From contig JADZCJ010000046.1 in NCBI GenBank assembly GCA_020851635.1, positions 62,001 through 126,000 on the forward strand: a stretch of 64,000 bases of DNA. The letters run 5' to 3'. The stretch comes from Anaerolineae bacterium (GTDB lineage: Bacteria > Chloroflexota > Anaerolineae > UBA4142 > SHND01). Both the position numbers and the translations under genes were made by a program. Below are positions 1-64,000 of this stretch, one piece after another. The notes beneath the pieces are model-generated. The model saw only the letters and a list, made by a program, of their open reading frames with translations, searched no databases and was not told where the DNA came from. Position 1 is the stretch's first letter. Each line of letters opens with the position of its first letter.

Positions 1-869
1 ACCCGGTCCTGCTTGCGCTCATCAATGTCAACAGTCCACGATTGTACGATACGCGCATGTTGGACTCGCTGATGGTCTATGCCAAAGCGCGTCAGCCGTT
101 AATCATTACGCCATTTCTGCTGGCGGGCGCCATGTCGCCCGTGGCGGTGGCTGGGACGCTGGTGCAGCAAAATGCCGAGGCGCTGGCGGGGATTGCGCTG
201 ACCCAGCTGGTGAATCCCGGCACGCCCGTGGTGTATGGCTCGTTTCTGTCCAACAGCGACATGCAGTCGGGCAGTCCTGCCTTTGGAACGCCGGAATCGG
301 CGGCGGGGCTTTTTGTCAGCGCGCAGCTGGCGCGCAAATACAAACTGCCGTTTCGTAGTGGCGGCGGATTGACTTCGAGCAAGGCGCCGGACGGACAGGC
401 GATGTGGGAAGCGACCATGACGTTTTGGCCCACATTCCTCGCCTGCACAAATTTTGTTCTGCATGCGGCGGGCTGGCTCGAATCGGGGCTGGTGTCGTCG
501 TACGAAAAGTTTGTGATGGACGTAGAGATATTGCGTATGATGCAGGTCTTTTTGCGCGGGTTTTCGTTGGACCAAGAGGGGCTGGCGCTGGATGCGCTAG
601 AGGAAATCGGACCCGGCGGGTATTTTTTTGGCGCGGCGCATACGATGAGACATTTTCGTCAAGCGTTTTATCGCCCCCTCATTGCGGATGTGCAAAATTA
701 CGTGCGTTGGGAGCAAAAAGGCGCGGAAACGGCGGATGTGCGCGCCAACCGCGTGTGGAAAAAGTGGCTGAGCGAATACGAACAGCCCAAGATGGATGAG
801 GGCATCGCCGAGGCGCTCGGCGAGTTTGTGACAAAACGAAAGGAGGAAATCCAGAAAGAAACGACATAA
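1..869 (+). CDS. trimethylamine/quaternary-amine methyltransferase, MttB family (3' part, 5' truncated by window edge)
   Basis: The frame is open from the window edge (codons begin at base 3) to the TAA at 867-869, so this is the C-terminal ~288 residues of a protein of roughly 480-500 aa. The MttB (COG5598) signature is clear: a stretch like NVNSPRLYDTRMLD, then QPLIITPFLLAGAMSPV, NPGTPVVYGSFLS, and a GGGLTSSKAPDGQA segment. The family moves a methyl group from trimethylamine or betaine-like quaternary amines to a corrinoid protein. No TAG codon lies in the visible frame, including the area about 160 residues from the C-terminus where methanogen MttB carries pyrrolysine, so this is a non-pyrrolysine member (MtgB-like); the substrate cannot be named. 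The matching corrinoid protein and pterin methyltransferase lie 5 kb downstream. Confidence 0.88.
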   Translation, partial: PVLLALINVNSPRLYDTRMLDSLMVYAKARQPLIITPFLLAGAMSPVAVAGTLVQQNAEALAGIALTQLVNPGTPVVYGSFLSNSDMQSGSPAFGTPESAAGLFVSAQLARKYKLPFRSGGGLTSSKAPDGQAMWEATMTFWPTFLACTNFVLHAAGWLESGLVSSYEKFVMDVEILRMMQVFLRGFSLDQEGLALDALEEIGPGGYFFGAAHTMRHFRQAFYRPLIADVQNYVRWEQKGAETADVRANRVWKKWLSEYEQPKMDEGIAEALGEFVTKRKEEIQKETT

Positions 870-880
870 TCCCATGTCCA

Positions 881-920
881 GTCTGCGAGTTGTCTGCAAA
901 GTCTGCGAGTCATCTGCAAA
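881..920. repeat. 20-bp tandem repeat (two copies) upstream of the metalloprotease gene
   Basis: Bases 881-900 and 901-920 are two adjacent copies of a 20-base unit that begins GTCTGCGAGT and ends TCTGCAAA, differing at two positions. The second copy leads into the AAGGAG ribosome binding site of the gene at 930. It could be a binding-site pair or a replication slip; the sequence does not decide. Confidence 0.7.
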
Positions 921-929
921 GGAGTCAAG

Positions 930-2810
930 ATGAACCGTAAGCTCTTTCTCATCGTGAGTGTGTGTGTAATGCTGTTGTTGGCGAGCGGGACCACGCTCGC
1001 CGCACCTTTGCCCAGGCAAGCGCCCGAGTCGCCGGTGTTCTCTGCGCCGAGCGCCATAGACACGACGTTCAAAATCAACATCGTCTTTGTGGGTTATGAA
1101 TCGGGCGACATTAACGAAACGGAATTCTCGTCGCAACTGCCCGCAACATATGACCCGATTGTTCGCTATCCGGGTTTTTATGGCATCCAGCTGCCCGTAA
1201 ATATTCACGGCGATTACGTGTATGACATCACGTATGCTCCGGGAGCATTTGAAGATGACTTTTTTGCCTATCTCGCTGCAATCGGCGCCCCCGGTGCGAT
1301 GACGGTCTATCAGGAAATGTACAATGATCAAGTCAACGCGACCGGACTGGTTCAGGACCCCGTGCTGTATATTGATGCGCCTTCCACCGAGCGGTGGTTG
1401 ATGAACAATGCGCGTTCGCAGTTGGGTCTGGACGTTGCCAATTACACAATCTTTTTTGTGAATTGGTACGGGCGTCCCGATTTCGCGAATCACGTCTATA
1501 CCAAATACGATACCACCGACCCTGATACGGGACACAATTTTGGCGTTGAGAACGCGTCGCGCAAGATGATTGCATGGGGCGGCTCGTACGGTCGCACATG
1601 GTTCTATGATCTCTCGGCAGGTCCCGAATTGTGGACCGCGAATTGGAATGTGGATGATGCGGACGCGGATGGGGACGGCGTGCTGGACTATCGGATGCCG
1701 CCGGTTTGGGAATATGGGAATCTGTCCGGATATCGCCCGTTTGACAACCTGTCGGGCGATCTGGGCAAGGTGGCGCGATATGTCGCCATCAATTTGCTCT
1801 TTACCTCATCCCCGTTGTATGACCCGCTTGCGTCCGAGCCATTTCCCGGCAAGGGCAAGCGCATGTTTGTCAACATGTTTGAAGACGATCCGTCCGCCAA
1901 CGGCACAGACTGGATTGACCTGTCTTATGTCAAACAAACGATGCAGCGGTTCCAACAGGGTTACAAATGGAAAGTGACATTAAAAGACCAGCCGTTGCTG
2001 CAACCGATGAAAAAAGCGTTCCGCATCTTTGCCGGTCTGAACGGGGCCTCGGATTGTTGGAATACATACGGGGATACGTTTGCGGAATTGTTCTGCAAGG
2101 TGGAACAATATCGCGACGCATATTTGCCGGTCATCAAACCCAACAAGAATTATATCGGCGGTGTCTTTGCATACAACACAACGGATGCAAACCTGGGCAG
2201 CCAGTTTGGGCTGCTTGGTTATGCCGATGACGATTGGGCGAGCGGCACGCCCTCGTATGTGTTTGAATTTGATACGCCCGCGGTCCGCGACGCCGGGTAT
2301 GGGTTTAGCACTACGACCACTCATGAATTTGGCCATCATGTTGGCATGTCGCACCCGCACGATGGGTATGATTCGGGTTCGGCGCTGGATTATGGCCCGT
2401 CGGGGGATTTTTATTACGCATGGTCGGGTGATGAGAGCCACACCATCATGCAATATATTGCCCTCGTCAATGAGTTTGGCTGGTTTGACCGTGACAATAT
2501 GAATCGCTTTTTAGTAGGGCGCTATTTGACGCGCGCGTCCGAAATCAGCGCTCAGGTCCGGGGGGCGACAGGCGACCGCGTCGCAACCGAGATGCTGAGC
2601 GCCGCCGAAGCGGATTTCACCGCGACGCGCGATGCATATCAGGCGATGAATTATGAACTCGCTGTAACACATGCCAAAGCAGGTTTTGAGCGCGTATATC
2701 GCGCGTCGAAACTCGCCGGGTTGGATGTCCCGATAGTGGAGCCGCTGCCAGCGGGCGGACCGCGCCGCGGACCCAAGATGGTTGACCCAATTCGTTTCCC
2801 TGACGAATAG
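930..2810 (+). CDS. secreted metzincin-like zinc metalloprotease
   Basis: A 626-aa protein preceded by AAGGAG. It starts with a Sec signal peptide (MNRKLF, hydrophobic core, probable cleavage after TLAA around residue 25). Around residue 465 it has HEFGHHVGMSH, the HExxHxxGxxH zinc motif of metzincins, followed about 30 residues later by HTIMQY, which fits a Met-turn. The pre-catalytic region contains an acidic DADADGDG stretch that may bind calcium. The last ~100 residues, after the catalytic core, are helical and of unknown role. It is probably an exported protease; the specific M-family cannot be assigned from sight. It stands alone between the mttB fragment and a pentapeptide-repeat gene. 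Confidence 0.8.
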   Translation: MNRKLFLIVSVCVMLLLASGTTLAAPLPRQAPESPVFSAPSAIDTTFKINIVFVGYESGDINETEFSSQLPATYDPIVRYPGFYGIQLPVNIHGDYVYDITYAPGAFEDDFFAYLAAIGAPGAMTVYQEMYNDQVNATGLVQDPVLYIDAPSTERWLMNNARSQLGLDVANYTIFFVNWYGRPDFANHVYTKYDTTDPDTGHNFGVENASRKMIAWGGSYGRTWFYDLSAGPELWTANWNVDDADADGDGVLDYRMPPVWEYGNLSGYRPFDNLSGDLGKVARYVAINLLFTSSPLYDPLASEPFPGKGKRMFVNMFEDDPSANGTDWIDLSYVKQTMQRFQQGYKWKVTLKDQPLLQPMKKAFRIFAGLNGASDCWNTYGDTFAELFCKVEQYRDAYLPVIKPNKNYIGGVFAYNTTDANLGSQFGLLGYADDDWASGTPSYVFEFDTPAVRDAGYGFSTTTTHEFGHHVGMSHPHDGYDSGSALDYGPSGDFYYAWSGDESHTIMQYIALVNEFGWFDRDNMNRFLVGRYLTRASEISAQVRGATGDRVATEMLSAAEADFTATRDAYQAMNYELAVTHAKAGFERVYRASKLAGLDVPIVEPLPAGGPRRGPKMVDPIRFPDE

Positions 2811-2826
2811 ACCGATGCAAAAAATG

Positions 2827-2856
2827 GGGAGGAGAGCGGCGCGGCGCTTTCCTCCC
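2827..2856 (+). terminator. strong stem-loop after the metalloprotease gene
   Basis: GGGAGGA at the left pairs with TCCTCCC at the right, and an inner AGCG/CGCT adds to the stem. It sits 17 bases after the protease stop codon. There is no clear T-run, so it may be a weak terminator or an mRNA-stabilising hairpin. Confidence 0.45.
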
Positions 2857-2899
2857 GTCAGCCATGTCCCCTTGTGCGACTCGACATGCAAGGGTTGAA

Positions 2900-3430
2900 A
2901 TGACAACTATGGCAGAACCTGAACATCTATCCAAGCTGGAGGAAGGGGTCGAGGCGTGGAACGCCTGGCGTCGCGAACAGAGCGAAATTATCCCCGACCT
3001 GAGCGGTGTGGACCTTTCGGGACGCCTCTTGGCAGGCGTGAATTTCAGCACGACCTATCTCGCCGACGCGCAATTGGACAAAGCAGACTTGGTCCACGCG
3101 AACCTGATCGGCGCAGAACTGGCGGGCGCAACGTTGGAACGCGCGAACCTGGCGCACGCGCTGCTGCGCTTTGCCGACGCAAGCCGCGCGAATTTCAGGC
3201 ATGCCAATCTGGAGCAAGCAAATCTGGTGGAAGCGGACCTGCGGGATGCCAAGTTCAATGGGGCGAACTTGAGAATGGCGATTCTTTCCAAGACCTATTT
3301 GGCGGGCGCGGACTTGACGGCGGCAGATTTGTCGAGCGCGGCATTGGTGGAGGCGGACCTGACAAACGCGATGCTGGATGGAGCAATCTTGACGGCGACC
3401 ATCATGCCCGATGGTTCGATGAATGAATAG
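2900..3430 (+). CDS. pentapeptide-repeat protein
   Basis: About 176 aa made largely of A(D/N)LxxA-type pentapeptide repeats from residue ~45 to the end (for example ADLVHANLIGAELAGA, ANLEQANLVEADLRDA), which fold as a right-handed square beta-helix. The N-terminal ~35 residues are charged and helical. I prefer the ATG at 2900 (MTTMAEPEHL); the frame is open back to an ATG at 2864. The biochemical role of such proteins is often unknown; some mimic DNA and protect gyrase, but nothing here points to that specifically. Confidence 0.85.
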   Translation: MTTMAEPEHLSKLEEGVEAWNAWRREQSEIIPDLSGVDLSGRLLAGVNFSTTYLADAQLDKADLVHANLIGAELAGATLERANLAHALLRFADASRANFRHANLEQANLVEADLRDAKFNGANLRMAILSKTYLAGADLTAADLSSAALVEADLTNAMLDGAILTATIMPDGSMNE

Positions 3431-3470
3431 CCGTCCGACAAATTTGTGGCACAAGGCGTAGGAGCACATT

Positions 3471-3827
3471 TTGAACGCGCACGATATTCTTTTTTACGGC
3501 AATCACACGTTAATGGCGAGCCGGGAACGCGTGCTGCCGCGAGAGCGTTTGACCCCGGGGCTGGTTGGCTGGTGATCGGCGCAGAGACAGGCCAAGACGT
3601 TCGACGAGCTCGTGGACGCGTATCAATCGTCGCGCACCCGTTCCCTGACATTGGTCAAGCAATTGTCACCGAAAAAACTGCGAGAGATGGGGACTCTCTT
3701 CTGGTATGGCGATGAATCTTTGCTCGAAGATTTTATTGTGTATATCTTTTACGGACATACGCGCGAACACGCCACGCGGTTTGATGCGTTCGCAGCTCAA
3801 TTGGATGCAAAGAAGCGAGGCACGTGA
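3471..3827 (+). pseudogene. DinB/DfsB-like (DUF1706-type) gene, internally deleted
   Basis: The frame starting at TTG 3471 reads LNAHDILFYGNHTLMASRERV, typical of the N-terminus of DinB-superfamily four-helix proteins, but stops at TGA 3573-3575. The same frame resumes at once with KTFDELVDAYQSSRTRSLTL and ends with DFIVYIFYGHTREH, the usual C-terminal half. The central ~60 residues expected for this family are missing. This is an internal deletion that leaves a stop in frame, so the gene is dead. Confidence 0.7.
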
Positions 3828-3828
3828 A

Positions 3829-4128
3829 ATGGCTGTCGAGATTACCGAAATTATTCCATTAATGACTGATGAATATGGAGTCATTCGAGTCGGAGGAACG
3901 CGCGTACCGCTTGAAACAGTCGTTTCGAGTTTTGAACAGGGCGCAACTGCTGAACAGATTGTCTATCAATTTCCCGCCCTAAAATTGGCGGATGTCTATG
4001 CGGTTATTTCTTATTATTTGAACCATCGCAAAGAGATGGAGCTCTACATAAAGAAAGTGCAAACGGAAGAGCAGCGCGCACAACGGTTTGTTGATGATAA
4101 ATTTGATCAACGCGGGATTCGAGACTGA
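3829..4128 (+). CDS. DUF433 protein, probable antitoxin
   Basis: A 99-aa protein starting at ATG 3829 (MAVEITEIIPL). It has the DUF433 pattern: an RVGGTRVPLETVVSSFEQGATAEQIVYQFPAL-like core followed by DVYAVISYYLNHR. DUF433 proteins carry a winged-helix-like fold and typically sit directly before a DUF5615 PIN-like partner, as here. The partner is frameshifted, so the pair may be inactive. A second DUF433/DUF5615 pair lies at 32.8-33.4 kb. Confidence 0.82.
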   Translation: MAVEITEIIPLMTDEYGVIRVGGTRVPLETVVSSFEQGATAEQIVYQFPALKLADVYAVISYYLNHRKEMELYIKKVQTEEQRAQRFVDDKFDQRGIRD

Positions 4129-4154
4129 CTGTTGGCGCGCCAATCGAAAAAATA

Positions 4155-4506
4155 ATGCTTCGCTTGCTTGCGGACGAGAATTTCAACAACGACATTCTGC
4201 GCGGATTATTGCGCAAGGTCAGTTCTGTAGATATTGCACGCCTACAGGATACCCGGCTTTTTTCTGCGCCTGATGAACGCGTACTGGAATGGGCTGCCCA
4301 AGAGCATCGTATTTTGTTGACGCATGACCGACGTACCATACCGTTTTTTTGTACAAACGGCTGGAGCGTGGTGAGGAACTCGCAGGGGTTTTCATCGTTC
4401 CCAGCAACTTTCTGTAAATGAAGCAATTCAAGACCTTGTCTTGTTGGTTGAAGCCAGCACACAAGAAGAGTGGGAAGGACACGTGCTCGATTTGCCGCTG
4501 CAATAA
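4155..4506 (+). pseudogene. DUF5615 PIN-like toxin gene, two frameshifts
   Basis: The first frame reads MLRLLADENFNNDILRGLL and RILLTHDRRTIPFF, a normal DUF5615 start with the conserved acidic DEN and THDRRT motifs. At the T-run near 4344-4350 the homology moves to another frame (LYKRLERGEELAGVFIVPSN), then near 4408 to the third (SVNEAIQDLVLLVEASTQEEW), ending at TAA 4504-4506. Two shifts, one in a homopolymer, mean either decay or assembly errors. Intact, it would be the ~115-aa partner of the DUF433 protein just upstream. Confidence 0.72.
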
Positions 4507-4717
4507 ATGGGAAATAACACGGTTACAATGATGGGAGTTGTTTCTGCCCGAGTGGCAGGGCACGATTGACTATAAACGCGAATTCGCTTTCAATAACACG
4601 CGCGTGGTTGGGGTGGATGTGCGGACCACGGCGGCAACGGCCGCGCTGATCATTACGCGTATCAAATAACAATGAATCAGAGGCGCCCAATACGTTCTGG
4701 TGAGAGGAGGGAGAACG
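4507..4717. other. gene-poor strip with coding debris
   Basis: No complete gene. A short open stretch ending at TAA about 4670 reads TIDYKREFAFNNTRVVGVDV, which looks like the tail of a lost gene that I do not recognise. Confidence 0.4.
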
Positions 4718-5020
4718 ATGGCAGAACCGACAACTCTTGCCGAGTACATCCGTGCCAACAGTTATGCGCGCGTCCCGAATCGAGCGCGACAGGACGAGGG
4801 ATGGAGCTCGTACAAAAAAGGGTACGAGCTGCGAATTGTTGTCAAGACACGAGAGGATGTAAAGCAGGTCCGGCGGCTGCTCAAAGATGCAAGGATCAAA
4901 CCCGGCAAACCGTATCGCAAAGCTAATCAATGGGTTATGCCGGTGTATGGCGAGCAATCGGTGAACCAACTCGTCGCGCTCAAGTCCAAAAGACGCCGCA
5001 CAAAGCGTTCGAGCCGCTGA
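4718..5020 (+). CDS. small basic hypothetical protein
   Basis: 100 aa from ATG 4718 (MAEPTTLAEYIRANSY), preceded by GAGGAGGGAGA, a strong ribosome binding site. The middle (GYELRIVVKTREDVKQVRRLLKDARI) looks like an alpha/beta fold, and the C-terminus is highly basic (KSKRRRTKRSSR), suggesting nucleic acid contact. I do not recognise the family. The next gene starts 4 bases after its stop, so the two may be cotranscribed. Confidence 0.65.
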   Translation: MAEPTTLAEYIRANSYARVPNRARQDEGWSSYKKGYELRIVVKTREDVKQVRRLLKDARIKPGKPYRKANQWVMPVYGEQSVNQLVALKSKRRRTKRSSR

Positions 5021-5024
5021 ATCA

Positions 5025-5786
5025 ATGTCTCATTTCTACTTTGGCGCTCGCCGCTTTGCGCCTGCCCTCGTCATTTTTGATAAAGACGGCACCTTGATTG
5101 ATTTCAATTTTATGTGGCGCGTCTGGGCGACCGAGCTGGCAGCCCGCCTGGAGGCGGCGGCAGGCGTTCCTGTGACGGCATTGCTCTACGAGACCATCGG
5201 CTATGATTCGGCGCGACAGGTGATCATACCCGGGTCGCCGCTGGCGGGACATTCGATGGCGGATTTGCGTCGCTTGATGACGCAGGTTGCGCGCGAGGCC
5301 GGGCTTGGGGAATTGGCAGCCGAACGCGCGGTCAAGCAGTCGTGGTTTGTGCCTGATCCTGTCGCACTCGCCCGCCCATTGACCGATTTGCCGCGCTTGC
5401 TTGGCGAGCTGCGTTCGCGCAACATCAAGACAGCGGTTGCGACGAGCGATGACCGCGGCTCTACGCTGGCGACGCTGCGCGCGCTGGGCATCGCGTCGCT
5501 GGTGAACGCGGTAGTCACCGCGGACGATGGCTTGCCCAACAAACCTGCCCCTGACATGCTGCTGCATCTATGCCGCGAACTCGGGATTGCGCCGGCGCGG
5601 GCGATGATGATGGGCGACTCGCTGATGGATATGGAAGCGGCGCGGGCGGCAAAGCTGGGTTTGCGCGTGGGTGTGCTGTCGGGCGTGACGCCGCGCGAAC
5701 AATTCGACGGGCACGCGGACGAGATCGTGGGGGATATAGGGGTCCTCATGCAGTTTGCGAGATTCTCGGAGGCGCGGGAGCTTTGA
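5025..5786 (+). CDS. HAD-superfamily phosphatase (phosphoglycolate-phosphatase-like)
   Basis: 253 aa with all HAD motifs: FDKDGTLID (nucleophile Asp19, acid Asp21), a TSDD motif II near residue 143, and MMGDSLMDMEAA as motif IV, with a helical cap between motifs I and II. This places it in HAD subfamily IA beside Gph/PGP enzymes. The substrate is unknown; these enzymes hydrolyse small phosphoesters in the cytoplasm. It starts 4 bases after the preceding gene and is followed by a strong terminator hairpin. Confidence 0.85.
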   Translation: MSHFYFGARRFAPALVIFDKDGTLIDFNFMWRVWATELAARLEAAAGVPVTALLYETIGYDSARQVIIPGSPLAGHSMADLRRLMTQVAREAGLGELAAERAVKQSWFVPDPVALARPLTDLPRLLGELRSRNIKTAVATSDDRGSTLATLRALGIASLVNAVVTADDGLPNKPAPDMLLHLCRELGIAPARAMMMGDSLMDMEAARAAKLGLRVGVLSGVTPREQFDGHADEIVGDIGVLMQFARFSEAREL

Positions 5787-5876
5787 TGTCAAATCTCATC
5801 TCGACTGTGTCCGATTCCCCAGAGACCCAATTCAGCAGAGATACGATAGTGTGATAGAATATGGCTTGATCGGCGT

Positions 5877-5917
5877 AACACCAATGGCGCATCGTCGCGT
5901 CGCCATTGGTGTTTTGT
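5877..5917 (+). terminator. Rho-independent terminator-like hairpin
   Basis: Perfect 13-bp stem: AACACCAATGGCG (5877-5889) pairs with CGCCATTGGTGTT (5901-5913), with an 11-nt loop and a short T-rich tail. It separates the HAD phosphatase from the corrinoid operon. Confidence 0.75.
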
Positions 5918-5934
5918 TATGATGAATGGATGTG

Positions 5935-5953
5935 TAACACACCGGTTGTGTTA
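5935..5953. promoter_or_regulatory. operator-like dyad upstream of the corrinoid operon
   Basis: TAACACA and TGTGTTA form a perfect inverted repeat around a 5-base centre, about 32 bases before the corrinoid protein start. Its half-site resembles the TGTAACA half-site overlapping the promoter at 16.2 kb, so a common regulator is possible. No B12 riboswitch consensus was seen here. Confidence 0.45.
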
Positions 5954-5984
5954 GCGATTCAATCCCGTTTATGGAGAGACAAGA

Positions 5985-6734
5985 ATGACACATGATGAAA
6001 TCCTCCAACAAATGTACGACAATACAGTACTTGGCAAAGCTCCGGAAGTGATCAAACTGACCCAAGAGGGGCTGGCGCAAGAGATGGACCCGCTCGAGAT
6101 GTTGTATGGCGGCGAGAACAAGGACAAGGGCGGACGGGGGCTGCTGCCGGCGCTGCAGGAAGTGGGACGCCGTTTTGAGGTGGGCGATTTTTTTGTGCCT
6201 GAAATGCTCATGTCGGCGCGCGCGATGCAGGGCGCATTGACGCTCTTGCGCCCGCTGCTCGCCGCCAAAGGCGCCAAGACGGTCGGCAAAGTGGTCATGG
6301 GGACGGTCAAGGGCGATGTGCACGACATTGGCAAGAATTTGTGCAACATTATGATGGAAGGCGCGGGCTTTGAAGTGATTGATTTGGGCGTGAATGTGGC
6401 GCCGGAAAAGTTTATCAAAGCGGTGCAGGAACATCACCCGGACGTGCTGGGCTTTAGCGCGTTCTTGACCACGACGATGCCAATGATCAAGGTCAATGTC
6501 GAGGCGTTGAAAAAAGCGGGGTTGCGCGATTCCGTCAAAGTGATGGCGGGGGGCGCGCCCGTGACCGAGCATTACACGCAGATTTCGGGCGCGGACGGTT
6601 ATGCGCCCGATGCGAGCGCGACCGCGCGTCTTGTCAAAAAATTTGTGGGTGTGGAGGGTGACGTGTCGGGCGGCGCGCTCGCCGATGCTGTTTCCGCCGT
6701 TGAAAATATGATGAGTGTAGTCGAGCCAGCTTGA
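5985..6734 (+). CDS. corrinoid (cobalamin-binding) methyl-carrier protein, MttC/MtgC-like
   Basis: 249 aa. Residues ~10-95 are the helical methyltransferase B12-binding cap. The Rossmann part follows with GDVHDIGKNL at 110-119, where His113 is the lower axial ligand of cobalt in the DxHxxG motif, then later FSAFLTTTMPMIK and AGGAPV segments. It accepts a methyl group from an MttB-type enzyme and hands it to a pterin methyltransferase. The next two genes encode exactly that methyltransferase and the activator, so these form one C1 operon. The C-terminus is ~25 residues longer than the usual ~215 aa. Confidence 0.92.
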   Translation: MTHDEILQQMYDNTVLGKAPEVIKLTQEGLAQEMDPLEMLYGGENKDKGGRGLLPALQEVGRRFEVGDFFVPEMLMSARAMQGALTLLRPLLAAKGAKTVGKVVMGTVKGDVHDIGKNLCNIMMEGAGFEVIDLGVNVAPEKFIKAVQEHHPDVLGFSAFLTTTMPMIKVNVEALKKAGLRDSVKVMAGGAPVTEHYTQISGADGYAPDASATARLVKKFVGVEGDVSGGALADAVSAVENMMSVVEPA

Positions 6735-6753
6735 AAACAGGGGATATCGCATT

Positions 6754-7614
6754 TTGCATACCATTCTCGAATCCAAAACCGGCACGGTGATCATTGGCGA
6801 TGATGTGCCGTTTGTAATAATCGGCGAAAAGCTCAATCCGAGCGGACGCAAGAAACTCGGCGCCGAGATGGCAGAAGGTAATTTTGAGCGGGTACGCCAT
6901 GACGCTGTTTTGCAGGTCGAATGTGGCGCGCATATGCTGGATGTGAATGCGGGTTACCCGATGGGCGATGAGCCCGCGATGCTGGTGCAGGCAATCAAGG
7001 TCGTTCAGTCGGTCGTAGATGTGCCGTTGTGTATTGATTCGTCCGTGTTTGAGGCGCTGTCCGCCGGTTTGGCGGCGTACGAGGGCAAGCCGCTGGTTAA
7101 TTCCGTGACGGGCGAGGACGAACGGCTCGAGTTGATTTTGCCACTCATCAAGAAATTCAACTGCGCCGTGATCGGCATGGCGAACGACGACACGGGGATT
7201 TCGATGGACCCCGAATACCGGCTCAAGATCGCGCGGAAAATCGTAGAGCGCGCAGCCGACCATGGCATTGCCAAAGAGAACGTTGTGATTGACCCTCTGG
7301 CGCTGCCCGTCGCTGCGGATTCGACTGCCATCACGGTGACTCTCGAAACCATCAAACTGATTCGGAGTGAGTTGGGCGTCAACGTTACGTGCGGAGCGGG
7401 CAATACATCGTTCGGGCTGCCAAACCGCGCGCCGTTGACGACCGCGTTTTTGACGATGGCAATGTGTTGCGGGCTGACTTGTGCCATTACCGATGCGATG
7501 AACGAGACAATTCGCGCGGGGGTGATGGCGGGCGATGTGATGTTGGGGAAGGACCCCTACGCCGCGAACTGGATTGCCGATTTTCGAGTCAAGCAAAAGC
7601 AAGCTGAAAAATAG
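6754..7614 (+). CDS. methyltetrahydrofolate:corrinoid methyltransferase (AcsE/MtgA-like)
   Basis: 286 aa starting at TTG 6754. It is a pterin-binding TIM barrel: FVIIGEKLNPSGRKKLG near the N-terminus, MLDVNAGYPMGDE, and LCIDSSVFEAL. This matches MeTr enzymes that transfer a methyl group between a corrinoid protein and tetrahydrofolate. With the upstream corrinoid protein it would feed methyl groups from amines into methyl-THF and, in an acetogen-like cell, the Wood-Ljungdahl pathway (inferred; no such genes are visible). Twenty bases separate it from the corrinoid gene. Confidence 0.9.
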   Translation: MHTILESKTGTVIIGDDVPFVIIGEKLNPSGRKKLGAEMAEGNFERVRHDAVLQVECGAHMLDVNAGYPMGDEPAMLVQAIKVVQSVVDVPLCIDSSVFEALSAGLAAYEGKPLVNSVTGEDERLELILPLIKKFNCAVIGMANDDTGISMDPEYRLKIARKIVERAADHGIAKENVVIDPLALPVAADSTAITVTLETIKLIRSELGVNVTCGAGNTSFGLPNRAPLTTAFLTMAMCCGLTCAITDAMNETIRAGVMAGDVMLGKDPYAANWIADFRVKQKQAEK

Positions 7615-7774
7615 CGCGTGCGACATTTTTTTCTCGCCCGAATCGGTAGCGCTGCCGCATGAGGTTGCGCGAGCCAGACTGACGAATGGCTCGCGCACTG
7701 TCCTCTGTTCGAGGAGCATGTCCATGTTGCCGCAATCGTTCGGGAGTTTTGTTGTACCGGAATAGAGCCGAGCC

Positions 7775-9676
7775 GTGAAATACGAGATCCGATTTTTACC
7801 CAGTGAGACCATTACGCACGCGCCCGAAGGCACGACGATCTTTAACGCTGCCAATTGGGCGGGGTTGGCAATTGATTCTACCTGCGGCGGACGCGGGACG
7901 TGCGGCAAGTGCAAGGTGCGCGTGCTGAAAGGGAACGCGCCGGTGCGCGAAGCTGACCGCAAGTTTTTGTCGCCCTCCGAGTTGGATGAGGGCTGGCGCC
8001 TGTCATGCCGCGCTGTTTTGCATTCCGATTGTGTGGTTGATATACCGCGCTTGATGGGCAACCCCAAAGCCGCGCTGCTGGGCTATGGGCATCATGTCAT
8101 TCTGAATCCCAATGTTGCCAAAGTGTATTTTGAATTGGCAGAGCCGAGTCTGCAAGACCAGCGTTCCGATCTGGAGCGGATTGTTTCAGCTTTGGATGAA
8201 GAGGGCTATCAGGTCCATTCGGGGATTGCGTTGTGGCGCGAGCTGCCCAAAACTTTGCGCGGCAGCGATTTCAAGGTCACTGCTGTGGTCGTAGGGGATA
8301 ACTTGATTGCGGTTGAACCCGGCAACACGACGCAGTCAAGTTATGGGCTGGCGGTGGATGTTGGGACGACCAGTGTCGTGACGGCACTGATCAATCTGAA
8401 TACAGGCGCGGTGGAAGCGGTCAAGTCGGGGCTGAACCGGCAGGCGGCGTTCGGGGCGGATGTGATTTCGCGGGTGTCGCATACCATGATGGAGCCGGAG
8501 GGGCTGGCGGAGCTCCAAACGCGCATCATCGAGACCTTGAATGATTTGCTCGACAGCGTGACGGCGGATTCGGGCATCGCGCGCGAGCAAATTTATGAAG
8601 CGGTGATCGTGGGGAATGCGACGATGCTGCACCTTTTGCTGGGCATTGACCCGGAACCGATTTCGGTCGCGCCGTTTACTCCGACGATGACTCAACCTGT
8701 GACGTTTCGCGCGGCAGAGATCGGGCTGCGAATGCATCCCGAGGCGCGGGTTTCCACATTGCCGCATCTGGGCGCGTATGTCGGCGCGGACATTGTGGCG
8801 GGCATTCTGGCGACGGATTTGACCCGCAACAAAGACGGGAAACTGCGGTTGTTGATTGACGTGGGCACAAACGGCGAAATCGTCCTGGGTTCGGTGAACG
8901 GCACGCTTTCGACTGCCGCGCCGGCGGGTCCCGCGTTCGAAGGGGCGCAGATCAAGAACGGTATGCGCGCCAGCACGGGCGCGATCGAGGGGATCGAGAT
9001 CACACCTGAAGGTGATGTCCGTCTGCAAATTATCGGCGGCGACATAAAACCCGTCGGCATTGCCGGTTCCGGCCTGGTGGACGGGGTCGCCGAGATGTTC
9101 AAGGTGGGGATTGTTGATGCGTCGGGGCGGTTGCTTAGGCCGGAAGAAGCGCGCGGCAATCTGCCTGATGCGCTGGTGGACCGTCTGGTGACGGTTGATG
9201 GTGTGCGCGCGTTTCTTTTGAGCGATGCGGAATCCAATATTGTTTTGACCCAGCAGGATATTCGCGCCCTCCAATTTGCCAAGGGTTCCATCGGCGCGGG
9301 GGTCGAGGTGCTCATGCAGCAGATGGGTGTCACCGCAAGCGATTTGCACCAGGTGCTGCTCGCCGGGTCGTTTGGCTCGTATATCAATCCTTCCAGCGCG
9401 CGGACGATCGGACTGGTGCCGTGGGTGCCTGTCGAACAGATCGTTGCGGTGGGTAACGCGGCGGGCGAGGGGGCAAAAATCGCGCTGCTCAGTTTCCGTG
9501 AGCGTGAAGCGGCGAACCGCATCCCCGAATTTATCGAATATGTCGAGCTCTCCGGGCGCAGCGAATTCAATGATATTTTCACCTCCGTTCTCGGTTTTCC
9601 GACGCCGCCTCGGAGCGACAATGGAGGGGCAGAAGGGCTTTCCTTGCCCGTCGCGATAGCTCAAATTACCTCGTAG
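7775..9676 (+). CDS. ATP-dependent reductive activator of corrinoid proteins (RACE; DUF4445/ASKHA with 2Fe-2S domain)
   Basis: 633 aa from GTG 7775. The N-terminus is a plant-type 2Fe-2S ferredoxin domain with Cys37, Cys43, Cys46 (in CGGRGTCGKC) and Cys78 (RLSCRA). From ~residue 185 there is an ASKHA ATPase-like region with LAVDVGTTSVV, LLIDVGTNGEI and a late GSFGSYINP/GNAAGEGA segment. Such proteins reduce accidentally oxidised Co(II) corrinoid back to Co(I). Its place after the corrinoid and pterin methyltransferase genes fits that role. The 160-bp gap before it holds no gene I can support. Confidence 0.92.
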   Translation: MKYEIRFLPSETITHAPEGTTIFNAANWAGLAIDSTCGGRGTCGKCKVRVLKGNAPVREADRKFLSPSELDEGWRLSCRAVLHSDCVVDIPRLMGNPKAALLGYGHHVILNPNVAKVYFELAEPSLQDQRSDLERIVSALDEEGYQVHSGIALWRELPKTLRGSDFKVTAVVVGDNLIAVEPGNTTQSSYGLAVDVGTTSVVTALINLNTGAVEAVKSGLNRQAAFGADVISRVSHTMMEPEGLAELQTRIIETLNDLLDSVTADSGIAREQIYEAVIVGNATMLHLLLGIDPEPISVAPFTPTMTQPVTFRAAEIGLRMHPEARVSTLPHLGAYVGADIVAGILATDLTRNKDGKLRLLIDVGTNGEIVLGSVNGTLSTAAPAGPAFEGAQIKNGMRASTGAIEGIEITPEGDVRLQIIGGDIKPVGIAGSGLVDGVAEMFKVGIVDASGRLLRPEEARGNLPDALVDRLVTVDGVRAFLLSDAESNIVLTQQDIRALQFAKGSIGAGVEVLMQQMGVTASDLHQVLLAGSFGSYINPSSARTIGLVPWVPVEQIVAVGNAAGEGAKIALLSFREREAANRIPEFIEYVELSGRSEFNDIFTSVLGFPTPPRSDNGGAEGLSLPVAIAQITS

Positions 9677-9825
9677 CGCATCTTTAGCTAACTTGTTGTG
9701 CATCATTCTGGTCAAATCCTCGATGCCGGACGGGTCGAGGTGATCCGATGCACGGGAGCTTGGTGACGGATGCGCTTGTAGTCTATCGGCAAACCCAAAA
9801 ATAGTTTAAAAAAATGCGCCCTCCG

Positions 9826-9861
9826 TTCTGTCAAGTGGACAGAAACAGGGCTGTTTATAAT
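9826..9861 (+). promoter_or_regulatory. dyad plus TATAAT, possible relic promoter
   Basis: TTCTGTC and GACAGAA (9826-9844) form a 7-bp inverted repeat with a 5-base centre. A second small dyad (AAACAG/CTGTTT) overlaps a consensus TATAAT at 9856-9861. The -35 is poor. It precedes a permease remnant, so it may be the leftover control region of a lost transporter operon. Bases 9677-9825 hold nothing else I can name. Confidence 0.35.
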
Positions 9862-9895
9862 TCCTCTCCGACAATCTGCTGGATGGGTCCGTTGC

Positions 9896-10006
9896 GCTTT
9901 TGTGACTTTTGGTTGTGCGGCATCGAATGTTGCCGGTGTGCCGCGCGCATTCGCTTTTATCGCGGTGCTGGGCGGCTCAGATGCAATTACGAGCATGTTC
10001 AAAAGG
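9896..10006 (+). pseudogene. ABC permease fragment (remnant)
   Basis: This stretch closely matches part of the intact permease at 17845-18744: both read A(S)NxAGVPxAFAFIAVLG followed by AITSMFK at the protein level, and the DNA at 9940-10004 matches 18226-18290 with scattered changes. Nothing before or after it is permease-like. It is a ~37-codon remnant of a second copy of the importer. Confidence 0.65.
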
Positions 10007-10007
10007 C

Positions 10008-10262
10008 ATGATTCCGTTGCTCAAAGGACCAGAATACGGATGTCAGGAGGCGGCGAAAAACGGACATGCCGAACGGTTGCTGCGCACAATTAACAAAGAG
10101 GAGGTCAACCAAGTCGAGTTTTGTGATTTTTATGACGCGCGCCGTCGCATTGGCGCATTGCCGGATGTTGTGGATCAACACGAGTGCACCCATTTTGCAT
10201 TGGGCTATCTCACGGTTGTCGAATCCGAGGAGCAGGAGCGCGCGCACCCCACAAGTCGTTGA
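10008..10262 (+). pseudogene. IS3-family transposase (OrfB/integrase core) C-terminal fragment
   Basis: The frame ending at TGA 10260-10262 reads NGHAERLLRTINKEEVNQVEF, DFYDARRRIGA and FALGYLT, the C-terminal end of the rve integrase core of IS3-type OrfB. In intact copies the Glu of AERLLRT is the third DDE residue. Only ~84 codons remain, with no OrfA and no recognisable terminal repeats. It abuts the permease fragment, marking an old insertion or recombination scar. Confidence 0.65.
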
Positions 10263-10344
10263 GGGTTCATCAAGAAAAACAATTTTTGTGCCCAGTTTTT
10301 CGAGGCACAGATCAAACAGCTGAATATCACCTTGGAGGTAAAGG

Positions 10345-12045
10345 ATGAACAAGATCATTGCGTTTGCGCTAATGCCGCTGCTACTGATAGTTGTTGCCTG
10401 TGCACAGACAATCCAGCCGCCAGTACCCGCTCCCACGGGAAGCGCACAGCAGTCGGTACCCACCGCCGTATCTGCAGCGACAACCGCTGCTCCGACCGCC
10501 GATTCCGGTGCTCAAAAAGTCTTCAAGCGCGCGGCGTTTGAACCGGATAGTTTGGATCCGTCGAAAGGCGGACCCGGTTTTCAGGAATTCCAGAACCTGT
10601 ATGAACCACTGGTGGATTCATACGCGCAAGATGGGCAAATCCATCCGCTTGCTGCCGAATCCTATGAAATCTCGGACGATGGACTGACGGTTACATTTAC
10701 GCTGCGTGACGGTCTCAAATGGAGCGATGGCAAGCCGGTGGTCGCCGAAGATTTCCGCTATGCCTGGCTGCGTCAACTGGACCCCCAGACCGCGTCCTAT
10801 GTCCCGGATGAATTCTACGCCATCAAGAACGGTGAAGAATTTAACAAGGGGACAATTACGGACCCCAATCAAGTGGGACTGCAAGCTCCTGACGACAAGA
10901 CCCTGATCGTCACACTTGCCGCGCCGGCCCCGTACTGGCTCCGGTACGTAGGCACTACCGAGTATGCGCCCGTTCGCAAAGATATTATTGAAAAGTTTGG
11001 CGACAAGTGGATGGAGGCGGGCAATTTCGTGGGCAACGGGCCCTATATGCTTCAAGAATGGAAGCATGATCAGAAAATGGTTTTTGTCCGCAACCCGCAC
11101 TATAACGGCCCGTGGAAGGACTCGATCAACATTGATCGTCTCGAGTTCACCCTGGTCCAGGACCCCGATTCACAGGGGTTGGTTGCATACGAGGCGAACG
11201 AGGTAGACGCGGCGACTGTTCCAGCCACCGAGCTGGAACGCATCAAGGCGGATTCTGAGATGGGCAAGCAGCTTCACAGCATCCCGAGCGCAGGCACGAC
11301 TATCCTCATCTTTGATACCAAGAACAAACCGACCGATGATGTCCGCGTGCGCCAGGCGCTCTCGATGTCTATTGACCGCGCGGCATTGGCAGATCAAGTG
11401 CTCAAAGGCGGGTACCTGGCTCCAACGAGCTTTAGTCCGCGCACGCTCTCGAGCTACGACCCGGACTCTTTTCAAGGGTAGACCCCCGAAAAGGCAAAGC
11501 AGCTCCTGGCGGATGCCGGTTATCCCGACGGCAAGGGCTTTCCGACGTTGGAACTCTATTCTTGGAACGTGCAGCGGGCAATGCTCGAAACCCAAGCCAT
11601 CAAAGCCATGTGGAAGGACACCTTGGGCATTGATGTCAATCTCAATCCGCTCGATCCTAAAGCCATGCGTGACTGGCGCATCGCTCGCGCGACTCAGCCC
11701 TACAATGTTTATTATGCGTGGGAGGTTGCGGGGATTCTTGATCCCATCGAATATCACAATGCGCAGCTGGACCCGGCGCAAAATGTTCGTAATTCGCGCT
11801 ATGACGACGCACAGTATGTCGAGCTGATTCGCGATGCCAAAAAAGAGACCGATACTGCCAAGCGTACCAAGATGTATCAGGATGCGGAAGCCATCATCAA
11901 TCGCGATGTCCCTATCATTCCGATCACTGAGGACGAAAATTTCTGGATCGTCAAGCCGAACATCGTGAACTTTGACCAAGTCACTACGGCATTGACCAAC
12001 TTTATTCGCGCGGCGCAACCCCCGGGCTTGGACGTTACCCAATAG
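10345..12045 (+). pseudogene. peptide/solute ABC binding lipoprotein (SBP family 5, OppA-like), interrupted by in-frame TAG
   Basis: Reading continues in one frame from ATG 10345 (GGAGG upstream) to TAG 12043-12045, about 566 codons, the normal length for OppA/DppA proteins, but TAG at 11479-11481 (codon 379) interrupts it. The N-terminus is a lipoprotein signal with lipobox LIVVAC (Cys19) and a Pro/Thr-rich linker. FEPDSLDPSK, GRDGLKWSDGKPV-like and RQALSMSIDRAAL segments are typical. The TAG falls just before TPEKAKQLLADAGY, a well-conserved spot, and one base change from a Tyr codon would restore it. It may be a nonsense mutation, a sequencing error or read-through. The permease genes downstream look intact. 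Confidence 0.75.
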
Positions 12046-12113
12046 CACAAGTGTGTATTCAAGGGCAAGTAGGCACAGCACTGTAGAGTTTTGTCTACTT
12101 GTCCGTTTCTAAA

Positions 12114-13040
12114 ATGACTGCGTTCATTGTCCGCCGGATATTATTGCTGGTGCCCAGCATGTTGATCGTATTCACGATCACGTTTCTGCTGATGCACGCG
12201 ACTCCGGGCGGTCCTTGGGACCGCAACGAACGTCCGTTGCCGCAGAATGTAATCGAAACGCTGAACGCCAAGTATGGTTTGGACGAACCTCTCTCGACGC
12301 AGTATTGGATTTTTCTCTCGGATATTCTGCACGGGGATTTTGGACAGTCGTACAGTCACTATGGTCAGGATGTAAGCACCATCATTATTTCGTTCTTTCC
12401 CGTTTCGCTTCAGCTGGGAAGCGTCGCGATGCTTGTCGCGCTCTTGTTGGGGATTGGGTTAGGGCTGGTCAGCGCGTTGAATCACAATACTTTTGCAGAT
12501 TATCTTGCTTCGTTTTTTTCGGTTGTTGGCGTCTCCACGCCGAATTATGTTGTCGCTACGATCTTGATCATCGTTTTTTCGATTTACTTGGGCTGGCTCC
12601 CGACGGGCGGTTGGGACGGCGTCTTGTCCAACAAAATGATTATTCCCGTGATCGCTTTGGCTCTCGGTCCAATGGCATTAATCGCGCGCTATACACGATC
12701 GAGCGTGCTAGATGTTTTACAACACGACTATATCCGCACCGCACATGCCAAGGGTCTCAAAGAGCATAACCTCATCATCCGACATGCCCTCAGGAATGGG
12801 TTGATTCCGGTTGCCACCGTCGCGGGCATTGCATTTGCGGAAATTGTCACCGGGTCCTTTTTTGTCGAATCGGTTACTGCCGTGCCGGGGATCGGTCGGT
12901 ATTTCGTGACCAGCATCGCAGGACGGGACTATCCCGTGATAATAGGAACAACCCTCCTCTTTGCAGCGATTGTGATGCTTATGAATCTGCTGGTTGATAT
13001 TGCTTATGTCTATCTCGATCCACGCGTCCAGTACAAGTGA
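12114..13040 (+). CDS. ABC transporter permease, OppB/DppB type
   Basis: About 308 aa from ATG 12114 (TTG 12099 is an alternative). FIVRRILLLVPSMLIVFTI is the first membrane helix typical of DppB, followed by LNAKYGLDEPLSTQY and GDFGQSY motifs in the periplasmic loop. The EAA loop reads YIRTAHAKGLKEHNLIIRHAL, which contacts the ATPase. Six membrane helices. It would pair with the next permease and the upstream binding protein in a peptide-type importer. No ATPase genes of the OppD/F type are in the operon, so those would have to be supplied from elsewhere. Confidence 0.9.
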   Translation: MTAFIVRRILLLVPSMLIVFTITFLLMHATPGGPWDRNERPLPQNVIETLNAKYGLDEPLSTQYWIFLSDILHGDFGQSYSHYGQDVSTIIISFFPVSLQLGSVAMLVALLLGIGLGLVSALNHNTFADYLASFFSVVGVSTPNYVVATILIIVFSIYLGWLPTGGWDGVLSNKMIIPVIALALGPMALIARYTRSSVLDVLQHDYIRTAHAKGLKEHNLIIRHALRNGLIPVATVAGIAFAEIVTGSFFVESVTAVPGIGRYFVTSIAGRDYPVIIGTTLLFAAIVMLMNLLVDIAYVYLDPRVQYK

Positions 13041-13980
13041 GTCTCTGCCCCAGGCGTCTTTCACGGCAGCGCCCTCCCGCAGCTTGTGGCAAGATGCAGG
13101 GCGTCGCCTCTGGCGCAACAAGGCGGCGGTGGCGAGCTTGTGTTTTATTGTTGCCCTCGTTGCAATTGCACTTTTGGCGCCCTGGATTGCGCCATACCCC
13201 TATGATAAAGTTGATTTTGACGCCATCACAGAGCCGCCATCCCCGGCGCATTGGCTCGGAACGGACAGTCTTGGACGCGATGTCTTGAGTCGGTTGATGT
13301 ACGGGGCGCGCGTTTCGCTCAGTGTGAGTATCGTTGCGCAGATTGTGATCCTCTTGATTGGAGTCCCGATTGGTCTCATCTCTGCCTATTATGGTGGCTG
13401 GGTTGACACCCTCATTCAACGCGCGATAGACATCCTATACGCCTTTCCCAGTCTCCTCTTTATAATTGTCGTCGTCACCTATTTAAAAGCAGTGCTAAAA
13501 TCGGGCACGGACCCCGTAATGATGAGCTTGTCGAGCATCAATCAGGCGACGGGTGGTTTGATGGGTATTTTTATCGCGCTAGCTCTGGTTTTCTGGCTCA
13601 CCGTCTCACGACTGGTCCGAGGCCAGGTGCTGAGTCTAAAAGCCAAGGAATTTATCGAAGCTGCATACGCTGTCGGTGTGCCCAATCATCGCGTTATCTT
13701 GCGCCATATCCTTCCAAACACGCTCGCGCCCATTATTATTGCCGCCACCTTTGCCATTCCAATCGCCATCACTCTCGAAGCTGGTTTGTCTTTTTTGGGG
13801 CTTGGGGTAGTGCCACCTGTTCCCAGTTGGGGCATGATGATCGCGGAGGGAATCACGAACATTCGCTCCTACCCGCACCTCCTGTTAGCCTCCGGCACTG
13901 TTCTGTCGTTGACTTTGCTTGCGTTCAACTTTTTGGGCGACGGGCTGAGGGATGCGTTTGACCCAAGCGCGAGATTGTAG
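13006..13980 (+). CDS. ABC transporter permease, OppC/DppC type
   Basis: About 324 aa; I choose ATG 13006, which overlaps the end of the OppB gene by 35 bases and implies coupling. It carries the OppC N-terminal helix (LWRNKAAVASLCFIVALVAI), the HWLGTDSLGRDVLSRLMYG motif, and an EAA loop FIEAAYAVGVPNHRVILRHI. Membrane protein with about six helices. Between residues ~155 and 195 there is an extra loop (KAVLKSGTDPVMMSLSSINQ) before the EAA region, a variant also seen in other OppC proteins. Confidence 0.9.
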   Translation: MSISIHASSTSESLPQASFTAAPSRSLWQDAGRRLWRNKAAVASLCFIVALVAIALLAPWIAPYPYDKVDFDAITEPPSPAHWLGTDSLGRDVLSRLMYGARVSLSVSIVAQIVILLIGVPIGLISAYYGGWVDTLIQRAIDILYAFPSLLFIIVVVTYLKAVLKSGTDPVMMSLSSINQATGGLMGIFIALALVFWLTVSRLVRGQVLSLKAKEFIEAAYAVGVPNHRVILRHILPNTLAPIIIAATFAIPIAITLEAGLSFLGLGVVPPVPSWGMMIAEGITNIRSYPHLLLASGTVLSLTLLAFNFLGDGLRDAFDPSARL

Positions 13981-13990
13981 GAGACAGTAG

Positions 13991-14746
13991 ATGAATCGGA
14001 GACGACGTATTGAAACAGACCGCGCACCCGCAAGTATCGGCTATCGGTCGAATGCAATGCTTGCCGCAGGTTTTCTCTTTACGGGAGGTCACATTGGTGT
14101 GCCCTTGTCGAGCCCTGAGAACCGAGTTCTTCCCGTCGGAACATTAGCGGAACAGGCGGACATTGCACTGAGCCACATGCACAACCTCATGTTAGCGGGC
14201 GGAGGAGACCTGAAGCGGGTTATCGAAGTAGCCGCCTTTATCGTCCCCGCCGATGGTGAGGAAATCGTACGAGAGCGCACGCGCGCATTTCTTGGCTACG
14301 CGCCGCCGCTTTTTCACGCCGATGCGGTAGCAGACGTAGCATTGCACGGTTTGCTGGAAGTGGATGGCATCGCGCTGGCGGATTCCTCTTTGACGATAGC
14401 GGAAGCCGCAGAAATCTTGCGCCCGTTTGGCTCGGAGTCGGGTATGATTCACAGTGGCGCATTTATCATCATCAATGGGTTGACCGGGCCCGGTTCGTCA
14501 CTTGGCGAACAGACGCGCAATCTCTTTCAGAACGCAGCAAGCCAATTGGAACAGGTCGGCTCAAATTTGTCGAATCTGGTCAAGTTGACGGTATATACTT
14601 CCGATTATGCTGCCTATCCTGAATTCAATGACGTAACAAGGGAATTGTTTGCGGGGTTTGACCCCCCCACGCGTTCGGTTGTGATTGCCCCGCAGATTAC
14701 AGCGGGTGCGTTTGTTCGAGTGAATCTCATCGCGCTGGCGGGTTAG
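13991..14746 (+). CDS. tandem RidA/YjgF-family protein
   Basis: 251 aa with two Rid domains. The first (~20-135) has AAGFLFTGGHIGVPL and MHNLMLAGGGDLKRVIEVAAFI; the second (~145-251) has HSGAFIIINGLTGPGS, LEQVGSNLSNLVKLTVYTSDY and PPTRSVVIAPQI. RidA proteins hydrolyse reactive enamine/imine intermediates, using a conserved Arg, here probably in TRSVV. Single-domain Rid proteins are ~130 aa, so this is a duplication or fusion. It lies 10 bases after the permease gene and before a peptidase, suggesting an amino-compound uptake and processing operon. Confidence 0.85.
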   Translation: MNRRRRIETDRAPASIGYRSNAMLAAGFLFTGGHIGVPLSSPENRVLPVGTLAEQADIALSHMHNLMLAGGGDLKRVIEVAAFIVPADGEEIVRERTRAFLGYAPPLFHADAVADVALHGLLEVDGIALADSSLTIAEAAEILRPFGSESGMIHSGAFIIINGLTGPGSSLGEQTRNLFQNAASQLEQVGSNLSNLVKLTVYTSDYAAYPEFNDVTRELFAGFDPPTRSVVIAPQITAGAFVRVNLIALAG

Positions 14747-14793
14747 ATTCTACAGCGCGCGGTTTGTGCCATTTCGACCCACAAGGAGCGAGT

Positions 14794-16110
14794 ATGCAGC
14801 AGTATCGGAATACACAAGACATTTATGCAAAACGACGTAAGCAGCTCTTGAGCAGAGTGGATAGAGGTATAGTTTGGATTAACTCGGCGGGCGATTCGTT
14901 CGATTCTGGACACTGCCGGAACGTCGAGTATCTGACGGGGGTGCGGTCGCCGGCGGCGTGCCTGATTCTGGCGCCGCAAGGCATTCTCATCGAGGGCATT
15001 GCCCATCCCGGGCATTTGTGGTGTACCGATGAAGGCGCGGAATATGGACGCGGAAAACTCGTCACAGAAGCGCTCTTTGTAGAACAACCCCATGACCGCT
15101 TCCGGGGTACGGTCGTTCAGCGTCGGCTGCCTTCACTGGAGCAAGTGCGCGCTGCGACAGGAATGCAGAATGTTTACGATCTCGCTGTTATGGACGAGGT
15201 GCTGCGCGAAGCGTTGATGAACCAAGAGGTGCTTTGGGTCAATACATCCAAGATTCCTGACCTGAACAAACCTGTGCCGCCGGATGTGGTTCGAATTAAT
15301 GCCATCAAGGAGCGCTACTATTGGTTACAGGTAAAGAACATTGCGAACCAGATCCACGCGATGCGTCTGGTCAAAGACGCGTATGAAATAGAATGTCTCC
15401 GCAAGGCATATCTCATTACCCAGGAAGTTATCGAAACCCTCATGCGCACAATCAGGCCGGGGGATAATGAAGCGCGCGTAGTGGGAATTTTTCATCAAGA
15501 AGTGAAATCGCGGATTGATGAGGGTGATAATGCGGATATTGGAATCGCTTTTGGACCGATTGTAACATCAGGCAAGCGGGCATCCACGAATGACCACTGG
15601 GACAGTAACGGGACGATCCAGGATGGAGAGATCATCCTGATTGATTGCGGCATCTCGTATAACGGCTATTCTTCGGACATCAGTCGCGCTTGGCCCGTGA
15701 ATGGCAAATTCACCCCTCGCCAGCGCGAGGTCTATTCCGTAGTGTACGAAGGGCAAAAGCGCGGGCTGGAAGCATTTCGCCCGGGAGGAACCTGTGCGCA
15801 GGCACGCGCGATTGTTTTTGACTATTACCAACAGCACGGACTCGAGCGCTTTGGTCTTGGGCGTAATTGCCATCCCGTCGGTCTTAATACAGAGGATGCA
15901 TACTATTTTGGCTATGGTGATTATCCTTCGTTCCAACCAAACGAGGTTTGGGCATTCGAACCAATGCTAATGATGCCCGACGAGAGTATGGGCATCCGGC
16001 TTGAAGATGGAGTGCTCATCACAGAAACAGGCCACGAACTCTTTCCGGCACCGCCAAGCGATCCTGATTCAGTCGAAGCTTTATGCCAAAGGAAAATACC
16101 TGCTGCTTGA
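14794..16110 (+). CDS. M24-family metallopeptidase (Xaa-Pro aminopeptidase/creatinase-like)
   Basis: 438 aa from ATG 14794, chosen because AAGGAGCG lies just upstream; the frame is open to 14764. The N-terminal creatinase-like domain is followed by a pita-bread domain with metal ligands visible: IDCGISYNGYSSDISRAW (two Asp), NCHPVGLNTE (His), FEPMLM (Glu) and IRLEDGVLIT (Glu). M24 members include Xaa-Pro peptidases and creatine-type amidinohydrolases, so the substrate could be a dipeptide or an N-methylated amine. It directly follows the Rid gene. Confidence 0.87.
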   Translation: MQQYRNTQDIYAKRRKQLLSRVDRGIVWINSAGDSFDSGHCRNVEYLTGVRSPAACLILAPQGILIEGIAHPGHLWCTDEGAEYGRGKLVTEALFVEQPHDRFRGTVVQRRLPSLEQVRAATGMQNVYDLAVMDEVLREALMNQEVLWVNTSKIPDLNKPVPPDVVRINAIKERYYWLQVKNIANQIHAMRLVKDAYEIECLRKAYLITQEVIETLMRTIRPGDNEARVVGIFHQEVKSRIDEGDNADIGIAFGPIVTSGKRASTNDHWDSNGTIQDGEIILIDCGISYNGYSSDISRAWPVNGKFTPRQREVYSVVYEGQKRGLEAFRPGGTCAQARAIVFDYYQQHGLERFGLGRNCHPVGLNTEDAYYFGYGDYPSFQPNEVWAFEPMLMMPDESMGIRLEDGVLITETGHELFPAPPSDPDSVEALCQRKIPAA

Positions 16111-16203
16111 AATTTTGATGACAGCTGACCCTGGCGAAGTGTCGGGTGGGGAACGAAGCGGCGTTCGTTCCTTACCGCCCAAAATCGTGGCGCTTCGAGA
16201 CGC

Positions 16204-16233
16204 TTGACACCCGACTTGTAACAGTGTTACACT
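16204..16233 (+). promoter_or_regulatory. promoter with overlapping operator dyad for the ABC importer operon
   Basis: TTGACA at 16204-16209, an 18-bp spacer, and TACACT at 16228-16233 preceded by TG form a good sigma-70 promoter. A perfect inverted repeat, TGTAACA-G-TGTTACA (16217-16231), overlaps the -10, the classic place for a repressor. Transcription would run into the lipoprotein gene at 16575 through a long leader. The 465-bp region 16111-16574 holds no gene; an imperfect hairpin near 16135-16180 and a second TTGACA at 16385-16390 are also present. Confidence 0.6.
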
Positions 16234-16574
16234 CTACCCCATCGTTCAGTGAATCGCTCCCTCAAAGCTGAACCCCATCCTCCATTTCGTTGTGCGTGTG
16301 CTGGCTGTCCAGATCTCTTTTTCCCAAGTTCGCTCGCATAACGGCGCAGATTCAAACAAGAAAGGCGTTTATCCGACTACGGGATTGACAATTCGGTCCA
16401 ATTCTTTTATCCGCCCGGTGTGCGCTTGTGCTCTGCTTTACGCGCGCTGACCAGAGTGATGCGGCCAAATGCTCCGCTCTGCTAGAGACGAAAGGGAGGT
16501 GCTGTCAAACTCGATTCCTTTGCCATCCCCACCGTACAACCATATCCATGAGCGAATCTCTTAGGAGGAGAAGA

Positions 16575-17789
16575 ATGAAAGCTCTCGCACGTGTAATACC
16601 CGTAGTTGCGATGATTTTTGTCGCGTTTGCCTTGCTGGCTTGCGCGCCTGCCGCGGTACAACCGACGGCTGCTCCGCCCACTGCGGCACCTGCTGCCACG
16701 AGCGCGCCTGCCGCAACAGAAGCGCCGGCGGCGACCAGCGCTCCGAGCGGCGGCGCAACGGATTTGGCGGCATTGTATGAAGCCGCCAAAGCGGAAGGCA
16801 CGTTGACGACAATTGCGCTGCCGCACGACTGGTGCAATTATGGCGGCATCTTTGAAGGGTTCAAGAAAAAATATCCCGGAATCACGGTCAACGAGTTGAA
16901 TCCCGATGCCGGTTCGGGTGATGAAATTGAAGCCATCAAGGCGAACAAGGACAACAAGGGTCCTCAGGCGCCGGATGTGATTGACGTCGGATTCGCGTTT
17001 GGGGACTCTGCCAAGGCGGACGGGCTGATTCAGCCCTACAAAGTGGCGACCTGGGATGATATTCCCGAAGGCGCCAAGGACCCCGACGGTTACTGGTATG
17101 GCGATTACTATGGCGTCATGGGCTTTATGGTCAACACCGACGTTGTCAAGGATTTGCCGGAAGATTGGGCGGACCTCTTGAAACCCGAATACAAATCGCA
17201 AATTGGCATGTCGGGCGATCCTCGCACGTCGGCCCAGGCGATTCAAACCGTCCAAGCCGCCGCGCTGGCGAACGGAGGGACGGTTGCCGACCCGACCAAG
17301 GGACTGGATTATTTTGCAGAAATGCAAAAGGCGGGAAACCTGGTGCCATTGATTGCCAACAACGCGTCAGTTGCAAAGGGCGAAACTCCCATCCGCATTA
17401 CGTGGGACTATAATGCCCTCGCCGGTCGCGACAGCATGCAAGGCAACCCGGCGGTGGAAGTGGTAGTGCCCAAATCGGGCAAAATCGCGGGGGTGTATGT
17501 TCAAGCTATTAGCGCATATGCTCCGCACCCCAATGCTGCCAAGCTCTGGATGGAATACCTCTATTCTGATGAGGGGCAGCTGATCTGGCTCTCGCCTCCG
17601 GGTTATTGCCATCCCATCCGCCAGGATGCGATGCTAGCCGCGGGCAAGATTCCCGCCGACTTGCTGGCAAAACTTCCGAGCACGGAAGGCGCAGTGTTCC
17701 CCTCGAACGCAGACCTGATTGCAGGTAAAGAGATTGTCGTAACAGGTTGGGACAGCGCCGTCGGCGCCGATATCAAAGCAGGACAATAA
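16575..17789 (+). CDS. ABC transporter substrate-binding lipoprotein (SBP family 1; Fe3+/polyamine/aminoethylphosphonate-like)
   Basis: 404 aa from ATG 16575, preceded by AGGAGGAG. Signal peptide with lipobox LLAC (Cys23), then a low-complexity Ala/Pro/Thr linker to ~residue 60, typical of Chloroflexota lipoproteins. The bilobed binding domain includes LAALYEAAKAEGTLTTIALPHDW, KAPDVIDVGFAFGD-like and PEDWADLLKPEYKSQI segments, closest in style to FbpA/PotD/PhnS proteins. It heads an operon with two permeases and an ATPase. The ligand cannot be told from sequence; aromatic residues (WCNYGG, GYWYGDYYG) could line a cation site. Confidence 0.88.
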   Translation: MKALARVIPVVAMIFVAFALLACAPAAVQPTAAPPTAAPAATSAPAATEAPAATSAPSGGATDLAALYEAAKAEGTLTTIALPHDWCNYGGIFEGFKKKYPGITVNELNPDAGSGDEIEAIKANKDNKGPQAPDVIDVGFAFGDSAKADGLIQPYKVATWDDIPEGAKDPDGYWYGDYYGVMGFMVNTDVVKDLPEDWADLLKPEYKSQIGMSGDPRTSAQAIQTVQAAALANGGTVADPTKGLDYFAEMQKAGNLVPLIANNASVAKGETPIRITWDYNALAGRDSMQGNPAVEVVVPKSGKIAGVYVQAISAYAPHPNAAKLWMEYLYSDEGQLIWLSPPGYCHPIRQDAMLAAGKIPADLLAKLPSTEGAVFPSNADLIAGKEIVVTGWDSAVGADIKAGQ

Positions 17790-17799
17790 ACGCAATAAC

Positions 17800-17833
17800 T
17801 TGGCGCGCATCCGACTAGTCGGATGCGCGCCAA
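17800..17833. promoter_or_regulatory. perfect 34-bp palindrome between binding protein and permease genes
   Basis: TTGGCGCGCATCCGACT (17800-17816) is followed directly by its exact reverse complement (17817-17833). It lies 10 bases after the binding-protein stop and 12 bases before the permease start. As RNA it would form a very stable hairpin that could protect the upstream mRNA and lower downstream expression, which is common for binding-protein-dependent operons. It has no T-run. Confidence 0.85.
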
Positions 17834-17844
17834 CGTCTAGACGT

Positions 17845-18744
17845 ATGGCTCAGACTGCCACCTTTGGAAATCGAACCTCCGCACTGACGATGCCGCGCCT
17901 CCGCAACCTGTTTATTACGTGGATGGGGGTGATTCCCTTTTTTGTTTTTTCGATCCTCTTTTTGTTTTTGCCCTCCTATTCGCTGTTGGTTGACGCGTTC
18001 AAGGATGCGCAGGGCAATTGGACGCTTGCAAATCTGGGCGGGCTTTTTGAAGACCCCATTCGTTCTGGTTTTATCCTGAGCATTCAAATTAGCGCATTCA
18101 CTGCGCTCCTCGGCGGCGTTTTTGGATTCTTGCTTGCGTATGCGCTTGTGTTGGGAAAATTGCCCAAGTGGATTCGCTCGACTTTTGTCACTTTTAGCGG
18201 GGTGGCGTCGAATTTCGCCGGGGTGCCGCTTGCCTTTGCCTTTATCGCGGTGTTGGGTCGCACGGGGGCGATCACGAGCATGTTCAAGAGCGTGGGGATT
18301 GACTTGTATGACGCAGGGTTCAATCTGTATAGTTTTTGGGGTTTGATCCTCGTTTACTTGTTTTTCCAGTTCCCGCTCATGCTCTTGATCATGATTCCCT
18401 CGCTCGAAGGACTCAGACCCGAGTGGCAGGAAGCGGCGGAAAATCTTGGCGCCAGCTCTCCGCAATACTGGCGCTATGTGGCATTTCCTATCCTGCTGCC
18501 ATCGCTGCTCGGCACAATGATCCTGTTGTTCGGGAATGCATTTGGCGCGTATGCGACTGCGTTTGCGTTGACCGGCGGACGCCTTAATCTGGTGACCATT
18601 CAAATTGGCGCCCAAATTCGCGGAGACGTGCTCCACAATCCCAACCTCGGCTTTGCGATGGCTCTGGGCATGGTGATCGTGATGCTGGTTTGCATCGTTG
18701 GTTACACGCTCTTGCAGAGACAAACAGAAAAGTGGCTGCAATGA
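17845..18744 (+). CDS. ABC transporter permease, PotB/FbpB type
   Basis: About 299 aa from ATG 17845 (the frame is open upstream through the palindrome, which I exclude). About six membrane helices; the first is VIPFFVFSILFLFLPSYSLL. The EAA loop reads EWQEAAENLGASSPQYWRYVAFPILLP. GVPLAFAFIAVLGRTGAITSMF is the segment duplicated in the remnant at 9.9 kb. It overlaps the next gene by 4 bases (ATGA). Confidence 0.9.
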   Translation: MAQTATFGNRTSALTMPRLRNLFITWMGVIPFFVFSILFLFLPSYSLLVDAFKDAQGNWTLANLGGLFEDPIRSGFILSIQISAFTALLGGVFGFLLAYALVLGKLPKWIRSTFVTFSGVASNFAGVPLAFAFIAVLGRTGAITSMFKSVGIDLYDAGFNLYSFWGLILVYLFFQFPLMLLIMIPSLEGLRPEWQEAAENLGASSPQYWRYVAFPILLPSLLGTMILLFGNAFGAYATAFALTGGRLNLVTIQIGAQIRGDVLHNPNLGFAMALGMVIVMLVCIVGYTLLQRQTEKWLQ

Positions 18745-19568
18745 AAAGCGCAAAATTGCGCCGGGTTTCCTGGCTGAGTTGGATCGTCATTGTCGTGGGC
18801 GCCATTTACTTTTTGGCTCCACTTGTGGGCACCTTTGAGTATTCGCTGACGGCTCTACGAGACCAATACTCATTTGCCGCCTACGAACGCGCCTTTGCGG
18901 ACCCTCGCTTTGTGCAGTCGTTCGGATATTCGATGCTATTGGCGCTTGCGACAATCGTCTGCAGCATTTTGTTGATCGTGCCGACCGCGTATTGGGTCCA
19001 TTTGTATGTGCCCCAGATTCGACCGCTGGTCGAGGGCATCACTTTGCTTCCGTTTGTTGTCCCTGCCATCGTTCTCGTTTTTGGTTTTATCAAAATCTAC
19101 AGCCGCCCGCTCGAGATTATGAATATTCCGCTTGTGCCACCCTTGCTCAGCACCATTGAAAGCACAAACATCGTCCTGATCGCGGGCTATACGGTGCTTT
19201 CTCTGCCTTATATGTATCGTGCAGTAGACAATGGTCTGCGCGCGATTGATGTGCGGCGTTTGACCGAAGCGGCGCAGAGTCTGGGCGCGGGGTGGGGCAC
19301 AATTCTGTTCCGGATTATTCTGCCGAACTTGAGGACCGCGCTTCTGAGCGGCGCGCTTTTGACCTTTGCGATCGTGGTGGGCGAATTGACGCTGGCGACG
19401 TTTTTGGGGATTCCGGCGTTCGGTCCTTATCTGCAGCAGCTGGGGCAGCACAAGGCGTATGAACCGGCCGCGCTCGCGATCGTGAGTTTCTTGTTGACGT
19501 GGGTAGCATTGGTCCTGATCAGCATTGTGACACGCGGCAATGCGGGGTCGGCTGCAGGGTCCCATTAG
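18741..19568 (+). CDS. ABC transporter permease, PotC/FbpB type
   Basis: 275 aa from ATG 18741, overlapping the previous stop by ATGA, so translationally coupled. About six membrane helices, with LREDQYSFAAYERAF-like periplasmic start (residues ~35-50) and an EAA loop RLTEAAQSLGAGWGTILFRIILPNLRTAL. Together with the previous permease it forms the heterodimeric channel of the importer. The C-terminus ends shortly after the last helix. Confidence 0.9.
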   Translation: MKSAKLRRVSWLSWIVIVVGAIYFLAPLVGTFEYSLTALRDQYSFAAYERAFADPRFVQSFGYSMLLALATIVCSILLIVPTAYWVHLYVPQIRPLVEGITLLPFVVPAIVLVFGFIKIYSRPLEIMNIPLVPPLLSTIESTNIVLIAGYTVLSLPYMYRAVDNGLRAIDVRRLTEAAQSLGAGWGTILFRIILPNLRTALLSGALLTFAIVVGELTLATFLGIPAFGPYLQQLGQHKAYEPAALAIVSFLLTWVALVLISIVTRGNAGSAAGSH

Positions 19569-19583
19569 TGACATGGAGTGAGC

Positions 19584-20663
19584 ATGGGATTTCTCGATCT
19601 GGAAAACATCCAAAAAAAGTTTGCAACCTCAACCGCCGTAGAGAATTTCAATCTGAGTGTTGAACGCGGGGAATTTGTTTCATTCCTGGGTCCTTCGGGC
19701 TGCGGCAAGACGACTACGCTACGCATGATTGCCGGCTTTGAGCTGCCTACGGCAGGCATCATCCGACTCGAAGGCGTGGATATTTCGAATCGTCCCCCCA
19801 ACAAGCGCAACGTCGGCATGGTCTTTCAGTCGTACGCCTTGTTCCCGAACATGACGGTTGCGGACAATATTGCGTTTGGCTTGCAGGTGTCCGGCAAGTC
19901 CAAAGAGCAGAAAAGCAAGCGGGTCGAAGAGATGCTACGGTTGATCCATCTGCCACAACTGGGCGCGCGGTACCCGTATCAATTGTCGGGCGGGCAGCAG
20001 CAACGTGTGGCGCTTGCTCGCGCGCTGGCAATTCAACCCCAGGTCTTGCTGCTCGATGAGCCGCTGTCCGCGCTCGACGCAAAAATCCGAGTTTCACTCC
20101 GTCATGAAATCCGCTCGATTCAACAACACTTGGGCATTACGACGATCTATGTGACGCACGACCAGGAAGAAGCCATGTCGCTGTCCGACCGCATCGTGGT
20201 GATGAGCGAAGGACGGATGGAGCAGGTTGGCACGCCGTTCGAAATCTATAACTTTCCCAGGACGCAGTTCGTGGCATCATTTGTCGGCACGTTGAATCAG
20301 CTTCAAGCCCGGGTGCTCGACCCGGCCGGCGGCAAGCTCGAGTTGGAGGGTCAGACCGTTCACATTGCCAAAGCGATAGACAAGATGGCGGGCGAAACGG
20401 TTGCGGTGGCGCTGCGCCCCGAAATGATCGGGCTGGACGATGGCGGAGAGGAGCAGCTGTCCGGGACGGTGGAGGACAGCACGTTTTTGGGTTCGATCGT
20501 GCGGACCCGGTTGCGGCTGCGCGACAGCGTCATCTCTTTTGATGTGTTCAACAACCCCAATCTGTCGTTGCCGCGCCGCGACGACAAGATCACTGTGAAA
20601 TTTCCGCGAGACGCGGTCTTGATTCTTCAGTCGAGTGGCGCGATCCATGCCGGCACGGAATGA
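19584..20663 (+). CDS. ABC transporter ATPase, PotA/FbpC type with TOBE domain
   Basis: About 359 aa from ATG 19584 (GTG 19578 also possible). Walker A GPSGCGKT at 36-43, Q-loop FQSYALFPNM, signature LSGGQQQ at 134-140, Walker B VLLLDEP at 154-160, D-loop SALD and switch His in VTHDQ. A TOBE-like beta domain occupies residues ~240-350. It powers the importer formed by the preceding three genes. A terminator follows. Confidence 0.93.
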   Translation: MGFLDLENIQKKFATSTAVENFNLSVERGEFVSFLGPSGCGKTTTLRMIAGFELPTAGIIRLEGVDISNRPPNKRNVGMVFQSYALFPNMTVADNIAFGLQVSGKSKEQKSKRVEEMLRLIHLPQLGARYPYQLSGGQQQRVALARALAIQPQVLLLDEPLSALDAKIRVSLRHEIRSIQQHLGITTIYVTHDQEEAMSLSDRIVVMSEGRMEQVGTPFEIYNFPRTQFVASFVGTLNQLQARVLDPAGGKLELEGQTVHIAKAIDKMAGETVAVALRPEMIGLDDGGEEQLSGTVEDSTFLGSIVRTRLRLRDSVISFDVFNNPNLSLPRRDDKITVKFPRDAVLILQSSGAIHAGTE

Positions 20664-20689
20664 ATTTCAACGCTGCGAAAGGTTGAAAA

Positions 20690-20724
20690 GAAGGGAAGGC
20701 GCTGTGTCGCCTTTCTTTTTTTTG
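20690..20724 (+). terminator. Rho-independent terminator after the ABC importer operon
   Basis: AAGGCG (20696-20701) pairs with CGCCTT (20708-20713) around a 6-nt loop, with further A-rich/T-rich pairing outside, followed by an eight-T run at 20716-20723. Confidence 0.8.
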
Positions 20725-20753
20725 CATAAAATCTACAGCATAGCAGAGCCAGT

Positions 20754-21371
20754 ATGTGGAATTCTTTTGTCGGTGGCGCGATTGCGGGGTACGCGATTGC
20801 GATTCCGGTTGGCGTAATCGCAATCCTGATTCTTGAAACGGGGCTAAAGCGAGGGTTTTGGCACGGTTTTGCCGCAGGGTCGGGTGCGGCGACGGCGGAT
20901 TTGATTTATGCGACGATCGCAGTGACACTGGGGGTGGCGGTCGCGCAGCTGCTCGACCCGATTGCGCCGGCGCTCAAATTGGCGAGTGCGGCGTTTTTGG
21001 TCGCGATGGGCGCGGCGGGGCTGTACAGGACATGGCGAGCTCGCAATGAGAGCCGGAATGTGGGCGTCCGGGCGGTCAATGCCAACGTGTATCAGACCTA
21101 TGTGACCTTGCTGGCGTTGACGATTTTGAATCCGGCGACGATTGCGTATTTTGCGGCGTTGATTTTGGGCGGCACGGTGGGGCAAGCGCCCGGAACCGTA
21201 GAAAAAATGGCGTTTGTTGCCGGAGCGGCGTTGGCATCGTGGTCGTGGCAGTCCTTGCTTGCCGCCATCGGCGCGCTCGCGCACAGGCACATGCCGCCGG
21301 GGTTTCGAGTGTGGACGAGCTTTGTGGGGAATTTTATTATTATTGCGCTGGGCATTACTATACTGTTATAG
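20754..21371 (+). CDS. LysE/RhtB-family exporter
   Basis: 205 aa with about six membrane helices. The start (SFVGGAIAGYAIAIPVGVIAILILETGLKRGFW) is typical of the LysE superfamily, with the GxxxGxxxxP-like AIPVGV motif, and TILNPATIAYFAALI matches the conserved second motif. These proteins export amino acids or related metabolites. The substrate is not predictable. It stands 20 bases before the phosphodiesterase-like gene. Confidence 0.82.
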   Translation: MWNSFVGGAIAGYAIAIPVGVIAILILETGLKRGFWHGFAAGSGAATADLIYATIAVTLGVAVAQLLDPIAPALKLASAAFLVAMGAAGLYRTWRARNESRNVGVRAVNANVYQTYVTLLALTILNPATIAYFAALILGGTVGQAPGTVEKMAFVAGAALASWSWQSLLAAIGALAHRHMPPGFRVWTSFVGNFIIIALGITILL

Positions 21372-21390
21372 GGAGACAGAGACCTGACCC

Positions 21391-22746
21391 ATGCTATCAC
21401 TAACACCCGAAGTTCTCACATTATTGCGTTCACTCGACAAGGTCAAATATAAACCGGCGCCGCGGGATTTTCTCAGGCGCGCGCCGACGCGGGCACTGCA
21501 CATTCTGACCGATGGCATCACGCCGCGGGCGATGGAGCTGGCGGATACGCCAAATTTTGACGCGTTGGCAAAACGGGGCGTGCGCGCCAAGAATGCCAGT
21601 GGGATTTTTCCAACGATTACGGGACCTTCCCACACGTCCATGCTGACCGGCGCGCGGGTGGGGACGCACGAATTTTTGTATCCCAAGATGCTGGATGCGT
21701 ACGGCAACCGGCTGCTGGAATTTAGCGAAGGGCTGATGCGCGCGGAAACGATTGCCGAGGCGTGGCGACCGCGCGGGATAACGTCGGCGGGGATCGGGTC
21801 GCGCTTTTTGCGCGGCGCGGACATGATGCAGACCGAAGGGGTGTTTGGTCAGGACTATCTTGACATTAACCAACGGGCGCTGGCTGCCATCAACGAATGG
21901 GAGCCGCATTATTTGCATGTGGTCTATTATGTTGCCGACTCGGCGGGACACTTGTATGGACCCGAAGCAGATGATACATTATTTGCGATTCAACAGATGG
22001 ATGAAATGGTCGGGCGGCTCTTGAACGCGTATGCGGACAAGAACATGGATGGCGACCTGGTCGTTCTGGTGAACGCGGACCACGGCATGATGCAGATCAA
22101 TGAAATGACGCCGTCGGCGATGGCGGAAAAGGTTGGCGCGCTGCCGCATGGACGTGTTGCCCTGTCGCCGCGCGGGTTTGACGATGCGACGTTCGAAACG
22201 CTAATGAATGATTCGAGCGTTGACGATATCTATGCGCGGGACGAGCTGGAGCTGTTGGGGGCGTATGGTCCGCGCTGGGGCGAGAATGTGTTCCAGCTGC
22301 GTGATGGCTATATGTTTGATACTTCCAAGAGCTTGAAGGGGTATCATGGGGCGTGGTCCAAGACCGAGCGGCACATTCCTTTGCTTTTGAGCGGCGCGGG
22401 CGTTCGGGCGGGCGCCGAGCTGGACCTGTGTGAGCTGGTGGATGTTGCGCCGACCCTCGCTGTGCTTTTGGGCGGCGCCATTCCCGAAAACAATCAGGGA
22501 CGTATTTTGTGGGAAGCGTTTGATATGAATGGAAATGCGCCTGATGTGACGAGGTATACAGAGCTGTTGAGGGAGCGCGACGCGGCATTGGAAGAGCTCA
22601 AAACGCTCAAACGCGAACGCGCGGGCGGAGCAATGTATCGCTCGGATTATGATGACCAACGCGCGCGCGTGCTGGCGCGGGCAAAAGGCAATTTGTTGGC
22701 GATGGAAGAGGAGCGAAGGAGATTAGAGTTTAGGGACCAGAGCTAG
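21391..22746 (+). CDS. alkaline-phosphatase-superfamily phosphodiesterase/phosphohydrolase
   Basis: 451 aa. Core AP-superfamily features: an early metal Asp in HILTDGITPRAM, the nucleophile in FPTITGPSHTSMLTG (Thr), YVADSAGHLYGP (Asp and His ligands), and VLVNADHGMM (Asp-His). This is the type I phosphodiesterase/nucleotide pyrophosphatase or phosphonoacetate-hydrolase group. There is no signal peptide, so it is probably cytoplasmic. A helical tail rich in Glu/Arg (ELLRERDAALEELKTLKRERA) may be a coiled coil. Beside a HAD phosphatase and upstream of the eut locus, a role in releasing ethanolamine-like alcohols is possible but unproven. Confidence 0.75.
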   Translation: MLSLTPEVLTLLRSLDKVKYKPAPRDFLRRAPTRALHILTDGITPRAMELADTPNFDALAKRGVRAKNASGIFPTITGPSHTSMLTGARVGTHEFLYPKMLDAYGNRLLEFSEGLMRAETIAEAWRPRGITSAGIGSRFLRGADMMQTEGVFGQDYLDINQRALAAINEWEPHYLHVVYYVADSAGHLYGPEADDTLFAIQQMDEMVGRLLNAYADKNMDGDLVVLVNADHGMMQINEMTPSAMAEKVGALPHGRVALSPRGFDDATFETLMNDSSVDDIYARDELELLGAYGPRWGENVFQLRDGYMFDTSKSLKGYHGAWSKTERHIPLLLSGAGVRAGAELDLCELVDVAPTLAVLLGGAIPENNQGRILWEAFDMNGNAPDVTRYTELLRERDAALEELKTLKRERAGGAMYRSDYDDQRARVLARAKGNLLAMEEERRRLEFRDQS

Positions 22747-22826
22747 AGACACCAGGGGACCGCGCAATCCGAGATGCGTCAAAGGGCGACGCGTGGAGAA
22801 TAGAGATCGGAGATCGAGGCACAGAG

Positions 22827-23861
22827 ATGCGACTGAGCGGGCGATGGACGGATGAGAATCGCGCGGCGCTGGAAGCGTTGTTGGCGCGCGGGTTCAAACG
22901 CCAGCCGATTGCGATTTTTGATTGGGACCACACCTGTATCGGCGGCGACACGGCGAACGCAGTGTTTCACCAGTTGTGCCGCGATCTTGCATTTCGCTTT
23001 GACCATCCCGAATTTCCTGATTGGGTTGAGGAAATTCCGGTGCCGACGCGTATTCTCGAGTGCGTGGAACTGTTTTGGGCGCGCCCGTCCCGAGAAACGC
23101 GGGCGGCATTGCGTTTCGAGCTCGAGCGGACGCGCTGGGCGCTGCACGAGAGCGAGGATGACAATCAGGCGTGGGCGTGGGACTCGGGCGCATTTATCGG
23201 ATGGACACCGGGAGAGGTGCGCGAGTATACGCGGCGCGTGATTGCGCGAGAATTGGCGCAGCCCCTGCGTGACGAGCGTTTGGCGCATCCCGGACACATG
23301 TCACATTCTGCAAGGGTCCGCGATGGGCATGTCGGCGCGGCGGCGGTCGAGCAAAATCTGTCGGGGGTGCATTACCTGGAACGCGCGCGGCTGATGCGGG
23401 CGATGGACGCGGATGCAGATATGACGCTCTCGCTTGCGCGCGGGCTGCGCGTGCGGAACGAAATACGTGAATTGATGTATGAAATGCGCGCGGCGAACTG
23501 GGCAGTGTTTGTGATCACGGCGTCGCCGCAGTGGGAGATCGAAGCGTTTGCAGAGCGCTATTTTCTTGCGCCACGACAGATCATAGGGATGCGGCGCGCG
23601 GTTGTGGATGGGCGCATCCGCGCGGCGTTGGAACCGCCCTGTTCGTGGGGGGATGGCAAGTTGGACGCTTTTCAGAGGTTTGTCATGCGGGACCGCATTC
23701 CCAATTTCTGCGCGGGTGACAGTGTGGGTGATTGGAAATTGTTGGAGTGGGCGTCAGATTGTGCGCTCGTCGTCGAGCCGACCCCCGAATCGCTGCGCGA
23801 TTTTGCCCGTTGGAAGCGTTCTGTGGGCGAAACATGGCTCGTACAAGAGTTTGCCGCATGA
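22827..23861 (+). CDS. HAD-superfamily phosphatase, phosphoserine-phosphatase-like
   Basis: 344 aa with motif I FDWDHTCIGGDTANAVF (nucleophile Asp, general acid Asp two residues on), motif II in FVITASPQW, and motif IV FCAGDSVGDWKLL. The long insert between motifs I and II (~170 residues) is a large helical cap. This layout resembles PSPase-like enzymes of subfamily IB that act on phosphocholine, phosphoethanolamine or phosphoserine. The substrate is not certain. It ends about 6 bases before the promoter of the BMC locus. Confidence 0.75.
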   Translation: MRLSGRWTDENRAALEALLARGFKRQPIAIFDWDHTCIGGDTANAVFHQLCRDLAFRFDHPEFPDWVEEIPVPTRILECVELFWARPSRETRAALRFELERTRWALHESEDDNQAWAWDSGAFIGWTPGEVREYTRRVIARELAQPLRDERLAHPGHMSHSARVRDGHVGAAAVEQNLSGVHYLERARLMRAMDADADMTLSLARGLRVRNEIRELMYEMRAANWAVFVITASPQWEIEAFAERYFLAPRQIIGMRRAVVDGRIRAALEPPCSWGDGKLDAFQRFVMRDRIPNFCAGDSVGDWKLLEWASDCALVVEPTPESLRDFARWKRSVGETWLVQEFAA

Positions 23862-23866
23862 CCCTA

Positions 23867-23895
23867 TTGCCAACACTTTTTTGCTCGTCTATAAT
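23867..23895 (+). promoter_or_regulatory. sigma-70 promoter of the BMC locus
   Basis: TTGCCA at 23867-23872, a 17-bp spacer and a consensus TATAAT at 23890-23895. It lies between the HAD phosphatase and the first BMC-P gene and would drive the whole eut operon. Confidence 0.7.
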
Positions 23896-23924
23896 CTTGA
23901 GCAGTGAATCTGCGGGGACGATTT

Positions 23925-23972
23925 GGGAGTGAGTTGGCGCAGCCGCGCCGGCGTAGACGCGCCATCACTCCC
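23925..23972 (+). promoter_or_regulatory. leader hairpin upstream of the first BMC gene
   Basis: GGGAGTGA (23925-23932) pairs with TCACTCCC (23965-23972), and TGGCGC (23935-23940) pairs with GCGCCA (23959-23964) across a 2-base bulge. It sits in the leader RNA ~20 bases before the ATG at 23993. It could be an attenuator or protein-binding element. I see no T-run and no clear ANTAR double hairpin. Confidence 0.5.
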
Positions 23973-23992
23973 TGTCTTGCCCCTTTCCTCTT

Positions 23993-24280
23993 ATGTTGAT
24001 TGCACGCGTTGTCGGCACTGTGGTCTCGACGATCAAGGACGACAAACTCACCGGTCGGAAAATCCTCATTGTGCGTGAAGCTACCACCGAGAACGAGGTC
24101 GTGGGCAAGCCGATTGCCGCGGTGGATACCGTAGATGCGGGCATCGGCGATTTGGTCCTCATTGCGCAGGGCTCGAGCGCGCGCCTCACTCAGCAAACCA
24201 AAGAAACCCCCACGGATGCCGTGATTATGGCGATTATTGATGAACTTGCCGTGGAAGGGAAAATTACGTTCAAAAAGTAA
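23993..24280 (+). CDS. eutN: BMC-P vertex protein (EutN/CcmL), copy 1
   Basis: 95 aa, the normal size of the family. It starts MLIARVVGTVVSTIKDDKL, the hallmark of EutN/CcmL pentamers, and has AAVDTVDAGIGDLVLI and a MAIIDEL C-terminal strand. Pentamers cap the twelve vertices of the shell. Two more copies lie at 42.7-43.3 kb, so the locus encodes three paralogues. It is the first gene after the promoter. Confidence 0.95.
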   Translation: MLIARVVGTVVSTIKDDKLTGRKILIVREATTENEVVGKPIAAVDTVDAGIGDLVLIAQGSSARLTQQTKETPTDAVIMAIIDELAVEGKITFKK

Positions 24281-24282
24281 CG

Positions 24283-25716
24283 ATGGCAGCATCTCGCAGT
24301 TTGCTGAGCGTCGGGCTGGACGTTGGCACGACGACAACTCAAATCGTTTTCTCGCGCATCCATCTGAGAAATATCGCCCCATCTTCGCAGACGCCGCGCA
24401 TCGGAATCGGTGACCGCGACGTGCTCTATCAATCGCAGATTTATTTGACGCCGCTTGCCACGCGTGACCGTGTTGACGTGCGCGCACTGGAACACATTGT
24501 CGAACGAGAATATGACAAGGCAGACATTGCCCCCGCCCAAGTCGAAACCGGCGCCGTGATCGTGACGGGCGAAATCGCAAAAAAAGAAAATGCCGCCGAG
24601 ATTTTGCAGGCGCTTGGCAAATATGCGGGCGAGTTTGTGGTAACGGTGGCAGGTCCGCGACTGGAGGCGCAAATGGCAGGGCGGGGAAGTGGGGCGGCCG
24701 CGTACTCGCGCGAACACTATGCGCGCGTGACGAACGTGGATATCGGCGGCGGCAGCGCCAACAGCGCCGTCTTTGAGCTGGGGAATACGCTGGCGGCGGC
24801 GGCGATGAACGTGGGGGGGCGGATTATCGAGGTTGACCCCAACACGATGCAAATCCGGCATATCGCCGATCCCGCGCACAAGATCATCCAACATCACAAT
24901 CTGCCGATTGCGGTTGGAGGTTCCGCCGAGCTGGGACCCTTGACCGAGTTTTGTAACGCGCTGGCGAGCTTGACCGTCGAACTGATAGAAGGTCGCGAGT
25001 CCGCGCTGGCGCATCGGGTGATGCTCACCCCGCCGATGAGGATAGATGGGCGGAACACGAAATTGTTTTTCAGCGGCGGCGTCGGGCATTATTTTTATCA
25101 CCCGATCAAGCATGTGACGCTCCAGGAAGTGACAAGGCACGGCGATATTGGTCCTTTGTTTGGGCTGTGCTTGCGAGAAAACACGACGATTCAACAAATG
25201 GAAACGGTCGAGCCGCCCGAAACCATCCGTGCGACGGTAATCGGCGCAAGTTCGCAGACGGTGACGCTCTCCGGTTCGACGATTTGGGCGGAGAAAGAGA
25301 TTCTGCCCATCAAGAATGTGCCGGTCGTGCGTCCGTATTTGGGAAGCATGCCCGGGATTCCGCAGGCGATCCGCGAGGCGATGGCGCGGATGGAGGTTGA
25401 CCCTCGTTCCGAAAACGCGGCGCTTGCATTGGACATTCGCGGGACACTGGATTTTTCGCAGCTGCAGAATTTGGCGCAAGGGCTGACGGAACATGCGGCG
25501 GCAGAACTGCCGGCGGACCGCCCGCTGATCTTGATTTTGGGACGCGATTATGCGGCGAGTCTGGGACAAGCGGTCAAGAGTCTCGCGCCGCAGCGCGCGC
25601 TGCTCGCCATTGACCAGGTGGGGCTCGACGAAGGAGATTTTATTGACATCGGTTCACCGATGATGGATGGGCGTGTGGTGCCGCTCAGCGTCAAGACATT
25701 GGTGTTTTATCGGTAG
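24283..25716 (+). CDS. eutA: ethanolamine ammonia-lyase reactivating factor EutA
   Basis: 477 aa, normal for EutA. An ASKHA ATPase fold is shown by SVGLDVGTTTTQIVFS near the N-terminus and NVDIGGGSANSAVFELG around residue 155. TGEIAKKENA and the RGSGAAAYS segment are typical of EutA. It exchanges damaged cobalamin in ethanolamine ammonia-lyase for intact adenosylcobalamin using ATP. It starts 2 bases after the BMC-P stop. EutB and EutC follow after two inserted genes. Confidence 0.92.
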   Translation: MAASRSLLSVGLDVGTTTTQIVFSRIHLRNIAPSSQTPRIGIGDRDVLYQSQIYLTPLATRDRVDVRALEHIVEREYDKADIAPAQVETGAVIVTGEIAKKENAAEILQALGKYAGEFVVTVAGPRLEAQMAGRGSGAAAYSREHYARVTNVDIGGGSANSAVFELGNTLAAAAMNVGGRIIEVDPNTMQIRHIADPAHKIIQHHNLPIAVGGSAELGPLTEFCNALASLTVELIEGRESALAHRVMLTPPMRIDGRNTKLFFSGGVGHYFYHPIKHVTLQEVTRHGDIGPLFGLCLRENTTIQQMETVEPPETIRATVIGASSQTVTLSGSTIWAEKEILPIKNVPVVRPYLGSMPGIPQAIREAMARMEVDPRSENAALALDIRGTLDFSQLQNLAQGLTEHAAAELPADRPLILILGRDYAASLGQAVKSLAPQRALLAIDQVGLDEGDFIDIGSPMMDGRVVPLSVKTLVFYR

Positions 25717-25780
25717 GAGAAATGATGCAGAACCGTCTTTTTGATCGCGCATTTTTGGGGGCTTGGACCGAGGCGGGCAG

Positions 25781-26734
25781 ATGCTGTTGATTGGTTCCGG
25801 CAATGCAGAGGTTGGATTTGCCGAGGGCATGGAGATATTGCGCCGGGGAGGCAGTGCGCTCGATGCGGTTGAAGCCGTGATTCATCACGTCGAATCGAAC
25901 CCCGAGGACCACAGTGTCGGTTATGGCGGGCTGCCGAACATTTTGGGAGAAGTGGAGTTGGATGCGAGCATTATGGATGGCAAGACGCTCGCGGCGGGCG
26001 CGGTGTGCGCGGTCCATAACTATGAGCATCCGATTTCGATAGCGCGGGGGGTCATGGAGCGTTTGCCGCACGTCATGTTGGCGGGCAGGGGTGCGGAACG
26101 GTTTGCGCGCGAGTTGGGGATGAAAAAGCGAAATCTGCTGAGTGACGAGGCACGCGCCATCTATAAAGCCAAGATCAGCGACAGCCAGCGCTACGATACC
26201 ATGCGGGAATTGGTGATGCGCGCAACCAATGACCCGGAGATTGCGGCAACTGCGGAAGAATATGGGGACGAGACACCGCACGGGACGACGAATGTGATTG
26301 CGTTGGACGGGGCGGGCAATTTGGCGAGCGGCGTCAGCACGAGCGGCTGGGCGTGGAAATATCCCGGACGCGTGGGCGATTCGCCCATCATCGGAGCGGG
26401 CAACTATTGCGACAATCGCTATGGCGCGTGCGCCTGTACAGGGTATGGTGAAATGGCGATGCGAAGCAGCACGGCTCATTCCGTTGTGCTGTACATGAAA
26501 ATGGGAATGGGTTTGCGGCAGGCGGCGCGGCAGGCAATGAAAGATTTGCGCGCGCTGGCAGTGCCCTTTCCGCCGGGAATGAATCTGGTGGCGATGGACC
26601 GTTTGGGTCATCACGTTGGTTTTACGACCGAGACAGACCGCTGGGCAGATTATGTGTATCAGACCGGGAACATGCAGGCGCCGAAACGCAAAAAGCGGAC
26701 TGTGGTGCCGCTCGAGAGGAGAATAATCACGTGA
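25781..26734 (+). CDS. N4-(beta-N-acetylglucosaminyl)-L-asparaginase / isoaspartyl peptidase-like Ntn hydrolase
   Basis: 317 aa from ATG 25781 (TTG 25763 is also in frame). GGSALDAVEAVIHHVESNPEDHSVGYGG and GEVELDASIMDG are the glycosylasparaginase N-terminal half. HGTTNVIALD holds the predicted autocleavage site and nucleophile Thr169, followed by SGVSTSGWAWKYPGR and GAGNYCDN substrate loops. These enzymes hydrolyse beta-aspartyl amide bonds. It sits between eutA and eutB, not a usual eut gene. A strong AGGAG site before ATG 25722 drives a different short frame that overlaps this start, suggesting a frameshift or reinitiation. It overlaps the cupin gene by GTGA. Confidence 0.85.
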   Translation: MLLIGSGNAEVGFAEGMEILRRGGSALDAVEAVIHHVESNPEDHSVGYGGLPNILGEVELDASIMDGKTLAAGAVCAVHNYEHPISIARGVMERLPHVMLAGRGAERFARELGMKKRNLLSDEARAIYKAKISDSQRYDTMRELVMRATNDPEIAATAEEYGDETPHGTTNVIALDGAGNLASGVSTSGWAWKYPGRVGDSPIIGAGNYCDNRYGACACTGYGEMAMRSSTAHSVVLYMKMGMGLRQAARQAMKDLRALAVPFPPGMNLVAMDRLGHHVGFTTETDRWADYVYQTGNMQAPKRKKRTVVPLERRIIT

Positions 26735-27153
26735 CACCAATCAAAATCAGCAAAGACGAACCGGGACATGACCAATTGCATACGCCGTACAAAGGCAAGG
26801 ATGACGAGTTTTCGGGGGATGTGACACTCAAGCGCTTGGTGTGGGCAGGGGATAGCCCGGAGGTGGAATTGCTCGCAGTCTGGTTCACCACGGGGGCGCG
26901 GACGCGACCGCACATCCATGATGTGGACCAGGTGCTGCACGTAATCGAGGGAACGTGTGCGTATGGCGACGAAAAGGGTGTTACACTGGTGAACGCGGGA
27001 GAGGTGATCACCATTCCTGCGGGCGTGTGGCACTGGCACGGAGCGACGCCCCACACCCCCATGACACATATTTCGATCCGCAAAATGGGGAACAGCACCA
27101 ACTGGCAAGTGGAAGAAAAAGGGTGGGCAACAGATTACGAACTCATCAAATGA
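26731..27153 (+). CDS. cupin-domain protein
   Basis: 140 aa from GTG 26731, overlapping the upstream stop by 4 bases. A single beta-barrel with the two cupin motifs: TRPHIHDVDQVLHVIEGTCAYG (His, His, Glu) and AGEVITIPAGVWHWHGA (Pro-Ala-Gly-x-x-His). The metal site looks intact. It is not EutQ by sequence, although EutQ is also a cupin. It may be a small isomerase or a metabolite sensor; translational coupling to the asparaginase suggests a shared task. Confidence 0.82.
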   Translation: MTPIKISKDEPGHDQLHTPYKGKDDEFSGDVTLKRLVWAGDSPEVELLAVWFTTGARTRPHIHDVDQVLHVIEGTCAYGDEKGVTLVNAGEVITIPAGVWHWHGATPHTPMTHISIRKMGNSTNWQVEEKGWATDYELIK

Positions 27154-27239
27154 GCGGCGCTCAAGAATGGGATTGTGGCAGACGAGGTCAATTTCAAGCA
27201 AGGTAATATGTCAGGCGCAAGCAAGCGTGGGCGCCCCAA

Positions 27240-28622
27240 GTGTCCAAGATCATGCTGCTGCGATGTAAACTTTTTGGCAAGACCTATGAATTTCGCGACT
27301 TGCGCGAGGTGATGGGCAAGGCGAACGAGGAAAAATCGGGCGATCATCTGGCAGGGGTCGCCGCGTCCTCGGCGATTGAGCGCGCCGCGGCGAAATATGT
27401 CCTGAGTGAGGTCCCATTGTGGGCGCTGTATGAAAACCCGGTCATCCCATACGAGCAGGATGAGGTGACGCGCGTGATTTTGGACGCGGTCGCTCAAAAT
27501 GTGTATGCGGATATCAGGAATTGGACGGTGGGAGAGCTGCGCGAATGGCTTTTGGATAATCGCACGACGGATGAGGATATCCACCGCGCGCAACAGGGGC
27601 TGACGAGCGAAATGATCGCGGCAGTCGCCAAGCTCATGTCGAATATGGACCTCGTGCTGGCGGCATCCAAGATTCGGGTAGTCACGCATGCAAACAATAC
27701 GATGGGGCTGATGGGAACGCTCGCGTCACGCAACCAACCGAATCACCCCACGGACGATCCCGACGGGATTCGCGCCGAGATTTATGAAGGACTGTCGTAT
27801 GGTTCGGGCGATTCGGTGATTGGGATCAATCCCGTAGACGATTCGCTCGCAAGCGTCCAGCGTCTGCTCGATATGAGTTACAAGGTGATTCAGGACTGGA
27901 AGATTCCGACGCAAAACTGTGTCCTGTCGCATGTGACGACGCAAATGGAGGCGATGAAGCGCGGTTCCCCCGTGGGGCTTGTCTTTCAGTCGCTCGCCGG
28001 TTCGCAAAAGGGGAACGATTCTTTTGGAATCTCAGTGGGCATGTTGGACGAGGCGTACGAGATTGCGAAAAAGTACGCGGTCGTGCCCGGTCCGAATTAC
28101 ATGTATTTTGAAACGGGTGAGGGTGCGGAGCTGTCGGCGGATGCGCATTATGGCTGGGACCAATTGACGTTAGAGGTACGGTGCTATGGTCTCGCGAAAC
28201 GCTATGCGCCGTTTCAGGTCAATTCGGTCGTCGGGTTTATCGGACCCGAATATTTGTATGATGCGCGACAAATCACGCGGGCGGGTCTGGAAGACCACTT
28301 TTGCGCGAAACTGACAGGGATTTCGATGGGCTGTGACGCATGCTATACAAATCATGCGCGCGCCGACCAGAACTCGCTCGAAAATCTCTCGATTCTACTT
28401 GCCGCCGCGGGATGCAATTATTTCATGGGCTTGCCGATGGGCGATGACCCGATGCTGTCGTACCAGTCGAATTCGTTCCATGATGCGCCGTCGCTGCGAC
28501 AAATTTTGCGACTGCGCCCCTTGCCGGAATTTGAAGCGTGGCTGGTCGAACTGGGATTGTGGGACAAGGACAAGCTGCAGTTGACGGACAGGGCGGGTGA
28601 CGCCACACTGTTTGTGAGATGA
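27240..28622 (+). CDS. eutB: ethanolamine ammonia-lyase, large subunit EutB
   Basis: 460 aa, matching EutB length (~453). Signature stretches include KANEEKSGDHLAGVAA, LTSEMIAAVAKLMSN, GLSYGSGDSVIGINPV, CVLSHVTTQMEAMKRG, FETGEGAELSADAHYG and GISMGCDACYTNHA. EutB forms the TIM barrel that holds ethanolamine. Start: GTG 27240 gives MSKIMLLRCKLFG; ATG 27252 is an alternative, and neither has a clear ribosome binding site. It ends in an overlap with eutC. Confidence 0.96.
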   Translation: MSKIMLLRCKLFGKTYEFRDLREVMGKANEEKSGDHLAGVAASSAIERAAAKYVLSEVPLWALYENPVIPYEQDEVTRVILDAVAQNVYADIRNWTVGELREWLLDNRTTDEDIHRAQQGLTSEMIAAVAKLMSNMDLVLAASKIRVVTHANNTMGLMGTLASRNQPNHPTDDPDGIRAEIYEGLSYGSGDSVIGINPVDDSLASVQRLLDMSYKVIQDWKIPTQNCVLSHVTTQMEAMKRGSPVGLVFQSLAGSQKGNDSFGISVGMLDEAYEIAKKYAVVPGPNYMYFETGEGAELSADAHYGWDQLTLEVRCYGLAKRYAPFQVNSVVGFIGPEYLYDARQITRAGLEDHFCAKLTGISMGCDACYTNHARADQNSLENLSILLAAAGCNYFMGLPMGDDPMLSYQSNSFHDAPSLRQILRLRPLPEFEAWLVELGLWDKDKLQLTDRAGDATLFVR

Positions 28623-29527
28623 TCGAGATGCTGACATCACAACAGATTGACACAATCATTGACGCAGTGGTCGCCGAGATGCAAAAACAGGGTGTGACCG
28701 CTGCTGGCGCGCGCATGTCCGGAAGGGCAGAGGGTGCGTTGTCGCTGGACCTGGCAGACATTACGACGCCCGCGTTTCGCACGCGGTCCTATGTAGAGCA
28801 GCCGGGCAAGCCCGAGGTGTTGAGGGCATTGATGCAAACGACGCCGGCGCGCATCGGCATCGGACACGCGGGACCGCGCTATCGCAACATTCCGCAGCTT
28901 GTCTTTTGGGCAGACCACGCGGTCACACAAGACGCGCTGTTCAAAGAAATAGACCCCTCTCTTTTGGAGCAATTCAATTTGTTCCAGGTGCAGTCGCAGG
29001 CAAGCAGCCGCCAAGAATATTTGTTGCGCCCGGATTTGGGGCGCAAGCTCTCGGATGCGGCAGTCAAGACCCTGCAGGAGCGGTGCGTCAAAAATCCAGA
29101 TGTGCAGGTGTATGCTGCCGACGGATTGTCGGCGACTGCCATCGAGCACAATTTGCGGGATGTTCTTCCGGTGATTGGACAGGGACTGGAGCAAGCCGGA
29201 CTCAAAATGGGCACGCCATTTTATGTGAAATATGGGCGCGTCGGATTGTTGAACGAGGTGAACGTTGTAGTGAATGCCAGGGTTGTCGTATGTCTCATTG
29301 GCGAACGGCCCGGGCTCGGGCGCGCCGAGGCGATGAGCGCGTATCTGGGCTATCGCCCGCAGCCGGATTCGACGGACGCGGACCGCGATGTGGTGTGCAA
29401 TATTTTCAACGGGGGCACAAACCCACTCGAGGCAGGGGCATACGTGGTAGAATATATAAAACGGATGCTCAAGCATCAGGCGAGTGGAATCAGACTCAAA
29501 CTGATCGAGCAAGGCGAGGCAAATTAG
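28619..29527 (+). CDS. eutC: ethanolamine ammonia-lyase, small subunit EutC, with N-terminal encapsulation-like helix
   Basis: 302 aa, starting ATG 28619 with an ATGA overlap on eutB. EutC binds adenosylcobalamin. The core has IGIGHAGPRYRN, VYAADGLSATAIEHN, FYVKYGRVGLLNEV and VVCLIGERPGLGRAEAMSAYLGYRP. Residues ~4-22 (LTSQQIDTIIDAVVAEMQ) form a short amphipathic helix followed by an Ala/Gly-rich linker, typical of a BMC encapsulation peptide. This supports loading of EutBC into the shell. Confidence 0.95.
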   Translation: MIEMLTSQQIDTIIDAVVAEMQKQGVTAAGARMSGRAEGALSLDLADITTPAFRTRSYVEQPGKPEVLRALMQTTPARIGIGHAGPRYRNIPQLVFWADHAVTQDALFKEIDPSLLEQFNLFQVQSQASSRQEYLLRPDLGRKLSDAAVKTLQERCVKNPDVQVYAADGLSATAIEHNLRDVLPVIGQGLEQAGLKMGTPFYVKYGRVGLLNEVNVVVNARVVVCLIGERPGLGRAEAMSAYLGYRPQPDSTDADRDVVCNIFNGGTNPLEAGAYVVEYIKRMLKHQASGIRLKLIEQGEAN

Positions 29528-29542
29528 CAGCGTGAGGTCCAG

Positions 29543-30628
29543 GTGGCCGGTTTCTCTGATTTAGGCGCGATATTCAATACCATTCGCGAGATTGATCTGC
29601 AAGCGATTGCAGATGAGGCACAGCAACAGTCGTGGGTCGCGATCGTGGGCGACGCGGCGAGTGGGGCGCGCGATTTGGCAACCGCGTTCTATCTTGCGCC
29701 GCGTCCCCTGCCACAAGATGACGCGAGTTATGCGATGGCGGGTCCGATTCTGACGACGATCGAGGATGCGGTGTTGGCGGAACGCGCCGAGCTGGTGGTG
29801 TTTGTGCTGAGCGAACCGCGCCCCGCAAACCGGGCGGAAAAGGCAGCATTTGAAAAGTGGCTTGCCACGGACAAAAAGATCGTTGTAATCTTTAATCGCC
29901 CCCAGAGCGGGCCCGCATTGCTGCCGATCAACGAATGGATGGGGGCGCGCGTTTTGGAAGGCGAAGTGAACAGGCGTGAATTTTTGGAAAAGCATTTTGT
30001 GACCGCAGTGCTTCAGTTGATGCCCGAGCGCAGGTTGGCGCTGGCGCGGAATTATCCGCTGTTTCGTCTGCCGGTGGCGCGCGCCATTGTGAGCGAAACT
30101 TCTTTTGCGAATGCGGGGTACTCGTTTAGCACCGGTGTCGCGGAGGTCGTGCCTGCCCTGAACATCCCCTTTAACGTCGCTGACATGATCATTTTGACCA
30201 AGGCACAGGCGTTCATGGTGTACCGTCTCGGTTTGATTTTCGGATTATCGCCGCGCTGGCAGGACCATCTCGCCGCGTTCGGTTCGACCATCGGTTTCGG
30301 TTTTGTGTGGCGCACGATCGCGCGGCAACTGATCGGACTGATTCCCGGTTTTGGGATCTTGCCAAAGGTGGCGATCGCGTATGCGGGAACGTATGCAATC
30401 GGCGAAGCGGCGCTGCAATGGTACGAGACAGGGCGCGAGATCAAGCGCGAGGACATTGACGGCTTTTTCAAGCAGGCGTTGGAACGGGGAAAAAACCTGG
30501 CAGTATCGCTGGGGGAAAGGGCGCCCAAAGTACAAGCGCCAAAACTCCAGGCGCCGAGACTGCCTTTTGGCAAAAAGAAACAAGAACCGCCGCTATTGAC
30601 GGCGGGAGAGAATGAGACGGTTGTATGA
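29543..30628 (+). CDS. degenerate GTPase with C-terminal DUF697-like membrane domain
   Basis: 361 aa from GTG 29543. The N-terminal ~165 residues look like a worn P-loop GTPase: SWVAIVGDAASGARDLA has the Walker A spacing but Ala-Arg instead of Lys-Ser/Thr, and VVIFNRPQ replaces NKxD. Residues ~205-295 are DUF697-like with hydrophobic helices (ADMIILTKAQAFMVYRLGLIFGL, IGFGFVWRTIARQLIGLIPGFGILP). The tail is Lys/Pro-rich. It lies between eutC and eutL with ATGA overlap to eutL. EutP/PduV are BMC-linked small GTPases, but this is a different architecture. It may tether or position the BMC at the membrane (inference). Confidence 0.7.
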   Translation: MAGFSDLGAIFNTIREIDLQAIADEAQQQSWVAIVGDAASGARDLATAFYLAPRPLPQDDASYAMAGPILTTIEDAVLAERAELVVFVLSEPRPANRAEKAAFEKWLATDKKIVVIFNRPQSGPALLPINEWMGARVLEGEVNRREFLEKHFVTAVLQLMPERRLALARNYPLFRLPVARAIVSETSFANAGYSFSTGVAEVVPALNIPFNVADMIILTKAQAFMVYRLGLIFGLSPRWQDHLAAFGSTIGFGFVWRTIARQLIGLIPGFGILPKVAIAYAGTYAIGEAALQWYETGREIKREDIDGFFKQALERGKNLAVSLGERAPKVQAPKLQAPRLPFGKKKQEPPLLTAGENETVV

Positions 30629-31281
30629 GCGTCCTCGATCCCATCAAAGCCAATGTGCTCGCCGTGCGAATTATCCCGAACGTGGACGGCGGATTTGCCG
30701 ACAAGCTGAATTTGCGGGATTCCGAGCGGTGTATCGGCTTTTTGACGGCGGACATTGACGATGTGACATATGCGGCGATGGACGAGGCGACCAAGCAGGC
30801 GGATGTGCGGGTGGCGTATGCAAAGTCGTTTTATGCCGGTTCGGGGAATGCGCCGGGTCCGCTCTCGGGCGAAATCATTGCGGTTCTGGCAGGACCCGAT
30901 CCCGCCGAAGTGCGCGCGGGATTGAACGCCGCGCTTGCATACATTCGCGACGAGGCATATTTTTATTCGGCGAACGATGACAACTCGATTGCTTTTTTTG
31001 CGCACAATATCTCGCGCACGGGGAGCTATTTGAGCCAAACTGCCGGGGTGCCGCAAGGCACTCCCATGGCGTATCTGATTGCGCCGCCATTGGAAGCGAC
31101 ATTTGGGATTGACGCGGCACTCAAGGCGGCCAATGTGACGCTGCGCGTGTGGTTCAGTCCCCCAAGCGAGACGAACTTTTCCGGCGCGCTCTTGACGGGC
31201 GACCAGGCGGCGACCCGCGCGGCTTGTGTCGCGTTTCAAGAAGCGGTGCTGGATGTGACAAGAAATCCGCTAAAATTCTAA
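30625..31281 (+). CDS. eutL: BMC-T shell protein EutL
   Basis: 218 aa, the usual EutL size, starting ATG 30625 with an ATGA overlap. It begins DPIKANVLAVRIIPNVDGGFADKL, which is diagnostic, with DIDDVTYAAMDEATKQADVRVAYAKSFYAG, GEIIAVLAGPDPAEVRAGL and FFAHNISRTGSYLS. EutL is a tandem circularly permuted BMC protein that forms pseudohexameric trimers with a gated central pore for substrates and cofactors. Confidence 0.95.
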   Translation: MSVLDPIKANVLAVRIIPNVDGGFADKLNLRDSERCIGFLTADIDDVTYAAMDEATKQADVRVAYAKSFYAGSGNAPGPLSGEIIAVLAGPDPAEVRAGLNAALAYIRDEAYFYSANDDNSIAFFAHNISRTGSYLSQTAGVPQGTPMAYLIAPPLEATFGIDAALKAANVTLRVWFSPPSETNFSGALLTGDQAATRAACVAFQEAVLDVTRNPLKF

Positions 31282-31291
31282 AGGGTAAACG

Positions 31292-32764
31292 ATGGCTGAA
31301 ATTGACACTGACTTGCGCTCGATTCAACAAGTCCGAGATCTCGCGATCGCGGCGCGCAATGCACAGCGCGAATTTTTTCATTTCTCGCAGGAGCAGGTAG
31401 ACCGCGTGTGCGCGGCGATGGCAGAGGCGGCGTATAACGATTCGGTGCGGTTGGCACAAATGGCTGTGGACGAGACTACCTATGGCGTGCCCGCGCACAA
31501 AGTGGTCAAGAACCATCTGAGCAGCAAGTTGTTGTGGGATTCCATCAAGGATACCAAAACGGTGGGCGTCATCAACCGCGACGACAAAAAAAAGATCGTC
31601 GAAATCGGCTGGCCCGTGGGCGTGCTGGCAGGATTTACGCCTTCGACCAATCCGACATCTACAGCCATGTTCAAGGCGCTGATTGCGGTCAAGGCGCGCA
31701 ACGCGATGGTGATTTCGCCGCATCCTTCCGCCGTCAAATGCACGAGCGAGACGGTGCGCGTGATGGCAGAGGCGGGCGAGCGCGCCGGAATGCCCAAAGG
31801 TTTGGTCAGCTGCTTGACGATCGTGACGATTCCTGCGCTCAATGAATTGATGAAGCATTGGGCGGTGAGCATGTTGATCGCGACGGGCGGCGAGGCGGTG
31901 GTGCGCGCGGCGCATAGTTCGGGCAAGCCCGCCATCGGCGTAGGTCCGGGCAATGTGCCGGCGTATGTGGACCGCAGTGCGGACATTGCGCATGCCGCCG
32001 AGGAGATTGTAAATTCCAAATCATTCGACTGGTCAACCATCTGCGCGACGGAACAGGCGGTGGTGGCAGACGCGCCGATTGAAAAGCAGTTGGCAATAGA
32101 GATGGAAAAGCGCGGCGCTTGTTTTATGGACGAGGCGCAGACCGCGGCAATGTCCAAGATCATTCATCGCGCCGATGGGTTGCCGAATCCGAAAGCGGTC
32201 GGCAAGTCACCGCAAGCACTGGCGCAAATGGCGGGCATAACGGTCCCGTCTGCCGCCCGGGTCCTGGTGGCGCGCCTCAAAGGGGTGGGTCCGGATTACC
32301 CGTTGTCGCGTGAAAAACTGACGAGCGTTTTGGGATGGTATGTCGCGGACGGCTGGGAAAGAGGTTGCGAGCGGTGCATCGAACTTTTGAAATTTGGGGG
32401 TGACGGACACACGCTGTCTATCCATTGCCGCGATGAAAACATTATCATGGCGTTTGGGTTGGAGAAACCCGCTTTTCGCATTCTCGTAAATACTATGGCG
32501 ACGATGGGCGCGGTTGGTTACACGACAAACCTGGACCCGTCCATGACACTGGCAACGGGCGGCATCGGCGGCGGGGTGTACAGCGACAATATTACGGTCA
32601 AACATGTATTGAATATCAAGCGCCTGGCATGGGGCGTGAGGGAGTGGAAACCCGAGCCGAGCGTTCCGGGCATGGAATCGTCCGGGGCGGGCGCGGCAGG
32701 CAGCCCAAGCGACGCGCAGATTGAAGAGATTGTGAACCGAGTGTTGGCAGAGTTGAGGAAATAA
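31292..32764 (+). CDS. CoA-acylating aldehyde dehydrogenase (EutE-like) with C-terminal encapsulation-like helix
   Basis: 490 aa. ALDH fold with WPVGVLAGFTPSTNPTST, AIGVGPGNVPAYVDRSAD and the catalytic Cys251 in SFDWSTICATEQ, the style of acetaldehyde dehydrogenase (acylating), including the ALDH half of AdhE. It would convert acetaldehyde plus CoA and NAD+ to acetyl-CoA. Residues ~455-470 are a Gly/Pro/Ser linker and ~473-489 (SDAQIEEIVNRVLAELR) form an amphipathic helix, a typical encapsulation peptide; classical EutE carries its peptide at the N-terminus, so the placement differs. Confidence 0.9.
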   Translation: MAEIDTDLRSIQQVRDLAIAARNAQREFFHFSQEQVDRVCAAMAEAAYNDSVRLAQMAVDETTYGVPAHKVVKNHLSSKLLWDSIKDTKTVGVINRDDKKKIVEIGWPVGVLAGFTPSTNPTSTAMFKALIAVKARNAMVISPHPSAVKCTSETVRVMAEAGERAGMPKGLVSCLTIVTIPALNELMKHWAVSMLIATGGEAVVRAAHSSGKPAIGVGPGNVPAYVDRSADIAHAAEEIVNSKSFDWSTICATEQAVVADAPIEKQLAIEMEKRGACFMDEAQTAAMSKIIHRADGLPNPKAVGKSPQALAQMAGITVPSAARVLVARLKGVGPDYPLSREKLTSVLGWYVADGWERGCERCIELLKFGGDGHTLSIHCRDENIIMAFGLEKPAFRILVNTMATMGAVGYTTNLDPSMTLATGGIGGGVYSDNITVKHVLNIKRLAWGVREWKPEPSVPGMESSGAGAAGSPSDAQIEEIVNRVLAELRK

Positions 32765-32773
32765 GGTGTGACG

Positions 32774-33103
32774 ATGGATGTTTTGGAGCAAGTAGAGCAA
32801 CTGTTGTCGAAATTGACGCGCGGCGAAAAAGCCCAAGTGCTTCAGTGGGTGGTTCGCGATTTGGGCGAGGCATTTCCGGGCATTGAAATCGATCCCAATG
32901 TCAGCGGCGGCGAAGCTTGCATTGTTCGCACAAGGATACCGGTCTGGTTGCTTGTTCAGGCGCGTCGTCTCGGGACGAGCGAAGCAGTATTGCTGCAAAG
33001 TCATCCTTCTTTGCGCGCGGTGGACCTGGCGAATGCGTGGGCGTATGCGCGATCGTATGCGACGGAGATAGCGAGACAAATCGAGGAAAATGAGAGCGCA
33101 TAA
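32774..33103 (+). CDS. DUF433 protein, probable antitoxin, inside the BMC operon
   Basis: 109 aa from ATG 32774 (GTG 32768 alternative). The N-terminal helix (EQVEQLLSKLTRGEKAQVLQWV) is followed by the DUF433 core: VSGGEACIVRTRIPVWLLVQARRLGTSEAVLLQSHPSL and DLANAWAYARSY. It is directly followed by a DUF5615 gene 2 bases away, the usual pairing. The pair is wedged between the aldehyde dehydrogenase and the BMC-H gene. Confidence 0.82.
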   Translation: MDVLEQVEQLLSKLTRGEKAQVLQWVVRDLGEAFPGIEIDPNVSGGEACIVRTRIPVWLLVQARRLGTSEAVLLQSHPSLRAVDLANAWAYARSYATEIARQIEENESA

Positions 33104-33105
33104 TA

Positions 33106-33443
33106 ATGTCGCGCCTGTATTCAAACGAGAACTTTCCACTCCCCGCCGTGGTGGAGCCGCAAAGGTTGGGGCATGATGTTCTCACCAGCTTGGCAAGCGG
33201 CAGAGCGGGTCTGCGCATTCCGGACCCGGAGGTGTTGGAGTATGCGGTAGCCGAAAAACGTGCCCTTGTGACAATGAATCGTCGTCATTTCATCAAGCTG
33301 CACAAGGAAACACTGAGCCATTTTGGCATTGTCGTTTGTACATTCGATCCGGATTTTTGGAATTGGCATTGCGCATTGATAAAGAGTTGAAGTTGGTCGG
33401 GGATACGACGGGCCAGTTGATTCGCATCAACCGCCCGACATAA
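33106..33443 (+). pseudogene. DUF5615 PIN-like partner, one C-terminal frameshift
   Basis: Reads MSRLYSNENFPLPAVVEPQRLGHDV and ALVTMNRRHFIKLHKE, typical DUF5615. After FDPDF, at a T5 run near 33355, the homology moves to another frame ([28 protein letters not shown]), ending at TAA 33441-33443. As read, the protein ends at 33390 with an altered last few residues (94 aa). The conserved acidic and THxR-type residues precede the shift, so partial activity cannot be excluded. Could also be a homopolymer error. Confidence 0.7.
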
Positions 33444-33447
33444 AAAG

Positions 33448-33939
33448 ATGGCTCGCAAAAAAGCACAGGACAAATCGGCGGCGCGTGCGGTGCGCGCGAC
33501 GAGACGTAAGGCAAAACCGAACGAGAGCGCGGGGATAGTTTCGGGGACAAGCGTCCCGCCACCGCATGAAACACCCGTGTACACTGAAACGCTCCGCGGA
33601 GCAGGAGCTGTAGAGGAGAACAAAAAGATGGCAGACCCCAACATGATTGCCCTGGGCATGGTTGAAACCAAAGGGCTGGTCGGTTCGATCGAGGCGGCGG
33701 ATGCGATGGTCAAAGCCGCAAATGTTGTGTTGATTGGCAGTGAATACATTGGCGGTGGATTTGTGACCGTGATGGTGCGCGGTGATGTCGGCGCGGTCAA
33801 AGCCGCGACGGACGCCGGCGCCGCCGCGGCAAAGCGTGTCGGCGAACTGGTGAGCGTGCATGTCATTCCGCGCCCGCACGAAAGCGTCGAAATGATACTG
33901 CCGCAAAACAGCAAGGGCGCGGTCGGCGGACGCGTCTAG
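33448..33939 (+). CDS. BMC-H hexameric shell protein (EutM/PduA-like) with basic N-terminal extension or second start
   Basis: The C-terminal ~103 residues are a canonical BMC-H domain: [54 protein letters not shown] and [14 protein letters not shown]. The frame starts at ATG 33448 with 60 extra residues rich in Lys/Arg then Pro/Thr ([20 protein letters not shown]). An internal ATG at 33628 ([11 protein letters not shown]) follows a good ribosome site, AGAGGAGAAC. So either two forms are made or only the short one. This is the only single-domain hexamer gene in the window and would form most shell facets. Confidence 0.93.
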
Positions 33940-34055
33940 GCGAACGCAGGCAGGCAGCGATTCCGTTTCACACATACTCTCAACGTCTTGTGTTCCCGCG
34001 CGAGAAAAAAGGGGACGAGACGACCGCGAGTGAACGGCGTACGCATGGAACGGAA

Positions 34056-34520
34056 ATGGAACTCTCTTTGCCCGAAAATTTCCAAGTTCAGGACGCGCCC
34101 CAAGTTCTGGAACGGGCGCGTCCGGCGCTTGATTTACCCCCCGATGCGCAAGTGCGTGTGGAAAATGTGCGCAAGACCTCACGGGGGACGCGCATTACGT
34201 TCTCGTACACGCACGCGGTGAAAATTGAAAATCAAGAGCTGTGCGACGCGCAGGACATCTGCGTAGAAGTGAGTTCGTACGGCGATCTGAGGTTCAATGC
34301 GCGCGGCATTCTGGTGACTTGTAATGTCAAGCCGACAGAACCCGAGCAGGTGCGTGCGATCAGCGACCATTTGAACAAATTGGTCGCCGGTGGACACGTG
34401 TATGTCGCCAAACGCGGCGAGCACGTTGACCTTGAACAATTGCGCGAGCAGGGCAAATCGTGGTACCTGGAAGAGGATGCGCAGGGCAACCGTAAACTCA
34501 AGCGCGCTTGGATTGCCTGA
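34056..34520 (+). CDS. unknown protein sharing a C-terminal domain with the downstream metallopeptidase-like protein
   Basis: About 154 aa from ATG 34056; the frame is open to GTG 33990, which would give 176 aa. The last ~85 residues (SYGDLRFNARGILVTCNVKP, EQVRAISDHLNKLVAGGHVY, WYLEEDAQGNRKLKRAWIA) align by eye with the last ~85 residues of the next protein (GGLTLNVDAEGAVAFSGFYR, DVRAIRDHVEKLAERERIY, YYIEHDGKGNKILRRAYVT). I do not recognise the domain. It sits right after the BMC-H gene. Confidence 0.7.
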   Translation: MELSLPENFQVQDAPQVLERARPALDLPPDAQVRVENVRKTSRGTRITFSYTHAVKIENQELCDAQDICVEVSSYGDLRFNARGILVTCNVKPTEPEQVRAISDHLNKLVAGGHVYVAKRGEHVDLEQLREQGKSWYLEEDAQGNRKLKRAWIA

Positions 34521-34563
34521 CTGCGAATGCACGCAGGTCTACCCTTTTTGAAGGAACGTTGAA

Positions 34564-36126
34564 ATGCCTCTTGAGCGCAAATTCAGCGCGTTCTTGAACG
34601 ATCCCGGTGGTCCCGGCGACGCGCCTGAGGTGAGCGGCGTGGGCAAGAGCGCGGGGCGATTTGCCATCCCCGGATTACCCAAAGGGCAAGAGCTCGGGGG
34701 GCTGCAGCCCGGCTCGGTCGAGTTTCAGGCGTCCCACCTGCTCGTGATTCTCACGCACGCGTATGATGTGTGGGCGGGTTTTTTTGACAGGGAGATTGAG
34801 TGGGTCTCGGGGCCGGTACTGGCGGTGGACCCGCGCGCGGGACGCGATTTGAATGCGTCCTATGACCGCAAGACGTTACGGTTCTTTTTTGCCACAGAAG
34901 CGAAAACCCAGCGCGTGTTGTACACAAGCGAATCCTCTGATGTGGCGGCGCACGAGTGCGGACATGCGATTCTGGACGCGCATCATCCCGATTATTGGTC
35001 GTCCATCCATCCCGAGACGAGCGCGTTTCATGAAGCGTTTGGCGATCTTACGGCGCTTTTTACCACACTGCAATTCCCCTCGGTACGCGAACGCTTGCTC
35101 AAAGAAACGAACGAGGACCTGAGCCGGAGCAGCAATGTGACCCGGCTTGCCGAACAGCTGGGCAGAGCGCTGTATCTGGAACGAGGCAAGGATGCGGCGG
35201 GGGCGACGTTCTTGAGGGACCTGGTCAACACTTTTCGGTATCGGGAAACGTGGAATTTGCCCGCGACCGCCCCTTCGATCCGCCTGTCCTCCGAGTCTCA
35301 CAGCTTTTCACGCGTGTATAGCGGCGCGGTCTATCAGATTTTTGTCGAGCTCTATAACGCGCGGCGCAAAGCAGATCCCAAACTGTCGGCGGATGATGCG
35401 TTGTGCGGGGCGCGTGACGATGTGGGCTTGATGGTGGCGACTGCGCTGATGCTTGCGCCGCCGGGGGATGCTGTCTTTCGAGTCATGGCAATGTCCATGT
35501 TCAAAGCCGAGCAGCAATTGTTTCAGGGCAAGTATTTTGGAATCTTGAAAAAGATATTCTCGAACCGTCGAATTCTGCTGGTCAAAGATGCGGAAATGTT
35601 CAAACCGTCTTCTCGTCATGCTCCCGACAAGGTGTCGCCCATTGGTCGGGGCATGTTGAGCATGGCGGGCACAACGGCTGAGCAGATGCCGCCCGCGGAA
35701 TTGCAGAGAGCGCTGCGCCTGCGCGGCGAAGAGATGGTCTATGCGCGCGAGTTGGGACGAATTGATGACGAACGTGTGGTGCAGTACCGCGCCGAGCGGC
35801 TCATTCCGCTCAAAGGCAAAAGATATGGCGCCGCCAACGGCGCGCTGGTGCCGGTCCAGGGCGGTCTGACGCTTAATGTGGACGCCGAGGGCGCGGTGGC
35901 GTTTTCGGGCTTTTACCGCGCGGGACATGGCGATGTGCGCGCGATTCGCGACCATGTGGAAAAATTGGCGGAACGCGAACGCATCTATGAGGCATCGCCT
36001 CGCGATGAGGCGGACATCGAGTATCTGGTTACACAGCGCAAACCCTATTATATCGAGCATGACGGCAAGGGGAACAAGATCTTGCGACGCGCCTACGTTA
36101 CCTGTGCGCGCTGTGGATTGGACTGA
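34564..36126 (+). CDS. HExxH (gluzincin-like) metallopeptidase-domain protein in the BMC locus
   Basis: 520 aa. The N-terminal ~60 residues are linker-like (NDPGGPGDAPEVSG). Around residue 137 it has VAAHECGHAILDAHHP, an HExxH zinc motif, followed by SAFHEAFGDLTALF, where the Glu fits the third ligand of gluzincins (thermolysin-like M4 fold). There is no signal peptide, so it looks cytoplasmic. The C-terminal ~90 residues match the domain of the upstream 154-aa protein. The last residues (CARCG) carry a CxxC. Function unknown; a role in BMC protein processing would be speculation. Confidence 0.7.
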   Translation: MPLERKFSAFLNDPGGPGDAPEVSGVGKSAGRFAIPGLPKGQELGGLQPGSVEFQASHLLVILTHAYDVWAGFFDREIEWVSGPVLAVDPRAGRDLNASYDRKTLRFFFATEAKTQRVLYTSESSDVAAHECGHAILDAHHPDYWSSIHPETSAFHEAFGDLTALFTTLQFPSVRERLLKETNEDLSRSSNVTRLAEQLGRALYLERGKDAAGATFLRDLVNTFRYRETWNLPATAPSIRLSSESHSFSRVYSGAVYQIFVELYNARRKADPKLSADDALCGARDDVGLMVATALMLAPPGDAVFRVMAMSMFKAEQQLFQGKYFGILKKIFSNRRILLVKDAEMFKPSSRHAPDKVSPIGRGMLSMAGTTAEQMPPAELQRALRLRGEEMVYARELGRIDDERVVQYRAERLIPLKGKRYGAANGALVPVQGGLTLNVDAEGAVAFSGFYRAGHGDVRAIRDHVEKLAERERIYEASPRDEADIEYLVTQRKPYYIEHDGKGNKILRRAYVTCARCGLD

Positions 36127-36129
36127 CAA

Positions 36130-36765
36130 ATGGCAGACCTGGACATTGTGCATCCGCGCATCAACGACTATCTCGAACAAACACTCGCAGAAGAAAACCC
36201 GCTCTTGCGGGAAATGGGAGACTATGGTCGTTCGCTCGAGTTTCCGATCATTGGCGCGCAAGCGGGGCGTTTGCTCTATTTTCTTGCCAGGAGCATTAAC
36301 GCGAAACACGTGCTGGAACTTGGTTCGGGATTTGGTTATTCGGCGTTCTGGTTTGCGCTGGCGGTCGGTGAGGGCGGCAAGGTCATCATGACCGAGGGCA
36401 AGCAGGAGAATCAAGAACGCGCCCGTAGCTATTTCGCGCGCGCCGGGATGCTGGACCGGGTCGAGTTTAACGTCGGTGATGCGCTGGAAATCACAAAGAA
36501 ATACAGCGGACCCTTTGACGTCATTTTTTGCGATATTGACAAGCGCTCGTATCCGAAAGTGGTCGAGGTCGCGCACGCCAAGCTGCGCGTGGGCGGCATA
36601 TTGATCTATGACAATATGTTGTGGCATGGGCGGGTGCTGCAAGAGAACGACGCAGAGACAAAGGCGGTGCGAGAGACCACGCGCTTGTTGATGAATGATG
36701 ATTCCTTTTTTACCACAATCGTGCCGCAGCGTGATGGACAGACGATCTCGCTAAGACTGAAATAG
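36130..36765 (+). CDS. SAM-dependent O-methyltransferase (family 3, CCoAOMT-like)
   Basis: 211 aa, the usual size. VLELGSGFGYSAFWFALAV is SAM motif I, VIMTEGKQENQERARSYF motif II, and DVIFCDIDKRSYP holds the metal-binding acidic residues, with LIYDNMLWHGRV later. The N-terminus (HPRINDYLEQTLAEENPLLREM) is typical. Substrate unknown. Starts 3 bases after the upstream stop. Confidence 0.85.
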   Translation: MADLDIVHPRINDYLEQTLAEENPLLREMGDYGRSLEFPIIGAQAGRLLYFLARSINAKHVLELGSGFGYSAFWFALAVGEGGKVIMTEGKQENQERARSYFARAGMLDRVEFNVGDALEITKKYSGPFDVIFCDIDKRSYPKVVEVAHAKLRVGGILIYDNMLWHGRVLQENDAETKAVRETTRLLMNDDSFFTTIVPQRDGQTISLRLK

Positions 36766-36780
36766 CCCATAGACCCGGTA

Positions 36781-37620
36781 ATGGACCCCTCTCAGATCCT
36801 CTCGCAACTCCTCGCAGCTGCCGGAGTTTCCGCCGCGCAACTGCCGAGCGATGTTGATTTGTCGCCCGGCAATATTTTGCGCGCGATCGTCATTCTGATC
36901 GTCGTTTATTTTGTGGCGCGGCTGGCGCGCTCGGTCATAAGGCGTCTGTTGGACCGTTCCGGCATGGACCCGGGCGTCAAGCTCGTTCTGCTGCAGCTGG
37001 CTTTTTACTCTATTATCGGGCTGGGCGTCATCTGGGTGTTGGGCGGATTTGGGCTTTCGGTGCTCTTGTTGGGTATCGCCGCCGGTTTTGCGCTCAAGGA
37101 CTTGATTCAGAATTTTGCGGCGGGCTTGCTGATCATGGGCACGCGCCCGTTTCAACCCGGGGACTGGATTGCCATCGGTCCGAGCGAGGGGATTGTGGCA
37201 GAGGTGAGCTGGCGGGGCACGTTTCTCGATACGTTCGATGGGCGGCGGGTGATTGTGCCCAATTCCAGCATTATCACCAGTGTGGTCGTCAATAACTCGT
37301 TGTCGCCGCAGCTGCGAAGCACGCTGAGTTTGAGTGTTGACTTGCAAAGCGATTTCGAACGAGTGCGCGAGCAAATTCTTGATGCGCTCAAACCGATCAG
37401 AGGCATTTCGGAGAATCCGCCGCCCCGCGTCCTGATCGAATCGCTCACGGGCAGAGCCGCCAATCTCAAAATCAGCTTTTGGGTCCAGGACCCGGTCAAC
37501 AATCAGAATCGTGTTGTGTCCGAGACGTTCGATGCCGTCAAGCGGGCGCTCCCCGCGAGTGTTTTGGACCTTGTCCCCGTGACGACCGCCACGCCGCCGC
37601 GCGATGACAAGCCAAAATGA
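36781..37620 (+). CDS. MscS-family small-conductance mechanosensitive channel
   Basis: 279 aa. Three membrane helices: ~35-52 (AIVILIVVYFVARLA), ~72-92 and ~95-115; the last (GIAAGFALKDLIQNFAAGLLI) is the pore-lining TM3 with Gly/Ala pattern. PFQPGDWIAIG and RVIVPNSSIITSVVVNNS mark the beta domain. It releases solutes upon hypo-osmotic stress. It overlaps the next gene by ATGA. Confidence 0.9.
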   Translation: MDPSQILSQLLAAAGVSAAQLPSDVDLSPGNILRAIVILIVVYFVARLARSVIRRLLDRSGMDPGVKLVLLQLAFYSIIGLGVIWVLGGFGLSVLLLGIAAGFALKDLIQNFAAGLLIMGTRPFQPGDWIAIGPSEGIVAEVSWRGTFLDTFDGRRVIVPNSSIITSVVVNNSLSPQLRSTLSLSVDLQSDFERVREQILDALKPIRGISENPPPRVLIESLTGRAANLKISFWVQDPVNNQNRVVSETFDAVKRALPASVLDLVPVTTATPPRDDKPK

Positions 37621-38558
37621 GACGCGCGGTCAAGTGGATTGGCACCGGTCTTGTCGCCGTGCTTGCGCTTGTTGCGATTCTAAATCTGGCAAGTTTGGAC
37701 GATGGCATCCTGTATTTGCAGGATATGACGACATACAGCGAGACCCCCGTCAAGCCCCTGGATGCGAATGGACGATTTGGTTTTTGTTACCAATTTGTCC
37801 AGCTGCGGAATGCTCAGCGCGCGCAGTTTATTCAAAACTTTTTGCAGGCGCGCGACATTTCTTTTGAATTGCTTCCGATTCGGAATGAGCATGGAGTGGA
37901 CACTGGATTCGACAATATTTTCGCGCCGTTTGGTGATGAGGGACCATACACGATTTTTTCGGCGCACTATGACAAGTTTTTTGACGAACCGGGTTACGAG
38001 GGCGCGTCGGACAATTCAGCGGCAGTGTGCATGCTGCTGGTCGCGGCAGACGAGTTGAACAAGGCGAAACCGGCCCGCCCGATCGCATTTCTCTTTACCG
38101 GTCAGGAAGAGCGCGGACTGCTCGGCGCGCGAGCTTTTTACGAATATGCCACGACGAACAAGGTGCGGGTAGCAGAAGTTTTGAATTTTGACAGCATGGG
38201 ACGCGCGGGAATCGCGGCGCAGGCATTGGGGGACAAGAGCGGTTTTGTGTTTACGATACCGCTGCTGGGCGAATATGTGTTTGATGGTCGAACGTTGGGA
38301 CCCGCCTCGACATATCAACAGTCTGACGTCGGGCTGCTGGCGCGGTTGAGATGGATTGTGCCGCTGGCTGAATTTGACCGCATGGTGGCAAATTCGGACG
38401 GGACGTACTGGAAAGCGCAAGGTTGGAATGCGATTAATTTCACTTCGGATGGGCTTTGGTGCATGAATCGGCTTTTTGCTGATGCTTTCCCTATTTTTGA
38501 CCAATTTCCATTCGTTATTGGGGCGAACATATTTCTCAATAAGCCGTTTCGCGTGTGA
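37617..38558 (+). CDS. M28-family zinc aminopeptidase, membrane-anchored
   Basis: 313 aa. One N-terminal membrane helix (VKWIGTGLVAVLALVAIL), then an M28 peptidase domain: FSAHYDKF (His, Asp), GASDNSAAVCMLL (bridging Asp), FTGQEERGLLGA (catalytic Glu-Glu) and NFDSMGRAG (Asp). A late His is expected near the C-terminus in this family; FTSDGLWCMN is found there instead, so the last metal ligand is unclear. Translationally coupled to mscS by a 4-base overlap. Confidence 0.82.
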   Translation: MRRAVKWIGTGLVAVLALVAILNLASLDDGILYLQDMTTYSETPVKPLDANGRFGFCYQFVQLRNAQRAQFIQNFLQARDISFELLPIRNEHGVDTGFDNIFAPFGDEGPYTIFSAHYDKFFDEPGYEGASDNSAAVCMLLVAADELNKAKPARPIAFLFTGQEERGLLGARAFYEYATTNKVRVAEVLNFDSMGRAGIAAQALGDKSGFVFTIPLLGEYVFDGRTLGPASTYQQSDVGLLARLRWIVPLAEFDRMVANSDGTYWKAQGWNAINFTSDGLWCMNRLFADAFPIFDQFPFVIGANIFLNKPFRV

Positions 38559-38559
38559 G

Positions 38560-38718
38560 ATGGGTCAAAAAATATTCATGCACCAACGCCCTTCGGATGA
38601 TATATATTATCTGGACGAGACGTGGCACACCTACGCAGACCGCGTCGAACTGCTGGACCAGACGAATTTCGAGCGCGCGATAGAGTTGATCGTGGGGTAT
38701 GCGCAGACGACGCAGTGA
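38560..38718 (+). CDS. small conserved-looking hypothetical protein
   Basis: 52 aa from ATG 38560, 1 base after the M28 stop. The sequence (MGQKIFMHQRPSDDIYYLDET, ELLDQTNFERAIELIVGYAQ) is well formed with an amphipathic C-terminal helix. No family recognised. It sits tightly between the M28 and MazG genes. Confidence 0.5.
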   Translation: MGQKIFMHQRPSDDIYYLDETWHTYADRVELLDQTNFERAIELIVGYAQTTQ

Positions 38719-38727
38719 GGAGCAAGG

Positions 38728-39060
38728 GTGGAATCATTTCAGGAATATCAACGCTTGTCGCGCCGCACCTGGAATCGGGTGCAAACAGACCATCCGATTG
38801 TGTATCCGACGCTCGGACTGGTGAACGAAGCGGGTGAGCTGGCGGGCAAGGTCAAAAAGATTTTTCGCGACAAACAGGGCGTTATTTCCGATGCGGATCG
38901 CGAGGCGCTCAAATATGAACTGGGTGATGTGATGTGGTATCTTGCCCAGATTGCGACCGAATTGAATCTTTCGATGGAAGAGATCGCGCAAGCAAATATT
39001 GACAAGTTGGCGTCGCGTCTGGAACGAAATCAGATCCGAGGCGAAGGAGATTACAGGTAG
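38728..39060 (+). CDS. MazG-type nucleotide pyrophosphohydrolase
   Basis: 110 aa from GTG 38728. All-alpha NTP-PPase: LGLVNEAGELAGKVKKIFRDK carries the ExxE motif and KYELGDVMWYLAQIATEL the second ExxD motif that bind magnesium. It hydrolyses non-canonical NTPs to NMPs. Single-domain, as in many Gram-positive and Chloroflexota members. Confidence 0.88.
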   Translation: MESFQEYQRLSRRTWNRVQTDHPIVYPTLGLVNEAGELAGKVKKIFRDKQGVISDADREALKYELGDVMWYLAQIATELNLSMEEIAQANIDKLASRLERNQIRGEGDYR

Positions 39061-39086
39061 TGTGGGTGATTTGAGAGGGAGTCGAG

Positions 39087-39656
39087 ATGGCAAAGGTTTT
39101 TGAACGAATTGATGACAGACTGCGGGCATGGATCGAAAAACAACACATGTTTTTTGTGAGCACCGCGCCGCTGGCAGCTGACGGATTGCTGAATTGTTCG
39201 CCCAAGGGGTATGACTCGCTGCGCATTTTGAACGACCACGAGATCGCATATCTGGACCTGACGGGCAGCGGCATCGAGACCGTGGCGCACTTGCAAGAGA
39301 ATGGTCGGATTGTGTTTATGTTTTGCTCATTCGAGCAGGCGCCGCGCATCGTGCGGCTGCACGGGGTCGGGACGGTGTTTGCGGCAGGGACGCCCGAATT
39401 TGAGGCAATGATGGAGAATTTCAAGCCGCGCCCGGGGATGCGTTCGATCATTCGAGTGACCCTCACGCGCATTTCTGATTCGTGTGGTTATGGTGTGCCG
39501 CGCTATGAATTTCTGGGTGACCGCGCCACACTGGAGGAATATTGGGACAGAAAGGGAGCGGAAGAGACGGCTGAATATCAGCGAACGTGCAACGCGGCAA
39601 GTGTGGATGGGTTGCAGGGGATTTGCGCGCCGGAACGAGTCGCTGCGTACGGATGA
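39087..39656 (+). CDS. pyridoxamine-5'-phosphate-oxidase-family FMN-binding protein
   Basis: 189 aa. Split-barrel flavin fold: FFVSTAPLAADGLLNCSPKGYD, HEIAYLDLTGSGIETVAHLQENGRIVFMF and VRLHGVGTVF. These proteins bind FMN or F420; PdxH itself is longer and has a different C-terminus. CGYGVPRYEFLGDRATLEEYWDRKG is typical of the group found across actinobacteria and Chloroflexota. The substrate is unknown. Confidence 0.82.
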   Translation: MAKVFERIDDRLRAWIEKQHMFFVSTAPLAADGLLNCSPKGYDSLRILNDHEIAYLDLTGSGIETVAHLQENGRIVFMFCSFEQAPRIVRLHGVGTVFAAGTPEFEAMMENFKPRPGMRSIIRVTLTRISDSCGYGVPRYEFLGDRATLEEYWDRKGAEETAEYQRTCNAASVDGLQGICAPERVAAYG

Positions 39657-39863
39657 TGCGGAACGCGCCGCAACAACGCGATTATATTCGCCCTATCAGT
39701 GTTATACTCGGTTTGGGCGGAGGGTTGTTCTTGGCGATTCGCTTTAATTTTTGAAACTGCGAAAAGATGGACAAACGCATGCAGTCGCCGGACCCCAGCG
39801 CGGTGGACCGCATGGATGGTCCCGGATTCGAAATATATGTGGAGCAGATAGGGAGGCAGAGAC

Positions 39864-40277
39864 ATGCTCAAGGAATTTCGTGAATTTATCATGCGGGGCA
39901 ATGTTATGGACCTCGCCGTTGCGGTTGTAATTGGCGCGGCATTTACCGCCGTAGTCAATTCGTTTGTCCAGGATGTCATCATGCCGATTCTGGGGTTGTT
40001 TACCGGAGGGATTGATTTTGGCAATCTGTATCTCAATCTATCAGGCAGATCGTATGAAACGTATGCGGCGGCAAAAGAAGCGGGGGCGGCAGTGATTGGT
40101 TACGGCGCGTTCATCCAATCCATCATTTCGTTCCTGATCATTGGTTTTGCCATCTTTTTGATTGTCAAAGCGATTAACCGGGTCTACAAGAAACAGGAAG
40201 CGGCGCCGGCGGGTCCCACCGTGGACCAACAGCTGTTGACCGAAATCCGCGATTTGCTGGCGAAACAAAACCGGTAA
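39864..40277 (+). CDS. mscL: large-conductance mechanosensitive channel MscL
   Basis: 137 aa, normal length, with GGGAGGCAG upstream. [26 protein letters not shown] and [15 protein letters not shown] form the amphipathic N-helix and the pore TM1; TM2 is [21 protein letters not shown], followed by a charged C-terminal helix. The 207-bp gap before it may hold its promoter, with a TATACT near 39709, but no good -35. Confidence 0.93.
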
Positions 40278-40286
40278 CGAGAGCTG

Positions 40287-40748
40287 ATGGATGATTCTGC
40301 CCTGCAGACACTGCTGGTCTGGCTGCGCCCGCGTTCCGGTTGGAAATGGATTGTAGCAGGTGAAATTGGGGTTGAGGGACTGCAAACGCTCATTGAGGTG
40401 GCGAACCCATCCCAGATTACGGTTGTGACCGACAGCGAGCGCGCCGCCGACGTTTTGCGTGGGGCAGTGGATGCGCGCGTCACCGTATTGTCGGACTATT
40501 CGAGTTTGCGCTCGAATTCCAACCTGGCGGATGTGACGCTGGATTATGGCACGTTGGAAGGCGCGACAGACCCCGTGCGTATGATTGACTCTTTGGCGCG
40601 TGGCACTCGACTTGCCGGTTTGGTGGTGGGAATTGAGAATAACTCGGTGTCACGGCGAACATTGTGGGACTGGTGGCTCGACGCGCGTCTGAACGATGTG
40701 TCCTCGCGCCAAGCCGGGGGCTGTTCGATGGTGCGGGGGACGCGATAA
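40287..40748 (+). CDS. unknown protein upstream of eutJ, possible C-terminal frameshift
   Basis: 153 aa, starting 9 bases after mscL. Looks like an alpha/beta protein (WIVAGEIGVEGLQTLIEVAN, ITVVTDSERAADVLRG, VTLDYGTLEGATDPVRM, LAGLVVGIENNS). No family recognised; the pattern hints at a methyltransferase-like Rossmann fold. The end (SMVRGTR) lies in a G-rich tract; another frame there continues with DAIMLVRIGTRDCG and stops next to the eutJ start, so a frameshift is possible. Confidence 0.55.
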   Translation: MDDSALQTLLVWLRPRSGWKWIVAGEIGVEGLQTLIEVANPSQITVVTDSERAADVLRGAVDARVTVLSDYSSLRSNSNLADVTLDYGTLEGATDPVRMIDSLARGTRLAGLVVGIENNSVSRRTLWDWWLDARLNDVSSRQAGGCSMVRGTR

Positions 40749-40788
40749 TGCTTGTCAGAATCGGGACGCGCGACTGCGGGAGCGCGGC

Positions 40789-41625
40789 GTGAACCCGAAC
40801 GCGGAAAAACTGCTCGAAGCGACTGCACGCGCGATGCAGCACGACAAAAAGGTATTTGACGCGCGGGCACACGGCGCGATGGCGGCGAACGTGCATGTGG
40901 GTGTTGACCTCGGCACCGCGTATACGGTTTTGCTGGTGCTGGATGAGAATTATCAGCCGCTCGTCGGCGCAACGCGGATGGCGCAGGTTGTTCGGGATGG
41001 GCTGGTCGTGGACTTTATCGGCGCAATTGATCTGCTCCGGGAGCTCAAGCGACAGGTCGAGGCGCGTCTTGGTTTTGAATTGACCCATGCGGCGACGGGG
41101 TATCCGCCCGGCGTGCCGCGCGCCGAAGTGCGCGCGACCGCCAATGTTTTGCGAGCTGCCGAACTGGAATGTCGCAACGAGGTGGATGAGCCGACTGCCG
41201 CGAACGCCGTTTTGCACGTCCGCGATGGCGCGGTGGTGGATGTGGGCGGCGGAACGACCGGCGTAGCAATTTTGCGCGACGGAGAGGTAGTTTACACCGC
41301 CGACGAGGCGACGGGAGGCACGCACCTGTCGCTTGTGATTGCGGGCGCGTTGGGCGTTTCGTTCGAAGAAGCAGAGAGACTCAAGACCGAAGCACGCGAG
41401 CAGGCGCGTTTGTTTCCGCTCATCGAGCCGGTGATGGAAAAAGTGGGCAGTATTGTGGCGCGGCATATTGCCAAGCGCGACGTCCACAAGATTTATCTGG
41501 TCGGGGGCACAAGCATGTTTCCCGGAATGGGCGAGGTGGTCGAGCGCATGACCGGCGTCAAAACGATTGTGCCGCCGCGCCCGATCTTTATTACACCGCT
41601 CGGCATTGCAATGAACGATCATTAG
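40789..41625 (+). CDS. eutJ: EutJ, Hsp70-like BMC chaperone
   Basis: 278 aa from GTG 40789, the EutJ size. ASKHA ATPase: VHVGVDLGTAYTVLLVLDE, AAVHAATGYPPGVP-like loop, VVDVGGGTTGVAILRDGEV (phosphate 2), and YLVGGTSMFPGMGEVVERM (adenosine motif). VDEPTAANAVL matches the Hsp70-like EPTAA loop. EutJ is found in eut loci and may fold or activate enzymes. The frame is open upstream to 40696, but the earlier codons look non-native. Confidence 0.92.
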   Translation: MNPNAEKLLEATARAMQHDKKVFDARAHGAMAANVHVGVDLGTAYTVLLVLDENYQPLVGATRMAQVVRDGLVVDFIGAIDLLRELKRQVEARLGFELTHAATGYPPGVPRAEVRATANVLRAAELECRNEVDEPTAANAVLHVRDGAVVDVGGGTTGVAILRDGEVVYTADEATGGTHLSLVIAGALGVSFEEAERLKTEAREQARLFPLIEPVMEKVGSIVARHIAKRDVHKIYLVGGTSMFPGMGEVVERMTGVKTIVPPRPIFITPLGIAMNDH

Positions 41626-41702
41626 GACAAAGGTGAGCGGATGACGCATGGCGAGCCGCGATTGCCAAGAGCCGCTGTGTGCCGTCCATCGTCAAATTCA
41701 AC

Positions 41703-42326
41703 ATGGCAGACATTAAATTCGAATTGAGGGCGTATTGCTATCTGGACCGTATGCAGCCGCAGTATGCCGCATTTGTGGGAACGATCACGCAGGGCGATCT
41801 GCCCATCGAGGGCATGGCGTCCTTGTATGTCGAAGTGGCGCCGGGAAACGATGTGTTTCGGCTGGTGGATATTGCGGTGAAATCCACGGACGCCAAACCC
41901 GGCGCGCAGATTGTGGAACGCGAATTTGGGATGTTTGAAGTCCATTCGCTGCGACAAGCTGAGGTGTTGGAGGCGGGGCGCATTGTATTGGAGCGCCTGA
42001 ATCTGACACCGGAAGACCGCATCAAACCGAGCGTCGCGTCGCTGCAAATGATCACGCACGTCAATACCTATCAGGTGCAGCTGCTCAATCGTTTTCGGCG
42101 TGGGGCGATGCTCGTCGCAGGAGAGACATTGTTTATCATGGAAGTGGCGCCTGCAGCGTATATCAACCTCGCCGCAAACGAAGCGGAAAAATACGCGACG
42201 GTGAAATTGATTCACGTTTCGTCTGTCGGCAGATTCGGGCGCATGTGGATGTCGGGCAGTGAGGCGGAAATGATGGCTGCACAGCGCGCCGCCGTTGCCG
42301 CGATTGAAAACCTGCAGGGGAAATAA
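41703..42326 (+). CDS. tandem BMC-domain (BMC-T-like) shell protein, second in the locus
   Basis: 207 aa from ATG 41703 (GTG 41679 possible). Two BMC-like halves: ~35-105 (MASLYVEVAPGNDVFRLVDIAVK, GMFEVHSLRQAEVLEAGRIV) and ~135-205 (LFIMEVAPAAYINLAANEAEKY, LIHVSSVGRFGRMWMSGSEAEMMAAQRAA). It is distinct from EutL in this locus. It would form pseudohexameric trimers. Its exact class is unsure. A short frame from ATG 41641 with a decent ribosome site overlaps its start and could act in coupling. Confidence 0.75.
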   Translation: MADIKFELRAYCYLDRMQPQYAAFVGTITQGDLPIEGMASLYVEVAPGNDVFRLVDIAVKSTDAKPGAQIVEREFGMFEVHSLRQAEVLEAGRIVLERLNLTPEDRIKPSVASLQMITHVNTYQVQLLNRFRRGAMLVAGETLFIMEVAPAAYINLAANEAEKYATVKLIHVSSVGRFGRMWMSGSEAEMMAAQRAAVAAIENLQGK

Positions 42327-42328
42327 TT

Positions 42329-42691
42329 ATGGCTCGCACGTTTTTTACGGAACGCGATATCGAAGAGCTGGCAAAACGCGGCGTCACGGAAATTCCGGTG
42401 GACGATTCGGTCTATATCACGGACAGCGCCCGCGAGCTGATGGACAAATTGGGCATCAAGCGCAAGATGTTGAACAGCACAGCCCCGTCAAGTGTATTGA
42501 AATCGCCCGATGTGGCGAACCTGCACAAGCCCTCTGCTCCTGTGTCCACTGTATCGGGCGGAACGCTCACGGACGCGGAACGACATCAGGTGATCGAACA
42601 GGTCAAGAGCGGCGTGATCGCGCGGCTGGGACCCGGTGTGGACAGCGCGGTTGTTGACCAGATTGTAAGAAAAGTAGTCAGCAAATTATGA
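42329..42691 (+). CDS. small BMC-associated protein with encapsulation-peptide-like C-terminus
   Basis: 120 aa. The N-terminus (TFFTERDIEELAKRGVTEIPV, YITDSARELMDKLGIK) resembles the short N-terminal module seen in EutT and several BMC-associated proteins, in which an (I/L)TE start and a TPxAREL motif are common. A Pro/Ser/Thr linker follows, then an amphipathic tail (ERHQVIEQVKSGVIARL, VDQIVRKVVSKL) like encapsulation peptides. No catalytic domain. ATGA overlap with the next BMC-P gene. It could be a core adaptor, but this is inference. Confidence 0.65.
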   Translation: MARTFFTERDIEELAKRGVTEIPVDDSVYITDSARELMDKLGIKRKMLNSTAPSSVLKSPDVANLHKPSAPVSTVSGGTLTDAERHQVIEQVKSGVIARLGPGVDSAVVDQIVRKVVSKL

Positions 42692-42999
42692 TATTGGGTC
42701 AAGTGGTCGGGACGGTGGTGGCGACGATCAAGGATGAGCAGTTGGCGGGGGAAAAGATTCTGCTCGTTCAGTTGATGAACGCGAAACGCGAGAAAATCGG
42801 ACGCCCGCTGGCGGCGATTGAAGTGGTCCATGCGGGAGTGGGCGATCTCGTGTTCCTCGTCCGTTCGCGCGAAGCCGCGTTGGCAACGTATCCCGTGCAG
42901 GGACCGGTGGATTTGGCGATTGTGGGGATTGTGGATACGGCGGAGGCGATTCAAGATGTAGAGTTGGAACTACCGTTCGGGGAATCGTTTTTTACATGA
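42688..42999 (+). CDS. BMC-P vertex protein (EutN/CcmL), copy 2
   Basis: 103 aa; MILGQVVGTVVATIKDEQLAG is the family N-terminus, with AAIEVVHAGVGDLVFLV and IVGIVDTAEA. A ~10-residue acidic/Phe-rich tail (ELELPFGESFF) is extra relative to copy 1. Overlaps genes on both sides by ATGA. Confidence 0.94.
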   Translation: MILGQVVGTVVATIKDEQLAGEKILLVQLMNAKREKIGRPLAAIEVVHAGVGDLVFLVRSREAALATYPVQGPVDLAIVGIVDTAEAIQDVELELPFGESFFT

Positions 43000-43268
43000 T
43001 CATTGCCAAAGTAGTTGGAAATGTTGTTTCGACGATAAAACACTCTTGTTACGCGGGGCGTAAACTGATGATCGTGCGCCCGATGCATCTGCCGGGTGAC
43101 AAACCGGACGATGATTTTGTTGCGATTGATGCCGCGCACGCAGGTATCGGCGATACGGTGCTGGTCTGTTCGGAAGGAAATGCGACGCGGGCGTTGGTGG
43201 GAAATCCCAATGCGCCTGTGCGTTCTTCGATTGTTGGGATTATTGATTCGGTCTCGATCATTCGCTGA
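42996..43268 (+). CDS. BMC-P vertex protein (EutN/CcmL), copy 3
   Basis: 90 aa starting MIIAKVVGNVVSTIKHSCYAG, with AIDAAHAGIGDTVLVCSEGNA and SIVGIIDSVSII. It is the shortest of the three pentamer paralogues and starts within the previous stop (ATGA). It is the last shell gene of the locus. Confidence 0.94.
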   Translation: MIIAKVVGNVVSTIKHSCYAGRKLMIVRPMHLPGDKPDDDFVAIDAAHAGIGDTVLVCSEGNATRALVGNPNAPVRSSIVGIIDSVSIIR

Positions 43269-43356
43269 GCGTCCGTAAATCCATAGCTTGCCTGCTCAGC
43301 AGACCGTTGAGCGCGCGGACAGAAAACGCGAATCCTCGCGAATCAGAACGTGAAAC

Positions 43357-44664
43357 ATGCTTCTTTTTCCCCCCGATTTCCTTTGGGCTGCCGCGACTGC
43401 CGGGCAGCAGGTCGAGGGACACAATTTCAATAGCGACTGGTCGGAATGGGAACAGCTCCCCGGCAAGATAAAGAACAATGATTCGTCGCGCATAGCTTGC
43501 GATTGGTGGGGCGGACGCTGGCGCGAGGACCTGGACCGCGCGCAGGCGCTGGGGATGATTGTCCAGCGAATCGGGATCGAGTGGGCGCGGCTCGAACCCC
43601 AGCCGGGTCAATGGGACGCACAGGCAGCAGCGCGCTATCGCGAGATGATTGCGGGAATTCGGGAACGGGGGATGGAGCCGTTCGTCACCCTGCACCATTT
43701 TACCAGCCCCAAATGGGTGGCGGAACGAGGAGGGTTCGAGAATCCGGAAGTTGCACAATGGGCGGCGAAGTATGCAGAGCGCGCGGCGCAAGAATTTCAA
43801 GACCTCGTCACTTTTTGGATCACCATCAACGAGCCAAATGTGTATGCTGCCCAGTGCTATTTCCTGGGGCTATGGCTGGCACAGAAAAAGGACCCGCTGC
43901 TCATGTTTCGGGTCCTCAAAAACGAAATTCACGCGCACGCGACAATGTATCACGCTATCAAGCGAGTCCAACCTGCGGCGCAGGTGGGATATTCTCATCA
44001 TTGGCGCGTGCTCGAACCACTCAACGCCGGATCCCCACTCGACCGCCTGGTGACAGGACTGTATACCCGCGTTTTCAATGAGGTATTTTTCACCGCGATA
44101 GAGGAAGGGGTGCTCCGCTTTCCCCTCGGGCTGGGCGGCGCGATCCCCAAAGTCAAGGGGACACAGGACTATATCGGGGTCAATTATTATTATCAGGAAA
44201 ATGTGGCGTTTGATATTACCCGACCCGGAGACATTTTTGGACGACGCGTTGTGGGTCCCGATGTGGAGCGATTGCATCGTTATTTTGAGGGCGCAGGGCA
44301 TTTAGACCCCGGAGCGTTGTACCGGCTGCTCCTCCGAATGAAAGAATACAACAAGCCCATCTATATTACCGAAAACGGATTTGTGGCGACTGACCGCGAC
44401 GACCAGGTGCGTTATATGGTCACGCATTTGCAGGCGGTGCATCGGGCGATCCGGGAAGGCGCAGACGTGCGGGGCTATTTCTGGTGGTCGCTGTTGGACA
44501 ATTTCGAATGGTCCGAGGGCTATACCCCACGTTTTGGGTTGTATCACACTGATTTTGAGACCCAAACGCGCACGCTGAGAGACGCCGGCAGGGTATACGA
44601 GCAGATCGTCCGCGCCAATGGGATTCCCGACGAATTGGTCGAACAGTACCCGATAAAGAATTGA
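43357..44664 (+). CDS. GH1 beta-glucosidase
   Basis: 435 aa, normal for GH1. LLFPPDFLWAAATAGQQVEG is the typical start. The acid/base Glu is in WITINEPNVYA and the nucleophile Glu in IYITENGFVAT; GYFWWSLLDNFEWSEGYTPRFGLYHTDF is the conserved substrate-binding end. Cytoplasmic, retaining enzyme cleaving terminal beta-glucosides or beta-galactosides. It stands between the BMC-P genes and the aldolase. Confidence 0.93.
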   Translation: MLLFPPDFLWAAATAGQQVEGHNFNSDWSEWEQLPGKIKNNDSSRIACDWWGGRWREDLDRAQALGMIVQRIGIEWARLEPQPGQWDAQAAARYREMIAGIRERGMEPFVTLHHFTSPKWVAERGGFENPEVAQWAAKYAERAAQEFQDLVTFWITINEPNVYAAQCYFLGLWLAQKKDPLLMFRVLKNEIHAHATMYHAIKRVQPAAQVGYSHHWRVLEPLNAGSPLDRLVTGLYTRVFNEVFFTAIEEGVLRFPLGLGGAIPKVKGTQDYIGVNYYYQENVAFDITRPGDIFGRRVVGPDVERLHRYFEGAGHLDPGALYRLLLRMKEYNKPIYITENGFVATDRDDQVRYMVTHLQAVHRAIREGADVRGYFWWSLLDNFEWSEGYTPRFGLYHTDFETQTRTLRDAGRVYEQIVRANGIPDELVEQYPIKN

Positions 44665-44671
44665 GACGAAT

Positions 44672-45412
44672 ATGGATGCAAGAAGTGAATATGCCTTGCG
44701 CGACGAGATTGTGCGTATCGGCAAGTTGATGTGGGAAAAGAATTTTATCGCCGCCGGCGACGGAAATTTGAGCGTGCGCGTCGGGTCGGACCGACTTTTA
44801 TGCACGCCGAGCGGTTTGAGCAAGGGTTTTCTCAATGCCGACCAACTGCTGGTGATTGATATGCAAGGCAACAAGGTTGGCACAAATTTTGGTGTGGCGC
44901 GCGATTTGGTTCCGTCGTCCGAGATCCGCCTGCATCTCGAATGTTATCGCCAGCGCGCCGATGTGCAGGCGGTGGTGCACGCGCACCCGCCGTCGGCGAT
45001 TTCCTGCACGCTGGTCGGGATTTCGCTCGCCAAGTGCATTTTGCCCGAAGTGGTTTATGATCTGGGCACGATTCCCACCCTGCCGTATGCGACGCCCACG
45101 AGCGTCGAAGGTCCCGAACGGATTCGTGATTTGATTGGGGCTTTCGATGCGCTCATGCTCGAACGACATGGTTCGGTGACGGTCGGCAAGAATTTGTGGG
45201 AAGCATATATGCGTTTGGAACGGCTCGAACATTCGGCATTGATTGCCCTGCAAGCGAATGCAGTCCAGCCCGTCTCACCGCTGGCAAGTAATCAGATTCA
45301 AAAACTCGTCAAGATGCGCGAAAAAGTATTTTCACAACGGGGACGTGATGTATGCGCCGAGTGCAACGCGTGCATGGTCAGTGACCGACATTCGTCACGG
45401 CAGACGGCATAA
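44672..45412 (+). CDS. class II aldolase (L-fuculose/rhamnulose-phosphate aldolase-like)
   Basis: 246 aa, starting 8 bases after the glucosidase. Zinc-aldolase features: NFIAAGDGNLSVRVG, LCTPSGLSKGFL, SSEIRLHLECYRQR (catalytic Glu), VVHAHPPSAISCT (two His ligands) and LERHGSVTVG (third His). It would split a deoxyketose phosphate to DHAP and lactaldehyde. Similar aldolases are cargo of sugar-type BMCs, and lactaldehyde could be an aldehyde substrate here. The extended C-terminus has CAECNAC. Confidence 0.85.
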   Translation: MDARSEYALRDEIVRIGKLMWEKNFIAAGDGNLSVRVGSDRLLCTPSGLSKGFLNADQLLVIDMQGNKVGTNFGVARDLVPSSEIRLHLECYRQRADVQAVVHAHPPSAISCTLVGISLAKCILPEVVYDLGTIPTLPYATPTSVEGPERIRDLIGAFDALMLERHGSVTVGKNLWEAYMRLERLEHSALIALQANAVQPVSPLASNQIQKLVKMREKVFSQRGRDVCAECNACMVSDRHSSRQTA

Positions 45413-45484
45413 TAAGCGTTTGTGTGCGCTGAAATTGATGAATCTGCGATTCTTTAATTTCAGCGCATATATCTTTGACTCACT

Positions 45485-45769
45485 TTGGTCGTCGGCGTCT
45501 GTACAATACAACTGGAAGTGTTTGGGGACGGCTCGCTCAAGGGCAAGCGGCATGTGGTCAAGCCGATCCTGGCGCGGGTGCGCAACCATTTTAATGTGGC
45601 GGCAGCTGAAGTAGACGATTTGGACTCGTGGCAGCGCTCGACTCTGGCGTTTGTCTGCGTCTCGAACGATGCGGCGTATGCGCACGGGTTATTGGAAAAG
45701 GTAATTGACTATATCGAGCGCAACCGTTTTGACGCCAACATTTTGGATTATCAGATTGAGCTCCTTTGA
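45485..45769 (+). CDS. DUF503 protein
   Basis: 94 aa from TTG 45485. VVGVCTIQLEVFGDGSLKGKRHVVKPILARVRNHFNVAAAEVD is characteristic of DUF503 (YlxP-like), usually found near translation genes. Role uncertain. Its stop overlaps the next start (TTGA). Confidence 0.82.
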   Translation: MVVGVCTIQLEVFGDGSLKGKRHVVKPILARVRNHFNVAAAEVDDLDSWQRSTLAFVCVSNDAAYAHGLLEKVIDYIERNRFDANILDYQIELL

Positions 45770-47766
45770 GTGCCTCGTTTCCGGCACGCCTTGCCGGTAA
45801 TCAGATTTCTGCGCTCGCCCTCAAGCGAGTTCCCCCGCCTGCGCTTGTCTCGTCGCTCGTCCTCCTGATTCTGCACGCGTCAGGTCTCACCCTTGTCGCC
45901 CAATTAGCGCGCGTCCCTTTTTGGGTAGTTGTCGTTGCCATTCTCGTCCTGGTGACGGCGCAATTCCTCCCGCGCGTGCGAGCGATATTGAGCCCGGGGC
46001 TGCTTGCGCCGTTCTGGTTTGTGTATCTGGCAGTGGGCTTGCGTTTTGTGTGGCTGCGCGTGCTGCGGGGGGAGATACAGGGTTATTTTGAATACACTCT
46101 GCCCGACCCGCGTGTGCTGCTACATTTCGAGTTTCTCGTCGGCGCGGCATTGGTATACGGCGCGTTGATTCTGCTCGCGCAGCTGGCGCCGTCACGCGGG
46201 GCGACGCTTGCGCTGGCAGCAGTTGTGGGTGTGGGTGCGATTTTTGGGTGGGCGGTGATCGAGTATTTTGGGAATCGGACCTATGGCGCGACGGGGAGCG
46301 ACCCGTTTGCCTATGTGCAGATGGGAATTGACCTGGCGACGCATGGGACACCGGGGCATGTTTTTGAGCTTTTTCCAATCGTCTCGAATGCCGCGCTGTC
46401 GTGGTTCCCGTTGGTGCATGTGGGGTATCACTTGCCCATGACCCCGCAAGGCGATGCGGTCACGGTGTGGCCCTTTGGCGGGTCACTTGTATACGCATCC
46501 GCTTTTCTTGCGGCGGGGGAACCCGCCTTGTATCTTGTCAATCCGCTGTTTTCGTCGTTGAGCATTCTCGCCGCGGGATTGCTGGCATGGGAATTGACGC
46601 GCAATGACTCGCGAACAGTTCGAATTGTTACCGCGTGCATAACCGCCTGTCTGGTTGCTACCTCTAACGAGATTGTGGACTGGGCGGGGGTGACGATGGT
46701 GGATACGCAGGCGCTCGTCTTTTCGACGCTGGCGTTTTACTGCGCGCTGCGGGTGTATCGGGGTGGAAATTGGGGCTGGGCGGTCGGCGCGGGCGTGTTG
46801 TGGGGGCTGGCGTATCTTGTGCGCCACACGCAGTTGGTAATTGCGCTAGGGTTTGTGCCGCTGTTTTTGTTTGCTCATTCTCCGCGACGTTTGATTATTC
46901 GAAATAGTCTGATTGCACTTGGCGCGGCGTTTCTGATTGCGACGCCTGACCTGTGGTATCATCAACTCTGGTTTGGCAGTCCTTTCGCTCCGGAATCGCA
47001 AGAGCTGGCGCTGTATTCATTTGGCGCGATTCCCACTGCTCTTGCCGCACTGGGCGCTAGCGCGTTGACGGGAGCCGAGTTTGGATGGCTGCTGCTGTTT
47101 GTGGTTGTGGGGATGGCGCTTTATACGCGGCGCGAACGGGTTCCGGGCGTTGCGCTGTGGTTGACGCTTGGCGCAGTCCTGGCGGTCCATTTGCCGTATC
47201 CCGCCCTGCGGCTTCGTGATCTGATCCCCGAACTGCCGATCATTGCTTTTTATGCGAGTTGTGGGATCGTGGAGAGTATTGCGCGATTGTGGCGGCAAAA
47301 GCGCGCGTGGGCAACTGCAGCAGCGGGACTCGTCCTGTTTCTGGCGTTTGAATTTATGCTGGTGCGGGTGTGGAACACGCTGCCCCGGGTTGTGCAGGAG
47401 CCGGAGCCGCGTTTTGGGGCGATGACACAGCAACAGCGGGACTCGTTTGACACGTTGGTGCGGCTGACGCTGCCCGACGCGATCGTGGGGACGACGCTCA
47501 ATTCGGGCGCAGTCGAGTTGTATTCCGGGCGCAGTGCGGTCCGTCCAGGGGGCTGGTCGGAGGCGGAACTGCGCGAGTTTTTGCAGATCGCGCACGCAAA
47601 CGGGCGCGAATTCTATCTACTGCAGGACAATGCAGAAATTGCGCGGGCGGCGGACGATTTACGAAGGGACTATAACGTCGAACTGGTCGGGACTTTGGAT
47701 GTGCCTTTGTTTGGTGAGGACATTGTGCCGAATGCAGGGACGTTGTGGCGGATATCGAGGGATTAA
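45766..47766 (+). CDS. polytopic membrane glycosyltransferase-like protein (GT39/ArnT-PMT superfamily)
   Basis: 666 aa from TTG 45766, with about 11-12 membrane helices from residue ~25 to ~530 and a soluble C-terminal ~120 residues. A short acidic loop after helix 5 (RTYGATGSDPFAYVQMGIDLATHG) resembles the Asp-containing catalytic loop of lipid-linked sugar transferases. LVRHTQLVIALGFVPLFLFA and helices beyond are typical. No substrate can be named. Confidence 0.68.
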   Translation: MSASFPARLAGNQISALALKRVPPPALVSSLVLLILHASGLTLVAQLARVPFWVVVVAILVLVTAQFLPRVRAILSPGLLAPFWFVYLAVGLRFVWLRVLRGEIQGYFEYTLPDPRVLLHFEFLVGAALVYGALILLAQLAPSRGATLALAAVVGVGAIFGWAVIEYFGNRTYGATGSDPFAYVQMGIDLATHGTPGHVFELFPIVSNAALSWFPLVHVGYHLPMTPQGDAVTVWPFGGSLVYASAFLAAGEPALYLVNPLFSSLSILAAGLLAWELTRNDSRTVRIVTACITACLVATSNEIVDWAGVTMVDTQALVFSTLAFYCALRVYRGGNWGWAVGAGVLWGLAYLVRHTQLVIALGFVPLFLFAHSPRRLIIRNSLIALGAAFLIATPDLWYHQLWFGSPFAPESQELALYSFGAIPTALAALGASALTGAEFGWLLLFVVVGMALYTRRERVPGVALWLTLGAVLAVHLPYPALRLRDLIPELPIIAFYASCGIVESIARLWRQKRAWATAAAGLVLFLAFEFMLVRVWNTLPRVVQEPEPRFGAMTQQQRDSFDTLVRLTLPDAIVGTTLNSGAVELYSGRSAVRPGGWSEAELREFLQIAHANGREFYLLQDNAEIARAADDLRRDYNVELVGTLDVPLFGEDIVPNAGTLWRISRD

Positions 47767-47780
47767 CGGCTAAAGCCGTT
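47765..47780. repeat. small palindrome at the stop before der
   Basis: AACGGCT-AA-AGCCGTT, a perfect 7-bp stem overlapping the upstream stop codon. Such CGGCTAAAGCCG units often recur in Chloroflexota genomes as dispersed palindromes; only one copy is seen here. Confidence 0.5.
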
Positions 47781-47799
47781 ACTACATGAGCGAATTTTT

Positions 47800-49152
47800 A
47801 TGGCATCGAAACCGATTGTTGCGATTGTGGGACGCCCGAATGTGGGCAAGTCCACCTTGTTTAATCGCCTGGTGGGTGAGCGATTGGCAATTGTGTCTGA
47901 AACAGCGGGCACGACGCGTGACCGCCTGTATGCCGACGCGGATTTTGCGGGACGCGAATTTACAGTGGTGGACACGGGCGGGATTGTGGGCGAGCGTGAA
48001 GCGGTTGCGGAAAACGACACATCCAAGTTCTTTGCGCTGGCGCGGGCGCAGGCAAAACTTGCGATTGACGAAGCGGATGCGATTCTGTTTTTGACGGATG
48101 CCGAAGCAGGGGTCTTGCCGGGCGATTACGAGATTGCAGAGATTCTACGCAAGAGTGACGCGCCCGTGTATCTCATCGTCAACAAGGCAGACAATGACAA
48201 ACGCATCGCCGACGCGGTCGAATTTTTTGAGCTGGGACTGGGAGAGCCGAATCCGATTTCGGCGCTGCACGGGACAGGGCTGGGCGATTTGTTGGAAGAA
48301 ATCATCTCCGAATTTCCGCCGCTCTCTGACGAGTCCGAGACCGAGATCCCGCAAATTGCCATTGTGGGACGCCCGAACGTGGGCAAGTCGTCACTCTTGA
48401 ACGCGATTTTGGGACAGGAACGCGCTATTGTGAGCGAGATTCCGGGCACCACGCGCGATGCACTGGATACCGAGGTCTTGTGGCGAGGGGAGCCCGTGAC
48501 GCTGATTGATACAGCGGGGATTCGGCGACGCGGCAAGATCGAGCCGGGGATTGAAAAATTCTCCAGTCTGCGTGCGCTCAAGGCGATTCAGCGGGCGGAT
48601 GTGGTGCTGCTGGTGCTGGATGCAGTGGATGGTCCGACATCGCAGGACGCGCACGTGATTGCCTATGCGTTGGAAGAGAACAAAGGAATTGTGCTGGTCG
48701 TGAACAAGTGGGATACGGTCGAAAAAGAGACGGACACGATGCGACGGTATGAAGAAAGGGTGCGTCAGACATTCAACTTTGTGCCCTATGCGCCGATTGT
48801 GTTTTGTTCCGCCAAATTCCGCGAACGGATTCCCGCCGTGATGGATACGGCGCTCCGTGTGCGGCAGGAATTGCGCGTGCGGGTGCCGACGGGCGAGCTG
48901 AATGAAATTGTTCGTGAAGCGGTCGCGCAGCACTCGCCGCCGACGCACGGCAAGACCCAGCTCAAGTTTTATTATGCGACGCAGGTGGGGACGATTCCGC
49001 CGACATTTGTCTTGTTTGTGAATCGCAAAGACATGGTGCATTTTTCGTATCAACGCTATCTGGAAAACAAGATTCGCGAGCGGTTCAAATTGACCGGCGC
49101 GCCGATCCGCATGATTTTTCGGGCGCGCCGTAAACGCGAAGAAGCGGGTTGA
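47800..49152 (+). CDS. der: ribosome-assembly GTPase Der (EngA)
   Basis: 450 aa, the usual size. Two tandem G domains, each with GRPNVGKST/S (Walker A), DTGGI or DTAGI (G3) and NKAD/NKWD (G4), then a C-terminal KH-like domain (LKFYYATQVGTIPPTFVLFVN). Der acts late in 50S subunit assembly. A strong terminator follows the stop. Confidence 0.97.
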   Translation: MASKPIVAIVGRPNVGKSTLFNRLVGERLAIVSETAGTTRDRLYADADFAGREFTVVDTGGIVGEREAVAENDTSKFFALARAQAKLAIDEADAILFLTDAEAGVLPGDYEIAEILRKSDAPVYLIVNKADNDKRIADAVEFFELGLGEPNPISALHGTGLGDLLEEIISEFPPLSDESETEIPQIAIVGRPNVGKSSLLNAILGQERAIVSEIPGTTRDALDTEVLWRGEPVTLIDTAGIRRRGKIEPGIEKFSSLRALKAIQRADVVLLVLDAVDGPTSQDAHVIAYALEENKGIVLVVNKWDTVEKETDTMRRYEERVRQTFNFVPYAPIVFCSAKFRERIPAVMDTALRVRQELRVRVPTGELNEIVREAVAQHSPPTHGKTQLKFYYATQVGTIPPTFVLFVNRKDMVHFSYQRYLENKIRERFKLTGAPIRMIFRARRKREEAG

Positions 49153-49155
49153 AAA

Positions 49156-49195
49156 CAAGAGCGCCGTTCTCGTTCGAGCGGCGCTCTTGCTTTTT
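49156..49195. terminator. bidirectional terminator between der and the convergent membrane-protein gene
   Basis: CAAGAGCGCCG (49156-49166) pairs perfectly with CGGCGCTCTTG (49179-49189); a T5 run follows on the plus strand and an A4 run precedes it, serving the minus strand. Confidence 0.85.
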
Positions 49196-50011
49196 CTAGC
49201 CCTGGTTGATGATTTGCTGCTGCGCTTTTTCGGCGTTGTCGAGACGAAGGGACTTTTGCAAGCCCTCGAGTGCATCTTTGCCTTGCTGGAGGATACCGAC
49301 GAATGAATGGACCGGCGTAGAACCTGTGCCGATGGCAATGCCTGTGATGAGGATATCCACGCGCGGGTTGACGTGGATGCCCAAGAGCGCAAACATTTGC
49401 AGACCGACGACGGTCGCAATCACAATCCCGAGCACGAGACTGGTCGTGATCGAGATGACGCGTTTGGCGTCGCGGTACTGTCCGGTGGAGGTGAGCGAGT
49501 TGAGACGCGTTTCGGCAAAGGCGACGTCGCTGGCGGCACGTTCGATCAATTGGGAAAAGGCATCCTGACCTGTCGGGAGCATGTCGGTGACGCGGGTCGT
49601 GGGGTCGCCCTCTTGCGCCAGCGTTTCGAGGCGTTCGCGCGCGGCGCGCAGTTCGTCGTTTGCCCAGCGGAGCCATTCACTGCGCCCCGCCAAAAAAGCC
49701 ACCAGCGAACGAATATAGCTCTCGACAAGATTCCAGAACATTTCGATCATGCGTTCCACCGCAAGCGCGGCGACGAGGATTGGCGCGAGAACGGCAGCCA
49801 AATCCACACCTGACGCGAGCGGGACCACCGGAGTTGGTGTGATCGGATAAGTGAGGGCAAATGCGATTGTCCCGGCAAAGATGCCAAGCAAGACCGCAAT
49901 CCCGCCATAGACAAGGACCCGGCCGCGGCTTTTGACGGCTTGTGTTTTGGGGGAAAGAGGAGTCTGCGGCGAGGCAGTGGGAGGAGAAGATTCAGGTTGA
50001 GGGGCGGACAT
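49196..50011 (-). CDS. membrane protein of unknown function
   Basis: 271 aa. Pro/Ser-rich N-terminus, two membrane helices (~35-55 VLVYGGIAVLLGIFAGTIAFA; ~68-88 DLAAVLAPILVAALAVERMI), a charged helical stretch (~110-190, partly coiled coil) and two more helices near 195-240 (SITTSLVLGIVIATVVGLQMFALL). I do not recognise the family. Confidence 0.7.
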   Translation of the reverse strand: MSAPQPESSPPTASPQTPLSPKTQAVKSRGRVLVYGGIAVLLGIFAGTIAFALTYPITPTPVVPLASGVDLAAVLAPILVAALAVERMIEMFWNLVESYIRSLVAFLAGRSEWLRWANDELRAARERLETLAQEGDPTTRVTDMLPTGQDAFSQLIERAASDVAFAETRLNSLTSTGQYRDAKRVISITTSLVLGIVIATVVGLQMFALLGIHVNPRVDILITGIAIGTGSTPVHSFVGILQQGKDALEGLQKSLRLDNAEKAQQQIINQG

Positions 50012-50043
50012 CTGTGCCTCCTGTTTGCTGGATGGTTGGAAGA

Positions 50044-50598
50044 TTATCTGTGGTTATGAGATAGCAGGTCGGATGCGAGGTCAAACGAATTGTCGGCTGC
50101 CGAATCCTCCAGCGCGCGCTCGGCGCGGAGAATATCGCCCGATTCGAAATAATTGCTCTCGTCGTACACATTCAGCCCGGGCATAAAGTTGTCGCGGATG
50201 TATTGCAGAAACTCGCAGAGCGCGATATGCGCGGCGATACCCGCAGACTGTGTGTCTACGGAAAGGGAGGCGCGCTCCCAATATTCATCCGGCTCGTTGA
50301 GCGGTAGGTATGCAATCAGACAACCGGCATTGTTAAACGTGAACCAGAGCGGATCTGCCCTGAGATGCGTCGTAATGAGGATGCCCTCGAGAGCGTCATT
50401 TATCGGCACACGGACAATCTCGCCCGCTCCGCTTGTTGTATCACCGACGGCGACGCGTTCGACATGACCGACGATGGATTCCTCGACGTCGCGATACATC
50501 CACCGCTGTTCGGCGCAATACAAACGCGCCGCGTCGAGCAGAGCTGCCAAACGGGCGCGGTCGTCCAATTTACCGTGGTAATGAATGGTGACGGGCAT
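50044..50598 (-). CDS. hypothetical protein coupled to miaB
   Basis: 184 aa from ATG at 50598 (MPVTIHYHGKLDDRARLAAL), overlapping the miaB stop by ATGA. Mixed alpha/beta with LITTHLRADPLWFTFNNAGCLIAY. No family recognised. Translational coupling to miaB is clear from the overlap. Confidence 0.65.
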   Translation of the reverse strand: MPVTIHYHGKLDDRARLAALLDAARLYCAEQRWMYRDVEESIVGHVERVAVGDTTSGAGEIVRVPINDALEGILITTHLRADPLWFTFNNAGCLIAYLPLNEPDEYWERASLSVDTQSAGIAAHIALCEFLQYIRDNFMPGLNVYDESNYFESGDILRAERALEDSAADNSFDLASDLLSHNHR

Positions 50599-51941
50599 CA
50601 GATCGCGACGTCGCCGATCATGGACCAGGGACCGGTCCAGTTGATCTTGACGTTTGCAAGTTTGCCTTGCCACTCGCGGGTGTCGTCTTGAAAAAAGACG
50701 AGTCTGTTGTTACGCGTGCGTCCCTTCCAACGACCTTTGACCTTGTCTTCGACCAGCACCTCGAGAGTTTGTCCGAGAAATTTCTCGTTGAGCTTGGCGA
50801 CGACCTCGCTTTGCAGTTCATCCAGCGCCACACGGCGGCGTTCTTTTTCCTCGTGGGGAACATCGTCGGTCAAGCGCGAGGCAGATGCGGTGTTGGGGCG
50901 GGGCGAGTACATGGCGAGGTGGGCGACATCCAGTTTCAGTTCCTCGAGAATGTCATAGGTGCCCTGAAATTGTTGCTCGGTCTCGCCCGGAAAGCCGACG
51001 ATGATGTCCGTCGCGATGCTGACGTTTGGGATGCGGCGGCGGATGTTTGCGATGAGCAGGCGATAGTCGTCCACTGTATAGCCGCGCTTCATGCTTTTCA
51101 GAATTTCATTATCGCCCGCCTGAATCGGCACCTCGATATGCTCCATCACTTTTGGGAGTTCGGCGACGGTATCGAGCAGTTCGTCGTTCATGTAGTTGGG
51201 GTGCGAGGTGAGAAAACGAATGCGTTCAAGCCCGTCAATGCTATGTATCACGCGCAAGAGCTCGGGCAGGCGTGGTGCGTCGGGCAGATCATAGCCGTAG
51301 CGGTCAACAATTTGTCCGAGCAGAGTGATTTCTTTGACGCCCTGGTCCACCAACGAGCGGACGTGCGCGGTGATTTCGCCCACGGAACGGGAACGTTCGC
51401 GCCCGCGGCGATAGGGGATGATGCAAAACGTGCAGACGTGGTTGCAGCCAAAAATGATCGGCACATGCGCGCTTACGAGTTGACCTCGCTCGTGGGCGGG
51501 CAAGATAAAGTCGGCGTCCTGGAGGGCGTAGCGCGTTTCGGTCGCATCGCGTTCGAGCCAATAATCGTCGCGCCCGGTTTCTGCTTGCACCCCGCGCTCT
51601 TGCAGCAATTTGACGAGCGCGGAGGGGTCAGAGGGAGCCAAAAAAGCGTCCACGAACGGGAATCTTGCGCGCAGGGGCTTGGGGTCACGGACGCCGACCA
51701 TACAACCCATGACGCCAAAGACGATCTCGGGATTTTTCTGTTTTAGGGGCTTGAGCGACAACAGCCGCGAGACCGCCTTGTCTTCCGGTCCCTGGCGCAC
51801 CACGCAGGTGTTGAGCACCACAACGTCGGCACTTTCGGCGTCGGGCGTGGCGTTTAGACCGAGTTTTTCGAGCTCGGAGGCGAGCCGCTGAGAATCGGCG
51901 GTATTCATCTGGCAGCCGTATGTCGTAATATGGTATTTCAT
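50598..51941 (-). CDS. miaB: tRNA methylthiotransferase MiaB
   Basis: 447 aa from ATG 51941 (MKYHITTYGCQMNTADSQRL). The UPF0004 domain has Cys10 and Cys in VVVLNTCVVRQGPEDKA; the radical-SAM cluster is GCNHVCTFCIIPYRRG (CxxxCxxC); a TRAM domain ends the protein (TLEVLVEDKVKGRWKGRTRNN). It adds a methylthio group to i6A37 in tRNA. The frame is open upstream to 51998, but the start chosen fits the family. Confidence 0.94.
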   Translation of the reverse strand: MKYHITTYGCQMNTADSQRLASELEKLGLNATPDAESADVVVLNTCVVRQGPEDKAVSRLLSLKPLKQKNPEIVFGVMGCMVGVRDPKPLRARFPFVDAFLAPSDPSALVKLLQERGVQAETGRDDYWLERDATETRYALQDADFILPAHERGQLVSAHVPIIFGCNHVCTFCIIPYRRGRERSRSVGEITAHVRSLVDQGVKEITLLGQIVDRYGYDLPDAPRLPELLRVIHSIDGLERIRFLTSHPNYMNDELLDTVAELPKVMEHIEVPIQAGDNEILKSMKRGYTVDDYRLLIANIRRRIPNVSIATDIIVGFPGETEQQFQGTYDILEELKLDVAHLAMYSPRPNTASASRLTDDVPHEEKERRRVALDELQSEVVAKLNEKFLGQTLEVLVEDKVKGRWKGRTRNNRLVFFQDDTREWQGKLANVKINWTGPWSMIGDVAI

Positions 51942-52059
51942 GCGAACCAATTTGTACTCGAATCGCGTTCCGTTGGCAAAATAGTCATATTTTGCCACGA
52001 GAAGCCATTGTAGGACGGGTTGGTGGGGGTGTCAAACGAATGTTGCAGACGGCTTGGCG

Positions 52060-52830
52060 CTATGGTTTCCGCGCGATCAACACGACCTCGTGAAGTGTAA
52101 AGAACAATTGCGCGCCGTCCCGGCGCGGCATCAACCAGGCGCGCACGGGTTCGGGCGCAGTCTCGAGCCACTGACGCAGCTTGACTTTTAATTCACTGTT
52201 GGCGCCTATGCGGTCGGCCCACGGGTCAAATTCCATTTCCTTTGTAAGCTCTTGAGTGTGTTCCACGGCGGCGCCTGCGTCGGTGAACATCGCCACAAGG
52301 CGCGGAATGGGATATTCCCAATGGTGCGAGGGATCGCGCAGCTGCTCCCAATGGTTTACATGACCGGCTGTTACCTTGTCGGGTGGAACAATGTTGTCCG
52401 TGAAACCGATCAAGCCGCCGGATTTGCAGACGCGCACCATTTCGGCAATGGCTCGACGCGCATCGGGATAGTGATGCAGCGCAATACGATTGGTCACAAG
52501 ATCAAACTCGCCGTCGGCAAAGGGCAGATTTTCGGCGTCGGCGATGCGAAATTCGACGTTGGTGATGCCCTGTCCGCGAATAAAGTGTTCGGCGGCGGCG
52601 AGCATTTCGGGCGTGAGGTCGGATGCAACCACCTCGCGCACGTATGGCGCAAAGGCGAGAGCGGTATGTCCGCCGCCTGTGGATACATCCAGCGCGCGCC
52701 AATCCTTTTGGGGCTGAATCAATTCGACCAGACGTTTCAAACTTTCGCCCCTGGCATGGACGCTGCTGGTCACATAGCTCTCTGCGTGCAGCCCATACTG
52801 TTGTTTTACAAGATCCTTGGTATCTGCCAT
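52060..52830 (-). CDS. class I SAM-dependent methyltransferase (UbiE/MenG-like)
   Basis: 256 aa from ATG 52830 (MADTKDLVKQQYGLHAESYV). DWRALDVSTGGGHTALAFAPYV is SAM motif I, VVASDLTPEMLAAAEHF motif II, and NLPFADGEFDLVTNRIALHHYPD motif post-I. Small-molecule methyltransferase of Methyltransf_11 type; the substrate is unknown. Confidence 0.85.
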   Translation of the reverse strand: MADTKDLVKQQYGLHAESYVTSSVHARGESLKRLVELIQPQKDWRALDVSTGGGHTALAFAPYVREVVASDLTPEMLAAAEHFIRGQGITNVEFRIADAENLPFADGEFDLVTNRIALHHYPDARRAIAEMVRVCKSGGLIGFTDNIVPPDKVTAGHVNHWEQLRDPSHHWEYPIPRLVAMFTDAGAAVEHTQELTKEMEFDPWADRIGANSELKVKLRQWLETAPEPVRAWLMPRRDGAQLFFTLHEVVLIARKP

Positions 52831-52831
52831 T

Positions 52832-54520
52832 TCAATCTCCATCGTTGATTAAATAAATTATGCCACCGTCGTCAGGAAGTTCGGCGAGTCCCGCGTCCCA
52901 TGGCGCGGAGGGCGCATCAAGTTGTTTTGCGAGACGCGTATCTGTCGCGAGAAGGATGCTCCCTTGCGACACTCGCTCGCGCAAAAAATCGAGTGTGGCA
53001 CCATCCAAGTCTTGAGCACGTGCCGCGACAATGATATAGGGCGCGGATTGGACCGATTGCAATGTGCGCGGGGATGAGGCAATGATAATGTTGCGGTCGG
53101 CGAACGCGCGCGCATAGGGTGTGGTGTCGAACCAATCGGGCGGGGGACCGGCGGCGCGTGTAGTGGCAAGGGCATCGTAGAGCGTGCGCGGCGCGGGGAC
53201 GAGCGCAATGTCGGGAGCGGTCGGCGCCGTTTGACGGTTACGCAAGCGGGAGAAGGTGCGGTTCACTGCGATCTCGATGGCGAGCGGATCATATGTCGTG
53301 GGATGGTCATAGTTCAAAAGCCCCTGCTGCTTGACGTTATAGTTCCAGGCAAAAATGCCCCAAAGATTGGCGCCCATCCGCGCGGGGAGGTCGCGCAAGA
53401 GCAAGAGATTTGTGACCGCGTCGGAGAGTTCGAGTGGGGACGCGGATTCCTGGGCAAGTCCCCACGCGTTCACGCCGCCCCAGAGCGCGATCTGCTTTTG
53501 ATAGAGCCGCGAATAGGCCCCGATGGTCGTCAGGAATAATTTGAGCTGTGCCGCCTCATCTGTCGTGGCGGCTTTGGACGGCAAATCGTCGTGCAGGTAG
53601 GCGTCAAACGAGACGACGAAATTTCCGGGTGTTTTCTCAAACAGCGTTTCGATCTCGGGGAGACCCCACACGCGCCGCGCGGTCTCGCCGCCGTGAAAGG
53701 ACATGGTCGTCAAGATATTGGGATTGATACGACGCCACTCGTTGGCGCTCCACGTCGCGTAATCGGCAATGACGCCCGCCTGAAATTCTCCAAGCTTCCA
53801 GCGGTCCGCCCGCGCGAGCCGGTCCATGTCAAGCCCGTAGCGACGGCGAAATTCGTCGCGCGCGGCATCAGAATAATCGCCACCCATTGGCTCGTCGGCG
53901 AGCGAGAGCATGACGATCACATCGTCATATCGGGAAAGCCATTCAGTTTGAATCCACTCATAGTATCGGGAAATGTCGCGCCGATATTGTGCGGAATAGG
54001 GCGAGGCGGTGTAGCCGCTGTCATAGAGTTCGAGGGGTTCGCTGTCTGCCTTGCGGCGCAGCTCGTTCGGGTGTGTCTCGTTCCACGCACTGCCCATCTG
54101 GATTTGGTAGCCGATGGGCAAGACGACCTCCAGCCCCGCCGCGCGTGCGGCATCGAGCGCGCGTTTGATCGCGTCCGCCATCGCGCGGGCGTCCACATAA
54201 AGCGGGTCATCCGCGTCCTGCAACGCCGCATAGACCGCATACGACATGCCCGGCTCTAGTTTGTTTGCGTCCACTTCGCCCGGGTTGTTGTGCCCGATCC
54301 AAACCGCATTCGCCCCATTCGCCCGCATCCGCGCAAAGTCATCAAGCATTTTCTCGTAGGACACCTCAGGATAGGCGTCATATGCCCAGCCGGTGCGAAG
54401 AGTAGGGATTTCAGAGTTCTGCTTTGGGGTATTCGAATGACGGGAGTTGAGGTGCCCGGGAATTGGCGAGAATCCTGCCAGCGCGAGAAACAAAAGAGAT
54501 AAGAGCAGTGCGCGAACCAT
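52832..54520 (-). CDS. secreted TIM-barrel glycoside-hydrolase-like protein
   Basis: 562 aa from ATG 54520. Signal peptide MVRALLLSLLFLALAGFSP. The following domain looks like a (beta/alpha)8 hydrolase: RMRANGANAVWIGHNN, VVLPIGYQIQMGSAWNETHP, VIVMLSLADEPMGGD (possible acid/base Glu in ADEP), and ALWGGVNAWGLAQESASPLELS (possible second Glu). The C-terminal ~130 residues look like a GATase/beta-trefoil-free alpha/beta domain as in GH42-type enzymes. Family not assignable with certainty. Confidence 0.6.
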   Translation of the reverse strand: MVRALLLSLLFLALAGFSPIPGHLNSRHSNTPKQNSEIPTLRTGWAYDAYPEVSYEKMLDDFARMRANGANAVWIGHNNPGEVDANKLEPGMSYAVYAALQDADDPLYVDARAMADAIKRALDAARAAGLEVVLPIGYQIQMGSAWNETHPNELRRKADSEPLELYDSGYTASPYSAQYRRDISRYYEWIQTEWLSRYDDVIVMLSLADEPMGGDYSDAARDEFRRRYGLDMDRLARADRWKLGEFQAGVIADYATWSANEWRRINPNILTTMSFHGGETARRVWGLPEIETLFEKTPGNFVVSFDAYLHDDLPSKAATTDEAAQLKLFLTTIGAYSRLYQKQIALWGGVNAWGLAQESASPLELSDAVTNLLLLRDLPARMGANLWGIFAWNYNVKQQGLLNYDHPTTYDPLAIEIAVNRTFSRLRNRQTAPTAPDIALVPAPRTLYDALATTRAAGPPPDWFDTTPYARAFADRNIIIASSPRTLQSVQSAPYIIVAARAQDLDGATLDFLRERVSQGSILLATDTRLAKQLDAPSAPWDAGLAELPDDGGIIYLINDGD

Positions 54521-54530
54521 GTCGCCAAGG

Positions 54531-54539
54531 ATTATAGCA
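54531..54539 (-). promoter_or_regulatory. extended -10 promoter, nearly leaderless, for the TIM-barrel gene
   Basis: On the minus strand TGCTATAAT is an exact extended -10. The ATG lies 10 bases downstream, so the mRNA would have almost no leader. The hairpin AGAGGCGT/ACGCCTCT (54551-54598) lies just upstream. Confidence 0.45.
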
Positions 54540-54550
54540 GAGGAAGGGGG

Positions 54551-54598
54551 AGAGGCGTAAGAGAACGAAGGTTGATTCAACCGATCATAGCACGCCTC
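54551..54598 (-). terminator. stem-loop between the 162-aa protein gene and the TIM-barrel gene
   Basis: AGAGGCGT and ACGCCTCT form an 8-bp stem enclosing an inner hairpin GGTTG/CAACC. It lies directly after the minus-strand gene ending at 54601. A T-rich run flanks it on the plus strand, so its direction is unclear. Confidence 0.45.
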
Positions 54599-54600
54599 TT

Positions 54601-55089
54601 TTATTTGTGTTCGTTATCTTGTGCTCGTCTTGCGAATTCCGTTGCCCTTTGTGGATCAAACCCTGAGCGGTGGTAGGCGTCAAAGGGAAGGGTGGGGTCT
54701 ATTTGTGTCTGGTCGGGTAGACGAAGGCGAAAGCGGCGACATAGGTCAATCATCGCCTTGCCATACTCGATGTCGCGCGCGAGATGTTCGGTCAAGTGAT
54801 CAACGAACAAGAGCGTTTCAGAAGTATCCTGCTCGAATGCCACGATGGCATCGCCAAACAGCCAACTGTCCAGGGCGTGACGCTTTTTGAGCGTTGGGCG
54901 TATCCGGCGGAGGGTTTCGACCAGGAGACGATATTTTTCTTGCAACCCGATACGCTCCAGCTCGATTTGCTCCGGGTCAATTGATTTTTCAAATAGGACC
55001 GCCATCGGCAAGGTCGCATGATAGGTGACTCTGCCGGCGGCATCCTGTGCGGGCTGCACCTTGACCGCAATCCGCAGGGGGCGGTTCAT
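54601..55089 (-). CDS. unknown protein coupled to a GHKL ATPase
   Basis: 162 aa, start overlapping the ATPase stop by ATGA. Mostly helical (PEQIELERIGLQEKYRLLVETLRRI, LFVDHLTEHLARDIEYGKAMI). No recognised family. The overlap suggests a two-gene unit, probably a partner subunit. Confidence 0.62.
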   Translation of the reverse strand: MNRPLRIAVKVQPAQDAAGRVTYHATLPMAVLFEKSIDPEQIELERIGLQEKYRLLVETLRRIRPTLKKRHALDSWLFGDAIVAFEQDTSETLLFVDHLTEHLARDIEYGKAMIDLCRRFRLRLPDQTQIDPTLPFDAYHRSGFDPQRATEFARRAQDNEHK

Positions 55090-56615
55090 AATCGCTCGCC
55101 CCAGAGCGCAAAGAATTTTCGTTGCAAATCGAGCACCTGTCGCCAGTTCGGCTCTTGCTGCTGGTTCTCCATCGTAAATTCAATCACGCTCAGACAGACA
55201 CACTTGAACAGGTGATAATTCAGGTTGTTGGATTGTGCCGCTTTGCGATACGCCGGATGTGCCAGATTGACAACGACCGTAGTGCCATCAAACCAGGATT
55301 CTTCGCTCTTGTCGTCGCGCGCCTCTTCCGAGATATGGACGCCGCCGCGAATCACGCGCGGGCGAATTTCGCCGGTCATTGCCTCACCGAGTGTGGAAAG
55401 CAGGGCGTTATGTTTTTCCTGGCTTGGGGGCGCCGCTTCGCCCGGTGTGGGCGCATCGTCCTCTTGTTCCGCGCTGACGAGTTTTGGCGGCAGCCGGTCT
55501 CCGCTTGCGACGAGGTCTTGTCCGGGTCCGATCACTGCCGCGTCCTGGCGCGCGTGAGACGCGAACATGGAGAGCTCGGGCATACTGCGTAAAATCGAAT
55601 TGATTTCGCGTTCCGCCGTCGCAAATTGTGCGGTGGATTTCCGCGGCGCGCGTTCGATCAGTTTGTTTTTTTCCAACCAGAGCGTAAATTCGTTCTGAGC
55701 GCGTCTGAAAAATGTCTCCCAGCGAGGATTGCCTTTGATAAAGCGCCCCTTGTCGGTTGTAACGGCTTCGATCAAATACGGCGCTTCGATCCAGCCAAAA
55801 ATCTGTTCCTTGTCGCGCGGTTCCTTTTTGAAATAGGACCGCTCGATGACCTTGCCATACGTGCAGAGCATAATGCCGGGAGGAATGGGCGGGTCGTCGG
55901 CGCCGGTGTAAACGCCGAACCAGCCAAATGCCTTGGTCTCTCGCGAGACCCGGACGGTCATTTCTTGAAAGTGGGCGAGTTTGTTTTCGAGCGCGCTTTC
56001 GAGGAGGGGCTTGTTGTCGAGAAGCAGGGTTACGCCATTCGCATAACGGGCGATGATTTCGGGATATTGCTTGCGAATCCCGCGATCAATCAACGGGTAA
56101 AAATGTTCAAACATCCAGCGCTGAATGAGTTTGCGCGAATAAAAGTGTTTGGACTCGTGCCCGAGATACAGAATCACCTTGGTGCCGTGATGGTCGAGAG
56201 AAGGCAGCTCATGTTCGACCACGCGATAAGGCGCGTCGTCGCCTTTGAGATGCCAGTCGGAATAGCCACGCCAGTCCTGGGACGAGGTTTCGGTCACGAC
56301 GTGGGTACAAAAATTGAGCGCGAGTTTCGCGCCCTGTCCGGCAAAACCGATGCCTGTGCCGCGCCGTTTTGAAGAGGCGGCAAAATCGTGATAGTTCTTG
56401 AACTGTGTCTCGTTCATGCCATGACCATCGTCCTCGACAATCACGCGCGCATTTTCAGCATCATATGTCAGGTTGATCCTGGTCGCGCGGGCGTCCAGGG
56501 CGTTGGCGACGAGTTCCAAAAGTGTGGCAATCTGTGGCGCAAAATCGTATTGGTCCTGGATGTTTTGAACGAGGCGGCGGACATTGACGCCGGATTTGGA
56601 GGAGAAGGTAGACAT
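55086..56615 (-). CDS. GHKL-type ATPase (HSP90/histidine-kinase-like, MORC/MutL-type ATP-binding domain)
   Basis: 509 aa from ATG 56615 (MSTFSSKSGVNVRRLVQNIQ). The Bergerat fold is clear: LLELVANALDARATRINL (N box with Glu and Asn), VIVEDDGHGM (G1) and GTGIGFAGQGAKLAL (G2). No His-kinase phosphoacceptor domain. The middle (~200-330) and C-terminal regions are unassigned. Similar stand-alone ATPases occur in DNA-repair and defence contexts; an HNH gene is 87 bases upstream. Confidence 0.78.
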   Translation of the reverse strand: MSTFSSKSGVNVRRLVQNIQDQYDFAPQIATLLELVANALDARATRINLTYDAENARVIVEDDGHGMNETQFKNYHDFAASSKRRGTGIGFAGQGAKLALNFCTHVVTETSSQDWRGYSDWHLKGDDAPYRVVEHELPSLDHHGTKVILYLGHESKHFYSRKLIQRWMFEHFYPLIDRGIRKQYPEIIARYANGVTLLLDNKPLLESALENKLAHFQEMTVRVSRETKAFGWFGVYTGADDPPIPPGIMLCTYGKVIERSYFKKEPRDKEQIFGWIEAPYLIEAVTTDKGRFIKGNPRWETFFRRAQNEFTLWLEKNKLIERAPRKSTAQFATAEREINSILRSMPELSMFASHARQDAAVIGPGQDLVASGDRLPPKLVSAEQEDDAPTPGEAAPPSQEKHNALLSTLGEAMTGEIRPRVIRGGVHISEEARDDKSEESWFDGTTVVVNLAHPAYRKAAQSNNLNYHLFKCVCLSVIEFTMENQQQEPNWRQVLDLQRKFFALWGERL

Positions 56616-56702
56616 GAAAGGGAATTTTGATTTTCGATTTTGGATTTTCAATTGGGTCAGGCATTGATTTGATTCCGAGGCGATGTCAATCCTGACTCGT
56701 CA

Positions 56703-57131
56703 TTATTTCAGAGGAGGGTGCCAGCCCGCAACGATCCACAATTGTCTTGCTGCAACAATATCAGGGTCATTCATCTTGAGCGTGGTTACCGTTGCACGTC
56801 CGATGGGCGTGAGTCCACTGATGGTTGCACCGGCTTGGACCCATTCGAAATGTTCAGTCCATCGGTCCGACCGAGGATTGAATAATGGAACCTGCGCGCC
56901 AGTCTCAGAATCAATGGCTTGTGTGCGGTCTGATTTGTGACTGTTGCAGTGGGGACATGCAACCCACAGGTTATTTTCTTCGGAGCTTCCTCCTCGCGCC
57001 TCGGGAGTAATGTGGTCAATCTCCAGGAGAGGTCCAATCACGATCTGAGAGGTTTGACAATAACCACATCGAAAGTTCGCGGACTCAAAGACGCGCTGTC
57101 GCAATTCGGCGCTGATGCGAGAGAGAGACAT
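56703..57131 (-). CDS. HNH endonuclease
   Basis: 142 aa. CGYCQTSQ and CPHCNSH (two CxxC zinc pairs) flank the catalytic HNH core LEIDHITPEARGGSSEENNLWVACP (His, Asn, His). The C-terminal ~70 residues are an extra domain. Its gene is separated by 1 base from the upstream ribbon-like protein gene, so they are cotranscribed. Confidence 0.88.
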   Translation of the reverse strand: MSLSRISAELRQRVFESANFRCGYCQTSQIVIGPLLEIDHITPEARGGSSEENNLWVACPHCNSHKSDRTQAIDSETGAQVPLFNPRSDRWTEHFEWVQAGATISGLTPIGRATVTTLKMNDPDIVAARQLWIVAGWHPPLK

Positions 57132-57132
57132 G

Positions 57133-57555
57133 CTATTCGAGAGGGTCGAATTGTTTCAGATTACCAATATCATAGCCGCGATGTTTCAACAAGACTGCCG
57201 CTTGCGCGCGGACTAGAATTGTCTCTTTGTAGAGCGCAAGCAGGTCCTGCTCTTCCTTTTGGTCTGGAGCGTCCAGTCCTGTGCGCTGCATTTGATCATG
57301 AAGGTCCTGGAGCCGTCCTCGTGTGGCTTGGGGCATTGTGGTACGTGCCGCCTGCCATAATGCGGCATCATTCAGGTATGCCATTTGCGCGAGGGCAGTG
57401 CGTAATGGACCCGATGGCATCTCCATCACCGGCGCTGCTGCGCTTACGGCTTCGATCAGGACATCGTTGAATGGGCGATGCGCTTTTTCTGCAGCGCGTT
57501 GTATCTGCTGGTACACTGCTTCGGGAAGCTCTAGCTGGATGGTTTGTGCCGACAT
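57133..57555 (-). CDS. small helical protein paired with HNH nuclease (antitoxin-like)
   Basis: 140 aa. IQLELPEAVYQQIQRAAEKAHRPFNDVLIEAV near the N-terminus resembles a ribbon-helix-helix DNA-binding unit, followed by a Gln/Leu-rich helical part. Immediately precedes the HNH gene. A regulator or antitoxin role is inferred only from fold and placement. Confidence 0.65.
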   Translation of the reverse strand: MSAQTIQLELPEAVYQQIQRAAEKAHRPFNDVLIEAVSAAAPVMEMPSGPLRTALAQMAYLNDAALWQAARTTMPQATRGRLQDLHDQMQRTGLDAPDQKEEQDLLALYKETILVRAQAAVLLKHRGYDIGNLKQFDPLE

Positions 57556-57583
57556 TTTCCCTCCACACAGATTATACTGGCAT

Positions 57584-60502
57584 TTACTTGACGTTCAATA
57601 CGCGCTTGAGCCACTGTCCCGTGTACGAGTCTTGGATCAGGGCGACGTCTTCGGGCGTGCCTTGGGCGATGACGCGTCCGCCGGCGTTGCCGCCTTCGGG
57701 ACCGAGGTCAATGATCCAATCGGCGGTCTTGATGACATCAAGATTGTGCTCGATGACTACGACGGTGTTGCCCGTGTCCACCAGACGTTGAAGGACGCCA
57801 AGCAGTTTTTCAACATCGGCAGCATGCAGACCAACCGTGGGTTCGTCGAGAATATAGAGGGTGCGCCCCGTCGCGCGCTTGGAGAGCTCTTTGGCGAGTT
57901 TGATGCGCTGAGCTTCGCCGCCGCTGAGCGTGGTGGCGGGTTGTCCGAGCCGAATATAGCCGAGACCCACATCGCGGAGGGTTTCGGTCTTGCGGGCGAT
58001 GGCGGGAATGTTTTGGAAGAATTCGACCGCTTCGTTGACCGTCATGTCCAGAACCTGCGCTATATTCTTGCCGCGATATTGAATTTCGAGCGCTTCACGG
58101 TTGTAACGCTTGCCGTGACAGACTTCGCAAGGCACATAGACATCGGGCAGGAACTGCATTTCGATTTTGATGATGCCGTCGCCCTCACATGCCTCACAGC
58201 GCCCGCCTTTGACGTTGAACGAAAAGCGCCCTGCCTTGTAGCCGCGCGCCTTGGCTTCGTTCGTCATGGCAAAGACCTCGCGAATGTCGCCGAACGCGGC
58301 GGTATAGGTCGCCGGATTGGAACGCGGGGTGCGCCCGATGGGTGACTGGTCTATATCAATCACCTTGTCGAGCGCGTCGGTGCCGGTGATGGAATCATGC
58401 TTGCCGGCGGACTCGTGCGCGCCGTTCAAGACCTGCGCCAGCTTTTTGTAGAGAATGTCTACGGTGAGCGATGACTTGCCCGAGCCGGAAACACCTGTGA
58501 CGCACACGAATTTGCCGAGCGGAATCTTGACGTCAATGCTCTTGAGATTGTTTTCGCGCGCGCCCTTGATGGTCAGAAATTTGCCATTCCCCTGTCGCCG
58601 CGTTTTCGGAATCGTGATCTTGCGCTTGCCGCTGAGAAACTGCCCGGTGACGGATTTTGGGTTCCTGGCGACCTGATCGCGCGTGCCCGCGGCAATCACC
58701 TGACCGCCGTGTTCGCCCGCGCCGGGACCCATGTCCACTATATAATCGGCGTGGTTGATGGTGTCTTCGTCGTGCTCGACGACGAGGACGGTGTTGCCCA
58801 AATCGCGGAGGCGCATCAGCGTCTCGAGCAGGCGCGCGTTGTCGCGCTGGTGCAGACCAATACTCGGCTCATCCAAAATATACAGCACGCCCATGAGCTG
58901 GGAGCCGATTTGGGTGGCGAGGCGAATGCGCTGACCCTCGCCACCGCTCAGGGTGTTGGCGGGACGGTCAATGGTCAGATAATCGAGACCGACGTTGACG
59001 AGGAAACCGAGCCGCGCGCGGATCTCTTTGAGAATCTGATTCGAGATGGTCAGTTCTTTGGCGTTGAGTTTTCCGGGCAGCGCCTCGAAAAATTCGCTGG
59101 CTTGGCCGATGCTCATGCTTGTAATATCAACGATGTTCTTGTTGTCAATGGTGACGGCGAGCGCTTCGGGTTTGAGCCGTTGACCTTTGCACACGGGGCA
59201 GGGACGCGAGGACATGTATTGTTCGATGTTTTGACGAATATAGTCCGAATCGGTCTCTTTGTAGCGGCGCATGAGATTGGGAATGACGCCTTCAAAACTG
59301 GTCTCGTACTCGCGCTTGTTGCCAAATTGGTTTTCGTACTGGACGCGGATGCGCTCGCCGTTGGTGCCGTAGAGAATCTTGTCCTTGTCGGCGCGCTTGA
59401 GCTGGCGCACGGGGACATCCATGTCAAAGTGATATTTGCGCGCGACCGCTTCCAAAAGTTTGCCGAAATAACTGTCGGCGGCGCTGTCCATGCCGTTGGT
59501 GCGAATGGCGCCCTCGCTGAGCGAGAGTTCCTGGTTTGGCATGATCAAATCGGGGTCAATTTCGAGCTGTGTGCCGAGACCCATGCAGGCGGGACAGGCG
59601 CCGTGCGGCGTGTTGAATGAAAAGGTGCGCGGCTCGATTTCGCCGAGTGAAACGTGTCCGAGGGGACAGGCAAAGTTTTCGGAAAAGATGACGTCGTCCT
59701 GTTCGCGCCCCTCAGCGGCGTTGTCGTTCCCGTTGGCTTGAGCGCCATTCGTCTTGGCGAATCCGGCAGGGAGTTGTTTGTTGACGAGCACAACGCCCTG
59801 ACCCAACTTGAGCGCGGTCTCGATGGAATCGGCAAGGCGCGTGTCGTCATTTCCTTCGGCTTTGACGACGAGGCGGTCAACGACCGCTTCAATGCTGGTC
59901 TGTTTGTAGCGGTCGAGCTTGAGTTCTTCGTTTACGTCGAAAATCTCGCCGTTGACGCGGACGCGCACAAAACCCGCCTTGCGAATGTCCTCGAATACTT
60001 TTTTGTGCTCGCCTTTGCGGTCTTTGATGAGCGGGGCGAGAATCATGATGCGCGTGCCGTCGGGGAACTGTTTGATGGTGTCCACCATCTGCTCGATGCT
60101 TTGGCGTTGAATGACTCGCCCGCAGACCGGACAATGCGGCGTGCCCGCGCGCGCAAAGAGCAGGCGCAAATGGTCATAGACTTCGGTCACGGTGCCGACG
60201 GTGGAACGGGGATTGTGGCTGGCGCCTTTTTGGTCAATCGAAATTGCTGGCGACAAGCCCTCGATCAGGTCTACGTCGGGTTTTTCCATCAAACCGAGAA
60301 ACTGGCGGGCATAGGCGGAAAGCGACTCGACATAGCGCCGTTGCCCCTCGGCATAGATCGTGTCGAACGCAAGAGATGATTTGCCCGAGCCGGATAGACC
60401 GGTGATGACGACCAGTTGGTCGCGCGGAATTTCGACGTTTATATTTTTCAGATTATGCTCGCGCGCGCCGCGCACGATCAGTTTGTCTTGAGATTTAGCC
60501 AT
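57584..60502 (-). CDS. uvrA: excinuclease ABC subunit A
   Basis: About 972 aa from ATG 60502 ([23 protein letters not shown]). Two ABC ATPase halves with Walker [10 protein letters not shown] and GVSGSGKSS, signature [12 protein letters not shown] and [12 protein letters not shown], and zinc motifs CPVCGRV, CPVCKGQ and CEACEGDG...CEVCHGK. It scans for bulky DNA lesions with UvrB. An SOS-box-like dyad lies 44 bases upstream. Confidence 0.97.
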
Positions 60503-60545
60503 TGAAGATTGAACCGAGCCAACGAGACATTCGAGGCACGAATAA

Positions 60546-60561
60546 CGGAACAAATGTTCCG
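60546..60561. promoter_or_regulatory. SOS-box-like dyad upstream of uvrA
   Basis: CGGAACA-AA-TGTTCCG is a perfect inverted repeat containing GAAC-N4-GTTC, the core of the Gram-positive LexA (DinR) box. It lies in the uvrA promoter region, as expected for SOS control; the match to this organism's LexA is unproven. Confidence 0.6.
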
Positions 60562-60722
60562 AATTATCATTGTACACAACTTGTCAAGAAGGCGCAAAAA
60601 ACGAGTAGTGCAACAACATGAGATTGCGGGGTTGAGCATCGAGTTCCGTAACTCGCGTGCCATCACTTGACTCGGCAATTTCATCATGTTGTTGCACTGG
60701 TTTACCTGCCCGGGGAGGGGAT

Positions 60723-61355
60723 ATGTCTATTCAATTTCTGGCGCGGTGCGGAGCAGCGGCGGCATTTGCGGCGAGTTTTTTGCTGGCGTGGCAGTTTGTG
60801 ATCGGGCTTGGCATTGGCGAGGAAATCGCCCTGCTGAGTTCGTCCGTCGAATCGACGCGGCTGCGGACATTTTTTGAAATGCACGAAGTCGCGCTGCGCC
60901 GGTTGATGACAGTGGACGACGCGTTTGCGATTGCCTATGCCGTCGCCTTTGTCGCGCTGGGGGTCTATCTCTTGCCGCGCGCGCGGGTGATAGTTGGAAT
61001 CGCGATGGGGTTGACGCTGGCGACGGCTTTTTTGGACCTGGGGGAAAACTCACTGACGCTGGCGGCGGTCGAACTCGTGAACCAGAATCAGACGTTGGAG
61101 CAGAAGATGGTGACGACTTTGTTCTGGCTGGGGCAGATGAAATTTCTGACGATTTATGTGGGCGGTATTCTGTTTGCTCTCCCCTTGTGGCAGGAAGGGC
61201 GCATGGGCAAGGCGCTCGCGGCGCTTTTGGGACTGTTTGCGCTGATCGGCGTTGCCGCGATTTCGATTCCGACGCTGGACCTGGTAAAAGTGTTGTGGAT
61301 GTTTGTGCTGCTCGTGGCAGGAGGGGTGTTTATGGCAAGGGCAAGGACAGAGTAG
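60723..61355 (+). CDS. membrane protein of unknown function
   Basis: 210 aa from ATG 60723 (GGAGGGGAT upstream). About six membrane helices, e.g. AAFAASFLLAWQFVIGLGI, FAIAYAVAFVALGVYLL, IVGIAMGLTLATAFLDL, KFLTIYVGGILFALPLW, ALLGLFALIGVAAISI, VLWMFVLLVAGGVFMA. No motif identifies a family. Confidence 0.72.
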   Translation: MSIQFLARCGAAAAFAASFLLAWQFVIGLGIGEEIALLSSSVESTRLRTFFEMHEVALRRLMTVDDAFAIAYAVAFVALGVYLLPRARVIVGIAMGLTLATAFLDLGENSLTLAAVELVNQNQTLEQKMVTTLFWLGQMKFLTIYVGGILFALPLWQEGRMGKALAALLGLFALIGVAAISIPTLDLVKVLWMFVLLVAGGVFMARARTE

Positions 61356-61381
61356 AGGCGAGCGACCGGAGACGCGAAGTG

Positions 61382-61933
61382 TCAAACGTCAAAGACGACG
61401 CGGATGTTGGTGTCGAATTCCTCGATCAGTTGTTTCCCGCACGTGGTCTCGAGGCGGCGGCGAAACAGGTCGAGGAATTGGAGATAGACCCATTTTTGCT
61501 GGTCATACCCGCGCGTAAAGCGTTCCCAGACACGCGCACCGTCGCGTTCCAGGTCGCGGCGAATTTCGCGAATGTTGTCGAGCCGGTCGGCTAGTTCGAG
61601 CAGCAGCAGGTCCTGGGACGCGGTCTCGAACAGGTCGAGCATGTCCTGCTTGCGTTTTTCCCATTTGTCCTTGCGGTTCGGTTCGGTCATGCCGCCGACG
61701 AGGCGCGCGATATTTTCGCCGAATTGTTCTCTGACCTCATGCAGTGTCACGGGCGTGTCTTCGACCACATCGTGGAGGACGGCGGCGACGACAACCTCTT
61801 CGGATGCACCGCACTCGATGAGGATGCGGGCGACATTGAGGGGATGGATAATATAGGGGAGCGGTGACGCTTTACGAAATTGACCGTGATGCGCATGGGC
61901 GGCAAAGTCAATGGCGGTGAACAAGTTAGACAT
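61382..61933 (-). CDS. small HD-domain (p)ppGpp hydrolase-like protein (SpoT/MESH1-type)
   Basis: 183 aa. HHGQFRKASPLPYIIHPLNVA (first His), VLHDVVEDTP (HD pair) and ELADRLDNIRE (last Asp with ADRLxN) match the hydrolase domain of RelA/SpoT proteins. No synthetase domain, so it is a small alarmone hydrolase candidate. MESH1-type proteins are of similar length (~180 aa). Confidence 0.85.
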   Translation of the reverse strand: MSNLFTAIDFAAHAHHGQFRKASPLPYIIHPLNVARILIECGASEEVVVAAVLHDVVEDTPVTLHEVREQFGENIARLVGGMTEPNRKDKWEKRKQDMLDLFETASQDLLLLELADRLDNIREIRRDLERDGARVWERFTRGYDQQKWVYLQFLDLFRRRLETTCGKQLIEEFDTNIRVVFDV

Positions 61934-61987
61934 GGTGATGACGATAGAGATTGATAGAGGTTGATAAAGGATGGGCGCTGTAGTTTG

Positions 61988-63091
61988 CTAATTCCGCCCC
62001 CGATGCTCCAGCCACGCGCGCGCCTCCGGCGGGAGCAATTCGTGCATCCTTTGCTCGTACATTTCGAGTTCCTGCGCGGTCAGGACGCTCTTCCAACGTC
62101 CGTTCGTGCCTTGAAAGAAAAAGGTGTCTGCGCCGCCGCGAAAGGATTGGACCAACCCAGCACCGGTCCGTTCGGCTTCGCGGCGCATCGAGTCGAGACT
62201 GACGCTCTGCGCAACGCGGACGAGTTCCTCATCGGTGATGGGAATGTGGAGAAACGATGCGATGCGCCGAATCTCGCCCATAAGGTTGTCTTTGAGATCG
62301 TTGTAATGGACAAAGAGAATATTTTCGAGATGCCGAAACTCCCACCATGACGCGGTGTGGTGGAGGTTGCCCCAAAAGGGATAGCCCTCATCTTCCCAGG
62401 CAAACCAGCCGCGTGAAATCCAATGCTTCCAAAATTCGTGAATGTCGGCGGGGCATCGAGGGAGCGGCGGACCGACGCGACCGGGCGTGCCATTCAAATC
62501 CGCGAACTGCTCAGCGGTATAGTTGGAGTAATGATTCCAGAGCGACATGAAGACGTCGCGCGCGTCACGAGCGACGACGATGTATTTGATCTGTGAAAAA
62601 TAGGGGACGCCGTCCAGCGCGAGGTGTGTCTTGATAAAGCGGCGATACGTTTGGGCGTCGAGTTCTTGCATTAACTCGTGAATGGGCTGTCTGCGTCGGT
62701 CGAGCCAGGGGGAGAGGTCATCGAGCGGCGGGATGGGTTGATGGAGAAAAATGAGGTGCTGCAGGATGCCCTGCATCCAGGTCGTCCCTGATTTGTAGGA
62801 TGTGGAAACGACGATATCGTCGCTGCGCGGGGCATAGAAATTCCAGCGCGTGCTGTCAACGTGGTGATTTTGGTAGATATGGGTGATGGTGGGCAAGGCG
62901 GACATGGATTTGTGTGCCAACGGGTTGATGGACGCCCAGTTGGGTTGGGGTGCACGAACCAACGGATCAAAGGATTCCCCTGCTCCCGGTTTGAGAGGAG
63001 GGGCAAGAGGGATTGTATCAGGTCGAAGGATGATTCGCTCCAAAATCCCGGTCAGGGTCATGTTTTGCTGCGGCTTGCAGTCCGTGTTCAC
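61988..63091 (-). CDS. sulfotransferase (PAPS-dependent) coupled to a PqqD-like protein
   Basis: 367 aa from GTG 63091, overlapping the upstream stop by GTGA. The core, starting about MSALPTITHIYQNHHVDSTRW (ATG 62905 is an alternative start), has the 5'-PSB loop TSYKSGTTWMQ, the 3'-PB region VVARDARDVFMSLWNHY and the FHTR-like GRKGxxG-type end in RTDVGRW-like residues. The first ~62 residues are Pro-rich and unique. It transfers sulfate from PAPS to a hydroxyl or amine. Coupling suggests it could act on the PqqD-linked product. Confidence 0.82.
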   Translation of the reverse strand: MNTDCKPQQNMTLTGILERIILRPDTIPLAPPLKPGAGESFDPLVRAPQPNWASINPLAHKSMSALPTITHIYQNHHVDSTRWNFYAPRSDDIVVSTSYKSGTTWMQGILQHLIFLHQPIPPLDDLSPWLDRRRQPIHELMQELDAQTYRRFIKTHLALDGVPYFSQIKYIVVARDARDVFMSLWNHYSNYTAEQFADLNGTPGRVGPPLPRCPADIHEFWKHWISRGWFAWEDEGYPFWGNLHHTASWWEFRHLENILFVHYNDLKDNLMGEIRRIASFLHIPITDEELVRVAQSVSLDSMRREAERTGAGLVQSFRGGADTFFFQGTNGRWKSVLTAQELEMYEQRMHELLPPEARAWLEHRGRN

Positions 63092-63612
63092 ACGAATCGA
63101 TCATGGCAGTTGCCGCTGCTGCAGTCTGCTTTGCCGTTCTTGTCGCTGCAGAACGTGTCACAATCCTCGCAGGTGCCGGTTTGAGTTTGAGTACCGTTGT
63201 TGCACAGACAGCAAAAATTTATCGCGGACGCGGCGGCGGCGGGAGGTGGAGCGACCATGCTGATGACGATGGGGACAGCTGCCGCGGCGGCAACCAGCCC
63301 GGTCTGCTGCAAAAACTTGCGGCGCGACAATCGGGTGAACTCGGGCGGGGGAGTGACGGGTTCTCGGAGCAGCTCGCTCAACTGCGCGAGCGCATACCAG
63401 ACCGTTTGCTCGTCCGTCGGCGTTTCCCGGCTGAGGTGCCGGACCAGTTGGGGGATGGTGCGTTGTCCGTTGCACGCTCTCCATACGGCAGCGGCGGAGG
63501 GGTTGAGCACGAATGCCTTTTCTGACGCGGTATCAAAGATGAGCGTTTCGTCGGCGATGGGTTGGATTTTCAAACCGTCTTGTCTTGCCAACGGCAGAAT
63601 GGTCGGGGACAT
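63088..63612 (-). CDS. PqqD-like RiPP recognition domain fused to a Tat signal and Cys-rich tail
   Basis: 174 aa. Residues ~15-95 are PqqD-like (LIFDTASEKAFVLNPSAAAVWRACNGQRTIPQLVRHLS). A twin-arginine signal follows (LSRRKFLQQTGLVAAAAAVP, residues ~94-113) with a hydrophobic stretch and AAAASA cleavage-like end. The last ~42 residues hold eight Cys (FCCLC, TCEDC, FC, DC, NC). The PqqD domain usually binds precursor leaders; here one chain may combine leader-like and core parts. It is coupled to a sulfotransferase gene. Confidence 0.75.
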   Translation of the reverse strand: MSPTILPLARQDGLKIQPIADETLIFDTASEKAFVLNPSAAAVWRACNGQRTIPQLVRHLSRETPTDEQTVWYALAQLSELLREPVTPPPEFTRLSRRKFLQQTGLVAAAAAVPIVISMVAPPPAAAASAINFCCLCNNGTQTQTGTCEDCDTFCSDKNGKADCSSGNCHDRFV

Positions 63613-64000
63613 GATGCCTCCTTGTTGGAATGTATTCGATTGCCGAAAATTCTACTCGTGACGATGACCGGCGTCAAGCGGGACGCAAATGCGATGCGCA
63701 AGTGTCGAGTAGGGAGGACCGGGGGAGCGATGTGGTGACTGTGGGGATAGGGGTAAGCGGGGGTAATAGAATTTTGTAGCACAAAAATTCCGGGGCTGTG
63801 TCATGGAGGGCCGAACCAGGGTGGGGGCAAACTGGGGGTATGCGCCGGGTGAGGCACAAGGTTGCGTGGGTGGCGGGTAGCAAATGACGGTGAGCAGGCA
63901 CGAAGAGATAGCCCGAAGGCGAAGGGCGGAGGTGGGTGAAAGACACCGCGGTGAGGCGCAATGGGCGCGTGGCAAGATGTTAAGATGCAAAGGGTCAAGC
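63613..64000. other. no gene recognised
   Basis: About 390 bases of G-rich sequence on the plus strand. The open frames here on the minus strand are Pro/Ser/His-rich and not gene-like. No terminator, tRNA or repeat was identified. A structured RNA cannot be excluded. Confidence 0.4.

Follow-up and report, generated by a model that had tools for sequence, protein, structure and literature searches.

A putative thermolysin-like peptidase and a free-standing copy of its C-terminal domain in a microcompartment locus of Anaerolineae

Published descriptions of microcompartments list shells, cargo enzymes, and genes for transport or regulation. What, then, is a peptidase-like gene doing in one, and why does a small relative of part of that peptidase precede it? 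This question is raised by two adjacent genes, S154 and M520 (Table 1), in the 64,000-nucleotide stretch of DNA analysed here (the window), which is part of contig C46 of a 5.8-Mb Chloroflexota genome. The pair lies just 3' of a BMC-H shell gene within an EutBC/aldehyde dehydrogenase/EutJ locus, which agrees with an earlier note on this DNA that assigned both proteins to a BMC locus. Sutter et al. 2021 (PMC8217296) report in their main text that Anaerolineae of the Chloroflexi carry SPU6 loci, and also describe EUT modules with EutABC and an EutL-type shell protein; the words "protease" and "peptidase" are absent from that main text. Compared with these EUT and SPU6 loci, the S154/M520 pair is an added module. 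No account of a peptidase in a microcompartment locus was found in the literature searched, a scope that excluded supplements and most subscription journals. The DeoC-RpiB signature pair of SPU-type loci also occurs on our contig, as adjacent RpiB-like and DeoC-like genes upstream of the window (contig positions 37010-38321, ~58 kb upstream of S154/M520), and the same pairing was seen in 5/5 other genomes searched; any assignment of our locus to these types is informal.

Table 1 Coordinates of the locus features within the window.
Feature	Position	Strand	Remark
GTPase-like protein, 361 aa, DUF697-like part	29543..30628	+	linked to the S154/M520 pair
BMC-H shell protein	33448..33939	+	PF00936, E=5e-28; directly upstream of S154-M520
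S154 (154 aa)	34056..34520	+	ORF; free-standing copy of the peptidase C-terminal domain
M520 (520 aa)	34564..36126	+	ORF; putative thermolysin-like zinc peptidase, S domain at its C-terminus
HECGH zinc-binding motif, residues 130-134	34951..34965	+	invariant in 16/16 orthologues
HEAFGD, Glu157, presumed third zinc ligand	35029..35046	+	aligns with thermolysin NEAISD; 16/16
His246, presumed thermolysin His231 equivalent	35299..35301	+	invariant in 26/26 aligned homologues; collinear
C-terminal S domain of M520, residues ~378-514	35695..36105	+	hhalign to S154 profile, E=2.2e-31
Cys514, near-C-terminal	36103..36105	+	16/16 M520; 0/15 S154 at the matching place

S154 and the C-terminus of M520 are homologous. 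The two window proteins match directly in BLASTP (E=4e-12, 29% identity over 99 aa, ungapped), and their Smith-Waterman score of 124 compares with a maximum of 57 among 1000 shuffles. Aligning a profile of 15 S154 proteins with one of 16 M520 C-termini (hhalign) gave E=2.2e-31 over 141 columns, so that the shared domain, here called the S domain, takes up nearly all of S154. The earlier note had proposed a shared C-terminal domain of ~85 residues and named a profile alignment of the two tails as the check; the homology stands, and the length has to be extended to ~141 columns. In a tree of S domains, S154 forms one group (support 98/94) and the M520 C-termini another (89/80), and two related peptidases from other loci (L055 and L078) fall outside both. 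Since each forms a single clade, the pair goes back to one old duplication, before the two families that carry it split, followed by joint inheritance. The M520 S domain ends in Arg-Ala-aromatic-x-x-Cys, and this tail evolves more slowly than the core, under the tightest constraint within the domain. Estimates of dN/dS were 0.10-0.22 for M520 and 0.16-0.42 for most S154 pairs (0.62 in one pair), values that are rough because many pairs approach saturation at synonymous sites. By these estimates M520 is under strong purifying selection.

The remainder of M520 resembles the thermolysin-like peptidases (MEROPS M4; also M36 fungalysin), clan MA gluzincins with which it has HExxH in common. The gluzincin pattern that the earlier note had recognised, HECGH with a downstream Glu in HEAFGD, is invariant across the orthologues and collinear with thermolysin, in which the Glu segment corresponds to NEAISD; a His stands at the place of His231, and an LRDxxxxxxYxDPD segment matches LRSMSDPxKYGDPD in the same order. 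The HExxH, the HEAFGD-type Glu, and a His in an ESHSFSR-type segment are common to all 16 orthologues and 10 wider homologues. With a profile of 20 of these 26 aligned homologues, the best PDB matches were neutral protease/thermolysin (E=1.5e-3, with collinear segments including LRS..YGDPD); the same search with the close M520 set alone returned a single insignificant match. Pfam M4 was matched by 11/16 M520 members below the curated cut-off (best PF01447, E=0.0017; 13.6 bits for the window protein vs. a cut-off of 22.4), and because of these scores we use the label M4-like and do not file M520 as a family member. M520 also differs from M4 and M36 in its C-terminal domain and at its other end: no secretion signal is evident by eye, and Pfam matched no PepSY/FTP propeptide in the orthologues, even at E=0.1. 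M520 is a putative thermolysin-like zinc peptidase.

Rhizobia, actinobacteria, and other Chloroflexota have M4-like proteins, annotated as "hypothetical protein", "serine protease" or "M36 family metallopeptidase", with catalytic domains ~27-37% identical to that of M520; its C-terminal domain and terminal Cys are partly shared. Unlike M520, these proteins have an HExxH without an internal Cys. The annotated stretches around them that we read contained no microcompartment genes, and no free-standing S154 was found. This wider peptidase family is present in many genomic contexts. An HMM of the S-domain core detected it in the non-orthologous peptidases L055 (E=2e-8) and L078 (E=3e-11), whose neighbourhoods hold no shell genes. 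Because the core also occurs in these related peptidases without microcompartment genes nearby, the shared domain did not arise as a targeting tag, and the suggestion of the earlier note that it could be a targeting module loses ground. That note had also held that homologues without BMC context would count against its reading; the domain core does occur in such settings (L055, L078), but no orthologue does so in any locus shown to lack shell genes. A targeting module or substrate mimic accounts for this less well than a regulatory or docking domain that the peptidase itself inherited and that was then duplicated, and the shared domain is, judging from these sequence comparisons, the inherited C-terminal domain of this peptidase family.

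The tail of the domain is a separate matter. An HMM of the tail hairpin was significant only in S154 and M520 among the loci covered by that run. However, 9/10 rhizobial and actinobacterial homologues end in a similar Arg-x-x-(x)-Phe-x-Cys, and although the profile E-value is only 0.002, a relationship between the rhizobial C-termini and the S-domain tail is suggestive. These similar termini make it less likely that the tail is confined to microcompartment loci. An NTF2-like gene beside one rhizobial homologue (L095) did not match the S domain. In Chloroflexota and Rhizobium, the wider M4-like peptidases also adjoin a metallo-hydrolase (L056, 9224-14373; L088, 5764-8858) and a patatin-like protein (L056, 9224-14373; L059, 7031-10601).

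Orthologue searches covered the phylum, the nearest relatives, and the class. M520 orthologues were found in 16 genomes of a single Anaerolineae-class order, six in the window genus and ten in a second family (f92). In 15/16 of them S154 immediately precedes M520, and one genome (G417) has M520 alone; S154 without M520 was not seen among the relatives searched. The order BMC-H - S154 - M520 is kept in 13/15 of the S154-bearing genomes, the other two being a contig that ends just upstream of S154 and a locus with the GTPase-like gene directly upstream. In line with the co-occurrence that the earlier note anticipated, shell genes (BMC-H, BMC-P, BMC215 protein) or EutJ are on the M520 contig in 15/16 genomes; the remaining contig, of only 4.3 kb, holds the GTPase-like gene, the S154/M520 pair, and one unmatched ORF. 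Surroundings differ between the families: the window genus has a locus with EutBC and acetaldehyde dehydrogenase, and f92 has a different aldehyde dehydrogenase, followed by a glycosidase and an aldolase in some maps, with no EutBC in the stretches read. In our class survey, 105/298 genomes contained a BMC domain. M520 was present in 14/15 of those within the order, and an orthologue in 0/90 of those outside it.

Gene maps of both families also place orthologues of the GTPase-like protein close to the pair. MMR_HSR1 was matched in 7/12 members of this protein family (best 7e-19), with one weak DUF697 match; the P-loop is degenerate in the window protein (VGDAASGARD) and intact (GKST) in the family consensus. 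In another genome (G410), a matching shell locus lacks the GTPase-like gene, S154, and M520 together. The compartment itself can thus do without this module, which is accessory and may be lost in one piece. The module is likewise absent from an EutBC-type shell locus of another family (G499). Nor is S154 indispensable, since G417 keeps M520 without it. Accelerated evolution of the M520 C domain after loss of S154 in G417 was tested and not borne out: the domain is not unusually fast-evolving there, and thus gives no sign of a freed partner.

Two cysteines of M520 deserve attention. Cys132, within HECGH, is present in 16/16 orthologues and 0/21 other homologues, which would confine a cysteine in HExxH to the microcompartment clade among the homologues compared. 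Cys514 has a likely counterpart in the rhizobial homologues, as a C-terminal Cys stands at a similar place in 9/10 rhizobial and actinobacterial proteins. Matrix metalloproteases are kept latent by a cysteine switch. M520 is similar to cysteine-switch metalloproteases in having an invariant Cys outside a zinc-peptidase catalytic domain, but this Cys is C-terminal and not in a propeptide, and zinc coordination by it is only a guess. Cys132 and Cys514 may form a redox link or latch the zinc site.

Structure prediction gave a confident model for S154 (AlphaFold2, mean pLDDT 86), with a helix, a four-stranded sheet, a long helix, a short helix, and a C-terminal hairpin in that order. Foldseek returned no match to this model at E<=0.001. 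The best VIA match had Z 6.4 (rmsd 6.0 over 83 residues, model residues 8-93), and Z was 6.3 to a designed cystatin fold and 4.9 to sialostatin, which is below the level that shows relation. The core is thus predicted to have a cystatin/NTF2-like arrangement, a kind of match that is weak, common, and too weak for kinship, and a PDB sequence search with the S154/M520-C profile found nothing significant. The lack of a clear structural match does not by itself point to a novel fold. We also considered the N-terminal helix of S154 (residues 11-24) as an encapsulation peptide, which was set aside; it is the only N-terminal helix, lies inside the predicted fold, and belongs to the inherited domain. 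Nor does the S154 model show a terminal amphipathic helix such as encapsulation peptides form; its C-terminus is a hairpin. A model of M520 built from six same-genus sequences reached a mean pLDDT of only 41.7, too low to use.

Our tentative preference, held with less than even confidence, is that S154 acts in trans on M520, as its partner or regulator, and that M520 is a cytosolic peptidase serving the microcompartment. M520 would be a cytosolic thermolysin-like zinc endopeptidase recruited into the microcompartment operon of one Anaerolineae-class order, and its S domain a docking or latch domain inherited from the peptidase family. S154, an old duplicate of that domain that became a separate protein without the terminal cysteine, would act in trans, either pairing with the S domain of M520 or replacing it on a shared partner, and could thereby set when or where M520 cuts. 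The likeliest substrates would be shell or cargo proteins of the same locus, for maturation or clearance, and the linked GTPase-like protein may also be involved. In favour of this reading are the homology across the whole domain, the single ancient duplication, the recurring gene order, the lack of any S154 without M520 among the relatives searched, the invariant catalytic residues, the purifying selection on M520, the slow tail, and a terminal Cys kept in M520 and missing from S154; G417, which has no S154, and G410, which lacks the whole module, speak against it. A more specific control module, in which M520 is latched by its own C-domain and terminal Cys, the cysteine-less S154 releases or aims it, and shell or cargo proteins are processed or cleared, is somewhat unlikely.

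The main competitor to a trans-acting partner is that the shared domain, chiefly its slow hairpin, docks to the shell or lumen, with S154 a cargo or scaffold protein and not a peptidase regulator. The pair follows the shell locus in two families with differing accompanying enzymes, no part of the domain is under tighter constraint than the tail, and the tail HMM is significant only in S154 and M520 within the loci of that run. We still consider docking somewhat unlikely, given that the core sits in peptidases with no microcompartment genes nearby, that rhizobial homologues close with a comparable pattern and a final Cys, and that no encapsulation-type terminal helix is evident. The many contexts of the wider peptidase family, the unrelated genes interleaved in the locus, and the absence of the module from G499 and G410 could instead suggest that the GTPase-like protein, S154, and M520 are accessory passengers acting elsewhere, e.g., in general protein quality control. 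This is improbable in our judgement, as the position directly after BMC-H is kept in two families despite differing surroundings, and orthologues are found neither in the 90 other shell-bearing class genomes sampled nor in any locus shown to be shell-less.

A further reading takes S154 for an inhibitor of M520, immunity- or propeptide-like, that prevents harmful proteolysis in the cytosol. Its gene directly upstream of the peptidase gene, the predicted cystatin-like core (VIA scores below the level of relation), and the lack of a recognisable inhibitory propeptide in M520 are consistent with this; the retention of M520 without S154 in G417, the weak and common nature of the fold matches, and the fusion of the same domain to the enzyme itself make it slightly less probable again than a passenger role. 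Least credible of all is a catalytically dead M520 serving as a structural scaffold: the Pfam M4 scores below cut-off would allow it, but none of the aligned homologues has changed any zinc ligand, the catalytic Glu, or the His231 equivalent. We thus rank a trans partner or regulator first, followed by docking tag, passenger, inhibitor, and dead enzyme.

The pairing of S154 with M520 hints at a microcompartment lineage with a peptidase under some control. If M520 cuts shell or cargo proteins under the control of S154, the pair would provide a route to study compartment maturation, remodelling, and clearance. Even otherwise, it neatly illustrates how a peptidase domain was duplicated to give a separate partner gene, retained in two bacterial families.

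Several other features of the locus can be recorded. The start of the BMC-H ORF (33448) is probably too early, because ~60 extra codons (33448-33627) precede the conserved part, which runs from ~33628, and the protein is only ~105 residues in total in some relatives. Between the aldehyde dehydrogenase and BMC-H genes lies a DUF433 + DUF5615 gene pair (32768-33390), which we take to be of the toxin-antitoxin kind; it is present in L008 and L010 and had no match in L006, L007, and L009. Anti-phage families gave no match. The two halves of the shell locus are separated by O-methyltransferase, mechanosensitive-channel-like, and MazG-like genes (36130-40277; the latter two named by eye), which mostly keep that place genus-wide. 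A conserved 120-aa protein (42329-42691) has no Pfam family above cut-off, and its C-terminal helices resemble encapsulation peptides by eye. Its neighbour, a 215-aa protein (41679-42326) with only a weak C-terminal BMC-domain match, is 95-97% identical across the genus and better conserved than the remaining shell-locus proteins.
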